A DNA stretch of 64,000 nucleotides. It comes from Pseudomonadota bacterium. GTDB lineage: Bacteria > Pseudomonadota > Gammaproteobacteria > GCA-001735895. The translations under genes were made by a program, and so were the position numbers. How positions within the stretch are numbered: the stretch's first letter is position 1; each line of letters starts with the position of its first letter. The stretch lies in contig JADFMY010000003.1 of assembly GCA_022563685.1 (NCBI GenBank), forward strand, positions 1 through 64,000, written 5' to 3'. Shown here one piece after another: positions 1 to 64,000 of this stretch. The notes under the pieces were generated by a model. It had not been told where the DNA came from. It saw only the letters and a program-made list of their open reading frames with translations, and searched no databases.

Positions 1-2
1 TT

Positions 3-1109
3 GTTGCCCAGATCCAGCAACTACGCCCCGATGTCTATTTCAGTGGTATGGGTAGCGAGGAAATGAAAAAGGCCGGCGTCGATGTTTTCTTCGACTCCTC
101 GATTATCGCCGTGATGGGCATTATAGAAGTATTGAAACACTGGGGTGATATCAAACGCGCAATGTCGATCGTTAAACAGGCAATGGAACAAACGAAGCCG
201 GATTTACTGATTCTGGTTGATTACCCCGAATTCAATCTGAAAATGGCACGGCATGCGAAGTCACTGGGTATCAAAGTCCTGTTTTATATTAGCCCACAGG
301 TCTGGGCCTGGCGCCCGAAGCGCATCCATAAGATTGGGCGCTTAATCGATCACATGGCGGTGATCCTTAAATTTGAAGAATCCTATTACCAGAAAGCCAA
401 TATTCCGGTGACCTTCGTTGGGCACCCTCTGGTCGATAAGGTTATCCGCACTATACCCCGTGATCAGAAGCGCCGGCAATTAGGCCTGGATGGAAATCAG
501 CCTGTCATCGGCTTGTTCCCAGGTAGTCGTAACAGTGAAATAGAGCGCCTACTTCCACTCATGCTCGAAATCGCAGCGTCGATGCTGGCGCGAGATTCAA
601 CTCTCCGCTTTGTCATGCCGGTGGCGAATTCGCTCGACTATGACGCTATCCAGCGGCAGTGCGAACAATCATCGGCCGATATCGTCTTGACCAGGGACGA
701 TATCTACAACCTGATCCCCTGTTGCGATGCGATTGTTTCCTGTTCTGGAACGGTCACGCTCGAAATAGCTCTGCTCGGAGTACCCCTGTGTATTATTTAT
801 AAAATGTCCTGGCTGTCTTACCAGATCATGAGTCGCCTGATTACGATTCCATACGTAGGCCTCGCGAATATTGTCGCCAACCAGTCAATCGTGCGTGAGT
901 TTTTGCAGGAACACGCCTCCGTCACCAATATTAGCGCTGAAATTTTCAGGCTACTGGAAGACGATGACTACCGCAACACGATGATCCAGAACCTGTGCTT
1001 AGTGCGTGAAAATCTTGGCGAAGGTGCTGGTTCTGAGAACATGGCGAAGCTTGCCCTGTCATTTCTGCATGATTCAACACGAAAATTTTTCGATTTAAGG
1101 AAGGTCTGA
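3..1109 (+). CDS. lpxB: Lipid-A-disaccharide synthase, 5' partial
   Basis: This enzyme condenses UDP-2,3-diacylglucosamine with lipid X (2,3-diacylglucosamine-1-phosphate) to form the lipid A disaccharide at the inner face of the cytoplasmic membrane (GT19 family). The open frame runs in from the window edge: residues before the first in-window Met (position 48) already read as LpxB (LRPDVYFSGMGSEEM). Other family motifs seen are the segment FYISPQVWAWRP, the GHPLVD segment and GLFPGSRNSEI near the nucleotide-sugar site. About 368 codons are present, so only some 15 N-terminal residues are missing compared with the usual length of about 380. The final residues (RKV) and the TGA stop lie inside a mobile repeat that starts at 1099, so the native C-terminus has been replaced by element sequence. 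Confidence 0.96.
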   Translation, partial: VAQIQQLRPDVYFSGMGSEEMKKAGVDVFFDSSIIAVMGIIEVLKHWGDIKRAMSIVKQAMEQTKPDLLILVDYPEFNLKMARHAKSLGIKVLFYISPQVWAWRPKRIHKIGRLIDHMAVILKFEESYYQKANIPVTFVGHPLVDKVIRTIPRDQKRRQLGLDGNQPVIGLFPGSRNSEIERLLPLMLEIAASMLARDSTLRFVMPVANSLDYDAIQRQCEQSSADIVLTRDDIYNLIPCCDAIVSCSGTVTLEIALLGVPLCIIYKMSWLSYQIMSRLITIPYVGLANIVANQSIVREFLQEHASVTNISAEIFRLLEDDDYRNTMIQNLCLVRENLGEGAGSENMAKLALSFLHDSTRKFFDLRKV

Positions 1110-1253
1110 TTTATTCAGACCTTCCAGCAGTACACGGATGTGCTGCCAAAATCAGTGCTGTTAAAGCATTGATTTTGAGAGAAAAACGAAAATGACACTT
1201 TTCGTTTTTCGTCCTCTGAGAATTCACGGATGAATTATTCAGAGGTTCCTTAA
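1095..1253 (+). mobile_element. IS5-type MITE, copy 1 (full length)
   Basis: A 151-bp element (1099-1249) is flanked by TTAA on both sides (1095-1098 and 1250-1253). The ends are imperfect inverted repeats, GGAAGGTCTGATTTATTCA and, on the other strand, GGAACCTCTGAATAATTCA. Inside are four consecutive hairpins: AAGGTCTGA/TCAGACCTT (1101-1123), a stem around 1147-1176 (AAAATCAGTGCT...AGCATTGATTTT), a 12-bp perfect stem GAAAAACGAAAA/TTTTCGTTTTTC (1181-1210), and CCTCTGA.../...TCAGAGG (1213-1245). It encodes no transposase. The ends and the 4-bp YTAR-type duplication match what is known of the IS5 group, so mobilisation in trans by an IS5-like transposase is my inference. Confidence 0.85.
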
Positions 1254-1432
1254 ATAATATATTCGATGAGAACTTGCAATAGTCTGGCACAGCCCTTTGG
1301 GGATACCGCACAATGGCTTGCTTCCTGCTATCAAATATTGTAAAACCCTGTTTGGCATACAGTATACCAGATACTTGGGTTATGCCCTGGGTCGAACTCG
1401 ATTTATACACGTTACCTTGATGGGTCTATTCA
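1254..1432. other. Intergenic, putative promoter region of usp
   Basis: This is the part of the lpxB-usp gap not occupied by the MITE. It should contain the promoter for the universal stress gene, but I could not pick a convincing -35/-10 pair and no Shine-Dalgarno is obvious in front of ATG 1433 (TCTATTCA precedes it). A minus-strand open frame across 1111-1410 is mostly a translation of the repeat and is not supported as a gene. Confidence 0.4.
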
Positions 1433-2299
1433 ATGACAATTAAAACAATCTTGTTACCTATCCGTGAGAGCAAAATAGCGGATTCCTTAATGGAAACATC
1501 CATTAGCATGGCAATTCGCAATGATTCCCATCTCGATTTACTCTACGTACGAAACCACCCTGAACGCATGATCCCTTTTGCCACGCTTGGATTATCGGCC
1601 AGCATGCGCCGAACCATCACCGAAGCAGCCACCGAATCTGCTGCACAACAGGGAGAAGAGCTAAAACAGCGATTCCTGGCGCTATGCGAGAAGCACAGCA
1701 TGAGCGTATCGCCGCGGGGGACAGAGTTAGAAAAACCTTCGGCCGACTTCCTCATCCGTGATGGTTTACGAGACGAGCTGATTGGCAAGCATGGCCGTAT
1801 CGCCGACCTGATCATCGTACCGCAACCATTTCGCATATCGCCACCACCCAGCTCTTTTGAAGCAGCGTTACGTGAAACCGGGCGGCCGGTATTGATGGTG
1901 CCACGTGGAAAAATTTTGGTCGAAAAGGGCAAACGCCTCGCTATCGGCTGGAATTGCAGTAAAGAAGCGGCTCAAGCCATCTCTGCGGTGATGAATAATC
2001 TACAAAAAGCCGAAAAAGTCTACGTTATATGTTCCGAAAAACGCATGAAACAGCCGATTAATTCAGACGATGTTTGCGTTTACCTGCGGTGTCACGGGGT
2101 AACAACCGCCGAAACGGTTCTGTTCGACACCAAACGACAGTCACCTGGCGAGGCATTGCTTGCTAAAACACGAGAGCTCAACTGTGATCGATTAATCGTC
2201 GGGGGCTACAGTCGAGCGAAAATTCGCACTGTAATTATGGGCGGAGTGACAGGCCATCTTCTGGAACACGCAGATATACCTGTGATAATGGTGCACTGA
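1433..2299 (+). CDS. Universal stress protein, tandem UspA domains
   Basis: At 288 residues it is twice the size of a single UspA domain. Domain 1 (about 1-155) begins MTIKTILLPI and includes the typical GRIADLIIVPQP and RPVLMVPRG strands; domain 2 (about 165-288) begins KRLAIGWNCSKEA and ends GGYSRAKIRTVIMGG-VTGHLLEHADIPVIMVH. The second domain retains the G-x2-G-x9-G-(S/T) type nucleotide-binding loop, whereas the first has lost it, a common split in tandem Usp proteins. Such proteins are cytoplasmic and bind ATP or other ligands under stress; the specific role cannot be read from sequence. It stands alone, between lpxB and the convergent flavin reductase. Confidence 0.9.
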   Translation: MTIKTILLPIRESKIADSLMETSISMAIRNDSHLDLLYVRNHPERMIPFATLGLSASMRRTITEAATESAAQQGEELKQRFLALCEKHSMSVSPRGTELEKPSADFLIRDGLRDELIGKHGRIADLIIVPQPFRISPPPSSFEAALRETGRPVLMVPRGKILVEKGKRLAIGWNCSKEAAQAISAVMNNLQKAEKVYVICSEKRMKQPINSDDVCVYLRCHGVTTAETVLFDTKRQSPGEALLAKTRELNCDRLIVGGYSRAKIRTVIMGGVTGHLLEHADIPVIMVH

Positions 2300-2425
2300 T
2301 CCGATATTCAGCTGGCATGGATGTGGATGCTGTTTAATTAATAGTCGTGCCTCTCCTCTTCCTCTTCGAATTTATTTCGCAGGGGTTTTTCTTTGCTAAA
2401 CCTCTATTTTCAATATTATTGGTTT

Positions 2426-3040
2426 TCATTTCGGTCTTGGAATTTTTAATATCTCACCAAATGTCGTATATTCGTTTCCTCCCAATCTCCCTATCGGATC
2501 TACTTTTTCTGCCATCACCAGAACTCGACCTTGCGCATCGTGCTCGATAACTGCATCATCGATATACACCTGCTTTACTTCTGCGATTATCAATGCCTGG
2601 GGCGCTTTACCTATCTCGCGCAATTCGTGCAGGGTGCAGGCGTATGCGATACGGCAATCGGCAATTCGTGGTAGGCGACTACCAGGGAATTCGCAGGTTT
2701 GTAGTCCAGCTAGCTCGAGTTCAGACACTTCGCGGGGAAGTGTCGCGGAGGTTTGTGTAACAATTGGCGCCATTTCCCGATGCGCAATGTGCACAACGAA
2801 ATCTTTATTCTCCTCGATATTTAGCCTTGAATCTTTAGGTCCACCATCTGGCTTTACTCCAATTGACAACATGATCAATGGCGGATCACTGCATATTGCA
2901 TTGAAATAAGAAAAGGGGGCCAGGTTGTAACTTGCATTTGGATTTTTCGACAGCACCCAGGCTACGGGTCGCGGCATCAGGGTTTGAATCATGGTAAAAT
3001 AGACCTTCGCCGGACTCAGAGTATCAAAGGAAATAATCAT
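2426..3040 (-). CDS. Flavin reductase-like FMN-binding split-barrel protein
   Basis: The 204-residue protein has the features of the flavin reductase/DIM6-NTAB family: LMPRPVAWVLSKN near the start, NLAPFSYFNAICSDPPLIMLSIG (residues about 38-60), and the NFVVHIAHREM-type segment after it. Members bind FMN and either reduce flavin for a partner monooxygenase or act as oxidoreductases in their own right. The start is supported by an AGGAG about 10 bases upstream of ATG. It is the last gene of the minus-strand cluster headed by the TctCBA transporter, 42 bp after the P-loop gene, so it is probably cotranscribed. The substrate is unknown. Confidence 0.85.
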   Translation of the reverse strand: MIISFDTLSPAKVYFTMIQTLMPRPVAWVLSKNPNASYNLAPFSYFNAICSDPPLIMLSIGVKPDGGPKDSRLNIEENKDFVVHIAHREMAPIVTQTSATLPREVSELELAGLQTCEFPGSRLPRIADCRIAYACTLHELREIGKAPQALIIAEVKQVYIDDAVIEHDAQGRVLVMAEKVDPIGRLGGNEYTTFGEILKIPRPK

Positions 3041-3082
3041 CAGCTATATTCTCCTGTAAAGGCACATTTGTAAGAGGGCTTT

Positions 3083-4888
3083 TCAGCCTTTTTTGCTCAA
3101 AGCTCCCATAATATGACGACGCGCCTCCGACGAAATAGCTCTTGCGGGCTCGTGTGAGACCTGCTGAATGTCCGCTAAAAGACCTGGAGCTATGGCTTCG
3201 AAACCTGCATTGGCGTTTTTATCCTTAAGGATTCGATACATCAGCTCAGGATCTAACCAACACATTCTGCCAGCTTCCATGCAGGCGTATACCTGCTCAG
3301 ATTCCCGATCGACAAAATTTATTTTAGTAATTTTTTGGGCACATTGAATTAGGAATTCCGAATTTGATTTGACATTCAAATCACACTCTTTCGAGTAAAC
3401 CTCCGCTGGGCTGTGGGCATTAATATTTATCCTGGTGTAACGTACGATATCGAGCATACATTTAAAATCGAGAATATACATTTCACCGTTTAAACCAAAA
3501 GCAATGGTTCGCGGTTTCTGTCCATTCGCTACACTGTTATCAAGAAATTCGTAGAAGACTTTCTTGTCTTTGCGTAGTACCCAGGTGAAAAACAGAACCG
3601 GCATACCTTTAAAGGCTTCAATGTTGTGATCCAGCAAGTCGTCGACCGCTTTGAAGCGCCCAACCTGCAGTCCGCGTTTCCAGGCACGTTCCACGGTAGC
3701 CTCAGGCGGGGTTACCATAAAGGTCAGATATATTATATGTCCAAAGCGTGTCAGTAAATTGCTACCTTTTTCGGTATCGCGTCCGGGTGCAAAACTGTCG
3801 AATCGAAATCGATCAATTAATAAGTGCGATATGCCATCCTGTTCTGCCTTTGCGCTGATATAACGATCGAGCTTTTGATCGATGATCGGAATCTCATCGC
3901 CAGCAAGCGTTCCGGCATATTTATAGGCAGGCCCCAGGGAATCGTAATCGAGCAGGTATTTACGCCAGATGTCAGGGCTGATCAACGCAAACTCCTGCCA
4001 ATTGAGACCCAATTTTTCAGTCTGCTTTTGCTGCCTTGGGCGCATCGTGCTTTTACCCGATGCTGATGCGCCTTTAATGTTTATTACGATCGGTTCTGTT
4101 TGAGGTGGTAGTAAACTATAACCCTCCCGGGCAGCCGCCTCAGTGATGTAGGGCGCAATAAGCTCGCCGATTAATTCACTGCCATACTCGTTGCAGGCAA
4201 ACCCGGTTACCAGGGATTTTAATAACGACCTGTCACCTACTAGGCGGCCGTGCTTGACGATTATTGCTTTGGAGACCTTCACCAGAGACTGGTACAGCAC
4301 CTCCGACTGCCGATCGCCATCGGCTTCAGCTTTTATTCTCCAGTCTGAAAGAATGCGCTGATCGCGCATCTCAACTGATTCAATCGGCTCGGTGTTTGTC
4401 TTCCTGCCACCCAGTTTAAAAAATTTGGTAAGACTGAATCCGCTTTGCCCCTGTTCAGTTCTAGTGGCTTTGTCAAATAAATTGTCGTCCAGTTCCTGCT
4501 CAACCAGGGATTCTATTTGCTTCTTTAGCTGGTAGAAACGCATTATAATCTCATCCAGCGCCTGTTCGATATAGTCAGACAAAATAGTGGCGACTACCTT
4601 TCGGAAATTTACCCCCAGGTCTTCATACTTTGATCCATCGGAGATAAATATATCGGCAGAGACACGGATGAGTAGCTCGTGAACAACCAGTCTTTCGGGA
4701 CGAAAGAAAACAAGCTGCTGAATGGGAAGTCCGGTGAAATCACTTAATTCAGCAACGGTTTCAATACTGGAAAACATATTTTCCGGGCGAAAAAGAGTTG
4801 AGAGGGGCAAATACTTTGGTGGCAATATAGACTGTATGCCTGGATTCCAGGGGCCCTCATCCATTTCCACTTGTTGCGTGGTAGTCAT
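3083..4888 (-). CDS. Large P-loop (zeta-toxin/UAGPK-like kinase) protein of unknown function
   Basis: A 601-residue soluble protein that I do not recognise as a named family. The N-terminal ~260 residues are mixed helical with no clear motif. A nucleotide-binding domain starts near residue 270: PIVINIKGASASGKST is a textbook Walker A, followed by SPDIWRKYLLDY and HLLIDRFRFDSF, an arrangement resembling zeta-toxin/UDP-GlcNAc-kinase-like P-loop kinases. The C-terminal ~150 residues contain FGLNGEMYILDFKCMLDIVRYTRI and two cysteine-bearing stretches. No membrane segment or signal is seen. It sits 6 bp after the PanE-like gene and 42 bp before the flavin reductase, so it is within the operon. The phosphoryl acceptor cannot be deduced and a toxin role is unlikely given size and context. 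Confidence 0.6.
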   Translation of the reverse strand: MTTTQQVEMDEGPWNPGIQSILPPKYLPLSTLFRPENMFSSIETVAELSDFTGLPIQQLVFFRPERLVVHELLIRVSADIFISDGSKYEDLGVNFRKVVATILSDYIEQALDEIIMRFYQLKKQIESLVEQELDDNLFDKATRTEQGQSGFSLTKFFKLGGRKTNTEPIESVEMRDQRILSDWRIKAEADGDRQSEVLYQSLVKVSKAIIVKHGRLVGDRSLLKSLVTGFACNEYGSELIGELIAPYITEAAAREGYSLLPPQTEPIVINIKGASASGKSTMRPRQQKQTEKLGLNWQEFALISPDIWRKYLLDYDSLGPAYKYAGTLAGDEIPIIDQKLDRYISAKAEQDGISHLLIDRFRFDSFAPGRDTEKGSNLLTRFGHIIYLTFMVTPPEATVERAWKRGLQVGRFKAVDDLLDHNIEAFKGMPVLFFTWVLRKDKKVFYEFLDNSVANGQKPRTIAFGLNGEMYILDFKCMLDIVRYTRININAHSPAEVYSKECDLNVKSNSEFLIQCAQKITKINFVDRESEQVYACMEAGRMCWLDPELMYRILKDKNANAGFEAIAPGLLADIQQVSHEPARAISSEARRHIMGALSKKG

Positions 4889-4894
4889 TCCAGC

Positions 4895-5899
4895 TTAGAT
4901 AGAGCGTTCTTTAATATAAACAGACTCTTGCTGAATTTTTCTATTCAGCAGGCTTGCACAGGCATACAACGCCTTTAACGTTGGTGTTTCAACCCCGGTC
5001 ATTTCGCCCAGTTCGATGACGACACCGAGCATCCCATCGATTTCAAGCGGCTTACCCGCTTCGACATCCTGCAACATCGAAGTCTTATGCCTGCCGACAA
5101 CCTCAGCACCTTCAATACGCCTTGCAATTGTCACCCGAAAAGAGGCACCCAGGCGTTCGGCGATCTGTTGCGCTTCGCTCATCATAGTCGTTACGAGATC
5201 ACGAGTCAGCGGATACTGGCAAATATCAACCAGGGTAGAATGACTCAAAGCACTAATTGGATTAAAGCTAAGATTACCCCAGAGTTTCAGCCAAATTTCA
5301 GAGCGGATGTCGGTTAGCACGCGAGATTTGAAACCGGCTTCCGTGAATAGCTCGGACACCATTTTGAGGCGATCTGACTCACTACCATCAAGTTCGCCAA
5401 CGGGGAAGCGATCACCCTCGACGTGCTCAATCACTCCCGGTTGTGAAATCATCGCCGCCGGATAGGCGACACAGCCAATAATTCGCTTTGGGTCGATACC
5501 GTTTGCGAGCACACCGCCAGGATCGACGGTTTCCACAATACGATTTTCATACTCGCCACCATTTCCCTGAAAATACCACCATGGAATACCGTTCTGCAAG
5601 GCTACCATTACCGTGTCCGGACCAAACAGGGTTTTTAAATCATCGATAACAGGTGCAATCTGGTGAGCTTTCAGGGCTAGCAATATTACATCCTGGAGCC
5701 CACACTCGGTCATGTCGTTAGTCGCAAACACATTGCGAACACAGCTTTCTTCACTGTTTTGGCGTAAGCTTAAGCCGTTCTCCTTTATCGCAGCGAGGTG
5801 TGGGCCACGAGCTATCAATGACACTTCGTGTCCTTGTTCGGCGATTCGAACCCCCATGTAGCCACCAATTGCACCAGCACCAACAACACATACTTTCAT
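4895..5899 (-). CDS. 2-dehydropantoate 2-reductase-family (ApbA/PanE) oxidoreductase
   Basis: This is an NADPH-dependent ketopantoate reductase-like enzyme. The N-terminus MKVCVVGAGAIGGYMG is the dinucleotide-binding loop; ILLALKAHQI carries the family lysine and KLWGNLSFNPISALSHSTL is the conserved C-domain helix. I start it at this internal ATG (334 residues) rather than nine codons upstream, because the family normally begins right at the glycine loop; neither start has a clear Shine-Dalgarno. PanE homologues outside pan operons often reduce other 2-keto acids, and here the gene lies in an oxalate/acyl-CoA cluster, so a role in pantothenate synthesis should not be assumed. An inverted repeat ACCGGC/GCCGGT lies just upstream at about 5918-5936. 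Confidence 0.85.
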   Translation of the reverse strand: MKVCVVGAGAIGGYMGVRIAEQGHEVSLIARGPHLAAIKENGLSLRQNSEESCVRNVFATNDMTECGLQDVILLALKAHQIAPVIDDLKTLFGPDTVMVALQNGIPWWYFQGNGGEYENRIVETVDPGGVLANGIDPKRIIGCVAYPAAMISQPGVIEHVEGDRFPVGELDGSESDRLKMVSELFTEAGFKSRVLTDIRSEIWLKLWGNLSFNPISALSHSTLVDICQYPLTRDLVTTMMSEAQQIAERLGASFRVTIARRIEGAEVVGRHKTSMLQDVEAGKPLEIDGMLGVVIELGEMTGVETPTLKALYACASLLNRKIQQESVYIKERSI

Positions 5900-6030
5900 G
5901 ATAAAAAGTTCAAATATTACCGGCATTAGGGCCGGTATAATTAATAATAATTCGATTGATTAGGGGAAGAGAATTCGCCCCGCTAAATAATCCCGAAAAC
6001 TGAGGAAACAACCCTCCCGGCCAGGCTCTC

Positions 6031-6951
6031 CTAGGTCCCTAACTTCACCCCGGTTTCAAGTCCATTCGATGCCGCGTATTCTGCGGCACTAATCTTGCCT
6101 TCCCCGGCCGGGCGTACCCGCGAAATTAATATACCACCATCATCACCCGCAGATACAAGAATTCCCGCATCGCTTACTTCAGCTACGGTACCGGCTTCTC
6201 CGTTAACCGATTCAGTTTTTCGAGCATCGTATATTTGCACGCTTACACCATCGACAGTGCTCCAGGCTCCTGGCTGAGGATTTGCTGCTCGAATTGTGTT
6301 GTAAATATCCTGGGCGGATTTACTCCAGTCAATCTCTACCTGTGCTTTACCAAACCAGGATTCATAGCTGCCCTCGTCGAGGTTTTGCGCTTGTTTGGGG
6401 GCAGTGCCCGCTTTAACCAGATCGAGTGATTCAATCATCGCATCTACACCCATAGGGAATAATTTATTGAAGTAGACATCCCCCAGAGTATCGTCTGGCC
6501 CTATATCACACTCTTTCTGCATTAAAATTGGGCCTTCGTCCAGCCCTGCATTAGGCCAGAATATCGTTAACCCGGTGCGTGTGGCGCCCATCGCAATCGG
6601 CCAGTTTATCGATGAGGGTCCGCGGTGCATTGGTAATAACGAAGGGTGATATTGAAAGGAGCCAAGCCTGGGGGCATCCAGTACTGACTCGGGTACCAAT
6701 AACAAAACGTAAGCCATGATGCAGATATCTGCTTCAAAGGATTGCATCAACTCAAGTGATTCAGGCGTTTTCCATGATGCGGGTTGGTGAACCGGCAAGC
6801 CTTTTTCCAGAGCCAGTTGTTTCAATGGATCTAGTGGTTTACCCTCTTTATCGGGTGCCGTGCAAATTGCAACAATATTTTCACCACGTTCGAGCAGACG
6901 TTCGAGAACCGCTTTCCCAAATGTTTGTTGCCCATGAACTACTATACGCAT
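6031..6951 (-). CDS. Formyltransferase (Fmt / formyl-THF hydrolase-domain family)
   Basis: The N-terminal ~200 residues form a formyltransferase domain with the signature HPSLLPMHRGPSSINW (catalytic His and Asn region) and LDEGPIL containing the conserved Asp; the C-terminal ~100 residues (IDWSKSAQDIYNTIRAANPQPGAWS) match the Fmt C-terminal OB-type domain. The pattern is closer to the hydrolase domain of 10-formyl-THF dehydrogenase than to housekeeping methionyl-tRNA formyltransferase. The ATG at 6951 is preferred to the GTG at 6957: a GAGG lies 7 bases before the ATG and would abut the GTG. It lies 25 bp after the formyl-CoA:oxalate CoA-transferase gene, so the chemistry probably concerns formyl groups: either hydrolysis of formyl-THF or exchange between formyl-CoA and folate. 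That is inference. Confidence 0.85.
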   Translation of the reverse strand: MRIVVHGQQTFGKAVLERLLERGENIVAICTAPDKEGKPLDPLKQLALEKGLPVHQPASWKTPESLELMQSFEADICIMAYVLLLVPESVLDAPRLGSFQYHPSLLPMHRGPSSINWPIAMGATRTGLTIFWPNAGLDEGPILMQKECDIGPDDTLGDVYFNKLFPMGVDAMIESLDLVKAGTAPKQAQNLDEGSYESWFGKAQVEIDWSKSAQDIYNTIRAANPQPGAWSTVDGVSVQIYDARKTESVNGEAGTVAEVSDAGILVSAGDDGGILISRVRPAGEGKISAAEYAASNGLETGVKLGT

Positions 6952-6976
6952 ATCCACACCTCATTATATTTGTTAG

Positions 6977-8227
6977 CTATACCGCGCCCGATTCCTTTAT
7001 CTCGGCAATTTCGTCCACACTATACTCCAGCACTTCAGCCAGGATTTCTTCAGTGTGTTCGCCAAGCAACGGTGAACGAGTGACTTCGACCTCGGTGTCT
7101 GAAAGCTTGATCGGGCACCCAACGGTCAAATAACTTCCGCGTTGCGGATGCTCAACTTCGACGATAGTGCCAGTTTCACGCAATGAGGGTTCCTCGGCAA
7201 TCTCTTTCATTGAAAGAATCGGGCCAACCGGAATATCAAGCGGGTTACATATATCCATTACTTCGAATTTGGTTTTAGTCATGGTCCAGGCTTCGATTGC
7301 GCCAAATATCTCGTTTAGCCGAGTCAACCGTGCAGGAGGTGTTGCATAATCCGGATGCTCCTTCCATTCCGGTTTTCCAATAACGCCACAGATTTTCTGC
7401 CAGACCGCAACCTGGGTAATAAAATAGGTATAAGCATTGGGATCGCTCTCCCAACCCTTGCACTTGAGAATTCGACCGGGTTGCCCGCCACCAGAGTCAT
7501 TCGCGGCACGTGGCGTTGCATCGCCAAACTCGATGCCTTCACCGAATTGCGAATATTCCTTGAGTGGGCCGTGTTGAAGTCGTTGCTGATCACGTAGTTT
7601 AACCCGACACAAGTTGAGCACCCCGTCCTGCATTGCCGCGAGTACGCGTTGTCCACGCCCTGTTTTTTCGCGTTGCAGCAAGGCGGCCGTGATACCCAAT
7701 GCCAGATTCAAACCAGTTCCGGAATCACCAATCTGGGCTCCAGTTACTATCGGGACATCATCGCGAAAGCCAGTCGTCGATGCTGCCCCACCAACGCACT
7801 GTGCGACGTTTTCATACACCTTACAGTTTTCATAGGGTCCGGGCCCAAATCCTTTGATTGAAGCCATGATCATTCGAGGGTTCAACTCCTGTATACGTTC
7901 CCAGCCAAAACCCATTCGATCGAGCGCTCCAGGCGCAAAATTTTCTACCAGCACATCACACTTTTTCACCAGGCGTTCCAGCACTCGCTTACCGGTTTCG
8001 CTTTTGGAATTGAGTGTCAACGAGCGTTTGTTGTGGTTGAGCATGGTGAAGTAGAGGCTATCGGCGCCTTCCACATCGACTAATTGCTTTCTCGTAGCAT
8101 CACCCACCCCCGGGCGTTCTACCTTGATAACATCTGCGCCCAACCAGGCTAATAATTGCGTGCAGGTAGGCCCAGACTGGACGTGTGTGAAGTCCAGTAT
8201 TCTGATGCCATCGAGTGCTTTTGACAT
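6977..8227 (-). CDS. frc: Formyl-CoA:oxalate CoA-transferase
   Basis: Class III CoA-transferase that moves CoA from formyl-CoA to oxalate. It has exactly the length of E. coli Frc/YfdW (416) and matches it throughout from memory: [18 protein letters not shown] (includes the active-site Gln), [27 protein letters not shown] with catalytic Asp at residue 168 (Asp169 in E. coli), the Gly-rich loop (SGGGQPG here, GGGGQPG in E. coli) and [14 protein letters not shown]. The GTN-terminal start has AGAGGT about 6 bases upstream. It follows the ThDP enzyme by 87 bp and precedes a formyltransferase by 25 bp. Frc is usually paired with oxalyl-CoA decarboxylase, which supports reading the ThDP enzyme as the decarboxylase or a related lyase. 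Confidence 0.93.
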
Positions 8228-8314
8228 TGTTTACCTCTGTAAAATTGACTATGCCTGGGTGAAAAGATCGCCAGTTGTGCCTGCTCCTGGACCATTTCTC
8301 ACCAATAAAATAAG

Positions 8315-10069
8315 CTACTTATACATCGTCTGCGCCTTGGTTCCTGGCGCGTATTCGTTCGGATCTACCCAGACATTTACGACGGCGCATTTGCCGGTTT
8401 TTGCAATGGCTTCACGGGCTCGTTGCAACGCTGGCTGTATCTCCCTGGCTTCATGGACCTCTTCGCCATAACCGCCGATCATTTCGGCGAATTTGGAGAA
8501 AGGCACGTCGCCGAGCTTGTTACCGACATTGCCGCGCTCCTGACCATACTTGGCAAGCTGACCATAGCGAATTTGATTCATTGACGAGTTATTGCCAACG
8601 ACCGCAAGATAAGGTGCGCCAAAGCGCTGTGCGGTTTCCATATCGAACGAGGTCATTCCAAATGCCCCATCGCCATAGAGACAGATGACCTCCTTGTTCG
8701 GGTGTGCGAGTTTCGCAGCCATCGAAAAACCGGTTCCTACTCCAAGCGAACCGAGTGCGCCCGGGTCCATCCACTGACCTGGATTACGCGGACGAACCGC
8801 CTGCGCCGAAATCGTCACTATGTCGCCACCATCGCCGATATAAATGGTGTCTTCACCCAGGAATTCATTTATCTCCCAGGCCAGCCGGTAAGGGTGGATA
8901 GGATTTTGATCGCTGGTAAACATCGGCATCAATTTTTCAAGCTTCGTTGCTTCAATATCACCTAGTTCAGCCATCCATTTTTTACGCTCCTGCCGCGCGC
9001 CCTGATCAGTACGACCCGATGCCGCCTGCTCGACCGCGGCTAAAATTGCACCGGGATCGCCGACCAGACCAAGACTGATACTACGGTTCTTGCCGACCGT
9101 CGTATAACTTTGATCGATTTGCACCAGGGTGGCGTCTTCGGAAATTCGCTTGCCATATCCCATCCTGAAGTCGAAAGGCGTTCCAACGATCAAAATTACA
9201 TCGGCATTTTTGAAAGCATCGCTGCGAGTACGATCAAAGTGGTGCGGATCGCTCTGCGGCAACATACCTCTGCTCGCTCCATTCATATAAGCTGGAATAT
9301 CGAGCGCCCGAATAAAGCTGATGGCCGCTTCATGACCCCGCGAAATCCATACCTGCTGACCCAACAGTACCGCTGGTCGTTTAGCTTTTACCAATATATC
9401 GGCCAGTTTTTCTATGTCCGCCGGATCACCGATGGATTTCACCGATGCCCGGTATGAACCCGGCTCGGGAATAACTGCGGTTTCAATTGGAATTTCGCGA
9501 TCCAGAATATCCCGTGGAATTTCGAGGTACGAAGGGCCATAGGCGCCATTGAAACACTCACGCGCAGCCATCGACACCATATCGGCAATACGTTCGGTAG
9601 AAAATACACCCGAGGCAAACTTGGTAATTGGTTTCATCATGTCTACATGCGGAAGATCCTGCAATGAACCCATCTTATGCTGGGCCAGAGAACTTTGCCC
9701 GCCGATGTGCAGTATTGGGCTTTCAGATCGAAATGCGGTCGCTATGCCGGTCACCGCATTGGTACAGCCCGGGCCAGCTGTGGTGACGACACAACCCAGT
9801 TTTCCTGTTTGGCGCGAGTAGCCATCAGCCGCGTGGGCAGCGGTCTGTTCGTGGCGCACATCGACTATGCGAATGCCTTCGTCAAGACAACCATCGTAGA
9901 TGTCGATTATGTGGCCACCGCACAAGGTAAATATTGTATCTACACCTTCTGTCTTAAGCGCCTTAGCCACAAGATGGCCACCAGAGATGACCGAACCATC
10001 CTTATTTTTTTGTTTTAAGGTGTCACTTGCGGTATCCGATACCGATTTTATGTCTGCACTTGTTGTCAT
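8315..10069 (-). CDS. ThDP-dependent enzyme, oxalyl-CoA decarboxylase / 2-hydroxyacyl-CoA lyase-like
   Basis: A 584-residue thiamine-diphosphate enzyme with three domains: pyrimidine-binding (DVRHEQTAAHAADGYSR, with the catalytic Glu), central (ADILVKAKRPAVLLGQQVW) and diphosphate-binding (GDGAFGMTSFDMETAQ ... GNNSS, the GDG-x26-NN motif). The sequence is not close to E. coli Oxc in the C-terminal CoA-binding tail, so acetolactate-synthase-like or 2-hydroxyacyl-CoA lyase activity is possible. Position decides: it lies between a GntR regulator and frc, where Oxc is expected, so I infer decarboxylation of oxalyl-CoA to formyl-CoA or a formyl-CoA-using lyase reaction. GAGGTG lies 4-5 bases before the ATG. 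Confidence 0.85.
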   Translation of the reverse strand: MTTSADIKSVSDTASDTLKQKNKDGSVISGGHLVAKALKTEGVDTIFTLCGGHIIDIYDGCLDEGIRIVDVRHEQTAAHAADGYSRQTGKLGCVVTTAGPGCTNAVTGIATAFRSESPILHIGGQSSLAQHKMGSLQDLPHVDMMKPITKFASGVFSTERIADMVSMAARECFNGAYGPSYLEIPRDILDREIPIETAVIPEPGSYRASVKSIGDPADIEKLADILVKAKRPAVLLGQQVWISRGHEAAISFIRALDIPAYMNGASRGMLPQSDPHHFDRTRSDAFKNADVILIVGTPFDFRMGYGKRISEDATLVQIDQSYTTVGKNRSISLGLVGDPGAILAAVEQAASGRTDQGARQERKKWMAELGDIEATKLEKLMPMFTSDQNPIHPYRLAWEINEFLGEDTIYIGDGGDIVTISAQAVRPRNPGQWMDPGALGSLGVGTGFSMAAKLAHPNKEVICLYGDGAFGMTSFDMETAQRFGAPYLAVVGNNSSMNQIRYGQLAKYGQERGNVGNKLGDVPFSKFAEMIGGYGEEVHEAREIQPALQRAREAIAKTGKCAVVNVWVDPNEYAPGTKAQTMYK

Positions 10070-10168
10070 CTTTCACCTCAAAAATTTCTCAGCCTGGATA
10101 ATCATCATTAATCGTTCTACGGTGGCTGACTGCCGTAGGCCTGGTTTAGCAAACTTTTATTGCCGACA

Positions 10169-10855
10169 TCAATCTAAATAATCGACATATTTATCGACAT
10201 GTTTGGCCAATTCGAGCGCATGATCTCTGACCAACTGCTCGGCGTGCGATGAATCCCTTTTCTCGATCGCCTCGATAATTCGAATATGGTCGATAACGGA
10301 ACGAGAGATCCGATCTCGTTCCTTTATCGTGCTTGCGCGAATCGCACGCATATGAAAAAACAATTGATCGGACATCTGGGTTATCAAGGTTGATGCCCCC
10401 AGTTTAATAATCGTCTGATGAAACCTGACATTAGTCTCGGAGTATTCATCGATGTGCGCTCTTGCTTCTTCGCTATCGTCAAAAGTCGTAAAATCCCGGC
10501 GTAGGCCTGCGATCTCAGCATCGCTGGCTCGACTCGTTGCCAGCCTCGCAGCCATACTCTCAAGTGCTGCCCAGACATCGATCATATCGAGTATTTCATC
10601 CTTCGTTTTTCGTACCACGAAAGCACCTCTGCGAGCGATGTTCCGCACCAGACCTTCCTGCTCAAGTCTCGATATCGCTTCACGAACCGGGGTTCTGCTT
10701 ACGCCGAGGTGCTCGCCCAGAGCCCTTTCATCCAGACGAGGTAGTTCCTGACCCGAGTAAATATCCATTTGACCAATGATCTCCTTCAGCGCCTCGTAGA
10801 CCCGTGTTTTGAGTACTTTGGCAGGTTCCAGTGGAACAATATTCAGGTTCTTCAC
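10169..10855 (-). CDS. GntR-family regulator, FCD (FadR C-terminal) subfamily
   Basis: A 228-residue repressor-type protein. The winged helix-turn-helix is at about 15-80 (LDERALGEHLGVSRTPVREAISRLEQEGLV); the FCD ligand domain follows (about 90-215) with metal/ligand residues in DEYSETNVRFHQ and the late HIRIIEAIEKRDSSHAEQLVRDHA helix. The start is GTG with GGAG eight bases upstream. FCD regulators typically sense small organic acids and control the adjacent catabolic genes. Here it is placed between the transporter genes and the enzyme genes, in the same orientation, so it likely autoregulates and controls the whole cluster; I did not find a convincing operator. Confidence 0.92.
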   Translation of the reverse strand: MKNLNIVPLEPAKVLKTRVYEALKEIIGQMDIYSGQELPRLDERALGEHLGVSRTPVREAISRLEQEGLVRNIARRGAFVVRKTKDEILDMIDVWAALESMAARLATSRASDAEIAGLRRDFTTFDDSEEARAHIDEYSETNVRFHQTIIKLGASTLITQMSDQLFFHMRAIRASTIKERDRISRSVIDHIRIIEAIEKRDSSHAEQLVRDHALELAKHVDKYVDYLD

Positions 10856-10918
10856 CTTGAGTCTCCGATAAATTCATTTAAGAGCCGCGACCCAATTGCC
10901 CAACGCCCACAATGGTCA

Positions 10919-12439
10919 CTAGGCCTGTTGCTTACGAAGCTTGTCATAACCCAGCTTAAATAATGGTAAGAATAAAAAAATCAGAGCGGTAATCATGATC
11001 GGTCCCGCGTAGGTACGGGTAAAGAAAATCGCGAATGACCCATCACTGATTAGCAATGATTGCCGCATAGCCGGCTCAGCCAGCGGTCCCAGCACGATCG
11101 CCAGTACAGCAGGCGCCAGGGGGTAATCCAGTTTCCGCATCAGGTACCCGACAATACCAAAAACAACCATCAGCCGGACATCATGCAAATTCTGGGTTGG
11201 AGCATATCCACCGATCAGGCATAAGATGAAAATGATTGGCGCCAAAATCGTAAACGGGGTCTTGAGTATTTTTATAAATACAGGAATAAAGGCCACATTA
11301 ATCATCACCGCAAACAGATTAGCCGCATACAGGGAAGCGATTAAACCCCACACAAAATCGCTGTGATCTACAAACAACATCGGGCCCGGTTCCAATCCCC
11401 AAATTACCATTCCACCGAGCAATATCGCTGTGGTCGGGGAACCCGGAATACCCAGGGTCAACATTGGCAGCATCGAGCCAGTACTTGCCGCATTATTAGC
11501 CGCCTCTGGCGCGCACACACCGTCTAACGCACCCTTGCCAAATTTTTCCGGCTCTTTCGACATTTGCTTGGCCATGCCATAGGCCATTAATGAGGCAGGA
11601 GTAGCGCCAGCCGCCGGCAGTATGCCGACAAAATAGCCCAGAAATGACCCCATTAGCATTGATTTCCATTTCGTCATCAGTTCCCGCAAATTGCTCATGG
11701 TTCGTTTTACCGTGACAGTGGCCTCAGACAGCATACTTTTCCCGCCACCGAGAGTGTGTTCCTCAACTGTCCAGAGCATTTCACCGATGCCATAAATTCC
11801 AATCGCTAATACTAAAAAGTTTACTCCGTGTAAAAAACCTGTGATGTCCCATAGAACCAGGCGAGGTTCACCGGAGATAATATCGAAGCCGACTGCACTC
11901 AATACCAGCCCGATAGAAATTGAGAAAAGAGTCTTAAAAATATCATCGCTACCCAGCCCGACGAAAGTAGCAAAAGCCAGCATCATCAACGCGAATTCCT
12001 CGGGCGCACCAAACACCAGAGCGACATGCGCAAGTGGTGGCGCGAAAAAAGTAAACAGCACAACAGAAATGGAGCCGCCGACAAACGAAGCCATTGCGGC
12101 GGCCGTCAGGGCTTTATCGGCCTGACCTTGCTTGGCCAAAGGCCGGCCATCAAAGGTCGTAGCAACTGCAGTCGATGCCCCGGGTATCCCAAGCATTATC
12201 GAAGAGATAGCGCCGCCATACATAGCGCCGTAATAGATAGCACAAAGAAATATGATGGCCCCGGTTGGTGGAACCAAAAATGTCAGCGGCAAAAGAATAG
12301 CCACGCCGTTGACCGAGCCCAAACCGGGCATTGCGCCTATAAACAGGCCTAACGCGCAACCTGCGATGATTAACAGCAAATTCTGCGGTTCAAATACGAC
12401 CGTGAACCCGCTAGCGAGGAGTCCTAGAGTTTCAAGCAT
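10919..12439 (-). CDS. Tripartite tricarboxylate transporter large permease (TctA family)
   Basis: This is the large membrane subunit of a TTT-family secondary importer. The 506-residue protein is almost entirely hydrophobic with around a dozen predicted membrane helices. The family motifs GAMPGLGSVNGVAILLPLTF near residue 40 and GILPAAGATPASLMAYGMAK in the second half form the two pseudo-symmetric substrate loops; GVCAPEAANNAASTGSMLPMLTLGIPGSPTTAILLGG is the other hallmark. Stop is followed after 63 bp by the GntR gene. It lies 40 bp after tctB. Substrate specificity is set by the binding protein; a carboxylate is expected and oxalate or a related acid is suggested by the neighbours. Confidence 0.95.
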   Translation of the reverse strand: MLETLGLLASGFTVVFEPQNLLLIIAGCALGLFIGAMPGLGSVNGVAILLPLTFLVPPTGAIIFLCAIYYGAMYGGAISSIMLGIPGASTAVATTFDGRPLAKQGQADKALTAAAMASFVGGSISVVLFTFFAPPLAHVALVFGAPEEFALMMLAFATFVGLGSDDIFKTLFSISIGLVLSAVGFDIISGEPRLVLWDITGFLHGVNFLVLAIGIYGIGEMLWTVEEHTLGGGKSMLSEATVTVKRTMSNLRELMTKWKSMLMGSFLGYFVGILPAAGATPASLMAYGMAKQMSKEPEKFGKGALDGVCAPEAANNAASTGSMLPMLTLGIPGSPTTAILLGGMVIWGLEPGPMLFVDHSDFVWGLIASLYAANLFAVMINVAFIPVFIKILKTPFTILAPIIFILCLIGGYAPTQNLHDVRLMVVFGIVGYLMRKLDYPLAPAVLAIVLGPLAEPAMRQSLLISDGSFAIFFTRTYAGPIMITALIFLFLPLFKLGYDKLRKQQA

Positions 12440-12479
12440 ATTCCTGTCTCTTTTTCAGTACCGAGAGGTATTTAAACGT

Positions 12480-12983
12480 CTAAAAAAATATCTTGTAGAG
12501 CGGTATAAACAGGGGTTCTGTAATCCCTTTCGGAAGAATAATTTTCAGTGTTACTTCGAAAAAATAAAATATAAACATCGGTATTGAAATTGCCAGGGTG
12601 GTGGTAAGCTTCCAGGAGTGTTTACCCATGAATCGAAGGTAAAAAAGCAGGAATAAAGGCAGTGCGCCATAGATTCCGATAAACGAAAATAAACCAACCG
12701 TTACGATCAATGAGATTGCGACAGCGCCCACATCGACCAGCACATGGGGCTCGATGTAAAGCTTTTCAGAGCTAGCGATCGGGCCGTGTTTTCGAAACCA
12801 GTTAAACAGGATTCCCAGGCAGGAAATCAACATGATGCTTGCCAACCAGAACGGCCATGCGCCACCGCCCGGACCTTCACCGTCTATCCAGCCGATCGGC
12901 AGTTCAGTACTTTTATACATAAGGTAGATGGAGAAGGTCCCCATCATTACGGCCATCAACAATTCAGCAGTCCGAACCGTCAT
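12480..12983 (-). CDS. Tripartite tricarboxylate transporter small permease (TctB family)
   Basis: A 167-residue protein with four predicted membrane helices (about 8-25, 45-62, 82-110, 128-150), the usual TctB layout. The segment GPGGGAWPFWLASIMLISCLGIL is characteristic (G-x-G-x-x-x-F-P/W region). GGAGGG lies 9 bases before the ATG, a strong ribosome-binding site. It is placed between tctC and tctA with 50- and 40-bp gaps. It assists the large permease in transport; on its own it gives no hint about the substrate. Confidence 0.9.
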   Translation of the reverse strand: MTVRTAELLMAVMMGTFSIYLMYKSTELPIGWIDGEGPGGGAWPFWLASIMLISCLGILFNWFRKHGPIASSEKLYIEPHVLVDVGAVAISLIVTVGLFSFIGIYGALPLFLLFYLRFMGKHSWKLTTTLAISIPMFIFYFFEVTLKIILPKGITEPLFIPLYKIFF

Positions 12984-13033
12984 GATTGAGAGCCCTCCAT
13001 CTACACTGATGTATTAATATTTATGAAATAGTT

Positions 13034-14020
13034 TTACTTAATGGCGCCCATGTCCCTGAGCATTACCTCGTGTATATCGCGCTCAATTTTCCAGTAACTC
13101 ATCAAGGCATTGCCAGTTAACAGATCTCCCTGCAAGCTCTTTTTGGTGCGATATTCCTGCCACTTGGCAGAATTGAATACGCGCGTAAAGAGATCAGTGT
13201 AATAAGCCTGCGCTTCTTTGCTCATTCCAGGAGCACCTACGACAGTGCGCTGCATGAAGTATACGAAGTCCTTACCCAATTCTTTAAAAGTGGGTGCATT
13301 GGGGAAGAGTGGTAAACGTTCGGGAGTAAAGGCTGCCAGGGCTTTGGTTATACCCGCTTCATAGAATCCCAACTGTTCCGAGGGGTTATTGACTGTTGAA
13401 TCAGCATTCTTACCCGCGAGCTCTTTAGCAACCTTGCCGCCACCCTTGTAAGGTACGTATTTCATCTCCAGCCCGTAGGCAGTGTTAAGAAAATCGGTTA
13501 ACAGGTTATCTTCCGAGTTCTTACCGGTACCAGCCATGATCCAATTGCTACCTTTGGCTTTAGCCGCCTTGACAAAGTCAGCCACATTGTTGATGTCCTT
13601 ACGGTCGGTATGCACCCACAGCAGGAAGGTGTCTTCGGCCATACGAGCAATTGGTGTAAAGGTAGCGATATCTATACCTAGCGCTGGTTGACGCAATGGT
13701 GTTGTGTAAAAGCTGTTCAGAGTAAACATGATGGTATGGTTATCGCCTGTTTTACCTTTCAGGTGAATCAGGGCTTCGGCGCCAGTTCCACCAGGCTTAT
13801 TGATCGGCGTGAATGGAACCGGTGCCATATTTTCTGATGCAATAATATTTTGCATCAATCTAACGGCCTTATCTGCACCGCCGCCTTTACCAGCCATAAC
13901 AACAAATTCAACCGGTTTTATAGGTTCCCAGGCTTGCCCGATAGCTGGCAGACCTGCCAGGATCGCGCTTGCGCCGATAACACAAATCAATTTTTTGAAC
14001 GTGCATTGTGGTTTAAACAT
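13034..14020 (-). CDS. Tripartite tricarboxylate transporter substrate-binding protein (TctC/Bug family)
   Basis: Periplasmic solute-binding protein feeding the TctAB permease. I place the start at ATG 14020 (328 residues): GGAGG sits nine bases upstream and the product then opens with a clean signal peptide (MFKPQCTFKKLICVIGASAI... cleaved around GQA-W). The mature part contains the Bug-family features PVEFVVMAGKGGGADKAVR and NKPGGTGAEALIHLKGK. It is the first gene of the minus-strand cluster and therefore sits just downstream of its promoter. A structured mobile repeat of 476 bp ends about 115 bp upstream of this start, which may have altered expression of the whole cluster. Confidence 0.93.
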   Translation of the reverse strand: MFKPQCTFKKLICVIGASAILAGLPAIGQAWEPIKPVEFVVMAGKGGGADKAVRLMQNIIASENMAPVPFTPINKPGGTGAEALIHLKGKTGDNHTIMFTLNSFYTTPLRQPALGIDIATFTPIARMAEDTFLLWVHTDRKDINNVADFVKAAKAKGSNWIMAGTGKNSEDNLLTDFLNTAYGLEMKYVPYKGGGKVAKELAGKNADSTVNNPSEQLGFYEAGITKALAAFTPERLPLFPNAPTFKELGKDFVYFMQRTVVGAPGMSKEAQAYYTDLFTRVFNSAKWQEYRTKKSLQGDLLTGNALMSYWKIERDIHEVMLRDMGAIK

Positions 14021-14131
14021 TATACGTATCCTCCAATTGTGACAGGTCAGCTTCGACCTAAAAAAAATGCCTCCAACCAATTGCCGGAAACATTACTTCG
14101 TCAGCTCCCCCCTACGAGGTGCCTTTGTACC
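14021..14131 (-). promoter_or_regulatory. Probable promoter/leader region of the TctCBA-oxalate cluster
   Basis: The 111 bp between the tctC start and the left target duplication of MITE copy 2 is the only unique sequence left for a promoter, unless transcription starts inside the repeat. The GGAGG of tctC lies at its inner edge. No confident -35/-10 or GntR operator was found by eye. Confidence 0.35.
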
Positions 14132-14615
14132 CTAAGGTAAGGTCTGATTTATTCAGGCCTTCCACAGTACATGGGCAAGTTTTTGCTCCTCGGCAATTGC
14201 TCCTGCATCGCCTAAAAGCGCCTACTGTTGGTGCTCTATTAAGTTACATCCCTGTAACGATCGGCAATTGCTCCTGCATTGCTCTATTAAGTTACATCCC
14301 TGTAACGATCGGCAATTGCTCCTGCATCGCCTAAAAGCGCCTACTGTTGGTGCTCTAATAAGTCACATGACCGCCATGGATGGTGGAAATGCAATTGGGT
14401 TGTAGGAACAACCCTTGCCCATGTAACGATGCAAAACCTGCATTTCCCACAGGGCCTGCCCCGCGAGCTTCGCGAGTGCTTTGGGTATCCTTGTGGGTCA
14501 TGTGCTGCCAAAATCGATGCCGCTAAGGCATTGATTTTGTGAGACAAATGAAAATCACATGTTTCGTTTGTCGTCCTCTGAGAATTCATGGATGAATTAT
14601 TCAGAGGTTCCCTAA
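14132..14615 (+). mobile_element. IS5-type MITE, copy 2 (expanded, 476 bp)
   Basis: Flanked by CTAA on both sides (14132-14135 and 14612-14615). The left end (14136 on) matches copy 1 with one added base (GGTAAGGTCTGA) and the right end is identical (TCAGAGGTTCC). The three right-hand hairpins are present at 14508-14611, with sequence changes that keep pairing relative to copy 1. Between the left end and those hairpins an extra ~330 bp has been inserted or expanded: tandem repeat units at 14191-14360 plus further small stems (for example GGGTTGT/ACAACCC at about 14397-14414). It has no transposase gene. Confidence 0.85.
14191..14355 (+). repeat. Tandem repeat inside MITE copy 2, about 2.3 units of 71/48 bp
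   Basis: Unit 1 is 14191-14261 (71 bp) beginning CGGCAATTGCTCCTGCAT; unit 2 is 14262-14309 (48 bp), identical but lacking an internal 23 bp; unit 3 begins at 14310 and stays identical for about 46 bases before diverging. Each complete unit includes a perfect small hairpin GTTACA-tccc-TGTAAC. The near identity of the units implies recent amplification. Confidence 0.9.
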
Positions 14616-14899
14616 TACCACTCTCTGGATTGAGACAAACGGTATACCACTATCCATATACTTCAGGTCATTATTCTTAACTGGATAGTCTCTTGTACTT
14701 TCTGAATGGGCGAGGCTCGTGACTTCCCTCAAAACCCAGCCAAATAACCCGTAAAATTTTGGCAACCGTCTAATTTCTAATCGTTATAAGCGTTTGTCTA
14801 ATACCGAAATAAAATCTGGTATACAGTATGCCAAATCTGGATTCTACCTGCCATACACCAAATGTAAAGCATTTTTCCAGCCATTAAAGATGCCTGCCA
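14616..14899. other. Intergenic region downstream of aceK, nothing identified
   Basis: This AT-rich stretch separates the MITE from the aceK stop codon. I see no open frame with coding character, no tRNA and no strong rho-independent terminator. It may contain the 3' untranslated region of aceK. Confidence 0.4.
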
Positions 14900-16636
14900 T
14901 CAGTCCCGAATTCTCTCATCATCCGGGTAAACACTAATGCCTGGTACCGTTCCATTCAGGAGTTCATTTTGTATCTCAGTCCAGTATTGGGTACTGAGTA
15001 AATTTGCGTGGCGCCTGGCAAAGAGATCACGAAGTTTTCGTTGGGGGATGCACAACCCGGAGACAAGTTCTTCGGGCAGGAATATGACTCCCTCTTCAAA
15101 ATACCAATCTGGAATATCTTCCTCACCCTCCACGCGATCAAGGTTGGTGCGAATTTTTACCTCGGTTAAATCTTCAAGTGCATCGTAGTCAAACAGATAG
15201 ACCTTGGAGAAAGATCCGATGCCGTAATTTCTGGCATCGAGATCCTTGTTGAAAATATTTGCAGACGCGTTGTTTTTAATGCAATAACCAAGATTAGTCA
15301 TCGCCGTTTCAGCCTGTTTTTCACTCGCATTTTCAAGGTAAACCGGCAGTGGAGTTATTTTAATCTGGACAATCAGATATTTAAAAATAACATCATCGCC
15401 GTGTAAAGATACTGTCTCAGAGGCGTGTGAGAGCAAGTCCTCAAGCAATTTCGAAGAGAACCACCTTCGATCAAGGCGTACCTTGTAGTAAATGATGCTA
15501 TCCAACATACTTCCTGTACGGTTAATTTCATGGATACGGGTATATTTGCGGATTACCGACTCTAGACCTTTATACTCACCCCACTTATATTTTTCCGTTG
15601 GTTTGTCACGAATAACTTTCAGATTATAGGCAGAGTTTTTCGACGAAAATCCCATGGCAACAGTGCCTTTTGAACCGACGGCAGTTTCCAGGCCTCCATC
15701 GGAGTCAAGCAATTCTGACTCGAGTTCGCTCATTACGGCGACCTTTCCAAGATGGTTATAACCTATCGTGGTGTAGTGCAGTCCTAAGGGACGCCTCGGC
15801 ATAATGCTTTTCAATAACGCACTTACTTCGTGATAGTAAGTAGTAGTCACATGAAAATTCGCCAGCGTCGAGCTAAATATGTTGTGTGCATAGGTCTCAC
15901 TGGTTAACACTGCGTCAACAAAAATCCCCGATTTGTCATTGAGTAATGCGATGATCAGTGGTGCGAAACTGTCGTTATCAAAAATCAGTCGTCCTACTAG
16001 ATAGGCACCTCGATTTCGATAAAAACCGGCGTTAATTATTTCTACCCGAATCAATCGATTTGCCCGACGTGAGGTCCTTGCAATATTCTCGGCAACACGT
16101 TGTGCAATTCTATGCGCATCATCCTGAATATTTGCGAAACTCGGAGTGAAGTCAGGGATCTTCAATATTTCTAAAACTGTTTCTTCCGATAAATGCCCGT
16201 CTACCTCGAAACAAACAATCAGCTTCGACAAAAATTCATCCGACGCAGAAATCAATTTAAAAAAAGAGTAATCAGCTGTACGCCATTCACCCTGATAGAT
16301 TTTACGCCGCAGTGAATGTAAATAGGCCCGCCCGATGTCTTCAGCATATTCGCCTTTAATTAATTGCCGGTAATGTAATTCGACTTCCTCCCACTGGTCG
16401 ATATCGATATGTATCTCTGGATAGGCCTGTTTTAAGCGTTCGCTGACATCAATAATGCTGGCGCTATAGAGTGACAACCTGCGTGCGCTGACACGCACCG
16501 AGCTCGCGAAGTCGCGTTTCTCGAAAGCTAATTTTGCCAGATTAAGAATCATTAAAAATTCCCGATAGAAGAGCCTGTATTCCTCATACAGCCAGGTGGA
16601 CACCGCCTGAATACGCCGCGATTCTGAATTGCTCAT
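14900..16636 (-). CDS. aceK: Isocitrate dehydrogenase kinase/phosphatase, divergent
   Basis: AceK phosphorylates and dephosphorylates isocitrate dehydrogenase to divert carbon to the glyoxylate shunt. The 578-residue length equals that of E. coli AceK. Alignment by eye: FYRNRGAYLVGRLI matches the FYRNKAAWLVGKLI block; LKVIRDKPTEKYKW matches the kinase-lysine VFKVIKD segment; GSMLDSIIYYKVRL covers the Asp needed for phosphatase activity; ANIFNKDLDARNYGIG and FDYDALEDLTEVKIR match the catalytic ANIFPGDMLFKNFG and YDYDE blocks. Identity outside these blocks looks low. No aceA or aceB lies in the window. GGGAGG is only 3 bases from the ATG, tighter than usual. It is divergent from the FAH-family gene. 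Confidence 0.85.
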   Translation of the reverse strand: MSNSESRRIQAVSTWLYEEYRLFYREFLMILNLAKLAFEKRDFASSVRVSARRLSLYSASIIDVSERLKQAYPEIHIDIDQWEEVELHYRQLIKGEYAEDIGRAYLHSLRRKIYQGEWRTADYSFFKLISASDEFLSKLIVCFEVDGHLSEETVLEILKIPDFTPSFANIQDDAHRIAQRVAENIARTSRRANRLIRVEIINAGFYRNRGAYLVGRLIFDNDSFAPLIIALLNDKSGIFVDAVLTSETYAHNIFSSTLANFHVTTTYYHEVSALLKSIMPRRPLGLHYTTIGYNHLGKVAVMSELESELLDSDGGLETAVGSKGTVAMGFSSKNSAYNLKVIRDKPTEKYKWGEYKGLESVIRKYTRIHEINRTGSMLDSIIYYKVRLDRRWFSSKLLEDLLSHASETVSLHGDDVIFKYLIVQIKITPLPVYLENASEKQAETAMTNLGYCIKNNASANIFNKDLDARNYGIGSFSKVYLFDYDALEDLTEVKIRTNLDRVEGEEDIPDWYFEEGVIFLPEELVSGLCIPQRKLRDLFARRHANLLSTQYWTEIQNELLNGTVPGISVYPDDERIRD

Positions 16637-16790
16637 AATCCTCCCGTGCCAGGTGCTTCAGTTTTCCAAAAACATCGACAACAAATAGCGCAGTTTATAT
16701 ACAATACTGTCTTACGAGTAGTACTTACCAGGTGAGCACAAGCCTATAATTTCTACCTTAATCTAGATGACAACTTGAGCAGGAATAACC

Positions 16791-17570
16791 ATGTCGAAAA
16801 AGTGGGTACGCTATGAACACGCCAGGCAACAGGGATTCGGTATACTCGAAAACGATACAATACTTTGCCATGAAGGCGATATGTACCAAAATCCGAGGGG
16901 CACTGGAGAAAAACTCATGGTAAAAGAGGTGCAGCTACTCGCACCCTGCCAACCCACTAAGATAGTTGCCATGTGGAACAATTTTCATCAGCTGGCGGAA
17001 GCTCAAAATCTTGAACTGCCAGAATTCCCGTTTTACTTCATCAAACCAGAGAGTTGTGTTTCTGGACCTGGCGCCGAGATCGTACATCCGAACGGTTATG
17101 AGGGTCGTCTCATATACGAAGGTGAGTTAGGCGTAGTAATCGGCAAAACCTGCAAAGCTGTCAGTCGGGAAAATATCGCTGGTTATATTTTTGGTTATAC
17201 CTGCATCAACGATGTAACAGCTATTCACCTGCTATTTAAATATGATGCATTTCCTCAGTGGACCCGTTCAAAGAGTTTCGATAGCTTTGGCATCATAGGC
17301 CCTTGTATCGCCGATCTCGATAGCCCGGACTCACTCAGGGTCAGAACCCTCGTTAACGGTGAAGAGCGGCAAAACTATCCCGTGGCTGACATGATATTTT
17401 CTCCGCTGGATTTGGTCAGCCTGATTTCGGGCGACATGACCCTTCATCCTGGCGATGTCATTGCTTGCGGTACGTCTCTGGGTGTTAAGACCATGAAACC
17501 AAATACAGTAGTTGACGTTGAAATCGAAGGCATCGGCACCTTAACCAACATTTATCGGCCAGAGGTTTAA
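16791..17570 (+). CDS. Fumarylacetoacetate hydrolase-family protein
   Basis: A 259-residue FAH-fold protein. The metal-binding acidic residues are visible in YEGELGVVIGK (two Glu) and in the later Asp of SFDSFGIIGPCI; the helix NDVTAI and QWTRSKSFDSFG are typical of the FAH/HpcE/UGL hydratase-isomerase group. Such enzymes cleave C-C bonds of, or isomerise/decarboxylate, acylpyruvate-like or 2-keto acids in aromatic and amino-acid breakdown. The start has AGGAA about six bases upstream. The ggt gene follows after only 2 bp, so the two are cotranscribed. The precise substrate is not inferable. Confidence 0.88.
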   Translation: MSKKWVRYEHARQQGFGILENDTILCHEGDMYQNPRGTGEKLMVKEVQLLAPCQPTKIVAMWNNFHQLAEAQNLELPEFPFYFIKPESCVSGPGAEIVHPNGYEGRLIYEGELGVVIGKTCKAVSRENIAGYIFGYTCINDVTAIHLLFKYDAFPQWTRSKSFDSFGIIGPCIADLDSPDSLRVRTLVNGEERQNYPVADMIFSPLDLVSLISGDMTLHPGDVIACGTSLGVKTMKPNTVVDVEIEGIGTLTNIYRPEV

Positions 17571-17572
17571 CC

Positions 17573-19162
17573 ATGAGGAACCACCAATTTCCGGGACGCT
17601 CGGTGGTGATGTCAACCGATGCCATGGCGGCGACCAGCCAGCCCATGGCTACCCAGGCAGCTTTACAAATCTTGCGCGATGGCGGCAACGCGCTCGATGC
17701 TGCAATCGCTGCAAGTGCAACACTTGCCGTAGTCGAAAGCTACTCGACGGGCATCGGTGGTGACTGCTTTATTCTTTACCACGAAGCGTCCAGTGGCAAA
17801 CTGCATGCGCTCAACGGCAGTGGGCGGTCGGCTGCAGCTGCAACAATCGAGGCGATGCAGTCGCGAGGACATGAGACTATGCCTGAACAGGGTATACTCG
17901 CGGTTACCGTACCAGGTGCCGTCGATGCCTGGCATTGTGCCCATAACAGGCTGGGTAGTCTGTCGTTTAAGGATCTCCTGCAGCCCGCCATTCACTATGC
18001 TGAACAGGGTTATGCTGTCAGCCCGATCATTGCGCATAACTGGAAGTCTTGCGAAACACTTTTATCACAAACGCCTGAAGCAGCAGCAGCCTACCTGATC
18101 GACGGGAAAGCACCGCAAGCCGGAATGATTCACCGCCAGCCAGACCTCGCCAAAAGCCTGCGACTGATTGCCGATCAGGGACGTGATGCTTTTTATCAAG
18201 GTGCGATCGCCGAGGAAATTATCCGTTTTAGCGATTCACACAACGGATTACTCAGTCTCGATGATTTAGCCAGCCACCAGTCGGAATGGGTAGACCCGAT
18301 CAGCTCGGATTATCGTGGATACCGGGTTTGCGAAATTCCGCCTAACAGCCAGGGAATCACCACTTTGATGGCTTTAAATATACTGGCACAGACCGAGGTA
18401 TCGCAATTCGAGCATCTCAGTGCCGGCCATATTCACCTTTTAAGCCAGGCCTTTTCCCTGGCGATGGCCGAGCGCGATCGTTTTATTTCTGATCCCGAAT
18501 TTAATCAGCTGCCGGTAGATGAGCTACTCTCTACTGAATTTGCAAAAACGCAATTTGCGCGCATCAAAATGGATCAGGTGCTGGCGCAACCAGTTTCGTC
18601 AATATTACCGAATCACAAAAACACCGTCTATCTGAGCGTAGTCGATAAGAGTCGAAATGCCTGTTCACTGATTAACAGCGTATTTTATTCATGGGGCAGC
18701 GGGTTGGTAGCCGGTTCGACCGGAATCAACCTGCAAAACCGGGGTAGTGGATTCACCCTGGAGCCGGGGCATTTTAACCAACTGGAACCTAGAAAACGCC
18801 CGATGCACACCATCATTCCTGCGATGGTTTACCAGGGTGAGAAACCGGTTCTCTGCTTTGGAGTCATGGCCGGACAGTACCAGGCGATGGGCCAAACCTA
18901 CGTGCTCTCCAACTGGATTGACTATGGCATGGATATCCAGCAATCACTAGACGCGGCTCGTTTCCTTCTCTACGACGGCGAATTATCTGTCGAGGCGGCT
19001 ATTTCCGCTGAGACACGAAATACTCTTTCCGGTCTTGGCCATCAGGTCGCTGTTGCGGATTCTCCGCTCGGCGGTGGCCAGGCGATCTATATCGACTGGG
19101 AAAATGGTGTATTGCACGGAGGCTCGGACCCAAGAAAAGACGGCATGGCCGCGGGTTTTTAA
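17573..19162 (+). CDS. Gamma-glutamyltransferase / glutathione hydrolase family
   Basis: An Ntn-hydrolase made as a 529-residue precursor and autocleaved before a catalytic Thr. The large-subunit part shows MATQAALQILRDGGNALDAAIAA and ESYSTGIGGDCFILYH; the cleavage site is HKN-TVYLSVVDKSRNACSLINS, with Thr as nucleophile; the small-subunit loop GSGFTLEPGHFNQLEPRKRPMHTIIPAM is also family-like. I see no signal peptide, so it is probably cytoplasmic, unlike E. coli Ggt, and could be one of the GGT-like amidohydrolases acting on other gamma-glutamyl or acyl amides. It is translationally close (2 bp) to the FAH-family gene. Convergent with the MFS gene. Confidence 0.9.
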   Translation: MRNHQFPGRSVVMSTDAMAATSQPMATQAALQILRDGGNALDAAIAASATLAVVESYSTGIGGDCFILYHEASSGKLHALNGSGRSAAAATIEAMQSRGHETMPEQGILAVTVPGAVDAWHCAHNRLGSLSFKDLLQPAIHYAEQGYAVSPIIAHNWKSCETLLSQTPEAAAAYLIDGKAPQAGMIHRQPDLAKSLRLIADQGRDAFYQGAIAEEIIRFSDSHNGLLSLDDLASHQSEWVDPISSDYRGYRVCEIPPNSQGITTLMALNILAQTEVSQFEHLSAGHIHLLSQAFSLAMAERDRFISDPEFNQLPVDELLSTEFAKTQFARIKMDQVLAQPVSSILPNHKNTVYLSVVDKSRNACSLINSVFYSWGSGLVAGSTGINLQNRGSGFTLEPGHFNQLEPRKRPMHTIIPAMVYQGEKPVLCFGVMAGQYQAMGQTYVLSNWIDYGMDIQQSLDAARFLLYDGELSVEAAISAETRNTLSGLGHQVAVADSPLGGGQAIYIDWENGVLHGGSDPRKDGMAAGF

Positions 19163-19187
19163 TGTTCCTTTGCAAAACTTTTTAATC

Positions 19188-19240
19188 CTAAGGTTAAGCA
19201 AGACTCGATGTGTCAAACCTTCCAGCAGTATATGGATCGA
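19188..19240 (+). repeat. Degenerate MITE left-end fragment
   Basis: The stretch starts CTAAGGTTAAG and continues to ACCTTCCAGCAGTATATGGAT, which matches the sequence following the first hairpin of copy 1 (ACCTTCCAGCAGTACACGGAT) with two changes. The first hairpin itself is decayed. It lies just after the ggt stop and 30 bp from the minimal element. Confidence 0.6.
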
Positions 19241-19266
19241 GTAACGATGAACTAGAGCAATGTATA

Positions 19267-19301
19267 TTAAGGAACCTCTGAATAATTCAGACCTTCCTTA
19301 A
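19267..19301 (+). mobile_element. Minimal MITE (two fused terminal repeats, 27 bp)
   Basis: The 27-bp core (19271-19297) is GGAACCTCTGAATAATTC joined to AGACCTTCC: the right terminal repeat runs straight into the left terminal repeat, with no internal hairpins. TTAA flanks both sides (19267-19270 and 19298-19301). The right TTAA provides the TAA stop codon of the convergent MFS gene. Confidence 0.75.
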
Positions 19302-20482
19302 GTTTCAGCCAGCCGAGATAGTCGGTGGGCAACCAGATATAAGACCAACCCTACAAAAGCCAGGACGACAAGCACAGGCAACACCAGGTCATAGCCGCCG
19401 ACTCCCCAGATAAGCGATCCGACAAACGGGGCCGATGCGGAACCGACCAGGTAGCACAGCGCCAACGCGCCGAATTTTGCACCGAAATTGTTTCCTCCCA
19501 GGATATTTCTGGCAATCACCGGTCGCACAATGCTGATTATGCCATGACCCGCCCCAAACAGGATGACAAACCCGACCAAAAGCGTTGGTGTAGAAGCTGT
19601 GCCGAATAGTAGCAGGATCGCTATCCCTACCACGATAAAACAACTGGTGGTAATTTCGTGGATAGTGATGTAGCGCTCTGCTGCCATCATTGCCAGCCTG
19701 CCTGCCACCTGCATCGGACCGATGAACGATGCCGCGATAATTGCTGCGTCTGCATGAATGCCACGATCGTTAAGAATCGGCAGTAGATGATGTATCGTAA
19801 CACCCTGTACCAGGGCTAAAAATGCAAAGCCCAGGGCCAAAAACCAGAACGTGGGCCGCTTAAGATAAGCGTGGCGGTGAACTACCTCCTCTGTTTGTTG
19901 TAACTCCGCTGCTATTCCAGATCGCTCCACTGTCCGCGCGCCCAGCCACATCAATGGTGTCGCGATAAAAATCAATATAGTAGCAAAAACCTGAACCGCC
20001 ACATTCCAGCCGAAAGCTTCGGAAAGCGCATGTGCACCGGGAAAACTGATCGTACTGGCAAATCCTGCAACCAACGTAACCAGAATGATTGCTTGTTTGG
20101 CGTTCACTCCTCTGGCATGGGTAATCAGTGCAAAGCAGGGTACGTACAGGCAACCTGCCATCATCACCCCGATCAAACCCCAGACCAGATAGAACTCCCG
20201 CAACTCGGTCACGAACGAAAGTGCGATCAGACAAAACCCGCCTAGCAAAGTACTGCCAGCCATCATCAACGCCCCTTTACCGGTATCGATCAAACGTCCG
20301 GCAAGCGGCGCTACGAAAGCAGAGACAAAAATAGCGAGTGTTATCGCGGCGGTAAGATCCGCTTTAGACCAGCCGAGCGATTGTTCCCATCGAAGCAGAA
20401 GGGCCGGAAACAGGTAAAAGAGTCCGGCCCAGACCAGGGTTTGGCCAACAGCGAGAAAGATGATAGCCCGATCTTTTATCAT
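19298..20482 (-). CDS. Major facilitator superfamily carrier (MCT-like)
   Basis: Twelve hydrophobic segments can be counted in a 394-residue protein. Loop 2-3 is APLAGRLIDTGKGALMMAG, the degenerate G-x-x-x-D-R motif of MFS carriers. I start it at ATG 20482 (MIKDRAIIFLAVGQTL) because the earlier in-frame starts would overlap the upstream gene and add a hydrophilic tail atypical for the family. The general look (helix 1 GQTLVWAGLFYLFPALLL, helix 4 GVMMAGCLYVPCFALI) resembles monocarboxylate-type permeases, but the substrate is unknown. It is 55 bp downstream of the persulfide dioxygenase-rhodanese gene. Its stop codon is within a mobile-element target duplication. Confidence 0.85.
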   Translation of the reverse strand: MIKDRAIIFLAVGQTLVWAGLFYLFPALLLRWEQSLGWSKADLTAAITLAIFVSAFVAPLAGRLIDTGKGALMMAGSTLLGGFCLIALSFVTELREFYLVWGLIGVMMAGCLYVPCFALITHARGVNAKQAIILVTLVAGFASTISFPGAHALSEAFGWNVAVQVFATILIFIATPLMWLGARTVERSGIAAELQQTEEVVHRHAYLKRPTFWFLALGFAFLALVQGVTIHHLLPILNDRGIHADAAIIAASFIGPMQVAGRLAMMAAERYITIHEITTSCFIVVGIAILLLFGTASTPTLLVGFVILFGAGHGIISIVRPVIARNILGGNNFGAKFGALALCYLVGSASAPFVGSLIWGVGGYDLVLPVLVVLAFVGLVLYLVAHRLSRLAET

Positions 20483-20537
20483 CAAATAGAGGTGGTTCCT
20501 TAATATTAGCCGGCAGGTTGGTTTGCTGGATTCTACT

Positions 20538-21590
20538 TTATTCGCTTTCGACTGGATATCCGGCATCGATCCAGTTGGGCATACCACTGTGGCTGATGCA
20601 GATTATATGATCCAGTCCCTGCAGACCCAGGTTGGTGAAAGCAGTTTGAGCGCGTCGACCCGACCGGCAGTAGACATATACCTGTTCGAACTCCTTTAAC
20701 TCATCGACATGCTCATTTTCGGTACCGATCGGTATATTGCGGCTACCCGGTACGTGGCCCCTGGAAAATTCCTCGACAGTGCGATTATCCATGATCAGCT
20801 TATTCTCGGGTAAGGAGCGCCAGACTTTGTGCAAGTCGTCCATGGTGAAATCGTGCAACAGGTAGCGGCGCGGGTCGAAGTTGACTCCGATACTGGTATT
20901 GGCTGGCACGGCCTCATTTATTTTCTTGGGCAGGTCAAGGTTCAGGTTATTCATCAGATCGACAAACGACTGCTTTTCCCGGTTATTACCGAGCCTGGGG
21001 TTCCATTTCTTTTCCTCGCCAATGGTCGACCAGGTTTTGCCATTGTAGTCGTGCGCTGGATAGACGAGGGTTTCATCACCCAGGGTAAACAGTTTTTGCG
21101 TGATACTATCGTATAGCCTGCCTGGATCTCCGTCCTGAAAATCAGTCCGGCCACAGCCTCTGATCAACAACGTATCACCGCTAAAAACCATACCATCGAC
21201 GTAATAACAGGTGCAGGCAGAAGTATGCCCTGGCGTGGCTATCGCCCGTATCTGGTAATTGCCTAGCGTTAACTCCTGTTGGTCCCCGATTAAAATATCA
21301 ATTGCCTGAAGGCCCGAGTTCTCACCAAAAACAATCCTGGCACCGGTCATTTGCCGAATTTTCCCGGAAGACGTGACGTGGTCCGCATGAGGGTGAGTTT
21401 CGATCGTATAGAGTAATTCGATACCCAACTCATTGATGATCTGCATATCGCGATCGAATTGCTCACGTACCGGGTCAATCAGTGCGCCTTCCCGGGTTTT
21501 GGAGTCGACCAGTAGATAACTATAGGTACAACTCTCGCGATCAAACAGCTGTTTGACCATTAATGTAGGATGGGTTACGGGTATAGTCAT
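20538..21590 (-). CDS. Persulfide dioxygenase-rhodanese fusion protein
   Basis: Residues about 1-235 are an ETHE1-type metallo-beta-lactamase fold: THPHADHVTSS (Fe ligands), ATPGHTSACTCYY, FSGDTLLIRGCGRTDFQDGDPGRLYDS and YPAHDYNGKTWSTIGEE. Residues about 255-350 are a rhodanese domain with active-site Cys in VYVYCRSGRRAQTA. The N-terminal domain oxidises glutathione persulfide to sulfite; the rhodanese domain moves sulfane sulfur between glutathione persulfide/thiosulfate and glutathione. This fused architecture is known from some proteobacteria. It fits a sulfur-oxidising cell, where the sulfite produced can be handed to the reverse-acting AprBA encoded at 41275-43744. It is cytoplasmic, with no signal peptide. 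Confidence 0.92.
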   Translation of the reverse strand: MTIPVTHPTLMVKQLFDRESCTYSYLLVDSKTREGALIDPVREQFDRDMQIINELGIELLYTIETHPHADHVTSSGKIRQMTGARIVFGENSGLQAIDILIGDQQELTLGNYQIRAIATPGHTSACTCYYVDGMVFSGDTLLIRGCGRTDFQDGDPGRLYDSITQKLFTLGDETLVYPAHDYNGKTWSTIGEEKKWNPRLGNNREKQSFVDLMNNLNLDLPKKINEAVPANTSIGVNFDPRRYLLHDFTMDDLHKVWRSLPENKLIMDNRTVEEFSRGHVPGSRNIPIGTENEHVDELKEFEQVYVYCRSGRRAQTAFTNLGLQGLDHIICISHSGMPNWIDAGYPVESE

Positions 21591-21708
21591 AATTATTTAG
21601 GTACTAAGTCTGGTCTTTTTCCGCTGCAATCAGTATATGTTTTTCGGGCACCGGCACAATGCTAAACAATCCTAGAATTCTCGACTCAATTCGATATTAT
21701 GCGCTCCC

Positions 21709-22293
21709 ATGAAACTCGACAACTTCACCTATCAGGACTGGCTGAATAATGCCCTTTTGCCAATCGTCATAATCATAGTGGCAATCGTTATCGTTGTGCT
21801 TATCAACCGGCATAAACTTCGACAACACTGGCAGGAGCGGAGTACTCGCCGCTGCCTGAACCGGATAGGTATCGATCAAAGATCTAATCTGAGATGCCCC
21901 GATGGATTAGGTGGTAGCTTTAACATCGATCGCCTGGTTATGCTTCACGATTCAATCCTGTTGGTCTCTCTTAAACCTTTTTCCGGTAATATTTACTGTG
22001 CCGACAATATCCCCGAGTGGACTCAGTTAGTTGGCCCAAAAAGCTTTAAATTCGAAAATCCACTATTCGATCTGGAGCATCAGGTTAACGCGATCCGTAT
22101 TCAGGCACCCGATGTACCCATTCGAGGATTCCTGTTTTTTGACCACAGGGCCCGGTTCCCCAAAGGGCATCCTGAGCAGGTATTGTATCCTGCCAATATT
22201 CCCGAGAATTTTTTTGGTGTTAATTGCCCGGAGCCCGACGACACAGTACTAAAGACCTGGGACGTTTTGGTCGATCTTCCAAAACGACTTTAA
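21709..22293 (+). CDS. Membrane-anchored NERD-domain protein
   Basis: One N-terminal membrane helix (residues about 16-33, ALLPIVIIIVAIVIVVLI) precedes a cytoplasmic domain. The latter carries nuclease-related (NERD) signatures: CPDGLGGSFNIDRLVM followed by ILLVSLKPFSGNIYCADNIPEWTQ and FENPLFDLEHQVNAI. These match the D-x-x-I-D-H ... K core of the restriction-endonuclease-like fold, although the usual E-x-K is here S-L-K, so catalytic competence is doubtful. NERD proteins have been seen in DNA-processing and plasmid contexts but most are uncharacterised. It is monocistronic and divergent from the persulfide dioxygenase gene (118 bp apart). Confidence 0.7.
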   Translation: MKLDNFTYQDWLNNALLPIVIIIVAIVIVVLINRHKLRQHWQERSTRRCLNRIGIDQRSNLRCPDGLGGSFNIDRLVMLHDSILLVSLKPFSGNIYCADNIPEWTQLVGPKSFKFENPLFDLEHQVNAIRIQAPDVPIRGFLFFDHRARFPKGHPEQVLYPANIPENFFGVNCPEPDDTVLKTWDVLVDLPKRL

Positions 22294-22581
22294 TGAGTCG
22301 TAATAAATTAGGCTCTTCCCCAAATCGAGTGGGTAGATTATGCCTGTAGGTCCGAATTCATTCGGCCCATATTTTGATTACTATCAATACTAGCGAAATC
22401 TCCCTCCCTACGAATCGAAATATAGGCTCAGGTACTGCTAAGACTTGAAATGTCCCTTTAGAAAGCACAAAATGCGGCTGCTGATCAATAAAGCGGTTGA
22501 GATATTCCATAACCTCACACACCGATTTAATCTCTACCGTACAATAACTAAGCAATATTATAACCGAGGAGATATATAATA
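22294..22581. other. Intergenic region upstream of the TRAP operon
   Basis: The region should contain the promoter of dctP; GAGGAG lies ten bases before ATG 22582. Near its left edge, GGCTCTTCCCCAAATCGAG (22311-22329) resembles the terminal repeat of ISL3-family elements, but no partner end or transposase is present. A 65-codon minus-strand frame across most of the gap has no recognisable features and is not called. Confidence 0.4.
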
Positions 22582-23673
22582 ATGAAACGTCGTGATTTAC
22601 TTAAAGGTGGCGTAGCTGCTGCCCTCGCTACCGGTGCTACTGTAGTTTCCGCACCTGCCATCGCTAAAAGCAAAGTCGAAATTACCATGGTTGCCACCTG
22701 GCCAAGAGACTTTCCAGGTCTCGGAACAGGTGCACAGCGCTTTGCCGAGCGTCTCACTGCCATGACCGATGGCCGCATCAAGGTTAACTACTTTGCTGCC
22801 GGCGAAAGGGTTAAAGCTTTCGACTCATTCGATGAAGTCGCTTCTGGCAACGCACAGATGTACCACGCTGCGGACTACTACTGGAAAGGCAAGCATCCTG
22901 GATGGGCATATTTTACCTCAGTCCCTTTTGGCATGACTTACACTGAAATTAACGCCTGGATTCAATTTGGCGGTGGTCAGGAATTATGGGATGAACTTGC
23001 AGCAGACTATGGCCTGAAGTGTTTGCCCTGTGGAAACACGGGTGTGCAAATGGGCGGTTGGTTCCGCAAGGAAATGAATTCCGCGGATGACTTCAAAGGT
23101 CTCAAGATGCGTATTCCGGGCCTCGGAGGGGATGTGCTCGCCAAAATGGGCGCCTCACCGGTATCTATACCCGGCGGCCAAATTTATGAAAATCTGGTAT
23201 CCGGCGCGATCGACGCTACCGAATGGGTAGGTCCCTGGAACGACAGTTTCATGAAATTTTACGAGGCTGCCAAGTACTATTATTACCCGGGCATGCATGA
23301 ACCCGGATCGATGTTGTCGCTCGGCATAAACAAGAAATTCTGGGATGGCCTGAGCAAGATGGACCAGGCGATTATCACCGCAGCGGCCGAAGTTGAAAAC
23401 TCGGTGATGATGTCGGAATACAACGCCAAGAACGGCGCCGCACTGGCGAGCCTGATATCCGAGCAGGGCGTCAAGCTACGCAGATTTAACGATGATATTT
23501 ACGACAGCTTTGGCGAAGCAGCGCAAGAAGTGTTTGCAGAAGTCCAGCTACACAGCCCGTTGGCCAAGAAAATTCATGCGAGTTTTGAGAAATCGCGTGA
23601 CGAAGTGGGCGCCTGGGCAAAAATTTCAGATCAGGCATACCTGCAGCAACGTAACCGCGTTCTCGGTCTGTAG
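22582..23673 (+). CDS. TRAP transporter solute-binding protein (DctP/TakP type)
   Basis: A periplasmic binding protein of 363 residues. The signal peptide begins MKRRDLLKGG, a twin-arginine style n-region, followed by a hydrophobic stretch to APAIA-KSK. The mature domain begins VEITMVATWPRDFPGLGTGAQRFAERLTAMTDGRI, typical of the TakP/2-oxoacid-mannitol subgroup; FRKEMNSADDFKGLKMRIPGLGGDVLAKMGASPVSIPGGQIYENL contains the Arg that coordinates the ligand carboxylate and the downstream gate. Ligand is therefore an organic acid, possibly a 2-oxo acid or lactate. It is the first gene of a TRAP operon and separated from the permease genes by a strong terminator-like hairpin. Confidence 0.93.
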   Translation: MKRRDLLKGGVAAALATGATVVSAPAIAKSKVEITMVATWPRDFPGLGTGAQRFAERLTAMTDGRIKVNYFAAGERVKAFDSFDEVASGNAQMYHAADYYWKGKHPGWAYFTSVPFGMTYTEINAWIQFGGGQELWDELAADYGLKCLPCGNTGVQMGGWFRKEMNSADDFKGLKMRIPGLGGDVLAKMGASPVSIPGGQIYENLVSGAIDATEWVGPWNDSFMKFYEAAKYYYYPGMHEPGSMLSLGINKKFWDGLSKMDQAIITAAAEVENSVMMSEYNAKNGAALASLISEQGVKLRRFNDDIYDSFGEAAQEVFAEVQLHSPLAKKIHASFEKSRDEVGAWAKISDQAYLQQRNRVLGL

Positions 23674-23695
23674 TCCAACCATCGATAGTGCCATT

Positions 23696-23726
23696 AAAAC
23701 GGAGCCCTCGGGCTCCGTTTTATTTC
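23696..23726 (+). terminator. Rho-independent terminator between dctP and dctQM
   Basis: A perfect GC-rich stem AAAACGGAGCC / GGCTCCGTTTT with a short loop is followed by ATTT. It lies 22 bp after the dctP stop and before the small permease. Partial termination would give more binding protein than permease, a usual stoichiometry in TRAP systems; this role is inferred. Confidence 0.88.
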
Positions 23727-23748
23727 GCCCTCATATAAATTAATCATT

Positions 23749-24786
23749 ATGCTGGCACCTCATCATATTGCTTTAATCAGTCGCGCTCTGGCTAATATGA
23801 TGATCTGCGGGGTATTTTTATACCTGTTCAACAATTATCTGGTCTACTGGCAGGATTTACCCGGTCCTTATAATCTGTTGTCTCATTACGAGTTTCTGGG
23901 CCTTGAATCTCTAAACCCCGTCCTCAACGATGGGCAGTTGACCCAGGGCTGGATACAGTTGTTCGTTTATCTCGGCATCTTAATCATGAGTGCAGGTTAT
24001 GCATTCAAAACAGGTACGAGAACACTACTACAGGATTCACAACGTTATGCACGGCTATCGGCATATGTCATCCGACTCTCTTTTTGGTCGGTGGTTCTGA
24101 TCGGTGCCATCGATATGTTGATATCTTTATTGCGCGTCGAAGATATGCTCGAGTTCTGGGTAGGTGAATGGCTTAAGCAACAATTGGGGCGTCCTATTTT
24201 TCGCGGCACCTATATTCATTACCCATTAATCATCATTTCTGCGGTGATCGCTGCGCGTATTCGCCACATCAGTTTTTCCTGGCTGGCATTGATGGTGGTT
24301 CTCTCAGAGTTTTTAATCGTCATTACTCGTTTCGTATTTTCTTACGAACAGGTGTATATGGGGGACGTGGTACGTTTCTGGTATGCAGCTTTATTCCTGT
24401 TCGCCAGCGCCTATACCCTGGTAGCAGAAGGCCACGTTCGGGTGGACGTGCTTTATGCAGGATTTACCCGCCGCACGAAAGCCTGGGTGGATTCGATCGG
24501 AACTGTATTACTTGGAATGCCGATCTGTTGGGTAATACTGATGCACGGCATGGGCGGCAAAGGTAATAGCATTAACGCTCCATTACTCAGTTTTGAGGTA
24601 TCGCAAAGCGGCTATGGCATGTATGTGAATTACCTCCTGGCCGGGTTCCTGGTGGTATTCGCAGTTTCCATGCTGATTCAATTCGTTAGTTACCTGCTAT
24701 TCAATATAGATGTGCTGAATAACCGGCCGGACGATCTAGAAAGACCAGGCTATCGACAATTAATCGATTCAGGAACCGTGAACTAG
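23749..24786 (+). CDS. TRAP transporter small permease (DctQ family), enlarged
   Basis: At 345 residues this is about twice the usual DctQ length (150-200). Seven or more hydrophobic segments can be counted: the C-terminal ~170 residues (FWYAALFLFASAYTLVAEGHVRVDVLYAGFTRRTKAWVDSIGTVLLG) hold the DctQ domain with its E-x-H-V-R-V-D-V motif, while the N-terminal half adds four extra helices. Long DctQ subunits occur together with long DctM subunits in the TakPQM-type subgroup. Start ATG 23749 has no clear Shine-Dalgarno. The large permease follows after 3 bp. Confidence 0.88.
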   Translation: MLAPHHIALISRALANMMICGVFLYLFNNYLVYWQDLPGPYNLLSHYEFLGLESLNPVLNDGQLTQGWIQLFVYLGILIMSAGYAFKTGTRTLLQDSQRYARLSAYVIRLSFWSVVLIGAIDMLISLLRVEDMLEFWVGEWLKQQLGRPIFRGTYIHYPLIIISAVIAARIRHISFSWLALMVVLSEFLIVITRFVFSYEQVYMGDVVRFWYAALFLFASAYTLVAEGHVRVDVLYAGFTRRTKAWVDSIGTVLLGMPICWVILMHGMGGKGNSINAPLLSFEVSQSGYGMYVNYLLAGFLVVFAVSMLIQFVSYLLFNIDVLNNRPDDLERPGYRQLIDSGTVN

Positions 24787-24789
24787 CCA

Positions 24790-27453
24790 ATGGAGTTATA
24801 TTTCCTCGCCCTGCTGGTGCTAATCATGGTCATCTCACTGACCTCGGGTTTTCCGGTGGCTTTTTCCCTGCCCGGCTCGGCAATTCTTACCGTAGCGCTG
24901 GCCGCCCTGGCTGGATACCTGTTCGAAGGCAACACCGATGCTTATTTCGTGCTCGGCGGGCCGAACCAGTGGCTAAGCGCGGGGGTCACTAATTTTCGAA
25001 GTTTATACTGGAATGTCGAACGCGACACCCTGATCGCGATCCCGCTATTCGTATTTATGGGGATCATGCTCCAGCGTTCGAAAATAGCGGAAGATTTGCT
25101 CGTCGCGATGGCGCAGTTATTCGGGCCGGTACCCGGTGGACTTGGAATTTCGGGAGTTTTTGTCGGCGCCCTGCTCGCAGCGACTACCGGCATCGTGGGC
25201 GCTACCGTAATCGCGATGGGCCTGATTTCACTACCGGCGATGCTGCGCAATAAATATTCCAACTCTCTTGCCTGCGGTACGATTTGCGCCTCGGGCACTC
25301 TCGGGCAGATCATCCCGCCATCGATCGTATTGATAATTCTCGCCGACCAGCTATCCAACGCCTCCGATCAGGCCGCCACCGTACGTAAAGCCGAATTCAA
25401 GGAGGCGACTGGCAGTTTCTCCATGCCTGGAGAATTCGATGTGGTGTCTGCGAGCGCTGGCGACATGTTTATGGGGGCCTTTATACCCGGGATGATTTTA
25501 GTCGGCCTGTATATGGCCTATATCCTGGTATCGGCTATAATAAAACCTGAAAATGCACCGCCGGTTCCCTTTGCAGGAAGCTACGATCGGAAGTTCATCG
25601 TAGGTGTCCTGCTCGCTTTGATACCGCCTCTGGCCCTGATTTTTATGGTACTGGGCTCGATTATTATGGGCGTCGCGACGGTGAATCAGGCGGGTTCTAT
25701 CGGAGCGATCGGGGCGATGGTTATGGGCAGTTATCGGCTCATGGAGGGCAAACCGCGAGCTTATTATCCAGCTTTTATTGCGATTATATCAATCGTATCC
25801 ATCATAATACTTCTCAACCTGTTCAGTCTTAATATCAAGAACATCCAGTCCGGATACGATGCTTTTGGAATCGCGCTGGCCCTTATCGCTGTGAGCGCGC
25901 TGGTGTTTGCGATCGGATGGAGTATCTATCGAGCCTTTAAAATTGATAACACGCTGCAAGGCGTGATGATGGAAACGGCCAAGACGACATCGATGGTTTT
26001 TATTATCCTCATCGGTGCAGCCATGTTGACCTCTGCATTTCGCGGTTTTGGCGGTGAAGAGCTGGTCAAGAGTTACCTGACCAGTTTGCCTGGCGGGTTT
26101 TGGACCCAGTTTATCGTGGTCATGGCGGTTATATTCTTTCTCGGCTTTTTCCTTGATTTCATCGAAATAGCGGTCGTTGTGGTTCCAATCGTAGCGCCGA
26201 TTTTACTCGCCGACCCAGGCGCGAACATAACTGCAGTCTGGCTCGGCGTAATGATCGGATTGAACATACAAACATCCTTTTTAACCCCGCCTTTTGGCTT
26301 CGCCCTGTTTTATCTGCGAGGTGTCGCGCCGCCCGAAGTCAAGACAATACAAATATACAAGGGCGCAGTCGCGTTTATCGCACTCCAGTTAGTGGGGCTT
26401 ACCATTGCTGGCCTATACCCCAGCCTGGTCAACTATCTGCCTAACAAAATGCATCTGACTTCCGATACCGCACCACCACCAAGCAATCCGAAACTGCAGG
26501 AATGCCTGGAAACTTCAATTTTTGCAGACTACGATTCCAGTCAGGAGATTATTCTCGCCAGTATCGACCAGATTAAATCGGTCAATATTTCTTACCTGCC
26601 CGACGACTATCAGACATCGCTGGCTGAAAGTTATCGCAATGCTGGGAAATCTTTCATGTTGATCGAACAGGTGCGTGAAGCTTCAGACCGGTTAAACGAT
26701 TTTATTCCAGACTACCGGCCAATTCATGTCGATGTACGAATTAAGCAACGAGAAATAAAACGCATCAACAAAGAAATCGAATTATTTGACGAGGAACGCC
26801 TGCGATTAGGTTTGGAAGCTAGCCCTCCCGAATCTCGAATCAGGCATATCGCTCGGGAGATTCAGTCACTGGGATCTAAACGTCTGAATATCGAGAGTCA
26901 AATTCCACCAAGCTGGAAGGAATCCCGTAGTCGATTTGAAAATCTGGCATCGACCGAGAAAAAGGCAAGGCTAAAGTATCGCCGTAATGCCGATGAAAGT
27001 TATGAAATAATCGTCACCATGCTGAAAATGCTGGCCGAACACGAAGCACTCCTTTCACTACAGGATAAATTACCCCCCATGCAGGAAATTATTCTGAACC
27101 AACCGGCGGATCAGGCGATGGCATCGCTTAAAGCTCTGGGAAAAGAATTCAATGCGATCACCAATGCCCGGCCGGTCACCTCTAAGCTTTCCAGGGCAAG
27201 ACGGGCATTACGCGGTAACAAACCCGACCCGGAAAAGGCCATCGGCGAATTGATGATAGCGATAGAAAGGCTTGAACTGGAAATATCCTGGCGTGGCCGC
27301 GCAGCCAGAGACCTGATGCCGGAACTCCAGGCCTACGAGCAATCGATCAGTCATACCATTGGCATGCGCCTGCAGGAAAGGCTCACCGATGATCAGGCGG
27401 AAAGCATTTCTTCCTGTCTGGCAGTGCATAAAGATATTTCACTATATTTTTAA
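24790..27453 (+). CDS. TRAP large permease (DctM) with ~330-residue C-terminal coiled-coil extension
   Basis: Residues about 1-555 are a DctM permease with an internal insertion as in TakM-type proteins: LTSGFPVAFSLPGSAIL, FVFMGIMLQRSKIAEDLL, GALLAATTGIVGATVIAMGLISLPAMLRNKY and CGTICASGTLGQIIPPSIVLII are hallmarks, and FLGFFLDFIEIAVVVVPIVAPIL is in the second half. After the last helix (ending about NYLPNK) comes a hydrophilic, charged extension of some 330 residues with long heptad-like helices (VRIKQREIKRINKEIELFDEERLRL; LNIESQIPP; SRARRALRG). I do not recognise the extension. It has the same codon character as the permease and there is no stop between, so it is a true fusion and not read-through. 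It is 131 bp before an AEC carrier gene. Confidence 0.9.
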   Translation: MELYFLALLVLIMVISLTSGFPVAFSLPGSAILTVALAALAGYLFEGNTDAYFVLGGPNQWLSAGVTNFRSLYWNVERDTLIAIPLFVFMGIMLQRSKIAEDLLVAMAQLFGPVPGGLGISGVFVGALLAATTGIVGATVIAMGLISLPAMLRNKYSNSLACGTICASGTLGQIIPPSIVLIILADQLSNASDQAATVRKAEFKEATGSFSMPGEFDVVSASAGDMFMGAFIPGMILVGLYMAYILVSAIIKPENAPPVPFAGSYDRKFIVGVLLALIPPLALIFMVLGSIIMGVATVNQAGSIGAIGAMVMGSYRLMEGKPRAYYPAFIAIISIVSIIILLNLFSLNIKNIQSGYDAFGIALALIAVSALVFAIGWSIYRAFKIDNTLQGVMMETAKTTSMVFIILIGAAMLTSAFRGFGGEELVKSYLTSLPGGFWTQFIVVMAVIFFLGFFLDFIEIAVVVVPIVAPILLADPGANITAVWLGVMIGLNIQTSFLTPPFGFALFYLRGVAPPEVKTIQIYKGAVAFIALQLVGLTIAGLYPSLVNYLPNKMHLTSDTAPPPSNPKLQECLETSIFADYDSSQEIILASIDQIKSVNISYLPDDYQTSLAESYRNAGKSFMLIEQVREASDRLNDFIPDYRPIHVDVRIKQREIKRINKEIELFDEERLRLGLEASPPESRIRHIAREIQSLGSKRLNIESQIPPSWKESRSRFENLASTEKKARLKYRRNADESYEIIVTMLKMLAEHEALLSLQDKLPPMQEIILNQPADQAMASLKALGKEFNAITNARPVTSKLSRARRALRGNKPDPEKAIGELMIAIERLELEISWRGRAARDLMPELQAYEQSISHTIGMRLQERLTDDQAESISSCLAVHKDISLYF

Positions 27454-27515
27454 GGCAGCGATGAATTGCTCTTGCCACAGAGAGAGGTATGATTTCCGGC
27501 AAGCATAATTTTTGA

Positions 27516-27549
27516 CTGTCCCGGGGACAGCACCGGCACACGGGGTGCG
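27516..27549 (+). repeat. Two short inverted repeats between dctM and the AEC gene
   Basis: CTGTCCC-g-GGGACAG (27516-27530) is a perfect 7-bp stem and GCACC-ggcacacg-GGGTGC follows directly. There is no T-run on the plus strand after them, so they are not a classical terminator; an RNA-stability element or protein site is possible. Confidence 0.45.
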
Positions 27550-27584
27550 TGTCATATTCCAGCCATAACAACACCTGAGCCTGT

Positions 27585-28475
27585 ATGCAACAGATCGATT
27601 TACTCTATCGTATTATCACCATCATTTTTCCGGTTTTCAGTATTGTTGCCGTAGGCTATTTATATAGCCGAAACCGTAGACCCGACATGTCGGCGGGTAA
27701 CCGCATCAATATGGATGTCTTCGTTCCCGCGCTGATATTTGACATCATGTCGGGGAGCGATTTTTCATTATTGAGCTACGCTAGCCTGGCGGGTGCGGGA
27801 TGCCTGGTGATATTGGGCTCTGGTCTACTGGCCTGGCCTATAGGCCGTGGACTTGGCTATCAGTGGAAAACCTTCGTTCCTCCGATGATGTTTACCAACT
27901 CGGGAAATATGGGGGTACCGGTCATTCTGTTGGCGTTTGGCGAACAGGCTCTACCGGCAGCAGTCGTATTATTTGCGCTGGAAAATTTTCTCCATTTTAC
28001 GCTTGGCCAACGCATGGTTAATCCTCGTTCGTCCCTACTGACGATTGGCAAGAACCCAATGGTGATCGCTACCCTGGCGGGTATCGCTCTCAGTATTCTG
28101 GGCCTTAACCTGCCCGAAATGATCAGAGTGCCAATTCACATGATGGGCCAGGTAGCCATCCCGTTGATGTTATTTTCACTGGGTGTACGGCTGACCGGCA
28201 TCGATTTCAGGGACTGGAAAATTGGACTCGCCGGCGCGCTGATTTGCCCACTCAGCGGCCTCGTAATCGCCTTGTTGATTCTCCCTTTCCTGGCCCTGGC
28301 TAAGGAACAGATTCCTATTCTGATGCTGTTTAGCGTGCTACCGCCTGCAGTATTAAACTATATGGTCGCAGAACACTATGACCAGCAACCACGCCTGGTT
28401 GCTTCGATCGTACTAATCGGCAACCTGGGCAGTTTGATCACGATTCCACTCATTCTCTGGTTTGTACTGCAATGA
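27585..28475 (+). CDS. AEC (auxin efflux carrier) family transporter
   Basis: A 296-residue inner-membrane protein with about ten hydrophobic segments. Family features are the opening IIFPVFSIVAVGYLYSR, NMDVFVPALIFDIMS after helix 1, the internal FTNSGNMGVPVILLAFG and the second-half IPLMLFSLGVRL and LPPAVLNYMVAEHY. Bacterial AEC carriers move organic acids such as malate, malonate or oxalate-linked substrates (for instance YfdV in E. coli oxalate clusters), but the specificity here is unknown. The gene follows the TRAP operon by 131 bp and converges with the DUF192 gene. Confidence 0.9.
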   Translation: MQQIDLLYRIITIIFPVFSIVAVGYLYSRNRRPDMSAGNRINMDVFVPALIFDIMSGSDFSLLSYASLAGAGCLVILGSGLLAWPIGRGLGYQWKTFVPPMMFTNSGNMGVPVILLAFGEQALPAAVVLFALENFLHFTLGQRMVNPRSSLLTIGKNPMVIATLAGIALSILGLNLPEMIRVPIHMMGQVAIPLMLFSLGVRLTGIDFRDWKIGLAGALICPLSGLVIALLILPFLALAKEQIPILMLFSVLPPAVLNYMVAEHYDQQPRLVASIVLIGNLGSLITIPLILWFVLQ

Positions 28476-28511
28476 ACCGGTACGAGCTATCATTAGATAA
28501 AAATGCAGCAT

Positions 28512-28958
28512 TTACTCGAGTAATTTGAGGCCGGTGATTCTGTCCCCGGGTTTAATTCCATGTGACCCAGCCTTCAATTCGATGATATATTTTGAAAACC
28601 GGGAGACGCCATAGCCTGGGCAGAAATTAGCGTCACAGGGTTGTAGTTGTTTAACTGCGATCACCGATTCGTTTTCATCCAGCCATATAACCGTCAGGGG
28701 TATAAGTGTATTTCTCATCCATATGCGGTGGTCGCCCGGTCCGGGATAAATGAAAAGCATTCCTTCTTTCCCAGCCACATTCCGTCGATACATTAAACCC
28801 TGACTTCGCTGCGCTTGAGTTTTAGCGATCTCCAGATTGTATTCTGCGCCGTTGATTACAATATTGACCTTGTCGAATGATTCCAGATCCGAAATTGCCG
28901 ATACTGGTAAGCCGGCAAGAAATGGCAGGCACAGGAACCCGATATTTCGGATGTGCAT
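28512..28958 (-). CDS. DUF192 family exported protein
   Basis: A small exported protein (149 residues from the preferred ATG). The N-terminus (MHIRNIGFLCLPFLAGLPVSAIS) is a signal peptide and the rest is a DUF192 domain: VNIVINGAEYNLEIAKTQAQRSQGLMYR, GMLFIYPGPGDHRIWMRNTLIPLTVIWLDE and a cysteine pair (PCDANFCPGYG). The function of DUF192 is not established. An alternative GTG at 28997 would add 13 residues, partly encoded by an exact 16-bp tandem duplication (28970-29001); I prefer the ATG because the signal peptide is complete from there. Confidence 0.85.
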   Translation of the reverse strand: MHIRNIGFLCLPFLAGLPVSAISDLESFDKVNIVINGAEYNLEIAKTQAQRSQGLMYRRNVAGKEGMLFIYPGPGDHRIWMRNTLIPLTVIWLDENESVIAVKQLQPCDANFCPGYGVSRFSKYIIELKAGSHGIKPGDRITGLKLLE

Positions 28959-28969
28959 TCTTATAGTTT

Positions 28970-29001
28970 GTTTACCAGCACGAATGTTTACCAGCACGAA
29001 T
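28970..29001 (+). repeat. Exact 16-bp tandem duplication at the 5' end of the DUF192 gene
   Basis: GTTTACCAGCACGAAT occurs twice in immediate succession (28970-28985 and 28986-29001). It lies directly upstream of the preferred start codon of the minus-strand gene and looks like a recent slippage or repair event. Confidence 0.95.
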
Positions 29002-29129
29002 AGAGTCGAAAATAGTCATAAAATCAAATTTTTACTCCATTTTAACTGCAACTTAGGGCTTGTTTTTAATGTTAATTCTGACTTATTATCTGCAATAAGC
29101 TGATTCTATTGAATTTTTTATGCCAAATA

Positions 29130-29147
29130 CGTCACAATTTCGTGACG
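29130..29147. promoter_or_regulatory. Perfect 18-bp palindrome upstream of rpfG, possible operator
   Basis: CGTCAC-aatttc-GTGACG is an exact inverted repeat with six-base arms and a six-base spacer, located 97 bp before the rpfG start. It is shaped like a dimeric regulator site. A second inverted repeat TAATAGCA...TGCTATTA (29179-29218) lies nearer to the gene and could fold in the leader RNA. The binding protein is unknown. Confidence 0.5.
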
Positions 29148-29243
29148 AAGTCTGAAATTCAGTCGAATTTTACTAGATTAATAGCAAATACGGGCTAGAC
29201 TTCACTGTCCTGCTATTAGAATCAATTCCGAGGTAACAAAAAA

Positions 29244-30380
29244 TTGATTTCAAATACAGAAAAAACGAGCACCATAAAAAATAGATCCAACGTAGAGCCT
29301 TACGAAAATGCTCGCCGCCTGAGTGTTTTGCGTCGTCAGCGCAAAGTCCTGATCGTCGATGACGAATCTACCGGTCGTACCATCCTGGCCAAAATCATCC
29401 AGCAAGTCGAAGACGATATTAGCGTAGATGCCTTCGACAATCCACTGGAGGCGTTAAACTGGCTCGACAGTAATCATCCAGACCTGATTATCACTGACTA
29501 CCGCATGCCTGATATCAACGGTGTCGATTTAATTCGCAAGATCCGCGAAAGGCCGGCCTGCCAGGATATACCGATTATGATGATTACCGTAGTCAGCGAA
29601 AAGTCGGTTCGATATGATGCGCTTGAAGCGGGTGCGACTGCTTTTCTAATCCGCCCTATCGATCAAATAGAGTGCCGAACCAGTTGCCGCAACCTGTTAA
29701 AACTGCACGAACAACAAACGATCATACAGGATCGAGCCGACTGGCTCGCGCGCCAGGTCGAAGTGGCAACACAGCAAATAGCCTCACGCGAAAGAGAAAC
29801 CCTGTTAAGGCTCGCAAAGGCTGGCGAATATCGCGATGAGGAAACCGGTTACCACGTGGTGAGGATGGCCAAATATTCCAGGGAAATTGCTGAAGCGCTT
29901 GGACTGAGCGAAAGTGAATGCGAAGAAATCGAATACGCCGCACCGATGCACGACCTCGGTAAGATAGGCATTGAGGACAGGGTTTTACTAAAGCCGGGAA
30001 AGTTTAACCAGGAGGAATGGTTGGCCATGCAAACCCATACGACCATCGGTCACGCCATCCTGTCCAATAGCCAGTCTCGGTATATTCAAACCGGATCGGT
30101 GATTGCGCTCAACCATCATGAAAGATTCGACGGTACAGGGTATCCTAGCGGGCTCGCGGGCAAGGACATTCCGCTAGTCGCTCGCATCGTCGCCGTAGCC
30201 GATGTCTATGACGCACTGGTTTCACCACGCCCCTATAAAAAGGCCTGGTCCGTCAAAGATTCGCAGGACTATCTGGAAAAGCACTCTGGTACCCAGTTTG
30301 ACCCACTATGCGTAGAAGCCTTTTTCGAACGCATCGACAATATCCACAGTATTCAAGCCAGCTTCAGCGATTCGCAATAG
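29244..30380 (+). CDS. rpfG: Response regulator with HD-GYP cyclic-di-GMP phosphodiesterase domain
   Basis: Two domains: a receiver (about 33-155; VLIVDDES, phospho-acceptor Asp in LIITDYRMP, and TVVSEKS...RPID lysine position replaced by Arg) and an HD-GYP domain (about 190-370) with the metal site MHDLGKIG, the HHERFDGTGYP signature and ADVYDAL. The 378-residue length equals that of Xanthomonas RpfG. It hydrolyses cyclic-di-GMP when activated by RpfC. The start is TTG: no in-frame ATG exists before the receiver, and GAGG lies about ten bases upstream. It is followed 19 bp later by the RpfC-like kinase, so the pair forms one unit. The lysine of the receiver deserves checking. Confidence 0.93.
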   Translation: MISNTEKTSTIKNRSNVEPYENARRLSVLRRQRKVLIVDDESTGRTILAKIIQQVEDDISVDAFDNPLEALNWLDSNHPDLIITDYRMPDINGVDLIRKIRERPACQDIPIMMITVVSEKSVRYDALEAGATAFLIRPIDQIECRTSCRNLLKLHEQQTIIQDRADWLARQVEVATQQIASRERETLLRLAKAGEYRDEETGYHVVRMAKYSREIAEALGLSESECEEIEYAAPMHDLGKIGIEDRVLLKPGKFNQEEWLAMQTHTTIGHAILSNSQSRYIQTGSVIALNHHERFDGTGYPSGLAGKDIPLVARIVAVADVYDALVSPRPYKKAWSVKDSQDYLEKHSGTQFDPLCVEAFFERIDNIHSIQASFSDSQ

Positions 30381-30399
30381 TAGTCGCTGACTTAATGCA

Positions 30400-32961
30400 A
30401 TGGAATCGGTAGAACAGAAAGCAAACTGGTTTACTCAATTAAAACATCGGTTAAAAAGAACTGGTGATTCCGAACCCGAGCAGGCATTGCTGCGGCTGGC
30501 AATTGCCTTCAGTCTGGTGCTCTATTTCGTCGTTCCCTGGTCTAGCGACGACCAATTTGCCGAAATATTTAACTCGGTGCCAAATATAATAATAATTACC
30601 GCAACCAGCTTTGCATTATTACTATTTGCTGCCATTGTAAGAAATCCCCAACCCTCGCCGACGAGACGAATCGCAGGCATCGTGCTGGATATGGTTTCTT
30701 TGTCTATCATCCTGTACTGGACCGGCGGCGATCACGTACCATTATTCGTATTCTATCTATGGGTCACCCTGGGAAATGGTTTTAGATACGGTACACTTTA
30801 TCTCTATATATCTTTTGGTGTTAGCCTGATCGGATTTTCTTCAGTATTACTCTGGAGTTCTTACTGGCAACAAAACCAGTCGATTGCGATTAGTCTTTTG
30901 ATCATACTAATGATACTTCCGATTTATGCGGGCATACTGTTAAAAAAATTACACGCAGCCATCGCCTCGGCAAAACAGGCCAATCAGGCCAAGAGTCAAT
31001 TTCTCGCCAACATGTCGCATGAACTACGAACACCACTCAACGGCGTGATCGGCATGGGTGACTTGTTAAGAGAAACAAATTTAAGTTATGAGCAGCATGA
31101 ACTTTTAGACACCATGCACAGTTCCGCAAATGCACTTTTGGAGCTGATAGAAAATGTGCTCGATATCGCAAAAATCGAATCTGGAAAAGTACTGATCGAG
31201 TCAAAGGACTTAGATTTGCATGCGGTAGTTAATAGCGTGATTTATATGTTAGCCCCTATGGGTGAGAAAAAAGAATTAACAGTTTCCTGCACCTTTGAGC
31301 CGGAGACTCCTTTTTCACTCAAGGGCGATCAACAACACCTGCGTCAGGTACTGATCAATCTGGTTAACAATGCAATAAAATTTACCGAGAAGGGATCGGT
31401 TATCTTGCAGGTTAGAATGGTGGGTGGTACAGAAACAGAGCCAAGAATCCGATTCGAAATTATCGATACTGGAATTGGCATTAAAGAGAGCGACATTGAC
31501 AAAATTTTTGATAATTTCACCCAGGCTGACGTGGGTACTAGCCGTTCCTTTGGCGGCACCGGCCTCGGTACGACGATATCCAAGGAACTCGTCGAACTTA
31601 TGGGTGGACAGATAGGTGTTAAAAGCCAGATAAACCAGGGCTCAACGTTTTGGTTTGAAATAACTTTTAGCGCTACTAAAAATCCTCCAAACAGTATATC
31701 GGAGAACAATATTTTACTGTTGGCGAGTGAAGATACAGCTTCGATCATCAGGCCATCCCTTAAAAGCTGGGAAGTTAACTTCGATTGGGTTAGATCTTCT
31801 ACACGAGCTCTCTCCCAACTTGTCAAGGCCAAAGATGATGACACACCTTATGAAACAGTCATTGTCGATCAGGCTAGCCTGATCGATATCAATGCTGTCC
31901 AATTTGCTCAATTGGTCAAGTCGGAAGGCCTGCTTGAAGATACTTCGCTGGTATTAATCAATTCATCAGATACCATGATCGATGCGAATCGTGCTAATCA
32001 CTATTACATCTCGACCCTGGAAGCACCAGAAGAGAAACGATTTCTATTTAACGCTTTACATGCGGCACAAAGTGTCAATATCACTGATAGTAATATCGTC
32101 ACGATGGCCGAGCACTACGCCAAGCAGGCAGGTGCAAAATCGTTAAATATTCTGGTAGCAGAGGATAATACAGTCAATCAGCAAGTCATTGAAGGTATTC
32201 TTCGAAATGCAGGCCACAATGTTCGAATCACTAATGCAGGCCATAAAACACTGGATATCCTGAGCGACGAACTCGACAGTATCGATATGCTGATACTCGA
32301 CATGAACATGCCGGAAATATCAGGAATTGAGGTAGTAAAATCGCTTCGCTTTATGGATACAAGCGCGAAACTTCCAGTTATTATGCTCACCGCGGACGCA
32401 ACACCGGAGGCCAGGGAAACATCGTTAAGTGCCGGCGCCAATCGATTTTTAACAAAACCAATCGATTCTCGCATCCTGCTCGAATGCATAGCATCCCTAT
32501 CCAGAAAAATTCGGACCAATAAAAGTGAAAAGAAAACCAGTGAAGGGAAAAAACCCAGGATTAAAAGTGATTTCCCTGATTCGGAATGGTACGACTATAC
32601 GGTATTACACGAGCTGGATATCCTCGGTATAGAACCGGAATTTGTTGAATCCCTGGTAGCAAACTTTACTAAGGACGGGAAACAACATGTGTCGAACATT
32701 AAAAATTCAATGCAGGAGGATTACCTGGAATTTCGTGAAAGCCTGCATGCATTGAAAGGATCGGCCACTGAAATTGGCGCAAATAAGTTAGTTGAAATAT
32801 GCGTGGCGGGAGAATCTATTAAACCCTACGAAATGGGTAGCGATAAAATATCCTATACCTGTAAACGGTTAGAAGAAATTTTCAACGATACTATAACCGC
32901 ATTAAAAAATGCGGTTACGGTTCGCCGAGGGGTTTTATCTGGTAAATCCGCCGGTCATTAA
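30400..32961 (+). CDS. rpfC: Hybrid sensor kinase of the DSF quorum-sensing system
   Basis: Domain order: five to six membrane helices (about 27-185), HisKA with FLANMSHELRTPLNG (His near 208), HATPase (INLVNNAIKF, DTGIGI, GGTGLGTT), a degenerate receiver-like stretch (about 430-540), a full receiver (about 588-705; phospho-Asp in MLILDMNMPEISG) and a C-terminal HPt domain (ESLHALKGSATEIGA). The membrane region retains the RpfC-type blocks TRRIAGIVLDMVS and YLWVTLGNGFRYG, which identify it as a DSF sensor and not a generic hybrid kinase. It phosphorylates RpfG and, in Xanthomonas, also sequesters RpfF. It converges with rpfF, 8 bp apart. Compared with Xanthomonas RpfC it has an extra degenerate receiver. 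Confidence 0.92.
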   Translation: MESVEQKANWFTQLKHRLKRTGDSEPEQALLRLAIAFSLVLYFVVPWSSDDQFAEIFNSVPNIIIITATSFALLLFAAIVRNPQPSPTRRIAGIVLDMVSLSIILYWTGGDHVPLFVFYLWVTLGNGFRYGTLYLYISFGVSLIGFSSVLLWSSYWQQNQSIAISLLIILMILPIYAGILLKKLHAAIASAKQANQAKSQFLANMSHELRTPLNGVIGMGDLLRETNLSYEQHELLDTMHSSANALLELIENVLDIAKIESGKVLIESKDLDLHAVVNSVIYMLAPMGEKKELTVSCTFEPETPFSLKGDQQHLRQVLINLVNNAIKFTEKGSVILQVRMVGGTETEPRIRFEIIDTGIGIKESDIDKIFDNFTQADVGTSRSFGGTGLGTTISKELVELMGGQIGVKSQINQGSTFWFEITFSATKNPPNSISENNILLLASEDTASIIRPSLKSWEVNFDWVRSSTRALSQLVKAKDDDTPYETVIVDQASLIDINAVQFAQLVKSEGLLEDTSLVLINSSDTMIDANRANHYYISTLEAPEEKRFLFNALHAAQSVNITDSNIVTMAEHYAKQAGAKSLNILVAEDNTVNQQVIEGILRNAGHNVRITNAGHKTLDILSDELDSIDMLILDMNMPEISGIEVVKSLRFMDTSAKLPVIMLTADATPEARETSLSAGANRFLTKPIDSRILLECIASLSRKIRTNKSEKKTSEGKKPRIKSDFPDSEWYDYTVLHELDILGIEPEFVESLVANFTKDGKQHVSNIKNSMQEDYLEFRESLHALKGSATEIGANKLVEICVAGESIKPYEMGSDKISYTCKRLEEIFNDTITALKNAVTVRRGVLSGKSAGH

Positions 32962-32969
32962 TAAGCGCA

Positions 32970-33842
32970 TCAAGCGTCAATTCTTACGTTTTGTCTGCGT
33001 ACTAACCGTTGCATCATCCGCAAATCTTTACTGGTCAATTGAAATGCAGCATCGACCCAGATTTTCGCAACTTCAATTAATTCGTCATAACTAATCTTGT
33101 TACAAATATCGCGCACCTTTCTAATCGCACTATAGGAATTTGAATAACGATTCGCGGCCTTGATGTATTTATAGACTTCCATTTCTCCTTTACCTTTTTC
33201 AGCGAGGATATCGACTATGCCCATTTCAAATAATTCTTCTGCAGTGTACAGCTTACCGCTGAGAATAATTTTTTCAGCCAGGGAAGTGCCCACCTTTCTA
33301 GATAGCAATGAATAGGCCCCCATACCTGGGAACAGATTAAACAAAACTTCGGGCAATCCCATTTTTACGCCTTTTTCTGCAATCACCACATTACTGGCCA
33401 AGGCTGCTTCAAATCCTCCACCAAGTGCATCACCCTGAACCAGAGCGATGGTAGTCAGCTCACAATCCAGGTGGTTCATATTTTCATGCAATATATCGAT
33501 GCACTTGATTGCATAATTGAACAAACCCTCCCGATCATTTTGATCGATACAGCGTTTGAACAGGTTCAGATCTCCACCCAGATTAAATACACCATCGACA
33601 TCTGAGCCAATAATAACGTAATCATATTTTTCACCCTTACTCTCGTGCATTTCTTCCTTGATAGTGCGAATATAATTGTGAAACTCAGATAGCAGCCTGG
33701 GAGTAAAACAAGGTCTTGGTTCGCTTTTCATCAAACACCAGGAAATTTTGTATTTGCTATCGTAATGGATCCTTAGGTGCTTTTCCGGTGCTTCGCTAGG
33801 TAGGAAATGAGTTGATTGATTTAATAGTGCTACGTTGCTCAT
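32970..33842 (-). CDS. rpfF: DSF synthase (crotonase family)
   Basis: RpfF makes diffusible signal factor, a cis-2-unsaturated fatty acid, from acyl-ACP by combined thioesterase and dehydratase activity. The 290-residue protein matches the Xanthomonas enzyme (289) closely: VFNLGGDLNLF (oxyanion region), ALVQGDALGGGFEAAL with Glu145 and KMGLPEVLFNLFPGMGAYS with Glu165, equivalent to the catalytic pair Glu141/Glu161, plus the C-terminal IWVDAAFQL...RMMQRLVRRQ. Ordinary enoyl-CoA hydratases lack this combination. GGAGAG lies five bases before the ATG. It is convergent with rpfC, a common arrangement of rpf loci. No rpfB is in the window. Confidence 0.94.
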   Translation of the reverse strand: MSNVALLNQSTHFLPSEAPEKHLRIHYDSKYKISWCLMKSEPRPCFTPRLLSEFHNYIRTIKEEMHESKGEKYDYVIIGSDVDGVFNLGGDLNLFKRCIDQNDREGLFNYAIKCIDILHENMNHLDCELTTIALVQGDALGGGFEAALASNVVIAEKGVKMGLPEVLFNLFPGMGAYSLLSRKVGTSLAEKIILSGKLYTAEELFEMGIVDILAEKGKGEMEVYKYIKAANRYSNSYSAIRKVRDICNKISYDELIEVAKIWVDAAFQLTSKDLRMMQRLVRRQNVRIDA

Positions 33843-34309
33843 CTTTCTCTCCGGTTATCTTCTTTATTTTGATCTCAAATTTTGCATCGAGATTTTCTTT
33901 GAAATCATTCGATTATGTGGCGCCTGAGTAGGAGTCGTGAACTGCCGTTTTTGGCACCTTCCCGAAATTGCCTCCGGGTCCTTTGTAGGGATCTAATTTA
34001 ACGGATAGAATTTTGAATGCAAGCGAACTGTGAACAGGGTCACATTTTTAGTATGAGAAGTCACTCGAAGTTAATCGAGTATATTATTGAAATTACTTGA
34101 TTAATTTATAAATAAAAATTTAAAAAAAAATTCAAAAAAAGTACTAAAAATGCCCTAAAAGCGGCTAAATTGCCTTAATAAGATGCCTGAAGTCATTGAT
34201 TTGATGGCAATAATTTTTAGATATCAGGCATTTTTTCGTTTTTATCCGCCACTGATGGGCTAAGGTAATTGACGGTTATTTTTACTACAGTGAGGGGCCA
34301 AAAAGAGGT
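33843..34309. other. AT-rich intergenic region between rpfF and iscX
   Basis: The 467-bp gap holds the rpfF upstream control region and the 3' region of the isc operon. It includes the CRP/Clp-type box at 34029-34044, an inverted repeat ACTCGA-agttaa-TCGAGT at 34063-34080, A-tracts (34118-34140), and a long-looped inverted repeat ATGCCTGA...TCAGGCATTTTTT (34182-34235) that might be a weak terminator. No open frame looks coding. Confidence 0.5.
34029..34044. promoter_or_regulatory. Perfect CRP/Clp-type binding site upstream of rpfF
   Basis: TGTGA-ACAGGG-TCACA matches the CRP consensus half-sites exactly, with the correct six-base spacer, in the context AAC-[box]-TTTTT. It is centred about 195 bp upstream of the rpfF ATG. 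In Xanthomonas the CRP homologue Clp is the cyclic-di-GMP-responsive regulator downstream of RpfG; a box here would close a feedback loop. The promoter it serves was not resolved. Confidence 0.65.
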
Positions 34310-34510
34310 TTAATCCTGCTCTTCAATCCATGCCATTTGAATCGCTTCCAGTATTTTTTCACTCGACCTTTCTGGTTCATCGTCGAAGTCATCCAGTGCA
34401 CACACCCACGCGTGCAAATCGGTAAATCGGATATATTGTGGGTCGACATCGTCATGAATTTCCGATAATTCGATGGCTAATTCCAGCGTATCTGTCCATT
34501 TTAAACTCAT
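34310..34510 (-). CDS. iscX: Fe-S assembly adaptor IscX
   Basis: A 66-residue acidic protein matching the IscX/YfhJ family: MSLKWTDTLELAIELSE, DPQYIRFTDLHAWV and DDPEKILEAIQ-like EKILEAIQMAWIEEQD. IscX is a small IscS- and iron-binding regulator of cluster assembly. It is the last gene of the isc operon, 27 bp after fdx. Its retention is of interest because IscX normally competes with CyaY and interacts at the IscU-IscS surface. Confidence 0.9.
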   Translation of the reverse strand: MSLKWTDTLELAIELSEIHDDVDPQYIRFTDLHAWVCALDDFDDEPERSSEKILEAIQMAWIEEQD

Positions 34511-34537
34511 ACCAAAAACCTCTATTTCAATTCACGA

Positions 34538-34876
34538 TCAATGAATTTCCGACACCATGTTAATCGTGTATTTAGGTATCTCAATGACTAGTGGCTCGTC
34601 ACCCACAATCGCCTGACAACTCAGTCTCGAATCCATATCGAGCCCCCAGGCCTTGTCAAGGTAATCGTCCTCATCTTCACTCGATTCTTCCAGAGAATCG
34701 ATACCTTCACGAACATAAACATGACAGGTCGTGCAGGCGCATGATTTTTCACAGGCATGTTCAATTTCGATACCGTTACTGAGCAGGGCATCACACAGGC
34801 TAATACCGGGTTCTACTTTGACGACAGCGCCCTCGGGACAGATTTCCTCGTGTGGCAGAATGATTATTTCGGGCAT
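34538..34876 (-). CDS. fdx: 2Fe-2S ferredoxin of the isc operon
   Basis: The 112-residue adrenodoxin-type ferredoxin has the ligand set CEKSCACTTCHVYV plus a later Cys in RLSCQAIV. It supplies electrons for cluster assembly. Position (between hscA and iscX) and length agree with gamma-proteobacterial isc operons. The C-terminus (IEIPKYTINMVSEIH) is standard. It starts 24 bp after the hscA stop. Confidence 0.95.
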   Translation of the reverse strand: MPEIIILPHEEICPEGAVVKVEPGISLCDALLSNGIEIEHACEKSCACTTCHVYVREGIDSLEESSEDEDDYLDKAWGLDMDSRLSCQAIVGDEPLVIEIPKYTINMVSEIH

Positions 34877-34900
34877 ATTAGTTCTCTATCCATGTCATAA

Positions 34901-36772
34901 TTACAGATCCACCTCGTCTACCTGCTTGCCCGCGAGCATCTGCTGAACACTGGCATTCATGCGTTTAGCCACGTAGGTTTCGCTCTCATTTTCCAACGCC
35001 TTAATTGATTTTTTCAGTCTCTTCGCGCAGGCTGTATCGATCAGGACTTCCAGTTGATCCCGTGTCTGAACGATATTGCTCATCTCTGAATCACTGAGTA
35101 ACAATGCGCCATCGATGGCTAAAGCGGCGTCGATAGCCTGTATGACTCGCCTGGCCGCCACCTGCTGCTCCTTGAGCAATCTTGCGGAGATATCTTCATG
35201 GGCATGATCCATCGAATCTCTTAACATGGACTCGATCTCACTGTCGGTTAAGCCGTAAGAGGGCTTAACGACGATATCTGCAGTGATACCACTGCTTGTT
35301 TCCTCGGCCGCGACCGACATGAGCCCATCGGCGTCTACCTGGTAACTGACCCTGATGCGTGCAGCACCGGCAACCATGGGCGGAAACCCGCGTAGCTCGA
35401 ATCTGGCTAATGACCGACAATCGGAAACCAGCTCTCTTTCTCCCTGTAGAACATGAATTGACATCGAAGTCTGGCCGTCCTTGAAGGTCGTAAACTCCTG
35501 GGCTCTCGATACGGGAATAGGCGTGTTACGGTTTATTATTTTTTCACTCAATCCGCCCATCGTTTCAATGCAAAGCGAAAGCGGCAGCACATCGAGTAGC
35601 AGCATCTCTTCATCGGGCCGATTACCCGCCAGCACATTAGCCTGAATCGCAGCACCTATGGCTACCACCCGGTCCGGGTCCAGGTCAGCCATGGGCTTGC
35701 GTTCGAAAAACTCGCCAACCATTTGATATACCTTTGGAATCCGCGTCGAGCCACCAACCATCAGAACATCGTCGATTTGTTGTTTGCTGAGATCGGCGTC
35801 ACGCAATACGCGCCGGCATGACTTCAGGGTTTTATCGATCAACGGCCGGATCAATTCAGTCATTTGTTCGCGGCTAATTTCACCCTGCCATTGGCAGCCA
35901 TCGTGCCCAACATCGATTTCAGCAATATCATGATAAGTTAAATACTCCTTGGCATTCCTGGCGGCTATCAGTATTTTTCTTGCCAGTATCGCGCCAATAT
36001 CTTTAAAACCGGCACGCGATATAATCCATTCGCCTAGCGCATGATCCATATCGTCACCGCCCAGAGCGCTATCGCCACCCGTGGCTAACACTTCAAACAC
36101 ACCCTTGTTCAAGCGCAATATAGAAATATCGAATGTGCCGCCTCCCAGGTCGTACACCGCGATGATTCCATCATTTTTCTGGTCCAGACCGTAGGCTACC
36201 GCCGCCGCGGTAGGCTCATTGAGCAAGCGGAACACATTCAATTGAGCAAGCCTGGCGGCATCCCGGGTTGCCTGGCGTTGGGCATCGTCGAAATAGGCGG
36301 GTACGGTAATTACGACGCCATACAGTTCGTCGTCCAGCGATTGTTGCGCACGCGTTGCCAGGGCCTTTAAAATTTCTGCAGAAACTTCTACCGCACTGAC
36401 CAGCCCTCTGGAAGTTTGAATTCTGGGTACATTCGAATTGGTATCGGTTTCAAACCGATAGAGCATACTATCGCCCAACTGCCTGATATCTTCGATACCC
36501 CTGCCCATCAGTCTTTTTATCGAGGAAATCGTATTGAGCGGATCGCCTGTTTGCATTTGTTGCGCCGCCTGACCCACTAAAATTTTATCTTCGCCCAGGT
36601 GAACAATCGACGGGAGTAAATGCTGACCGGTACCGTCAGGCAAGGTCTTTGTCTCGCCGTTTCGTACCATGGCTACCAGTGAGTTGGTTGTACCCAGATC
36701 GATCCCGGCCGAGTAGCGGTGTTGGAGAGGGGCTGTAGAATGCCCAGGTTCAGTGATCTGTAAAAGCGCCAT
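34901..36772 (-). CDS. hscA: Hsp70-type chaperone HscA
   Basis: A 623-residue specialised Hsp70. ATPase motifs: [14 protein letters not shown] (phosphate 1), [14 protein letters not shown] (phosphate 2), [11 protein letters not shown] (adenosine), ALGGDD and [13 protein letters not shown]. The substrate-binding half begins [14 protein letters not shown]. HscA with HscB releases clusters from the scaffold IscU by binding its LPPVK-type loop. The gene is intact although no iscU lies in this operon, which implies a scaffold encoded elsewhere or another client. It follows hscB by 14 bp. Confidence 0.96.
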
Positions 36773-36786
36773 GTTAAGATATGTTG

Positions 36787-37341
36787 CTAACCCAACTCTT
36801 CTTCGAGTTCGAATTGGAATTCCATCAGTTGATCCAGCACTCGTTGGATAAACTGCATTTTACGGCAGCTCTGTCTAGCTGCATTTAACTTTCCCTGGCC
36901 GAAGCAGGATTCAAACTCATTACTGTACTCCTGATTTTTTAAACGCAGTTTTGCAGCAATTCGCTCGCAGCAATCAAGCGGACTTGGGTCAGTACGGCAC
37001 TCATCCATTTCTTCCCTTATGCTGATTTGTTCCATCAGGAATTCGGTATCCGAGGTAGTTTGCGATTCATCGGACATGTCTTCACCGTTGATCTGGAGCA
37101 TATAACGCGCCCTTTTGACTGGATTCAACAGAGTTTCATAAGCCTGGTTGATCCAGGCAGCCTGCTGCACCGAAAGTCGCCTTTCCCGCTCGTTGGCATT
37201 AACGAATCGGTCAGGGTGAAATATGGACTGTAAGCGTTGCTGTTCTGAGTGTAATTTCCGGGTGTCGATATCGAAGCCTAAATTCAGACCAAAAAGCGCG
37301 AAATAGTCCTGTTTCAGGTCCAGTGTCGGCATTTTGAACAT
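36787..37341 (-). CDS. hscB: Co-chaperone HscB (J-domain)
   Basis: A 184-residue protein with an N-terminal J-domain containing the HPD tripeptide (residues 42-44, [15 protein letters not shown]) and a C-terminal three-helix domain ([19 protein letters not shown]) that normally binds IscU. It recruits and stimulates HscA. The start could be this ATG or one three codons later. It lies 15 bp after iscA. Like HscA it is retained without iscU in the operon. Confidence 0.93.
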
Positions 37342-37356
37342 CTATACTGAATTACC

Positions 37357-37680
37357 TTAAATAGTAAAACTTTCGCCACAACCACACTCGTCTTTGGCAT
37401 TAGGATTTTTAAATTGAAAACCCTCGTTCAATCCCACGCGGGCATAATCGACTTCGGTACCATCCAGGAACACCAGGCTCTTTCGATCTACCACGATCTT
37501 GACGCCCCTGGATTCGAATACTTCGTCGTCGCTTTGTAGTTCGTCGACGAACTCGATCACATAGGCCAGGCCCGAGCAGCCCGTGGTCTTGACCCCGAGA
37601 CGCAAGCCAATGCCCTTGCCTCGATTAGCAAGAAATTGCTGAACCCTTGTCGCGGCAACATCTGTCAACTCAATCGCCAT
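37357..37680 (-). CDS. iscA: A-type Fe-S carrier IscA
   Basis: A 107-residue A-type carrier with the three invariant cysteines: one in TTGCSGLAY and two in DECGCGESF at the C-terminus. It holds iron or a cluster for delivery to targets. In the usual gamma order iscU would lie directly upstream; here iscA starts only 13 bp after the cysteine desulfurase stop, so no scaffold gene fits between them. Confidence 0.95.
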
Positions 37681-37693
37681 TTTCTAACCTCTA

Positions 37694-38842
37694 TCAAACC
37701 GCCACCTGGCGGATAACGGCTGGCAGCCTGTTAATCAATTCCTTCAACTTACTCACCAGTGCTTCAACTTCCTGCAAAGTGTTATTCGATCCAAAACTCA
37801 CACGTACAGCATTCAATGCCAGGTTATCGTCTATACCCATCGCTTTCAATACGTGACTCGGACTGGTGACTTCGCTATGACAGGCCGAGCCACTGGACAA
37901 TGCAAACCCTGCTCTGTCCAGTTCCATTAACAATGTCTCTCCGTGATAGTATGGCAATGAAAAGTAAGTAGTATTGGGCAGGCGCTCTAGCTCACGCCCA
38001 AAAATCACCACGCCAGGAATTGCTGCCAACCTGGTTTCAAGTACTTCTCTCAATTGTGTTAGATGATGACGTTTTTGTTGCATTTCAAGCGCCGCAAGTT
38101 GTGCCGCCTTACCCAGGCCAGCAATCATCGCTACATTTTCGGTGCCGGCACGACGATTTTTTTCCTGCTCGCCTCCACTAATCAGAATGTTTCCGGGGTT
38201 TTTATTTACGATCAGTGCACCTATACCCTGCGGACCCTGCATTTTATGCCCCGACAGAGTCAGGGCTCCAACCCCCAATTGCACCATATCGACTGGTATC
38301 TTGCCCACCGCCTGCGTGGCATCGGTATGCACCAGGCAAGTCTTCGGATCGACCAGCTCTCCAAGTTCTTTCACTGGTTGAATGACGCCGGTTTCGTTAT
38401 TCGCGAGTATGACCGACAGCATTTGAGGATTATTTTCCTTCAATACCGACTGCGCCAGGTCCAGATCGACCTGTCCCTCCGTATTAACTTTGAGGTGGGT
38501 GACTCGGATTCCTGATTTTTCGAGCTGTACTAAGGGCTGTAATATACTGGGATGCTCGATCTCAGTGCTTACTACCGGACGCGAGTCATCAGGGTCGGCA
38601 AAACCCTTAAGCATTAAATTGTTGGCTTCAGAACCGCCGGAAGTAAAAATAACCGATTCGACCGAGCCGTTAACCAGTTCGGCTAACTGCCCTCTCGCCG
38701 TTTCTATCGCCGATCGTGCCATACGGCCTGTGCTGTGCAAACTCGATGCATTGCCAATCGGTTGACGCAGGCAGGATGAGATCGTCTCAAGCACTTCGGG
38801 ATGCATCGGCGAGCTTGCATTATGATCAAAATAGGTTTGCAT
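37694..38842 (-). CDS. Cysteine desulfurase, short NifS/IscS-like
   Basis: A PLP enzyme that takes sulfur from cysteine for Fe-S assembly. PLP lysine is K200 (TLSGHKMQGPQGIGAL); the persulfide Cys is C321 in SGSACHSEVTSPSHVLKAMG. That loop is NifS-like, not the [20 protein letters not shown] of canonical IscS. The protein is 382 residues and stops at INRLPAVIRQVAV, so it lacks the last ~25 residues that in E. coli IscS help bind IscU. I therefore do not give the symbol iscS. It occupies the iscS slot, 5 bp downstream of iscR, and iscU is absent after it. Confidence 0.93.
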   Translation of the reverse strand: MQTYFDHNASSPMHPEVLETISSCLRQPIGNASSLHSTGRMARSAIETARGQLAELVNGSVESVIFTSGGSEANNLMLKGFADPDDSRPVVSTEIEHPSILQPLVQLEKSGIRVTHLKVNTEGQVDLDLAQSVLKENNPQMLSVILANNETGVIQPVKELGELVDPKTCLVHTDATQAVGKIPVDMVQLGVGALTLSGHKMQGPQGIGALIVNKNPGNILISGGEQEKNRRAGTENVAMIAGLGKAAQLAALEMQQKRHHLTQLREVLETRLAAIPGVVIFGRELERLPNTTYFSLPYYHGETLLMELDRAGFALSSGSACHSEVTSPSHVLKAMGIDDNLALNAVRVSFGSNNTLQEVEALVSKLKELINRLPAVIRQVAV

Positions 38843-38847
38843 AGATT

Positions 38848-39306
38848 CTACAGCTGGTTATGCGAGTTTTGCCGCAAGTCATGGTTGCGTGACAATGCTT
38901 TGACCTCCTCGCTTTCTATCATATCCGCAAGCGAAATGGTGGTCAGATATTCCTGGATCTGATCGCTCAATTCCTCCCAGAGCTGTTCGGTCAGGCAGGG
39001 TTCATAATAAGCTGAATTCTGCCCGGCATCCTTGTTGGTCACCTTCATTTTATCGTCTACCGCATTGATTACATCCGCTATACAGACATCCTGCGGCGAA
39101 TTACCGAGACTATAACCACCACCGGGCCCCCTGGTACTCACCACGAGGTTATTACGCCGCATTTTGGCAAACAATTGTTCCAGATATGACAAAGAGATGC
39201 CCTGACGTACCGAAATATCAGCCAGTGAAACTGGCCCCTGGTCGGAGTGCATAACCATGTCCAGCAGCGAAGTCACTGCATAACGACTCTTGGTGGATAA
39301 GCGCAT
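38848..39306 (-). CDS. iscR: Rrf2-family regulator IscR with degenerate cluster site
   Basis: The DNA-binding half is a near-perfect IscR: MRLSTKSRYAV, ISLSYLEQLFAKMRRN, STRGPGGGYSLG. In E. coli the 2Fe-2S cluster is held by Cys92, Cys98, Cys104 and His107. Numbered from the same ATG, this protein has Lys92, Ser98, Cys104 and Glu107, so three of four ligands are gone. I start it at ATG 39306, which aligns exactly with E. coli IscR; an upstream frame adds 13 residues unlike the family. It should behave as constitutive apo-IscR. Its own promoter still carries a type-1 IscR box. Confidence 0.93.
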   Translation of the reverse strand: MRLSTKSRYAVTSLLDMVMHSDQGPVSLADISVRQGISLSYLEQLFAKMRRNNLVVSTRGPGGGYSLGNSPQDVCIADVINAVDDKMKVTNKDAGQNSAYYEPCLTEQLWEELSDQIQEYLTTISLADMIESEEVKALSRNHDLRQNSHNQL

Positions 39307-39336
39307 AAGAATTACTGCCTGGTGATAATTAGTACA

Positions 39337-39368
39337 AGTATACAATCCTGACTAAATTGGTCAACTAT
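39337..39368 (-). promoter_or_regulatory. isc promoter with overlapping type-1 IscR box
   Basis: On the minus strand TTGACC (-35, at 39364-39359) and TATACT (-10, at 39342-39337) are separated by 16 bp, a good sigma-70 promoter about 30 bp before iscR. Overlapping the -35 is ATAGTTGACCAATTTAGTC followed by AGGAT (39368-39344), which fits the IscR type-1 consensus ATASYYGACTRWWWYAGTC at all but one position. The arrangement is the same as at E. coli iscR. Confidence 0.82.
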
Positions 39369-39417
39369 TAAGATTAAAAGCTGCTTGCCTTTTGCCTGTA
39401 CAGATAGCAGTCATTGT

Positions 39418-40140
39418 TCAGGATTTATATTTTTCGACCGAACTGAGGATTCCCCTGAGAATGTTGACTTCAGTTAGGCTCAGGTCGATTCTTTGATACA
39501 GGCGTCTCAAGCGTTGCATCAACAGCCCGGGGTTGTCCGGATCGAGAAACCGGGTCGTTACCAGCACCTGTTCAAGATGCGCGAAGTAACCTTGCAGATC
39601 ACCGCTCGTAGCGATGGGTTCACTCGATTCCAGCGTCCGTGCTTCTGATCCATTATCAACCATCCGAAAGATTTCGTAACAAAGCACCTGGATCGCAGAC
39701 GCGACATTGAGCGAGTTGAATTCCGGGTTGGTCGGGATACTCACGCTAAAGTGACAGAGTTGTAGCTCCTCGTTGCTCAGGCCGGAGTGTTCGGGTCCAA
39801 ATACCAGGGCTACCTTCGACTGGTCACTTAAACGCCATATTTTCTGCGCCATTTGTTCTGGACTCAATTCGGGCCAGGGCATTGAACGACTACGCGCGCT
39901 GGTCGCAATCACCAGTGCGCAGTCTTTGATTGCCTGTTGCAGGCTATCCGTAGTTTTTCTCTGATCCAGGATCGCATGAGCGCCCGAGGCCCTGGCGTAA
40001 GCTATTTCACCTACCGGACACTGAGGGTTTACCATTACCAGGTTGGGAACACACATGTTGTGCATCGCTCTCGCAGCGGCTCCGATATTACCGGGGTGAG
40101 TGGTTCCTGCCATTACGATACTTATATTATCTATTTTCAT
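39418..40140 (-). CDS. trmJ: tRNA (cytidine/uridine-2'-O-)-methyltransferase TrmJ
   Basis: A 240-residue SPOUT-class enzyme that methylates the 2'-O of position 32 in tRNA. Motifs: MAGTTHPGNIGAAARAMHNM at the N-terminus, VALVFGPEHSGLSNEEL (SAM knot) and IPTNPEFNSLNVASAIQVL (knot motif 3). It lies directly upstream of iscR and is divergent from suhB, the same neighbourhood as in E. coli, which supports both assignment and a gammaproteobacterial origin. Confidence 0.95.
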   Translation of the reverse strand: MKIDNISIVMAGTTHPGNIGAAARAMHNMCVPNLVMVNPQCPVGEIAYARASGAHAILDQRKTTDSLQQAIKDCALVIATSARSRSMPWPELSPEQMAQKIWRLSDQSKVALVFGPEHSGLSNEELQLCHFSVSIPTNPEFNSLNVASAIQVLCYEIFRMVDNGSEARTLESSEPIATSGDLQGYFAHLEQVLVTTRFLDPDNPGLLMQRLRRLYQRIDLSLTEVNILRGILSSVEKYKS

Positions 40141-40276
40141 GTCTTCGTTGGTTTTTTCTGTTTTCCCGATCCTGACCGAACCGAGGCTTCGAACTTTGTA
40201 TGCCAGTATGGTTTAGTGATAGGGGCTCTGCTAGACTGCGCGCCACTATAATACACCCCTGGCGAGACCTGGCACC

Positions 40277-41071
40277 ATGCAACCCATGTTGAATATTGCA
40301 GTTCGAGCGGCCCGAATCGCAGGTGATTATATCATCCGAAAATTAAATCGCTTACCGGATTTAAAGGTTGAGACCAAGGCGCGAAATGATTACGTCACCG
40401 AGGTCGACCGCCAGGCAGAAGAGCGTATTATCGACACGCTACTCAAGGCTTACCCAAACCACGGCATACTGGCAGAAGAGACTGGCGAGACCCTGGGTAG
40501 CGAGGCCTATCGTTGGATTATCGACCCGCTCGATGGCACCACCAATTTCATACATGGCTTCCCTCACTTTGCGGTATCGATCGCCTGTCAGCACGAGAGT
40601 CGGTTGGAACACGCGGTTATCTACGATCCGTTTAAACAGGAATTATTTACCGCCAGCCGTGGCGATGGCGCCACATTAAATAACCGGCGCATTCGTGTCA
40701 GTAGTATAAAATCCACCACCGGCGCTTTACTGGGAACCGGCTTTCCGTTTAGACACCATGAGCAATTGAATGCATTTCTAAAACTATTCAGCGAATTTTT
40801 TACCACAGCAACCGATATACGCCGCGCCGGTTCGGCCGCACTAGACCTTGCTTATGTTGCCGCAGGCAGGCTCGATGGTTTTTGGGAAGATGGCCTGAAA
40901 GCCTGGGACATCGCGGCCGGCGCCCTGATCATCCGCGAAGCCGGTGGCATCGTCACCGATTACAATGGCGATGAGCATTACCTTGAACTCGGACAGGTTA
41001 TTGCAGGCAACCCCAAAATACTGAGTGAAATGCTAAGGAAAATACGCCAGCACACCCACCAGGGCAGTTAA
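40277..41071 (+). CDS. suhB: Inositol-1-monophosphatase SuhB
   Basis: The 264-residue protein begins MQPMLNIAVRAARIAGDYI, almost as E. coli SuhB. Metal-site motifs ILAEETGE, WIIDPLDGTTNFIHGFPHFAVSIAC and LKAWDIAAGALIIREAGG are intact. It dephosphorylates inositol monophosphate and in enterics also takes part in rRNA antitermination with Nus factors. It is divergent from trmJ with 136 bp between them. Confidence 0.95.
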   Translation: MQPMLNIAVRAARIAGDYIIRKLNRLPDLKVETKARNDYVTEVDRQAEERIIDTLLKAYPNHGILAEETGETLGSEAYRWIIDPLDGTTNFIHGFPHFAVSIACQHESRLEHAVIYDPFKQELFTASRGDGATLNNRRIRVSSIKSTTGALLGTGFPFRHHEQLNAFLKLFSEFFTTATDIRRAGSAALDLAYVAAGRLDGFWEDGLKAWDIAAGALIIREAGGIVTDYNGDEHYLELGQVIAGNPKILSEMLRKIRQHTHQGS

Positions 41072-41274
41072 AACTGGTCGATCCCACCTTTATGATAAGC
41101 CTGGCTTATACCCGCACAAGTGAAATCAAATTGAATTCCCCCCAGATTAATCTATTCTGGCTCAATCGGCGATATCTGCTTACCGTCACGCCCACATTAT
41201 CGGCACTTCGCTCGCCAGGTAATCGGATAAATCAGTCAAAACATTAATAACACGACAAAACCTGAGGAAAAATC
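41072..41274. other. Intergenic region upstream of aprBA
   Basis: This 203-bp gap should contain the aprBA promoter. A small inverted repeat ATAAGC-ctg-GCTTAT lies at 41092-41106 just after suhB but has no T-run. GAGG is placed eight bases before the aprB ATG. No other motif was recognised. Confidence 0.4.
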
Positions 41275-41742
41275 ATGCCCACATTCGTACGTACAGAAAA
41301 GTGTGACGGTTGCAAGGGTCAGGATAAAACCGCCTGCGAGTATATTTGCCCCCATGACCTGATGAAACTCGATAAGGATGGGTCGGCGACCGGCCACGTC
41401 ATGAAGGCGTATAACCAGGAGCCCGAGCAATGCTGGGAATGTTACTCCTGCGTCAAAATATGCCCGCAAAATGCGATCGAATGCCGACATTATGCGGATA
41501 TCGTACCCTTGGGCGGCTCGGTACAACCGCTACGTGGCAGCGACTCGATCATGTGGACCATCAAATTTCGCAATGGCAACATGAAACGCTTTAAATTCCC
41601 GATCAGAACCACCCCGGAAGGTTCGATCGACCCTTATGCAGGCAAACCAGATGCGGACATGTCCAAAATCGAAGAGCCTGGTTTCTTTTGCCAGGACAAG
41701 GGTTTTCGCGCGGGTGATCCCAGCGAACTGATTTGTCTATAA
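41275..41742 (+). CDS. aprB: Adenylylsulfate reductase beta subunit
   Basis: The iron-sulfur subunit of dissimilatory APS reductase, 155 residues. Two 4Fe-4S ligand sets are visible: CDGCKGQDKTACEYICPHDLM and CWECYSCVKICPQNAIECRHYAD; the C-terminal tail after residue 100 wraps round AprA in known structures. In sulfur oxidisers the complex runs from sulfite plus AMP to APS. aprA follows after 22 bp. The nearest known electron-transfer partners (aprM or qmoABC) and sat are not in the window. Confidence 0.97.
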   Translation: MPTFVRTEKCDGCKGQDKTACEYICPHDLMKLDKDGSATGHVMKAYNQEPEQCWECYSCVKICPQNAIECRHYADIVPLGGSVQPLRGSDSIMWTIKFRNGNMKRFKFPIRTTPEGSIDPYAGKPDADMSKIEEPGFFCQDKGFRAGDPSELICL

Positions 41743-41764
41743 CCCCGGCAACTGGAGAATAATT

Positions 41765-43744
41765 ATGGCAGGCGAATTTGGTAATCCGGAAATTGTAGAA
41801 GAATCGGTTGATATTTTGATGATTGGCGGCGGCATGGCCTGTTGCGGTGCTGCGTTTGAAATCATGCAATGGGCTAAAGATACCGATCTTAAAATTAAGC
41901 TGGTTGATAAGGCGGCGATGGACCGATCTGGTGCCGTAGCACAGGGTTTATCGGCGATTAATACTTACATAGGCCCGGACCAGGATCCAGCGGACTATAC
42001 TCGCATGGTATCCAATGATTTGATGGGCATAACGCGCGATGACCTCGCTTACGACCTCGGTCGGCATGTCGATGAGTCGGTACATCTGTTCGAGGAATGG
42101 GGTTTGCCGATCTGGAAGACCGACGAAAACGGTGAACGCTTCGATGGATCGAAGGGTTTGACACCGCTTAAAGATGGTGGCAAGCCCGTACGTTCGGGCA
42201 AGTGGCAGATTATGATTAACGGCGAATCCTACAAATGGATTGTCGCCGAGGCGGCCAAGAAATCACTCGGCAGCGAAAATATCGAAGAACGAATTTTCAT
42301 CGTCAAACTGATCAATGACAAAAACGATCCTGGCCGTATTGCCGGTGCCGCTGGATTTTCTGTACGCGAAAACAAGATCGTAGTGATCACTGCCAAGGTT
42401 ATATTGCTGGCGGCCGGTGGCTGCGTGAATATTTTCCGTCCCCGCTCTATCGGTGAGGGCATGGGTCGTGCCTGGTACCCGGTATGGAATGCCGGTTCGA
42501 CCTACGCGATGGCTGCCGAGGCTGGCGCCGAACTCACCCTGATGGAAAATCGCTTCGTCCCTACCCGCTTTAAAGACGGCTACGGCCCGGTAGGCGCCTG
42601 GTTCCTGTTATTCAAGGCAAAAGCCATCAATTCACTCGGCGAAGATTACATGGTGCGTAATGCAGAGATGCTGAACGACTACCCGCCTTACGGCCAGGCT
42701 ATTGTCCCCCCGGCCTGCCTTCGCAACCATCTGATGCTGAAGGAAATGCGCGAAGGCCGCGGTCCTATCTATATGGATACCGTAACCGCGCTGGCAAATT
42801 TGCGTGAAAAGCTAAGCCCGCGTGAAGTCAAGCACCTCGAGGCCGAAGCCTGGGAAGATTTTCTCGATATGTGCATCGGGCAATGTGGAATCTGGGTCGG
42901 TGAAAATATCGAACCCGAAAAACAAATGTCTGAACTAATGCCGACCGAACCCTATCTGCTCGGTTCGCATTCGGGTTGTTGTGGTATCTGGACTTCAGGA
43001 CCAACCGACCTCGGTGCGCCAACCGAAGAAACCATGGAAGGCGTACCCGATCATCTACCGTCGGGCTGGAACTGGGGCTACCGGGGGATGACAACCATAA
43101 ACGGACTGTTTACCGCAGGAGACGGCGTTGGCGCGTCCGGACACAAGTTTTCGTCGGGCTCGCATGCGGAGGGTCGTATCGCCGCCAAGTCAATGGTTAA
43201 ATACTGCCTGGATCACGACTATACGCCTGAACTGGACACTCCGGTGGACGACATTGTAGCCTCGATTTATCAGCCGGTAAAAACCTACCTCGAGTTTAAG
43301 GATTACTCTACCGCAATCGATGTTAATCCAAACTATATTACACCTAAGATGCTGCAGTTCAGACTGCAAAAACTCATGGATGAATATGTCGCGGGAATCT
43401 CTACTTACTACACGACCAACGCAGAAATGCTCAGGATAGCTGGTGAAAAAATGAACATGCTCAAAGAAGACGCGCTAAAGATGCGCGCAAAGGATTTGCA
43501 CGAGTTGCTTCGCGCCTGGGAAAACCACCATCGCATACTGACCGCCGAAGCACATATCAAACATATCGAGTTTCGTCAAGAGTCACGTTACCCTGGTTTT
43601 TATTATCGCTCAGACAAGAATTTCATCGATGAAGAGAACTGGCATTGTTTTGTCAATTCGATTTACGACAAGGAAACCGGTGAGTGGACCTGTTTCAAGC
43701 GTGCACACAAAGACCTGGTCGACAAGTCTGTATTGTTCAAATAA
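41765..43744 (+). CDS. aprA: Adenylylsulfate reductase alpha subunit
   Basis: The FAD subunit, 659 residues. FAD-binding loop DILMIGGGMACCGAAFE, then DKAAMDRSGAVAQGLSAINTYIG and the substrate-channel regions with RYPGFYYRSDKNFIDEENWHCFVNS near the C-terminus; all are typical AprA blocks. It catalyses interconversion of APS and sulfite/AMP. Together with the persulfide dioxygenase at 20538-21590, which produces sulfite, it indicates sulfur oxidation. GGAG lies eight bases before ATG. A strong terminator follows. Confidence 0.97.
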   Translation: MAGEFGNPEIVEESVDILMIGGGMACCGAAFEIMQWAKDTDLKIKLVDKAAMDRSGAVAQGLSAINTYIGPDQDPADYTRMVSNDLMGITRDDLAYDLGRHVDESVHLFEEWGLPIWKTDENGERFDGSKGLTPLKDGGKPVRSGKWQIMINGESYKWIVAEAAKKSLGSENIEERIFIVKLINDKNDPGRIAGAAGFSVRENKIVVITAKVILLAAGGCVNIFRPRSIGEGMGRAWYPVWNAGSTYAMAAEAGAELTLMENRFVPTRFKDGYGPVGAWFLLFKAKAINSLGEDYMVRNAEMLNDYPPYGQAIVPPACLRNHLMLKEMREGRGPIYMDTVTALANLREKLSPREVKHLEAEAWEDFLDMCIGQCGIWVGENIEPEKQMSELMPTEPYLLGSHSGCCGIWTSGPTDLGAPTEETMEGVPDHLPSGWNWGYRGMTTINGLFTAGDGVGASGHKFSSGSHAEGRIAAKSMVKYCLDHDYTPELDTPVDDIVASIYQPVKTYLEFKDYSTAIDVNPNYITPKMLQFRLQKLMDEYVAGISTYYTTNAEMLRIAGEKMNMLKEDALKMRAKDLHELLRAWENHHRILTAEAHIKHIEFRQESRYPGFYYRSDKNFIDEENWHCFVNSIYDKETGEWTCFKRAHKDLVDKSVLFK

Positions 43745-43772
43745 GACCCGGGCGCAATATTGATAGAAGGGT

Positions 43773-43803
43773 CCGGGCGACTCGTTTGCCCGGCCTTTTG
43801 TTG
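43773..43803 (+). terminator. Rho-independent terminator after aprA
   Basis: Stem CCGGGC-gactcgttt-GCCCGG is followed by CCTTTTGTTG. It begins 29 bp after the aprA stop and ends about 18 bp before the next gene, so the YkgJ gene probably has read-through or its own weak promoter. Confidence 0.8.
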
Positions 43804-43821
43804 AAAAAGCATTAGATATCA

Positions 43822-44736
43822 ATGAGTGACGAGAAATTCGAGTTACCTTTTAATAGCCCGGTCTCACCGCTACGGCTGGAGGCCGGGGACAAACTACAAT
43901 TTCGCTGCCATCGTGGGGTTTCCTGCTGGAACGAATGCTGCTCGCACGCGGATGTAACACTCGCTCCCTACGATATCATCCGCCTCAAACAAGCCATCGG
44001 ATTATCCACCCGTGATTTCCTGAAAAAACACACGGTACCGTTCGAACTCGACGCTTCGGGTATGCCAGGCATTAAACTACGTACCGAAAATTCGGGCGCC
44101 TGCCTGTTCATGACCGATGATGGCTGTTCGGTTTACGAAAACCGCCCGACTGCCTGCCGTTATTACCCTTCCGGCCTGCTATCAATGCGTACCATTGGAA
44201 AAAACACCGATGAACGCCATTTTCTGTTAATCAGGGAAGACCATTGTAAAGGGCATCTCGAAGATCAAGTGCAAACAGTACAGGCGTTTCGAGAGGATCA
44301 GGGAGTCGTTGAATACGACGACTATAATCGCGAATGGTATGTGATTCTCCTGAAAAAACGCTCCTCGGGTCCGGCCATCGGCAAACCCTCAAATTTGTCA
44401 TTGCAGTTATTTTTTATGGCGAGCTACGATATGGACCGCTTCCGCCGTTTTGTCACCAGTGACAGTTTCAGGAAAACCTACGAATTGAGCGATGAATTTT
44501 ATGAAACTGTCGAAACCGACGATGTCGCATTGATGCAGTTTGGCTTTAAATTAATGCGTCAGGTTCTATACGGTGAAATCGAAATTCCAGAAGTCGAAGG
44601 CGCCTGGCAAAAACGCGCCGAAGAGCGCAAGGAAATACTGAAAATGCGCCGCGAGATAGAGGCCATTGAACACGAAAAAAGTCGTGAAGCAGAAATTAGT
44701 GCGGCACTGGGCGGAGACCCGGATGAACCAACCTGA
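43822..44736 (+). CDS. YkgJ-family cysteine cluster protein
   Basis: A 304-residue soluble protein. The N-terminal half has the YkgJ cysteine pattern: FRCHRGVSCWNECCSHADVTLAPYDIIRLK and GACLFMTDDGCSVYENRPTACRYYP, consistent with a zinc or Fe-S centre. The C-terminal ~80 residues form a charged helix (KRAEERKEILKMRREIEAIEHEK). The role of this family is unproven. It is the only gene between aprBA and the convergent gsp operon, and close spacing to aprA suggests possible co-expression in sulfur metabolism, but that is inference. Confidence 0.85.
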   Translation: MSDEKFELPFNSPVSPLRLEAGDKLQFRCHRGVSCWNECCSHADVTLAPYDIIRLKQAIGLSTRDFLKKHTVPFELDASGMPGIKLRTENSGACLFMTDDGCSVYENRPTACRYYPSGLLSMRTIGKNTDERHFLLIREDHCKGHLEDQVQTVQAFREDQGVVEYDDYNREWYVILLKKRSSGPAIGKPSNLSLQLFFMASYDMDRFRRFVTSDSFRKTYELSDEFYETVETDDVALMQFGFKLMRQVLYGEIEIPEVEGAWQKRAEERKEILKMRREIEAIEHEKSREAEISAALGGDPDEPT

Positions 44737-44762
44737 TATCGCCGACAGGGAGAACTGGACTA

Positions 44763-45554
44763 TTACTGGTAGGTAAACATCAAATTGGCCAATAGCGCCG
44801 GATCCAGGCTTCCAGCCCGACGAACCACATACTGATTGGCACCCTGTTTTCGCGCCACGAGTTCCAGCGCATTCCTGATTCTGGGTTCGAGTCCAGATTT
44901 GGTACGGATGGTAATATCGAGTGTATATTTTCCATCGGCTTGCAAAGAAGCTTTTCCTGCCATATCCAATACGGCGTCCTTATCGTCGATGACAAATTCA
45001 TACCTTCCCCCGGCTTTGCCAACCGATACCTCGTAATCGCCCAGATTGATATCTTCACCCGCCAGCCCCGCATCTTTCCACACCAGGGTTCCGTTCAGAT
45101 CGGCCAGTTTATCCTGAACTATCAATACGCTGTCGAGGTTAAGCTGCAGCCTGCCGGCCGGTTGCATTAATACCCCCGGCATCCTGGTCAGGTCCTGTAG
45201 AGGGTATTCAATCTTGACTTGAGTCAGCTCTGTGCTGCCGGCAAGTGGTTCGTGCCTGACCTGTAGCGAACCATAAGGATTCAAAACCTGGTAACACACC
45301 CCCAGGGTAAGTAAACAGGAAAGATCGGCTTCGTATTCCAGGTCTCGTAACAAAAACTGATTTATTTCGATGCCGCCAATACGCCCGGATATCAGGCTAC
45401 CCTGTGGCTGGAATATTCTGATATTGTCAGGCATTCTGACGACGCCGAGCAAATGGGCCAGGGGCATATTGATCAATAGCGCCGCCAACAGGACGAGCAC
45501 GAAAAATAGCGCCGGTTTCCATAGCTTTCTCATGCGCTTAGGTTCCTGTGACAA
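44763..45554 (-). CDS. gspN: Type II secretion system protein N
   Basis: A 263-residue inner-membrane anchored protein with a helix at about 12-30 (PALFFVLVLLAALLINMPLAHLLG) and a beta-rich periplasmic part (LQPAGRLQLNLDSVLI; GTLVWKDAGL), typical of GspN. The role of GspN in T2SS is accessory and not present in all systems. It is the last gene of the gsp operon and overlaps gspM by 17 bp. It converges with the YkgJ gene. Confidence 0.85.
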   Translation of the reverse strand: MSQEPKRMRKLWKPALFFVLVLLAALLINMPLAHLLGVVRMPDNIRIFQPQGSLISGRIGGIEINQFLLRDLEYEADLSCLLTLGVCYQVLNPYGSLQVRHEPLAGSTELTQVKIEYPLQDLTRMPGVLMQPAGRLQLNLDSVLIVQDKLADLNGTLVWKDAGLAGEDINLGDYEVSVGKAGGRYEFVIDDKDAVLDMAGKASLQADGKYTLDITIRTKSGLEPRIRNALELVARKQGANQYVVRRAGSLDPALLANLMFTYQ

Positions 45555-46014
45555 GTACCAGGCTGCAATCGACTTCAGCCGGATTAGTGGCGACGCTGAT
45601 CCTGAGATCCTTAACCGTGAGTCCTTTGTCGTTCACCCTGGCGATGAATTCGATTAAGCGGTTAAAACTAATCGCCGAATAGCGAATCCGTATTTCATCG
45701 TTGCTGATAGGGGTTATTTGCGCCAGATAGGGTTTTAACTCCAGTTCCCGTACTTCACTATCTATCAAATTAGCCAGCGAACCACTAAAAACAGGTTTTG
45801 CCGCCGATAGTCTCTTGGCAGGTAATTGACTAACGACGCTTTCCATCCAGCTGAGGTCGGCTCTACCCTGTTCCAGATCATTCTGCAAAGTTGACAACCG
45901 TTGCGTGTAAGGCTCCACCAATAATGCATGCACGGCTACGCCGAGCAAGGCAATCAGCGCAAACCCGAATACCATTTTCTCTCGCGCACTGTAACTGGAA
46001 AGTCGCTCCATCAT
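45538..46014 (-). CDS. gspM: Type II secretion system protein M
   Basis: A 158-residue bitopic protein: short cytoplasmic N-terminus, one helix (about 14-34, MVFGFALIALLGVAVHALLVEP) and a periplasmic ferredoxin-like domain. GspM pairs with GspL to form the inner-membrane platform. ATG overlaps the gspL stop by 4 bp (ATGA). Confidence 0.85.
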   Translation of the reverse strand: MMERLSSYSAREKMVFGFALIALLGVAVHALLVEPYTQRLSTLQNDLEQGRADLSWMESVVSQLPAKRLSAAKPVFSGSLANLIDSEVRELELKPYLAQITPISNDEIRIRYSAISFNRLIEFIARVNDKGLTVKDLRISVATNPAEVDCSLVLVTGT

Positions 46015-47213
46015 ACTGATTTCCCCGTTAGTACAAACCGGCCTGAGGTAGCCTCCGGTTTGATATCCAGATTTTCCAGCTCCACTGCCTGCCCCGCAGT
46101 TTCTATAGCCTGATATAACGCTTCTATTTCACTCAACCGGCCAGTCTTGACATCGATACTCAAACGATCTTTTTGATAGCCGATTTTATTGACTGCAATA
46201 GTGGGGTATTCGACCTTTGCCTGGGTGAATGCACTCAGTAGCCCTAGAAAATCGATATCCTGCCGGCTCGATTGATTTTGCCTTAATACCGTAATCAGCA
46301 CCTTTTTCAGGTTCGCTGACGCGTTTACATTGGAAGGCAGATAGCGCTTGATCAACTCGTACTGAGTCGCCTTGATGCGCGCCAGCTCGGTTTCCATTTC
46401 ATGCAGCGCCAGAGCCTTATTGTAGCCTGCCACCACGAGCATAAGAGCCAGCAGTGCGATGATCCAGCGCCAGATTTTGAAGAGCCCGAGCCAGACCGAT
46501 GAAACCTGAAACCGGCGTTGTTGTAAATCGATCGATACCGCTCTATCGATCTTCAACTGATTTAAATCCAGCACCCTGTGTTCCGACGGATACCTGGTAA
46601 CCTGTACATTTTCGTACCGATCCCTGTTTCGCAGGTAATAAACAATACGCCTGATTTCCTGCTCTTGTGTAATCTGGTTCAACATTGATTCGAGCATCTC
46701 CACACGGCATTTGAGTCCCTTATAATCGCCATATCGAATGATGAGACCATCGTGGCTCTCGATCACGCTCACTTCACCCGCCTGACCCGACCAGGGGCAT
46801 AGAAACAGCTCCGGTACGATTCTGGAAAGGCTTAAGCCGTGGGTTTTCTGTAATTCCAGAGCGCGTTCCATAATGGTTGCTTCGACCACTGCAACAGCGA
46901 CCGGATTGCTGGACTGATCGCCAAGCGCGACGTGCTGTCGCTCAACATCCTGGGCTAACTGATCTTCAATTTGATACTCGATAGACGAGAGCACCTGGCG
47001 TGAAGCCTTGGCTGGAATCTCGAACTGAGTTAAATACACGCATTGCTGGGGAATAATAAATACCACCGAACCCTGATTCTGGCTCAGGGCGCCCAACTCC
47101 TGTGCAGAACCAACACGCCAGCTGGCTGTTTTATCGCTAGCCTGAGCACCCTCGATAATCCAGCTAAAGTGATCTAGCGAGGCGTCGTGAAAGCGAACCA
47201 GTAGGGTCGGCAT
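46011..47213 (-). CDS. gspL: Type II secretion system protein L
   Basis: A 400-residue platform protein. The cytoplasmic actin-like part (about 1-240) contains the PQQCVYLTQFEIPAKASRQVLSSIEYQIEDQLAQDVERQH segment typical of GspL; a single helix follows (about 250-272, LFKIWRWIIALLALMLVVAGYNKA) and a periplasmic domain ends the protein. GspL binds the ATPase GspE. The stop of gspK overlaps the start as TGATG. Confidence 0.9.
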   Translation of the reverse strand: MPTLLVRFHDASLDHFSWIIEGAQASDKTASWRVGSAQELGALSQNQGSVVFIIPQQCVYLTQFEIPAKASRQVLSSIEYQIEDQLAQDVERQHVALGDQSSNPVAVAVVEATIMERALELQKTHGLSLSRIVPELFLCPWSGQAGEVSVIESHDGLIIRYGDYKGLKCRVEMLESMLNQITQEQEIRRIVYYLRNRDRYENVQVTRYPSEHRVLDLNQLKIDRAVSIDLQQRRFQVSSVWLGLFKIWRWIIALLALMLVVAGYNKALALHEMETELARIKATQYELIKRYLPSNVNASANLKKVLITVLRQNQSSRQDIDFLGLLSAFTQAKVEYPTIAVNKIGYQKDRLSIDVKTGRLSEIEALYQAIETAGQAVELENLDIKPEATSGRFVLTGKSV

Positions 47214-48103
47214 CAGCTTTGCCCCAGCGTTCGACTGAGAATCACCGTTTTGCCTGCGGAATCACGGTGTATCAAGGTATTGAAAAGAAGCGACTGATCC
47301 CCCAAGGTTACCTGACCATGGGCTGAAAAATAATCGGTACTGACCGACAACCCTGCCTCTTCCAGCGGTATCTGCAGCCGCTCGGTCATTTGTTGCAGGT
47401 CGGAAAATTCTTCTTCTTCCCTTGCCTCGATAAAAGCATCGGCATCGAGATTATCACCCAGTGATAGAAATATGGTTTCGGACATCGTATTCACATTCAT
47501 ACTGGTCGCGCCGGGCAGGACTGTAATATGGGGTTTCAGCAGTTGATAGATTTCCGGCGTCACATTTTTCACCAGCAATAGCTCACTAATATCGACCATT
47601 TCTCGATTTGCCACCCGATAGGTTTGGTAATTTTCCTCCGCACCATCGGGATACCGCACTTCAAAATCTTCATCCAGCCAGTCTAACAGAGCCGGCACAA
47701 AGGTAGTATCGACATTAAGATTATTGCATAAACGATTGAATCTGTTTAAAGATTCTTCCGAACCCAGTAAATTATTGAGATTAAATTTACCCTGTTCATC
47801 TTCCAGATAGCCGGATAAAAACCCACCCTCGATCGGTAGCCCGGGTATTCCTGTCGCCCAGTCTTCACCCAGATGATCGATACTGGACTCCTTACGATCT
47901 TTCGCCAGGAATAATCGCGCCCAGTCTTCGAGGCCCAGCGCGTAGAGCCGCGCTTTATCCATGAGCTGAATTCGTGATGTTTTCCGGATCGAAAAAGCTT
48001 CCTGGTGAGTGATCGAAACGATGATCGCACTGGCAACTAATACCACCAGTATTGCCGATAGCAAGGCTATACCCGACTGTCCTGTCGATTTATAGCACGC
48101 CAT
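47213..48103 (-). CDS. gspK: Type II secretion minor pseudopilin K
   Basis: The large minor pseudopilin that tips the pseudopilus. I start it at ATG 48103, because GGAG is nine bases upstream and the leader then reads MACYKSTGQSG-IALLSAIL, a prepilin-peptidase site without Glu5 as is normal for GspK; an upstream start would overlap gspJ by 53 bp. The 296-residue product has the GspK globular insert (EDEQGKFNLNNLL, VPALLDWLDEDFE, TMSETIFLSL). Confidence 0.92.
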   Translation of the reverse strand: MACYKSTGQSGIALLSAILVVLVASAIIVSITHQEAFSIRKTSRIQLMDKARLYALGLEDWARLFLAKDRKESSIDHLGEDWATGIPGLPIEGGFLSGYLEDEQGKFNLNNLLGSEESLNRFNRLCNNLNVDTTFVPALLDWLDEDFEVRYPDGAEENYQTYRVANREMVDISELLLVKNVTPEIYQLLKPHITVLPGATSMNVNTMSETIFLSLGDNLDADAFIEAREEEEFSDLQQMTERLQIPLEEAGLSVSTDYFSAHGQVTLGDQSLLFNTLIHRDSAGKTVILSRTLGQS

Positions 48104-48692
48104 CGGGAAACTCCAGAATGCGCCTGATTTCACCGAAATCATCCAGATTGAGTATCATTATCAGCGCAATGGGTTCGCCCAGACCCCGTGTTACTTCATC
48201 CGGCCAAGTGCTAATTGGCCGTTCCTCTGCATCGATAAACTGAATTTCGAACGACTCGACAGCGGATAATATCACCGTGCTCAAAGGTTCTTCGCCTATA
48301 CCCTGATCCAGCGAGCGCCAATGCCGCCTGAGCAGTTTCTTACCGACCAGTTGATACTGGACGCGTTGTAACTCACTGCGTTTATGTTGTAGTAAGTTAC
48401 CCCATCCACTGCGGGTGAAACTGATGCTATTGTCGGCCAGCACAACCTGGTTTTCAGTATCGCCATACTGGTTACGGATTTTGCGCGGCGACACCTGCAT
48501 CCAGTCCCGGTTAAAATAGGTCAGCGCAAATTGCAGTTCTGACAGGCGACGACCGGCTTCGCTCACCTGGTTGCCAATTTTTACCGTCTGGTTCAGACTG
48601 CTATAGGCGATACCGGCCATCACCGCGAAAATTGCAACCGCTACGAGCATTTCAAGCAGCGTGAAACCCTGATTACGATAGTGACGCATCAT
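48090..48692 (-). CDS. gspJ: Type II secretion minor pseudopilin J
   Basis: A 200-residue pseudopilin with leader MMRHYRNQG-FTLLEMLVAVAIFAVMAG, including Glu5, and the GspJ-like DWMQVSPRKIRNQYG...LADNSISFTRSGWGN core. It forms the I-J-K tip complex. It overlaps gspI by 4 bp and gspK by 14 bp. Confidence 0.93.
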   Translation of the reverse strand: MMRHYRNQGFTLLEMLVAVAIFAVMAGIAYSSLNQTVKIGNQVSEAGRRLSELQFALTYFNRDWMQVSPRKIRNQYGDTENQVVLADNSISFTRSGWGNLLQHKRSELQRVQYQLVGKKLLRRHWRSLDQGIGEEPLSTVILSAVESFEIQFIDAEERPISTWPDEVTRGLGEPIALIMILNLDDFGEIRRILEFPDGVL

Positions 48693-49060
48693 AACTTTGC
48701 GATAAACCCCGTCTCGCTTGCCGATATTTCATCACTATCCCCGAGGTATACGTCTACATCGATGCGGCGCATTAGAGGTTCATCAGTTTTACTGATTTTC
48801 ATTTTCCATCGCCACTGCACGCCCGCCATATCGACCACGCCACTTTTATTCGACACGTTCGACCAGGTTTTTTTCGCGCGATAAAGCGCCAGCCGATTTT
48901 GCGCCACCCAGCTTGCGATCGTCTTTTCTTTTAAATGGCTGGAGCGCAGGGCTGAGTTTGCACCGCTTTCAATAACGGCGCCCATGGTGATCGCGATGAA
49001 TATTAGTGCGAACATCACTTCTAACAGGGTAAACCCCTTAGGAAGATTTCGGTCCATCAT
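48689..49060 (-). CDS. gspI: Type II secretion minor pseudopilin I
   Basis: A 123-residue pseudopilin with leader MMDRNLPKG-FTLLEVMFALIFIAI and the GspI block VAQNRLALYRA. It is the first component of the tip complex. Its start overlaps the gspH stop by one base (TGATG), and its end overlaps gspJ. Confidence 0.92.
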   Translation of the reverse strand: MMDRNLPKGFTLLEVMFALIFIAITMGAVIESGANSALRSSHLKEKTIASWVAQNRLALYRAKKTWSNVSNKSGVVDMAGVQWRWKMKISKTDEPLMRRIDVDVYLGDSDEISASETGFIAKL

Positions 49061-49620
49061 CAGGATTGGGGTACGGGCCCAGTCATTAATATATTACCGA
49101 GTAAATCACCCTGGATAGTGATGCTCGCCCTGGCATCACTATCGTCGATACGCCATTCGAATGCTGACATTTCACCGCTCGAGAGGATTAATATATGCGG
49201 AGTCAAGTCGGCCTGATCAACCGCCTTGACGACATAATTTTCGACTATTAGATTTGAATTCTGGGATTCACTCAGTTTTACTTTTCGAAAAAACGACTGG
49301 TCCGCTATCACCCAGTCTTCGCCATCGTATTCGAGCACCTTAAAACCCTGGTGATGCAGGGAAATCGCGTAATTCCGGTTTTCAAATATGGCTTCCTGGT
49401 AAAGCAGGCGAATTAATTTACTGAGGTCTTTTCCGAGTACCTTGAGGTTATTTGAGTCGCTGCCCAGGTTGGTCGAAAGCAGAACAGCGCTGACGGTTAT
49501 GCTTACAATGATGACGACGACGAGTATTTCAAATAGCGTAAATCCGCGTGCGCCAGAGCTCTTACTGGGTCTACGAATCAAGATTCCAGTTACCGATATC
49601 GGCAGCTTTGTCGGAACCAC
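49060..49620 (-). CDS. gspH: Type II secretion minor pseudopilin H
   Basis: The frame gives 186 residues with prepilin site GARG-FTLFEILVVVIIVSI, preceded by an unusually long leader. The ATG at 49620 would overlap gspG by 50 bp; an in-frame TTG 13 codons later (overlapping the gspG stop by 8 bp) would give a more normal leader, so the true start is uncertain. GspH is a minor pseudopilin linking the tip to the GspG shaft. Confidence 0.9.
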   Translation of the reverse strand: MVPTKLPISVTGILIRRPSKSSGARGFTLFEILVVVIIVSITVSAVLLSTNLGSDSNNLKVLGKDLSKLIRLLYQEAIFENRNYAISLHHQGFKVLEYDGEDWVIADQSFFRKVKLSESQNSNLIVENYVVKAVDQADLTPHILILSSGEMSAFEWRIDDSDARASITIQGDLLGNILMTGPVPQS

Positions 49621-50002
49621 CTACCGTCGCGTCAGAACCCAGCGAATACACGTCATACTCACCGTTCACTCCGGGGTACTGGTATAGATACTCATTGCCC
49701 CAGGGGTCCTTGTTCAGCTTCCTGATATAACCACCCTTGCGCCAGTGCTTTAAATCACCAGAGGGCTTATTAACCAGAGAATCCAGGCCCTGTTCGGTGC
49801 TCGGGTAAACGAAGTTATCGAGCTTGTAAAGCTCAAGCGAAGATTCGAGTACGCGAATATCGCTTTTGGCCTTGCTGATGCGTGCATCGTCAACCCGACC
49901 GGTTACCTTGGGTGCGATATAGGCTGCCAGGATCGCGATAATGGTCAGGACGACAATGATTTCAATTAGGGTAAATCCTTTTTGTGGTATGTGTAGTTTC
50001 AT
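49571..50002 (-). CDS. gspG: Type II secretion major pseudopilin G
   Basis: A 143-residue protein with leader MKLHIPQKG-FTLIEIIVVLTIIAILAA and the calcium-site C-terminal region DPWGNEYLYQYPGVNGEYDVYSLGSD. It polymerises into the pseudopilus shaft after cleavage by the prepilin peptidase. It is preceded by the rhombosortase gene, 53 bp upstream. Confidence 0.96.
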   Translation of the reverse strand: MKLHIPQKGFTLIEIIVVLTIIAILAAYIAPKVTGRVDDARISKAKSDIRVLESSLELYKLDNFVYPSTEQGLDSLVNKPSGDLKHWRKGGYIRKLNKDPWGNEYLYQYPGVNGEYDVYSLGSDATVGGSDKAADIGNWNLDS

Positions 50003-50055
50003 AAATTTCTAAGCGTCCCTATGCGGGAACAACTCCAACGCCGTTGATGTTGAAT

Positions 50056-50646
50056 TTATATCTTGTCTTTATAGAGTATTGTATAAACTCGCTCACCGAG
50101 TGCAATCGATAATGCCAGCAACGCACCGTAAAGATGGGCATCGATCACCACCAATGTGCCGATAAATTTGCTACTAGTCACATTAAAACCGCCGACCTGC
50201 TCCAATACAATTTTAGTGCTTATAGCTATTCCAAGTAACACTGCAATCAATTTGTCTCGTTGATACAGGTCGATCGCGGCGAGCATAAATATTCCATACA
50301 AAACACCTGAATAGCCAGCATACCACTGTAGTTCGGGACTGAGCAGGGTAAATAAAATGGAAATACCCAATACCAGTAGAAAATGATAAATAATCCAGCG
50401 CCTGATCGACCAGCCCGGTGAAGTAATCCCCATGCACAGTAACAGACCTAAAGCATTGAGCAGCAGGTGTGGCGTGTTGACGTGAACCCAGTGCGCCGAG
50501 AAGATCCGCCAGTACTCACCCTGCGATACCCAGTCTTGCTGATAGCGCAGGGTCTGAAAATCAGCCAGTTGCAGCAATCCCATTACCATCAGCACGACCG
50601 CGATAAATATCCACCCCGGGCCTGTCTTATTACTGGAGCAAATCAT
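50056..50646 (-). CDS. Rhombosortase-type rhomboid intramembrane protease
   Basis: A 196-residue six-helix rhomboid. The catalytic pair is Ser113 (WYAGYSGVLYGIF) and His171 (VIDAHLYGALLA); the N-terminal motif SAHWVHVNTPHLLLN (His/Asn region, residues 51-64) is the one that marks rhombosortases, the rhomboids predicted to process proteins with GlyGly-CTERM tails. Such substrates are exported by T2SS. The start codon overlaps the gspF stop by 17 bp, and gspG follows in 53 bp, so it is translated as part of the gsp operon. No GlyGly-CTERM protein is encoded in the window. Confidence 0.85.
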   Translation of the reverse strand: MICSSNKTGPGWIFIAVVLMVMGLLQLADFQTLRYQQDWVSQGEYWRIFSAHWVHVNTPHLLLNALGLLLCMGITSPGWSIRRWIIYHFLLVLGISILFTLLSPELQWYAGYSGVLYGIFMLAAIDLYQRDKLIAVLLGIAISTKIVLEQVGGFNVTSSKFIGTLVVIDAHLYGALLALSIALGERVYTILYKDKI

Positions 50647-51841
50647 TCATGTCAAAAATAGGCAAAAGAATGGCGAGTACAATGAGCATGACGACTCCAC
50701 CCATGACCAGTATCATAGCGGGTTCAAACAGGCCTACAAATAGCGCTGTGACGCCGGCAATTTCGCTTTCCTCGGCTTTGGCAGAGCGTTCCAGCATATC
50801 ACCCAGCTTTCCACTCGATTCGCCATTTTCGATCAATTGCAGCACCAACGGACTGAAATAGCCCGATTGATCGAGTGCAGCTGAAATATGTTCCCCTTCC
50901 CTGACCCGGTCGGTGGCCTTAACCACCGCGTTTTTTATCGGCTGGCTCAGTATCACTTCGGTCGATATACGCATCGAGTCTACCGCCGTGACGCCGCTGG
51001 ATACCAGAATACTCATGGTCCGTGTAAAACGTGCGGTATTGGTTAATCGCACCAGATACCTGACCAACGGAAGCCTCAATAGTACCCGGTCGCGTAAAAG
51101 ACTGAACCAGCCAAGCTTCAATAGCCGCTGGTAGAGCACAATCAGCGCAATGATTCCAGCCAGCATATGCAAGCCGTATGCCTTGATAAAATCCGATAAG
51201 GCGATCATCCACTGGGTCAGCACGGGTAATTCCTGGTCAAAACCTTCAAACACCTGGACTATTTGAGGGACTACGAAGGTGAGCAACCCTGCGACCAGGA
51301 AGAGTGCGACAACACTGAGAAGAATCGGGTAAATCAGTGCAAGACTGGTTTTCCGCTGTAAGTCCTGGCGCGCTTCCAGGTAGTCGGCCAGTCTTTCCAT
51401 CACCAGATCGAGCAATCCCGATTGCTCACCTGCATGTACCGACGCGCAATACATTTTATCGAAGATGCGCGGGTATTCTTTTAAGGCTTCGGATAAGGGA
51501 TAGCCTTCCAGGACTTTGGCTCTTACCGCGAGCAATATTTTTTTCGCCTGGTTTTTCTGAGTCTGGCGCGACACCGCGTGATAGGCCGATTCCACCGGCT
51601 GCCCGGCACCGATCAGGGTGGCAATTTGACGGGTAATCAAGGCTACCGTGGCAACATTGATTCTGTCTCGCCGGGACTTTATCTGGCCGTTGAGAACACC
51701 GGTCGACACTTCATCGATCTGCAATGGCATCAGGCTCATTCCGCGTAATTGCTGCCTGGCCTGTTTCGCGGTATCAGCCTCGATTAAACCTTTCTTATTG
51801 TTGCCGTCGGCGTCGATGGCCTGGTATTCGAATGCACCCAT
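50630..51841 (-). CDS. gspF: Type II secretion inner-membrane platform protein F
   Basis: A 403-residue polytopic protein with two repeated T2SF domains, each containing a long cytoplasmic helix bundle and a hydrophobic hairpin: LIGAGQPVESAYHAVSRQ and FDKMYCASVHAGEQSGLL in the first half, LVSSGVTAVDSMRIS and VLQLIENGESSGKLGDML in the second. It forms the platform with GspL and GspM. It follows gspE by 4 bp. Confidence 0.95.
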   Translation of the reverse strand: MGAFEYQAIDADGNNKKGLIEADTAKQARQQLRGMSLMPLQIDEVSTGVLNGQIKSRRDRINVATVALITRQIATLIGAGQPVESAYHAVSRQTQKNQAKKILLAVRAKVLEGYPLSEALKEYPRIFDKMYCASVHAGEQSGLLDLVMERLADYLEARQDLQRKTSLALIYPILLSVVALFLVAGLLTFVVPQIVQVFEGFDQELPVLTQWMIALSDFIKAYGLHMLAGIIALIVLYQRLLKLGWFSLLRDRVLLRLPLVRYLVRLTNTARFTRTMSILVSSGVTAVDSMRISTEVILSQPIKNAVVKATDRVREGEHISAALDQSGYFSPLVLQLIENGESSGKLGDMLERSAKAEESEIAGVTALFVGLFEPAMILVMGGVVMLIVLAILLPIFDMNDLLQ

Positions 51842-51845
51842 AGCG

Positions 51846-53330
51846 CTACTCTGACGCGGGATTATCCCGCGTCACCCGGAGCACTTCGTTCAGTGTTGTC
51901 TCGCCCTGTATGATCTTGCGAATGCCGTCTTCTCTCAATCCAGGACTCCGGGTGCGACAATAGCGCTCTATTTTCAACTGGCTTTTAGTATCGTGGATCA
52001 TCGCCGCAAGCGCTTCATCGATCTCGATCATTTCATAGATTCCAGACCGGCCTTTGTACCCGGACTGCAAACAGCGTGAACACCCCATCGCCTGGTATAT
52101 CGTATCCTGTTCCCCGATACCATAATTGGCCAGTTCTTCCCTGTTTAATCTGATTTCGGTTTTACAGTGCACACAAACACGGCGTACCAGGCGCTGCGAA
52201 ATCACACCCACCAAGGTCGACGACAGAAGAAACGGTTCGACCCCCATATCCTGGAGGCGCGTGATCGCACCCACCGCCGAATTGGTATGCAGGGTCGATA
52301 ATACCAAGTGGCCGGTAAGACTCGCCTGTACGGCGATCTGCGCCGTTTCGCTATCGCGTATTTCACCCACCATCACCACGTCAGGGTCCTGTCGCAGTAT
52401 CGCGCGCAGTCCCTTCGCGAAAGTCATATCCACTTTGGCGTTGACGGGCGTCTGGCCGATACCATCGAGGTCGTATTCAATCGGATCTTCGACCGTGAGG
52501 ATATTACGTTTGGTGTCGTTCAAAGCCGTGAGCATCGCGTAAAGCGTAGTCGTCTTTCCCGAACCGGTCGGCCCGGTAACCAGGATAATACCGTGCGGTT
52601 TCTGGATCATCTGATCAACCCGATGTCGATCCGTGTCGGACATCCCGAGCTGCAATAAATCCAGTCGTCCCGCCTGCTTGTCGAGAATCCTCATCACAAC
52701 GCGTTCCCCGTGACCCGAAGGCAGGGTCGAAACTCGAATATCGACCGGCCGATTGGCCACCTTGAGCGCAATTCGTCCATCCTGCGGCAAGCGTTTTTCG
52801 GCAATATCGAGTTGAGCCATAACCTTGATTCGAGAACACAGCAGGCTGGCAATCTGGCGCGGGGGTTCGAGTACCTCGCGCAATTCGCCGTCTACCCTGA
52901 AGCGAATCGACAACCGGGTTTCAAACGGCTCGATGTGAATATCGGAGGCATTTTCCTTGATTGCTTCGGTAATCAAGGCGTTGATCAGGCGAATAATCGG
53001 CGCATCGTCGTCGCTTTCGAGTAAATCCTCCGGTTCGGCCAGCTCTCGTGCAACCTCGTCGAGATTGAGTTCACCACCAATTTTCTGCGCTTCGTTAAAC
53101 GAAGTTTCGCGATTCTTTTCAAAATGATGGCTCAATAATCGATTGAATTCCTGATCGTTCTCCACCGAGATACTGTCAACCAGCCCTAATAGACGTTGAG
53201 CCTCGGCAATCGCATGGACCGGTGTCTCCTTACGCGTAATCAAACTGAGCTTCCCATCCGATGAAGCCGTCCAGGCGACGACTCCGAATCGTTTGCAAAA
53301 AGAATAAGGTAGTTCGGTTGCTGCTGACAT
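51846..53330 (-). CDS. gspE: Type II secretion ATPase E
   Basis: A 494-residue secretion ATPase. Motifs: Walker A GPTGSGKTTTLYAML, Asp box RNILTVEDPIEYDLDGIGQ, Walker B ILRQDPDVVMVGEIRD, His box TLHTNSAVGAITRL and the tetracysteine zinc domain CVHC...CSRC. It powers pseudopilus assembly. It is the first gene of this gsp operon; gspC and gspD, which often precede gspE, are absent here and must be elsewhere. Confidence 0.97.
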   Translation of the reverse strand: MSAATELPYSFCKRFGVVAWTASSDGKLSLITRKETPVHAIAEAQRLLGLVDSISVENDQEFNRLLSHHFEKNRETSFNEAQKIGGELNLDEVARELAEPEDLLESDDDAPIIRLINALITEAIKENASDIHIEPFETRLSIRFRVDGELREVLEPPRQIASLLCSRIKVMAQLDIAEKRLPQDGRIALKVANRPVDIRVSTLPSGHGERVVMRILDKQAGRLDLLQLGMSDTDRHRVDQMIQKPHGIILVTGPTGSGKTTTLYAMLTALNDTKRNILTVEDPIEYDLDGIGQTPVNAKVDMTFAKGLRAILRQDPDVVMVGEIRDSETAQIAVQASLTGHLVLSTLHTNSAVGAITRLQDMGVEPFLLSSTLVGVISQRLVRRVCVHCKTEIRLNREELANYGIGEQDTIYQAMGCSRCLQSGYKGRSGIYEMIEIDEALAAMIHDTKSQLKIERYCRTRSPGLREDGIRKIIQGETTLNEVLRVTRDNPASE

Positions 53331-53603
53331 AAGATTAGAACTCTAGAAAAAAACGCATCACAAGCAGAATCGCCATTCGCCGTCGATATACATCTGGTAG
53401 TGCTTCATGGGGGTCTTCCCGTCTACTGTCTTTGTAGTATTTGATCATTGCAAGTTTCTACGCCCCTTATTCTATAGCTAGATCGGAGGGGTGTCCTCGA
53501 TTTTTTCCACCTCAGGCTTGAATTTACCGGGGTTTCGAACCGACCTCGAATCCTGCTTGCGCGCCATCTGCAGAGATTCAATAAAACAGTTATCCCTATA
53601 CTA
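53331..53603. other. Intergenic region upstream of the gsp operon
   Basis: This 273-bp gap must contain the gsp promoter. It also contains a small reading frame resembling an aldehyde dehydrogenase N-terminus (see 53358-53408). GGTTTCGAACCGACC near 53530 recalls a tRNA T-arm, but no cloverleaf can be drawn. Confidence 0.4.
53358..53408 (-). pseudogene. Remnant of an aldehyde dehydrogenase N-terminus (16 codons)
   Basis: The frame reads MKHYQMYIDGEWRFCL then TGA. The first 13 residues match the start of many NAD-dependent aldehyde dehydrogenases (hxYQMYIDGEW). No further homology follows, so it looks like a gene stub left by a deletion whose other end is near gspE. A functional leader peptide is an alternative but less likely. 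Confidence 0.5.
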
Positions 53604-54233
53604 TCAGGCGGGTTTGCTCGATCGCTCAGAGGATCTGGATTCGAACCATTTATTAATATTGACCCGCTGGAGTAATAAGATTCCGGCTATCACCGCATAG
53701 ATTCCGGGCTCAAGGTAATCAGCCTTGACTAGCCACAGAAAATGCAACACACCGAGCAGGACAATCAGGTAAGTCAGTCGATGCAATTTCTTCCAGCCCT
53801 TGCCCAGCCGTCTGACCATCGCCTGATTGGAAGTAGCTGCTAACGGGATTAGCAGCACGAAAGCACTAAACCCCAGGGTGATATAAGGGCGTTTGATAAT
53901 GTCTTCCAGCATCTCGGAAAAATCGAACGAGTGATCGGCGACGAACCATATCAGGAAGTGACAAAAAGCATAAAAGAATACATAGAGCCCCAACATGCGC
54001 CTGAAACGCAGCAATAGGGTCCATCCAAACCACTGTCTCAAGGGCGAAATGGCAAGCGTGATTAACAATAAACGCAGGGTCCAGTCGCCGATATCTCGGG
54101 TAATCGTTTCAATCGGATTGGCGCCCAGATCTCCATAGAAAATTCGCCATACCAGGCTCGAAATCGGAACCAGACACAGAATAAACAGTACTGGCCTGGC
54201 AAATCTCGACCTAAGCACTTGTGACGATTCCAT
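53604..54233 (-). CDS. msrQ: Haem-containing membrane subunit MsrQ
   Basis: A 209-residue protein with five to six membrane helices of the ferric-reductase-like (YedZ) family. Haem-ligand histidines are visible in YAFCHFLIW, in KLHRLTYLIVLLGVLHFLWLVKADY. MsrQ passes electrons from flavin/quinone to MsrP in the periplasm. The start lies 12 bp after the msrP stop. Confidence 0.93.
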   Translation of the reverse strand: MESSQVLRSRFARPVLFILCLVPISSLVWRIFYGDLGANPIETITRDIGDWTLRLLLITLAISPLRQWFGWTLLLRFRRMLGLYVFFYAFCHFLIWFVADHSFDFSEMLEDIIKRPYITLGFSAFVLLIPLAATSNQAMVRRLGKGWKKLHRLTYLIVLLGVLHFLWLVKADYLEPGIYAVIAGILLLQRVNINKWFESRSSERSSKPA

Positions 54234-54245
54234 ATTTAGGTGCCC

Positions 54246-55187
54246 TTAATAATTCGCTCTCAAATCCATGTCATTGTACAGGTGCGCCACTTCCTCTCCA
54301 TAGCCATTGAACATCAGGGTTTTACGCTTGAATATATCACCTATGCGGCGTTCCTTTTTTTGCGACCAGCGCGGGTGATCGACGGCCGGGTTAACATTGG
54401 AGTAAAACCCATACTCGCGCGGATTCGATATATTCCAGGTCGTTTCCGGTTGTTGCTCGACAAAGTCGATGCTGACAATCGACTTGATACTCTTGAATCC
54501 ATATTTCCAGGGTATCACGAGCCGAACAGGCGCACCGTTCTGATTTGGCATGGTTTTGCCATACATACCAACTGCGAGCAGGGTGAGTGGATTCGTGGCT
54601 TCGTCTAGGCGCAGCCCTTCCCGGTATGGCCAGCGTAACACACTGCGATTTTGCCCAGGCATGCGCAGTGGATCGTGCAGGGTTTTGAAGGCCACATATT
54701 TTGCCTTCGATGTCGGTTGCAACGATTTGATAATAGACTCCAGCGGCACACCCAGCCAGGGAATAACCATCGACCAGGCCTCGACACAGCGCAGACGGTA
54801 AACTCTTTCTTCGATCTCAAAGGGCCTGACCAGGTCTTCCAGCGAATATTCACCCGGTTTTTCGCATTCACCACCCACGGTAATCTTCCAGTCGTCGGTG
54901 TTAAAATCCTTTGCGTATCTGGCTGGATCGGTTTTGCCGGTACCAAACTCGTAAAAATTATTGTAACGGGTGACATCGTCTTCCGGCGTCATCTCTTCAT
55001 CGAGGGTTATCACGTTTTTCCGATAGTCGCCGATACGCAGTGAAGCGCCAGCCGTCAACCACGGATTGAGCAGCAAAGTGGTACCGATCATACTTGACGC
55101 CTTCATGAATTCACGGCGCTTATGATAAATCGACTCAGGCGTAATATCCGATGCTGGAATATCCGACGCTTTTCTTATTTTAATCAC
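54246..55187 (-). CDS. msrP: Protein-methionine-sulfoxide reductase catalytic subunit MsrP
   Basis: A 313-residue periplasmic molybdoenzyme. The Tat signal contains KRREFMKASS; molybdenum is bound by the Cys of YRLRCVEAWSMV; GAPVRLVIPWKYGFKSIKSI is the standard cofactor-domain segment. It repairs oxidised methionine in periplasmic proteins using electrons from MsrQ. The start is GTG with AGGT about five bases upstream. It is the first gene of msrPQ. Confidence 0.95.
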   Translation of the reverse strand: MIKIRKASDIPASDITPESIYHKRREFMKASSMIGTTLLLNPWLTAGASLRIGDYRKNVITLDEEMTPEDDVTRYNNFYEFGTGKTDPARYAKDFNTDDWKITVGGECEKPGEYSLEDLVRPFEIEERVYRLRCVEAWSMVIPWLGVPLESIIKSLQPTSKAKYVAFKTLHDPLRMPGQNRSVLRWPYREGLRLDEATNPLTLLAVGMYGKTMPNQNGAPVRLVIPWKYGFKSIKSIVSIDFVEQQPETTWNISNPREYGFYSNVNPAVDHPRWSQKKERRIGDIFKRKTLMFNGYGEEVAHLYNDMDLRANY

Positions 55188-55812
55188 AATACCTACCCTA
55201 TTGAGTGGCTTACTAGACCGTTATCGGGGCAATTAGTTCTCTCTATAGAAATCGGGTTCTAACAAACGAGATCCCTAAAAGAACATCATTGCTATTCTCC
55301 TGCACCGGTTTGACCATAACTTGTTGGTCTCAAACAACTATCTATAATCGTACCAACTGTTGAAGTGATCCCTAAAATGATCAATTTCGATCGTTCGGTT
55401 CGGCAAACTGTTCACAGAATGCTCGCGCCTCGTTGGTTAGACTGAGGTCGGTGGGATAGCGCAACCTAGACACAGGTTTTTTATGGTAATGAGCCGCTTC
55501 CTGGTGTACCATTAAACCCTATTTACAGTGATTTAACCTTTAATAATCAATAAGTTACACTTATTTAGGAGACTTTAACACCTTAGAATTTGATAATCAC
55601 TTGTGACCGATATACCCCTTTTTTTCAATCATTGAACCGTGGGTTGCCGGCTATGTGCCGACCACCGCTGGAGTATGACCGACCAGGGATGAAATTGCGG
55701 TGCCGATAGCAGGTCTCTCCAATTCAACGGATTCATCGCTTATCGGCATAATTTCGCCTGGCGGCTCTCGAAAAGTACAATTCATGGCAGAAAACATCAG
55801 GAGGGCTGGCAA
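55188..55812. other. 625-bp intergenic region with divergent promoters and an unassigned structured stretch
   Basis: The left part serves msrP and the right part the solute-binding gene (GGAGGG eight bases before ATG 55813). Between 55636 and 55760 the sequence is richer in GC than its surroundings and has several short complementary blocks (TGCCGGC, TGCCGAC, GGTGCCGATA, TTATCGGCA), so a leader RNA or a decayed gene is possible. No known riboswitch consensus was recognised. Confidence 0.35.
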
Positions 55813-57162
55813 ATGTACCATCAAGATTACCCCGCCGAATCCGTCGCAGGATCGCCAGCGAGTCTGACTGCTCATGTACCCGGATTTCTATGCTGGTTTT
55901 CGATAACTATTGCATCGATATTTAATACGCAGGCTATCGCCGGTCCAGACGCCGATTTACGCCTGCTCTCTACTCAGTTAAGTCCTCCGCACGAGGCTCG
56001 CGCCATGCGCGATGAAATTCTATCGGATTTTTCCCAGCAGGTTGTGTTTCAGGCCTATTCCATGGAAAAAATTTTCCAGTTGCTGGTTCTCGCCAGGGAA
56101 AGTCAGGGAGCTCGAACCGATGTAGTAGGTGCGCTGCATGGTGATTTTGCATCGCTCTCTCAGTTCGATATTTTCAGTCCTGTGGGCCATTTGCTGGAAT
56201 CGCTTGGCCCTCAGCGCTTTGTTGGAAGCCACCTTGCGCTGGGGCGGATGAAATCACCACAGCAGAAATTTATTCCATGGATGCAGGCGACTTACCTGAT
56301 GGTAGCTAATCGTCGGGCACTGAAGCATCTACCGGATAATGTCGATCTCAATCATTTGAGCTACGCGCAATTGCGCGAATGGGCGGAAAACATGAGGCGG
56401 GAAGCAGGCAGGCCTAAGCTCGGTTTTCCTGCCGGTTCTGGTGGTTTAATGCATCGATTTTTCCAGGGCTATCTGTATCCGTCGTATACGGCGAGTACGG
56501 TAACCGGATTTAAAAGTGCTGAAGCCCGCCTGATGTGGCGCGAATTTCGCGAATTGTGGCTTCAGGTCAATAAACGCTCGCTCACCTATGCACGCATGGA
56601 CAAAGCGCTATTGGCGGAAGAGGTTTGGGTCGCCTGGGATCATACAGCACGGCTTTCCCGTGCTCTTCAGGAGCGCCCCGAGGATTTTATTGCTTTTCCG
56701 TCACCGGTTGGACCGCGTGGCCGGGGTTTCATGCTCGTTTTGGCGGGGCTCGCCATACCGCGTGATACGGCGTCTCCCGAAACCGCGGAGTCATTAATCG
56801 AGTATTTAACCCGGACAGACACCCAGATTAAAACATTAGAGAATGTCGGCTTTTTCCCCACTGTAACTATTCCCGCCGAAACCAAGACAACCCCAGGTAT
56901 TACCTCATTACAAGAAGCGGTCGCAATGCAAAGTGGCGCGCAAAATTCGGTCATGACATTATTTCCGGTCGGCTTGAAAAATGATGCCCGCGCTTTCAAT
57001 CTGGCCTATATGGGTGCATTTTCCGGAATCGTATTACGAGGGCGAGACATAGCCACAGTGCTGGAAGAGCAGGCGGGAAAAATCAATCGATTACTTCGGA
57101 AAAATAATATTTCCTGCTGGCTTCCAGACCCTGAGGGGCCTCCGCCCTGCCAGGCTGATTAG
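55813..57162 (+). CDS. Family 1 extracellular solute-binding protein, signalling-associated
   Basis: The 449-residue protein has a hydrophobic signal region (about 24-42, PGFLCWFSITIASIFNTQAIA-GPD) and a periplasmic binding fold: FDIFSPVGHLLESLG, WMQATYLMVANRRALKHLP, LSYAQLREWAENMR, GFPAGSGGLMHRFFQGYLYPSY, VWVAWDHTARL and FPSPVGPRGRGFMLVLAGLAIPRDT, the layout of ABC-type binding proteins. No ABC permease or ATPase follows; the next gene, 2 bp away, is a membrane histidine kinase. It therefore probably acts as a ligand-sensing partner of that kinase. Ligand unknown, possibly a sugar or polyol. Confidence 0.85.
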   Translation: MYHQDYPAESVAGSPASLTAHVPGFLCWFSITIASIFNTQAIAGPDADLRLLSTQLSPPHEARAMRDEILSDFSQQVVFQAYSMEKIFQLLVLARESQGARTDVVGALHGDFASLSQFDIFSPVGHLLESLGPQRFVGSHLALGRMKSPQQKFIPWMQATYLMVANRRALKHLPDNVDLNHLSYAQLREWAENMRREAGRPKLGFPAGSGGLMHRFFQGYLYPSYTASTVTGFKSAEARLMWREFRELWLQVNKRSLTYARMDKALLAEEVWVAWDHTARLSRALQERPEDFIAFPSPVGPRGRGFMLVLAGLAIPRDTASPETAESLIEYLTRTDTQIKTLENVGFFPTVTIPAETKTTPGITSLQEAVAMQSGAQNSVMTLFPVGLKNDARAFNLAYMGAFSGIVLRGRDIATVLEEQAGKINRLLRKNNISCWLPDPEGPPPCQAD

Positions 57163-57164
57163 CC

Positions 57165-59288
57165 GTGAGAAAAGCATTCATCCAGTCGTTTCTCACCATT
57201 ATGATTATCATAATGGTCGTGCTCAGCGTGCAGCTAGGACAGGAAATTTACAAATGGTCGTCGTTGAAGCGACTGGAGGCTTCGATACCGCTAGCCGAGT
57301 TAGAGCAAAGTATGGCATTGTCCGATGTTATATTCAGCTTAAACCAACTGAATCGTGCGCTGGACCAGGTCTATATCGATGCGAGCGATTCTAACAATCA
57401 GGCGCTGCAAATAGCACTCGACGTCGCATTTTCGACGATGACCGAACACGATCTTGTGTCGGGACCAGGATTCGATACGGACTTATATGCCGCGCGCGAG
57501 GAACTGCGGCAAATTATCGATAAGTTGTCTGCTCAGCTGATTTCCGAAGAGGGTTTAGATGCGCATGAGTTATCGTTGCTGATTGCAAGGTATAACGAGG
57601 CGATGGCGCCATACACTCAAAGCTATTTTGAAAAAAACGAGGGCGTTCGGACTCGTTTGGCGCAACTAACCAACAAAATCTCTCAAATGAGCGATGTGGC
57701 GTTATTAACGTCCGTGTTACTGGTGGTATTGATGTTGTTCATCACATTGATCTGGTGGTTACGTCAACGCACCTCGATACAGTTAAAGCAAGTCAAGCAG
57801 GAGAAGCTCAAATCAGAGACTATCCTTCGCGCTGCACTCGATCATGCACCGGCGGGAATTTATATTAAAGATTTGGAGGGGCGCTACCTTCTGTGCAATC
57901 GTACGTTTTGCGAATGGCACAAAATTCAGTTGGAACAGCTACTTGGCAAAACCGCCCACGATCTCTTTTCACCAGAGAAAGCGAGGCTGTTTTCTGAAAA
58001 GGACGAAGAATGTCGTGAAACCAGGACGGTAATTGAGCACGAATCTGAAATTGATTTCCCGGGCGATACCTTAAAATCGGAGTATACGATCAGGTTTCCC
58101 ATCTTGGGCGACGATGGAGAACTGCTGGGGACTGGCGGTATCGATGTTGACATAACGCAAAGAAAACAGGCTGAAATCGAACTGGAGGAAAGCCACAACC
58201 GGTTCATGGCGCTCGCCGATAACCTGCCCGAGTTCATTACCCTGAAAGATAAGAGCGGCGTATTCCTGTTTGTTAATAAGCGATTCGAAGAGTGGACAAA
58301 TATGAAGCGTGAAGACACGGTGGGAAAATTAGTTCACGATATTTATCCCGAGGAGCAGGCCACCGAATTTCAAATACTCGATCGTAAAGTGATACGCAGT
58401 GGAAAGATTCTTAGCCGTGAAGTAGATCTCAGTTACCCGGACGGGAACACCCGTAGCGTAATCAGCACCCGTTTTCCAGTGCTCTCGACCACAGGCGAAG
58501 TACTTGGCCTGGGTACGATTAATCACGACATCACCGAGCGTAAACAACATGAAGAAGAATTAAGAATCGCCAAGGAGAAAGCGGAGGTGGCAGATCGACT
58601 AAAATCGACTTTTCTCGCAACCATGTCACACGAATTGCGAACCCCGTTAAATTCTATCATCGGCTTTACCGGCGTCCTTTTGCAAGGTTTGACCGGGGAA
58701 TTAAATGACGAACAATTGAAGCAGTTGGGTATGGTAAAGATGAGTGCAAGGCATTTACTGGCACTGATCAACGATATACTGGACCTGTCTAAAATCGAGG
58801 CTGGATCGCTGGAGGCTGAGTCATTGCCATTTGATCTACAGGCTGCGGTGGACAACTCTATAGCAGTGGTTACACCGGCCGCCGAAAGTAAATCTTTAGC
58901 TGTGGTTTCGAGAATGACTGGCGAGATTGGCGTTATTTACAGTGACCGTCGCCGGGTTGAACAAATAATACTCAACCTTTTGAGTAATGCGATAAAATTT
59001 TCCGAGCAGGGTGAAGTAATAGTCGAGTGCCGCAAGGGTGATGGGAATATACTGATCGAAGTCTCGGACCAGGGGATAGGAATAAAGGAAGCTGATCTAC
59101 AGCACCTGTTTAAACCATTTAGCCAACTGGATCAAAGAATTGCCGCGAGACAATACCAGGGAACCGGACTTGGGCTGGCGCTCAGTCGAAAACTGGCGCG
59201 TATTCTGGGTGGCGATTTAGAGGTTAAAAGTGACTGGGGTAAAGGAAGTGTGTTTACATTGAGCCTGCCAGCTATATTATCAGGATGA
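57165..59288 (+). CDS. Membrane histidine kinase with two PAS domains
   Basis: A 707-residue kinase starting at GTG (no ATG is near, and spacing to the previous stop is 2 bp). Helix 1 is about 8-26, a ~155-residue periplasmic region follows, helix 2 is at about 175-198, then PAS1 (about 220-335; LEGRYLLCNRTFCEWH), PAS2 (about 345-460; KSGVFLFVNKRFEEWT), HisKA (FLATMSHELRTPLNSIIGF) and HATPase (NLLSNAIKF, DQGIGI, GTGLGLALSRKLARILGG). There is no receiver domain; the next gene supplies it. The periplasmic region could receive the binding protein encoded just upstream. Confidence 0.93.
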   Translation: MRKAFIQSFLTIMIIIMVVLSVQLGQEIYKWSSLKRLEASIPLAELEQSMALSDVIFSLNQLNRALDQVYIDASDSNNQALQIALDVAFSTMTEHDLVSGPGFDTDLYAAREELRQIIDKLSAQLISEEGLDAHELSLLIARYNEAMAPYTQSYFEKNEGVRTRLAQLTNKISQMSDVALLTSVLLVVLMLFITLIWWLRQRTSIQLKQVKQEKLKSETILRAALDHAPAGIYIKDLEGRYLLCNRTFCEWHKIQLEQLLGKTAHDLFSPEKARLFSEKDEECRETRTVIEHESEIDFPGDTLKSEYTIRFPILGDDGELLGTGGIDVDITQRKQAEIELEESHNRFMALADNLPEFITLKDKSGVFLFVNKRFEEWTNMKREDTVGKLVHDIYPEEQATEFQILDRKVIRSGKILSREVDLSYPDGNTRSVISTRFPVLSTTGEVLGLGTINHDITERKQHEEELRIAKEKAEVADRLKSTFLATMSHELRTPLNSIIGFTGVLLQGLTGELNDEQLKQLGMVKMSARHLLALINDILDLSKIEAGSLEAESLPFDLQAAVDNSIAVVTPAAESKSLAVVSRMTGEIGVIYSDRRRVEQIILNLLSNAIKFSEQGEVIVECRKGDGNILIEVSDQGIGIKEADLQHLFKPFSQLDQRIAARQYQGTGLGLALSRKLARILGGDLEVKSDWGKGSVFTLSLPAILSG

Positions 59289-59680
59289 AATCGGTGGTAA
59301 GCAATAAAATTCTGATTATTGAGGATAACGAACAAAACCTCTACCTGGAGACTTATTTACTCGAAAATAGTGGTTACCAGGTGATAGCGGCGAGAGACGG
59401 GCCGGAAGCGATACAGCTGGCTGAGAGGGTTAATGCGGATATTATTTTGCTGGACATTCAGTTACCCGGGATGGATGGATTCGCAGTATTAAAAGCGATA
59501 AAAAAAATACCTCGCATTGCCGATGTACCTGTAATTGCTGTTACCTCCCACGCGATGACTGGCGACAGGGAACGAATCCTTGCAGCCGGATGTGTCGACT
59601 ACATCGAAAAACCCATCGACCCGGAAATCTTTGTTGCGCAAATCGAAAAGTATTTGCCCACACGGACAGACCATGAATAG
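59285..59680 (+). CDS. Single-domain response regulator
   Basis: A 131-residue CheY/DivK-type receiver: ILIIEDNEQN (acidic pair), phospho-Asp in IILLDIQLPGMDG, Thr in VIAVTSHA and Lys in YIEKPIDPE. It has no output domain. Start overlaps the kinase stop by 4 bp (ATGA) and its end overlaps the next gene by 8 bp, so all three are translationally coupled. Confidence 0.93.
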   Translation: MKSVVSNKILIIEDNEQNLYLETYLLENSGYQVIAARDGPEAIQLAERVNADIILLDIQLPGMDGFAVLKAIKKIPRIADVPVIAVTSHAMTGDRERILAAGCVDYIEKPIDPEIFVAQIEKYLPTRTDHE

Positions 59681-61910
59681 CCGAAGAAAGATTCGTGTAC
59701 TCGTAGTGGACGATGACGAGCAAAATCGATATCTGCTACAGTTGTTGTTAAAGAACCGTAGTTACGCGGTAGAGGTCGCGCGCGATGGCAGCGAAGCCTT
59801 GAAGCTGGCCCGCGCCAGGGTGCCGGATTTAGTCATCAGCGATATCCTCATGCCAGTGATGGACGGGTTTAAACTATGCCAGGAATGGCGTGCAGATCCT
59901 GATCTAAAAAAGCAACCATTTATTTTCTATACAGCTACCTATACTGATCCAAAAGACGAAAAATTTGCCCTAAACCTGGGCGCTAACCGATTTATTGTCA
60001 AACCCAAGGATCCCGAAGAACTCATAGCTCTTATTGTTGAAGTGCTGGAACAGCAAGAGCGTGGGGAGTTAAGCAGCGGTTCAACGACGACCACTCAGAA
60101 ACGCGTCTTATTGAAGGAGTATAACGCGGCCCTGGTGCGCAAGCTCGAAGACAAAATGCTGCAACTAAAGAAGACCCGTAGCCAACTCGAAAACAAGATT
60201 GGGGAGCTGGAATCTAGCGGACTTATTCTCGAGGAAAACAAACGCCGGTTTCGTGATTTTGCCGAGATAGCAGCCGACTGGTTTTTCGAAACCAGTAGCG
60301 ATTTAAAAATACGCACTGTGTCGCAAAGATATGAGACCGTTACCGGTTTTACCGACAAGGATATAGTCGGCAAACCACTCATTGAATACCTCAGTGCGAG
60401 TAGTGCAAGTTCTCTACCGCAACCAGTCATTAGTCAACTCGAGCAAAATTTGCCGACAGACGAGTTCGAATGTGCACAAAAAACAAAAAATGGTAAGGAA
60501 TTGATATTGAGATATCGTGGCAAACCTTTCTTTGACGGCGAGGATCGCTTAATTGGCTACCGATTTGTCGCTCGGGACATTACCGCCTCTTATTTATTAT
60601 CTAAAAAAATATCTCACCAGGCTGCCCACGATGCACTCACGGGATTGGTAAACCGTTGGGAATTTGATCGTCGATTGCATAGATTACTCACTGGATTAGA
60701 TTCTAACTCCGAGCATGTGCTTTGCTATCTCGATGTCGATCAATTCAAGATTGTCAATGATATTAGTGGCCATATCGTTGGAGACGGGGTTCTCAAACAA
60801 CTGGCAAACGTGCTAGCAAAATGCGTTCGCGAAAGGGATACCCTGGCGCGACTCGGGGGAGACGAGTTTGCAATTTTAATGGAGCATTGCACGCTAGAAC
60901 AGGCAACTCGGGTAGCTGAAAAAGCACGTGACGCCATTAGAAATTATCTTTTCCAATTCGATAAAAGAAAATTTGACATAACCGTGAGCATAGGTGTAGT
61001 TGATATATCTCAATTAGGCAGCAACTATTCCGATGTGCTCAGTGCCGCCGATGCCGCCTGTTATGCAGCCAAGGAACGCGGTGGTGATAGTGTTTACATT
61101 TATCAGCACGACGATGCAGATATCGAACGCCGCCATGGTGACATGAAATGGACTAATAGAATAAACCACGCGCTGAACAACGATCGATTTATACTTTATG
61201 CGCAAACTATCGTCCCCGTCATAGAGTCCGAGAGGGAGGACAAACGATACGAAATATTGATTCGCATGATCGACCAGGAAGGTGAACTGGTGCTACCCGG
61301 ACATTTTTTACCCGCAGCCGAAAAGTATAATTTGATGCAGAAAATAGACCGCTGGGTCATTGAAACGCTGTTTAGCTGGTTAGCGCACGATTCAGAGCAG
61401 CCTGGACGGAAACCGATATTTTCAATTAATTTATCCGGAAATTCACTCGGTAATAACGAATTATTATCGTATTTGCTCGATCAATTTTCTCACCGTATCG
61501 ATCCTCGACAAATTTGTTTTGAGATAACAGAAACGTTAGCCGTAGAAAATTATTTTCAGGCGAATGATTTTATTGCCAGGTTAAGAAAACTGGGTTGCCA
61601 GTTTGCCATTGACGATTTCGGTAGTGGTGTCTGTTCGTTTGCCTATTTGATCGAGCTCGAATTTGACTACGTCAAGATTGATGGAATATTTATACGGGAT
61701 ATCTGTGAGAATCCGATTAAAAAGGCGGTGGTAAAGTCAATCAATGAAATAGGTCACGTAATGGGTAAAAAAACCGTTGCCGAGTATGTCGAAAGTGACC
61801 CAATTCGGCAAGTCATCGAGGAAATTGGCGTTGATTATGCGCAAGGTTACGCTATTGGATGCCCGCAGCCTTTAAGCGAAATTTCCAGCTCCAATCTAGG
61901 GAACCTCTGA
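59673..61910 (+). CDS. Receiver-PAS-GGDEF-EAL cyclic-di-GMP enzyme
   Basis: From the ATG at 59673 (chosen because it overlaps the preceding stop by 8 bp and opens directly with the receiver) the protein has 745 residues: receiver (about 8-125, Asp in LVISDILMP), coiled coil (about 150-200), PAS (about 205-320), GGDEF (RLGGDEFAIL, with I-site RERD five residues before) and EAL. In the EAL domain the first motif is EILIR instead of EALLR, but ITETLAVENY, IDDFGSGVCSF, YVKIDG and AQGYAIG are present, so both activities are plausible. The last residues (GNL) and the TGA are encoded by a mobile repeat that starts at 61900. Confidence 0.92.
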   Translation: MNSRRKIRVLVVDDDEQNRYLLQLLLKNRSYAVEVARDGSEALKLARARVPDLVISDILMPVMDGFKLCQEWRADPDLKKQPFIFYTATYTDPKDEKFALNLGANRFIVKPKDPEELIALIVEVLEQQERGELSSGSTTTTQKRVLLKEYNAALVRKLEDKMLQLKKTRSQLENKIGELESSGLILEENKRRFRDFAEIAADWFFETSSDLKIRTVSQRYETVTGFTDKDIVGKPLIEYLSASSASSLPQPVISQLEQNLPTDEFECAQKTKNGKELILRYRGKPFFDGEDRLIGYRFVARDITASYLLSKKISHQAAHDALTGLVNRWEFDRRLHRLLTGLDSNSEHVLCYLDVDQFKIVNDISGHIVGDGVLKQLANVLAKCVRERDTLARLGGDEFAILMEHCTLEQATRVAEKARDAIRNYLFQFDKRKFDITVSIGVVDISQLGSNYSDVLSAADAACYAAKERGGDSVYIYQHDDADIERRHGDMKWTNRINHALNNDRFILYAQTIVPVIESEREDKRYEILIRMIDQEGELVLPGHFLPAAEKYNLMQKIDRWVIETLFSWLAHDSEQPGRKPIFSINLSGNSLGNNELLSYLLDQFSHRIDPRQICFEITETLAVENYFQANDFIARLRKLGCQFAIDDFGSGVCSFAYLIELEFDYVKIDGIFIRDICENPIKKAVVKSINEIGHVMGKKTVAEYVESDPIRQVIEEIGVDYAQGYAIGCPQPLSEISSSNLGNL

Positions 61911-61996
61911 ATAATTCATCCATGAATTCTCAGAGGACGACAAACGAAAAATGTGATTTTCATTTGTCTCACAAAATCAATGCCTTAGCGGCATTA
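61896..61996 (-). mobile_element. IS5-type MITE, copy 3 (one end missing)
   Basis: The right terminal repeat GGAACCTCTGAATAATTCA (61900 on) follows CTAG (61896-61899), a YTAR-type target. Hairpins follow in reverse order to copy 1: CCTCTGA.../TCAGAGG, then GACAAACGAAAA/TTTTCATTTGTC, then AATGCC-ttagc-GGCATT. The element then stops at about 61996, four bases before the purL stop, so the left end and second target copy have been lost. It lies between two convergent genes and overlaps the first. Confidence 0.85.
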
Positions 61997-61999
61997 GAA

Positions 62000-64000
62000 T
62001 TACTGTAGCCATTTCCTTGCGTTCCTGAACATGCGCATCCAGGGTCCATACTCTCCCCAATCGGGTGACTGCCAGGAATTCTGTACGCTACGAAAGATGC
62101 GCTCCGGGTGCGGCATCAGAATCGTAAATCGACCGTCTTCATTGGTGAACCCGTTTAATCCAAGTGCCGATCCATTGGGATTAATCGGGTAGATTTCGCT
62201 CGCCTCGCCGTCCGCGTCGACATAACGAAGACAGGCATGGTGATGATCCAGTAACGTCTGGTTACTGCACTGCCGCTCCTCCACCCGGCCCTCGCCGTGA
62301 GCGACGACCACCGGCATCCTCGAGCCGTGCATTTCATTGAGGAATAGCGATGGCGATTCGAGTACTTCGGCCATGACCACCCTGGCTTCAAACTGTTCAG
62401 ACTTGTTTCGTACAAATCGTGGCCAGTTCGACGCGCCCGGTATCAACTGATGAAGATTCGACATCATTTGGCAACCATTGCATATACCGAGACCAAAACT
62501 GTTATCTCGATCGAAAAATGCGGCAAATTCATCATAGGTGCGTGGGTTGTACAATATCGATTTGGCCCAGCCTTCCCCGGCGCCGAGCACATCGCCGTAG
62601 GAAAATCCGCCGCAAGCTGCTATGCCCTGAAACTCGGCCAGGCTGGTGCGTCCTTCCAGGATATCGCTCATGTGCACATCGAAGGGAATGAACCCGGCCC
62701 GCTCGAAAGCAGCCGCCATTTCTACCTGACCGTTAACGCCCTGTTCGCGCAAAATAGCGATGCGCGGCCTGTTATCACCAATAAATGGGGCAGCAACATC
62801 GTCGCGCGGGTCGAAGCTTAAATTCGAAAACAGCGTTGGTTTTTGATTGTTCAGGAGCAAATCGTACTCCTGCTGCACACAGTCGGGGTTGTCGCGCAGC
62901 ATCTGCATCTGATACGAGGTTTCTGACCAGGCGCGCCTGAGAGAAATAATGGACTCGCTCAAAACCGTATTATCGCGATGCCTGATCACCAGGGCCTCGG
63001 ACCCGGCAGGCTGACCAATCGAATGACTGATATCGGCGAGGCCAAAACGACCCAGCACTTCGTACACACGCCCGAGCTGAGATTGCGACACCTGGATCAC
63101 GGCGCCGAGCTCTTCGGCGAACAGTATCGACATCGGTATTTCGCCGAGACCCGATATATCGCAATCGAGGCCGCTGCGTCCTGCGAAAGCCATCTCGCAA
63201 AGTGTCGTTACCAGGCCACCGTCGGAACGGTCGTGGTAAGCCAGAATCGCATCCTGCTCGATCAATTTCTGTATCGCGCCAAAGAATGACTTGAATAAGG
63301 CGATGTCGTCCATATCGGGGCCGATATCGCCGGTTTGCCGGTATACCTGCGCCAGGGCCGACGCACCGAGGCGATTTTGACCGTAACCCAGATCGATCAA
63401 TATGAGCGTCGAACCCTCATCGCAGGGTTTGATGTCGGGCGTAATCACTTTGCGCACATCGGGCACCGGCGCGAAGGCCGATATAATCACCGACAGCGGC
63501 GCGGTCACCGTCTTGGTTTTTTTTCCATCCTGCCAGGTCGTCTTCATCGACAAGGAATCCTTACCCACTGGAATGGTGATACCCAGCTGTGGGCAGACCT
63601 CCATACCCAGCGTGTGAACCGTATCGAACAGGCGCGCGTCTTCGCCATCGTGGCCTGCCGCGGCCATCCAGTTGGCCGACAAAACCGTGCGTGACAGGTC
63701 GCCGACCCAGGCCGAAGCCATATTAGTCAGGGCTTCGCCTAGCGCCATGCGGCCAGAGGCTGGTGCATCGAGAATCGCGAGCGGCGTCCTTTCGCCCATG
63801 CTCATAACCTCACCGCTATATCCCTGGTAATCGGTGAGCGTAACCGAAGCATCGGCTACCGGTACCTGCCAGGGGCCGACCATTTGATCGCGCGCAATCA
63901 GACCACCGACCGAGCGATCCCCAATACTGATGAGGAAAGTCTTGTCGGCTACCGCAGGCAATTTCAATACGCGGTAGAGCGCTTCCCTGATTTCGATGCC
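62000..64000 (-). CDS. purL: Phosphoribosylformylglycinamidine synthase, C-terminal part
   Basis: The frame is open to the window end (upstream codons read [11 protein letters not shown] before [11 protein letters not shown]), so the N-terminal half lies outside. About 666 residues are visible. They include the second AIRS-like half ([39 protein letters not shown]) and the C-terminal glutamine amidotransferase with nucleophile Cys in [19 protein letters not shown] and His/Glu in MPHPERIF. It is the large fused type of gamma-proteobacteria. It converts FGAR to FGAM in purine synthesis. Its 3' end abuts a mobile repeat. Confidence 0.97.

Follow-up and report, generated by a model that had tools for sequence, protein, structure and literature searches.

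According to PMC6219818 and PMC11389362, the Vibrio cholerae rhombosortase RssP cleaves the GlyGly-CTERM tail of VesB at the inner membrane prior to export by the type II secretion system (T2SS). The new C-terminus of VesB bears glycerophosphoethanolamine, and the T2SS carries the protein to the cell surface. Haft and Varghese 2011 (PMC3237569) describe a rhombosortase signature in which a His lies four residues past the catalytic Ser (SGxLH) in 'virtually all' members. They also report that T2SS genes co-occur with GlyGly-CTERM, and that no T2SS subclass was found marked by rhombosortase.

The window (the whole stretch of 64,000 nucleotides that was analysed) carries a gene whose product resembles RssP and SO_2504 of Shewanella oneidensis in its match to TIGR03902, its Ser-His dyad, its six transmembrane helices and short N-terminus, its WRxxS/T loop motif (WRIFS in the window protein) and its expected tie to T2SS cargo. 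It differs from both in that the gene lies inside a T2SS operon, between gspF and gspG, in that Tyr117 replaces the signature His, and in that no canonical GlyGly-CTERM protein was found in the window genome. In the dedicated rhombosortase/single-target pairs of Haft and Varghese 2011, a gene neighbour likewise marks a dedicated function, but the neighbours of the window gene are secretion machinery genes rather than a cargo gene. Within the open-access literature searched, no report was found of a rhombosortase within or beside a T2SS operon or gspG. The window gene is a real rhombosortase, new, as far as the searched literature goes, in both its arrangement and its active site.

Identity of the gene and its operon

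In profile searches the protein scored 134.8 bits against the TIGR03902 rhombosortase equivalog model (cut-off 84) and 49.8 bits against PF01694. The sequence-only reading had seen a six-helix rhomboid with Ser113, His171 and HWVHVNTPHLLLN, and the open reading frame, dyad, motif and helices are all there. The AlphaFold model has a mean pLDDT of 92.7 and six long helices, and the dyad, Ser113 in TM4 and His171 in TM6, is invariant. Foldseek gave GlpG as the best solved fold, with a TM of about 0.6 and weak sequence matches. The gene has a dN/dS of about 0.16-0.26 when compared with the nearest relative and is thus under purifying selection, with a constraint looser than that on gspF. A CvpA-like protein on contig C60 of the same genome also matched TIGR03902, and was rejected as a false match on inspection of its sequence.

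The operon runs gspE-F-rhombosortase-G-H-I-J-K-L-M-N without interruption on the minus strand (Table 1). The coordinates agree with the overlap with gspF, and with gspG as the next gene, that had been read initially; the gap to gspG is 53 bp. The overlap has the same length in three relatives (L015, L020 and L023; from coordinates). The gspF-gspG interval showed no terminator-like site on its minus strand, which is consistent with co-transcription but no proof of it, and from the gene layout we infer that gspF, the rhombosortase gene and gspG are co-transcribed.

Table 1. Positions in the window of the rhombosortase gene, its key codons and the T2SS genes around it
Feature	Position	Strand	Basis
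gspE	51846..53330	-	TIGR02533 679.8 bits
gspF	50630..51841	-	TIGR02120 458.8 bits
gspF 3' end / rhombosortase 5' end overlap, 17 bp	50630..50646	-	coordinates
rhombosortase (rrtA / rssP-like), 196 aa, ATG start	50056..50646	-	TIGR03902, PF01694, tree, AlphaFold model
catalytic Ser113 codon (GYSG)	50308..50310	-	invariant in 48 aligned sequences
Tyr117 codon, site of rhombosortase signature His (SGxLH)	50296..50298	-	sequence comparison, tree
catalytic His171 codon (DAHLYG)	50134..50136	-	invariant in 48 aligned sequences
gspG, major pseudopilin	49571..50002	-	TIGR01710 167 bits
gspH	49060..49620	-	TIGR01708 74.4 bits, just below cut-off 80; position
gspI	48689..49060	-	position and prepilin N-terminus
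gspJ	48090..48692	-	position and prepilin N-terminus
gspK	47213..48142	-	NF037980 244.6 bits
gspL	46011..47213	-	TIGR01709 167.3 bits
gspM	45538..46014	-	position; model match weak
gspN	44763..45554	-	PF01203 84.9 bits

Directly upstream of gspE, genes for MsrQ and MsrP (protein-methionine-sulfoxide reductase) occupy window positions 53604-55187(-). A sensor kinase, a response regulator and a GGDEF/EAL-like protein, judged from sequence, are encoded in a row at 57165-61910(+).

Placement in the family and the signature His

The arrangement was followed in 36 genomes of the GTDB family f1, the window genome included, using thresholds of E 1e-80 for gspF and E 1e-8 for rhombosortase. The order gspF-rhombosortase-gspG, whose conservation in relatives had been proposed as a check, is kept in 17/17 genomes with an intact gspF. 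Eighteen of the 36 genomes, whose assemblies are fragmented, gave a match to neither gene, and in G027 gspF is cut at a contig end, which leaves the neighbouring gene out of view. The joint presence and absence of gspF and rhombosortase gives a Fisher p of about 2e-10, a value that ignores shared ancestry and treats genomes as independent when they are not. Among named assemblies the arrangement occurs at 17 loci, for example in the Olavius algarvensis Gamma 3 endosymbiont, several of these loci being from genomes that were already sampled. Judged from gene order and sequence, the best explanation is that the rhombosortase would be a fixed accessory of the type II secretion system of this lineage. 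The embedded arrangement amounts to a T2SS subclass marked by rhombosortase, the kind that PMC3237569 did not find. In the Olavius endosymbiont locus (L070:5535-7002), gspH and gspI are separated by a gap of ∼1.5 kb with opposite-strand open reading frames.

A tree of 137 rows (quick search, midpoint root) separated rhombosortases from GlpG-type rhomboids with an SH-aLRT of 97. Within the rhombosortases, the embedded genes all fall into a single clade of 33 rows, identical copies included (SH-aLRT 97). A grouping with GlpG-type housekeeping proteases, which would have spoken against the initial assignment, was therefore not what the tree gave, and the assignment as a rhombosortase is borne out by both the tree and the TIGR03902 score. 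That a GlpG-type housekeeping rhomboid landed in the operon by chance is hardly credible. Escherichia coli GlpG does share the rhomboid fold and the Ser-His dyad, and Tyr117 sits at the GlpG-like stacking position, that of Tyr205 in GlpG, but in the tree the window protein is not placed with the GlpG-type proteins; it has no cytoplasmic N-terminal domain and is T2SS-linked. In addition, contig C19 of the same genome encodes another rhomboid, one that is not part of the rhombosortase set, and chance would not readily account for a placement kept in every f1 genome with an intact gspF or for the repeated T2SS neighbourhoods.

At the signature position, where the His is a typical trait of rhombosortases rather than a strict requirement, the window protein reads SGVLY. 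The sequence-only reading had overlooked this Tyr. Tyr or Phe occupies this position in all 33 embedded rows, while the His is kept in 94 of the 97 other rhombosortase rows (four with SGxLHT counted in), the exceptions being L142 with Tyr, L025 with Glu and the divergent L026. In G049 (L008) the rhombosortase gene likewise occupies the gspF-gspG interval, but in the opposite orientation, and retains the His; thus, position between these genes does not alone dictate the residue. Because GlpG has Tyr at this site, the replacement is predicted, by analogy, to preserve catalysis, and it may shift substrate preference. The natural change from His to Tyr or Phe is a ready-made test of the role of this residue in specificity.

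Candidate cargo

The window genome was searched for tails by profile and pattern searches and in targeted stretches. The search for GlyGly-CTERM proteins that the sequence-only reading had suggested came back empty, with none above the TIGR03501 cut-off (15.5 bits) in this 92%-complete metagenome-assembled genome (MAG). The best match, at 14.0 bits, was set aside because it is sub-threshold and corresponds to a helix in the interior of a FimV-like protein. The nearest relative encodes a VWA protein bearing a GlyGly-like tail, to which this genome gave no match. A clade-specific tail profile, run with no positive control, gave no match in the genome even at E 10, a silence that carries no information. 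A degenerate DNA tail pattern gave 107 matches versus 78 for a reversed control, and none of 29 translated places of its matches held a convincing tail.

Over the relatives, TIGR03501 found C-terminal tails, some below the cut-off, in 10 of the 16 other gene-carrying genomes. Such a tail was also present in 3 of 18 f1 genomes without rhombosortase (G002, G017 and G030). Two of the f1 tail proteins are members of 'choice-of-anchor' families, and one such family, choice-of-anchor H (NF038116), is represented in 15 of the 17 rhombosortase-carrying f1 genomes, among them the window genome with one copy (G000:C31:4630-5436). That copy ends in the variant tail GGVGSFSMVWLLLIFQVVIAVRG, without a compact terminal Arg cluster; it is matched by NF038116 only, with no C-terminal match to TIGR03501 above 15.5 bits. 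The choice-of-anchor H tails of genera g2 and g3 are mostly classic (AGSFSPAWLLALGLLAGLRRK and the like), and in genus g1, to which the window genome belongs, the Gly-Ser core is mostly retained and the helix has a variant sequence that is itself conserved (LLLFFLIIQVVIAARG). From these sequence features, the choice-of-anchor H protein is the best candidate for a cargo of the window rhombosortase.

Choice-of-anchor H also occurs in 13 of the 19 f1 genomes without a detected rhombosortase gene. The C-terminal region is visible in 12 of these, one being G027 with gspF off the contig, and the tails look alike. The 11 relatives with neither gspF nor rhombosortase detected keep the variant tail, which rules out the expectation that the tail tracks the protease. 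The tail may be a relic that outlived the loss of the T2SS and its protease, it may be processed by a different protease, or it may be a plain anchor. At loci L249-L260, choice-of-anchor H proteins carry the tail GAGS..QVVIAARG in f1 genomes that gave no match to gspF or rhombosortase.

These tails bear on the possibility that the embedded enzyme is a rhombosortase-derived protease of shifted specificity, acting on tails of a new kind (GAGS-F..LLLFFLIIQVVIAARG) or on very few substrates rather than on canonical GlyGly-CTERM cargo. The change of the specificity-associated His to Tyr/Phe, seen in 33/33 embedded sequences and in just 1/97 others, fits this idea, as do the drift of the g1 choice-of-anchor H tail from the classic form of its sister genera and the lack of a canonical tail among the searches of the window genome. 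Nevertheless, we regard it as unlikely, since the Tyr/Phe enzyme coexists with classic tails in G031-G035, G016 and G018, and the drifted tail persists in the 11 genomes lacking a detectable gspF or enzyme.

Type II secretion across the class and proposed function

A wider sample of the class comprised 204 genomes, 75 with and 129 without rhombosortase. gspG was present in 72 of the former and 65 of the latter. The statement in the initial reading that rhombosortases are usually encoded at separate loci is right only in part: 28 of the 75 class rhombosortase genes lie ≤3 kb from gspG. Twenty-six of these 28 are divergent from gspG and two, both from f1, are on the same strand. The embedded genes, together with the widespread gspG-adjacent genes of the class, tie the protease genetically to the secretion machine. 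At L115:3869-8167 (SKOF01000065.1, a Thioalkalivibrio MAG), the cluster consists of gspF, a small open reading frame, a subtilase, an opposite-strand rhombosortase and gspG. The S8 subtilase carries an MprA-type GlyGly-CTERM (TIGR03867 20.8 bits, cut-off 19.7), and its position beside the rhombosortase is like that in the dedicated rhombosortase/single-target pairs.

The position between gspF and gspG and the strict joint presence with gspF might also be expected if the protease acted not on cargo but on the secretion machine, by cutting or quality-controlling one of its subunits (GspF, for instance, or a pseudopilin). This is very improbable, as the protein retains the rhombosortase sequence family, a GlyGly-CTERM protease is encoded in the same cluster at L115, and about half of the gspG-bearing class genomes have no rhombosortase, so that the T2SS is not generally dependent on one.

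The rhombosortase is, in our view, probably a fixed T2SS accessory that cuts the C-terminal tails of exported proteins for surface delivery. The protease would be located in the inner membrane. Its substrates would be exported proteins with a transmembrane tail at the C-terminus that starts with a Gly/Ala-Gly-Ser motif; once cut within this tail, they would be taken over by the T2SS and delivered to the cell surface. By analogy with V. cholerae VesB, a lipid-type modification and surface retention may follow, and it is by the same analogy that the window rhombosortase is expected to cleave GlyGly-CTERM-like tails. The stoichiometric coupling of sorting and secretion put forward in the sequence-only reading is a conjecture. 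Canonical rhombosortase function is our best guess for the embedded gene because of the TIGR03902 score well over the cut-off, the tree, the 17/17 placement, the co-occurrence with gspG in the class, the pairing of a GlyGly-CTERM subtilase with a rhombosortase between gspF and gspG at L115, the classic GlyGly-CTERM tails of sister-genus relatives with the embedded gene, and the published mechanism of RssP. This reading is weakened by the lack of any protein passing TIGR03501 in the window genome, by the tail not tracking the protease and by the replaced signature His. A more specific proposal, that the embedded genes are a T2SS-dedicated, co-inherited and monophyletic rhombosortase subfamily whose altered active site (His to Tyr/Phe) co-evolved with a non-canonical cargo tail, is tentative and on balance doubtful; if true, cleavage and export would form one genetic module.

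In L087, L091, L101, L106 and L131, a rhombosortase gene divergent from gspG lies directly upstream of an apparent fabD-fabG-fabF cluster (identified by eye), a neighbourhood that possibly links rhombosortase to lipid supply.
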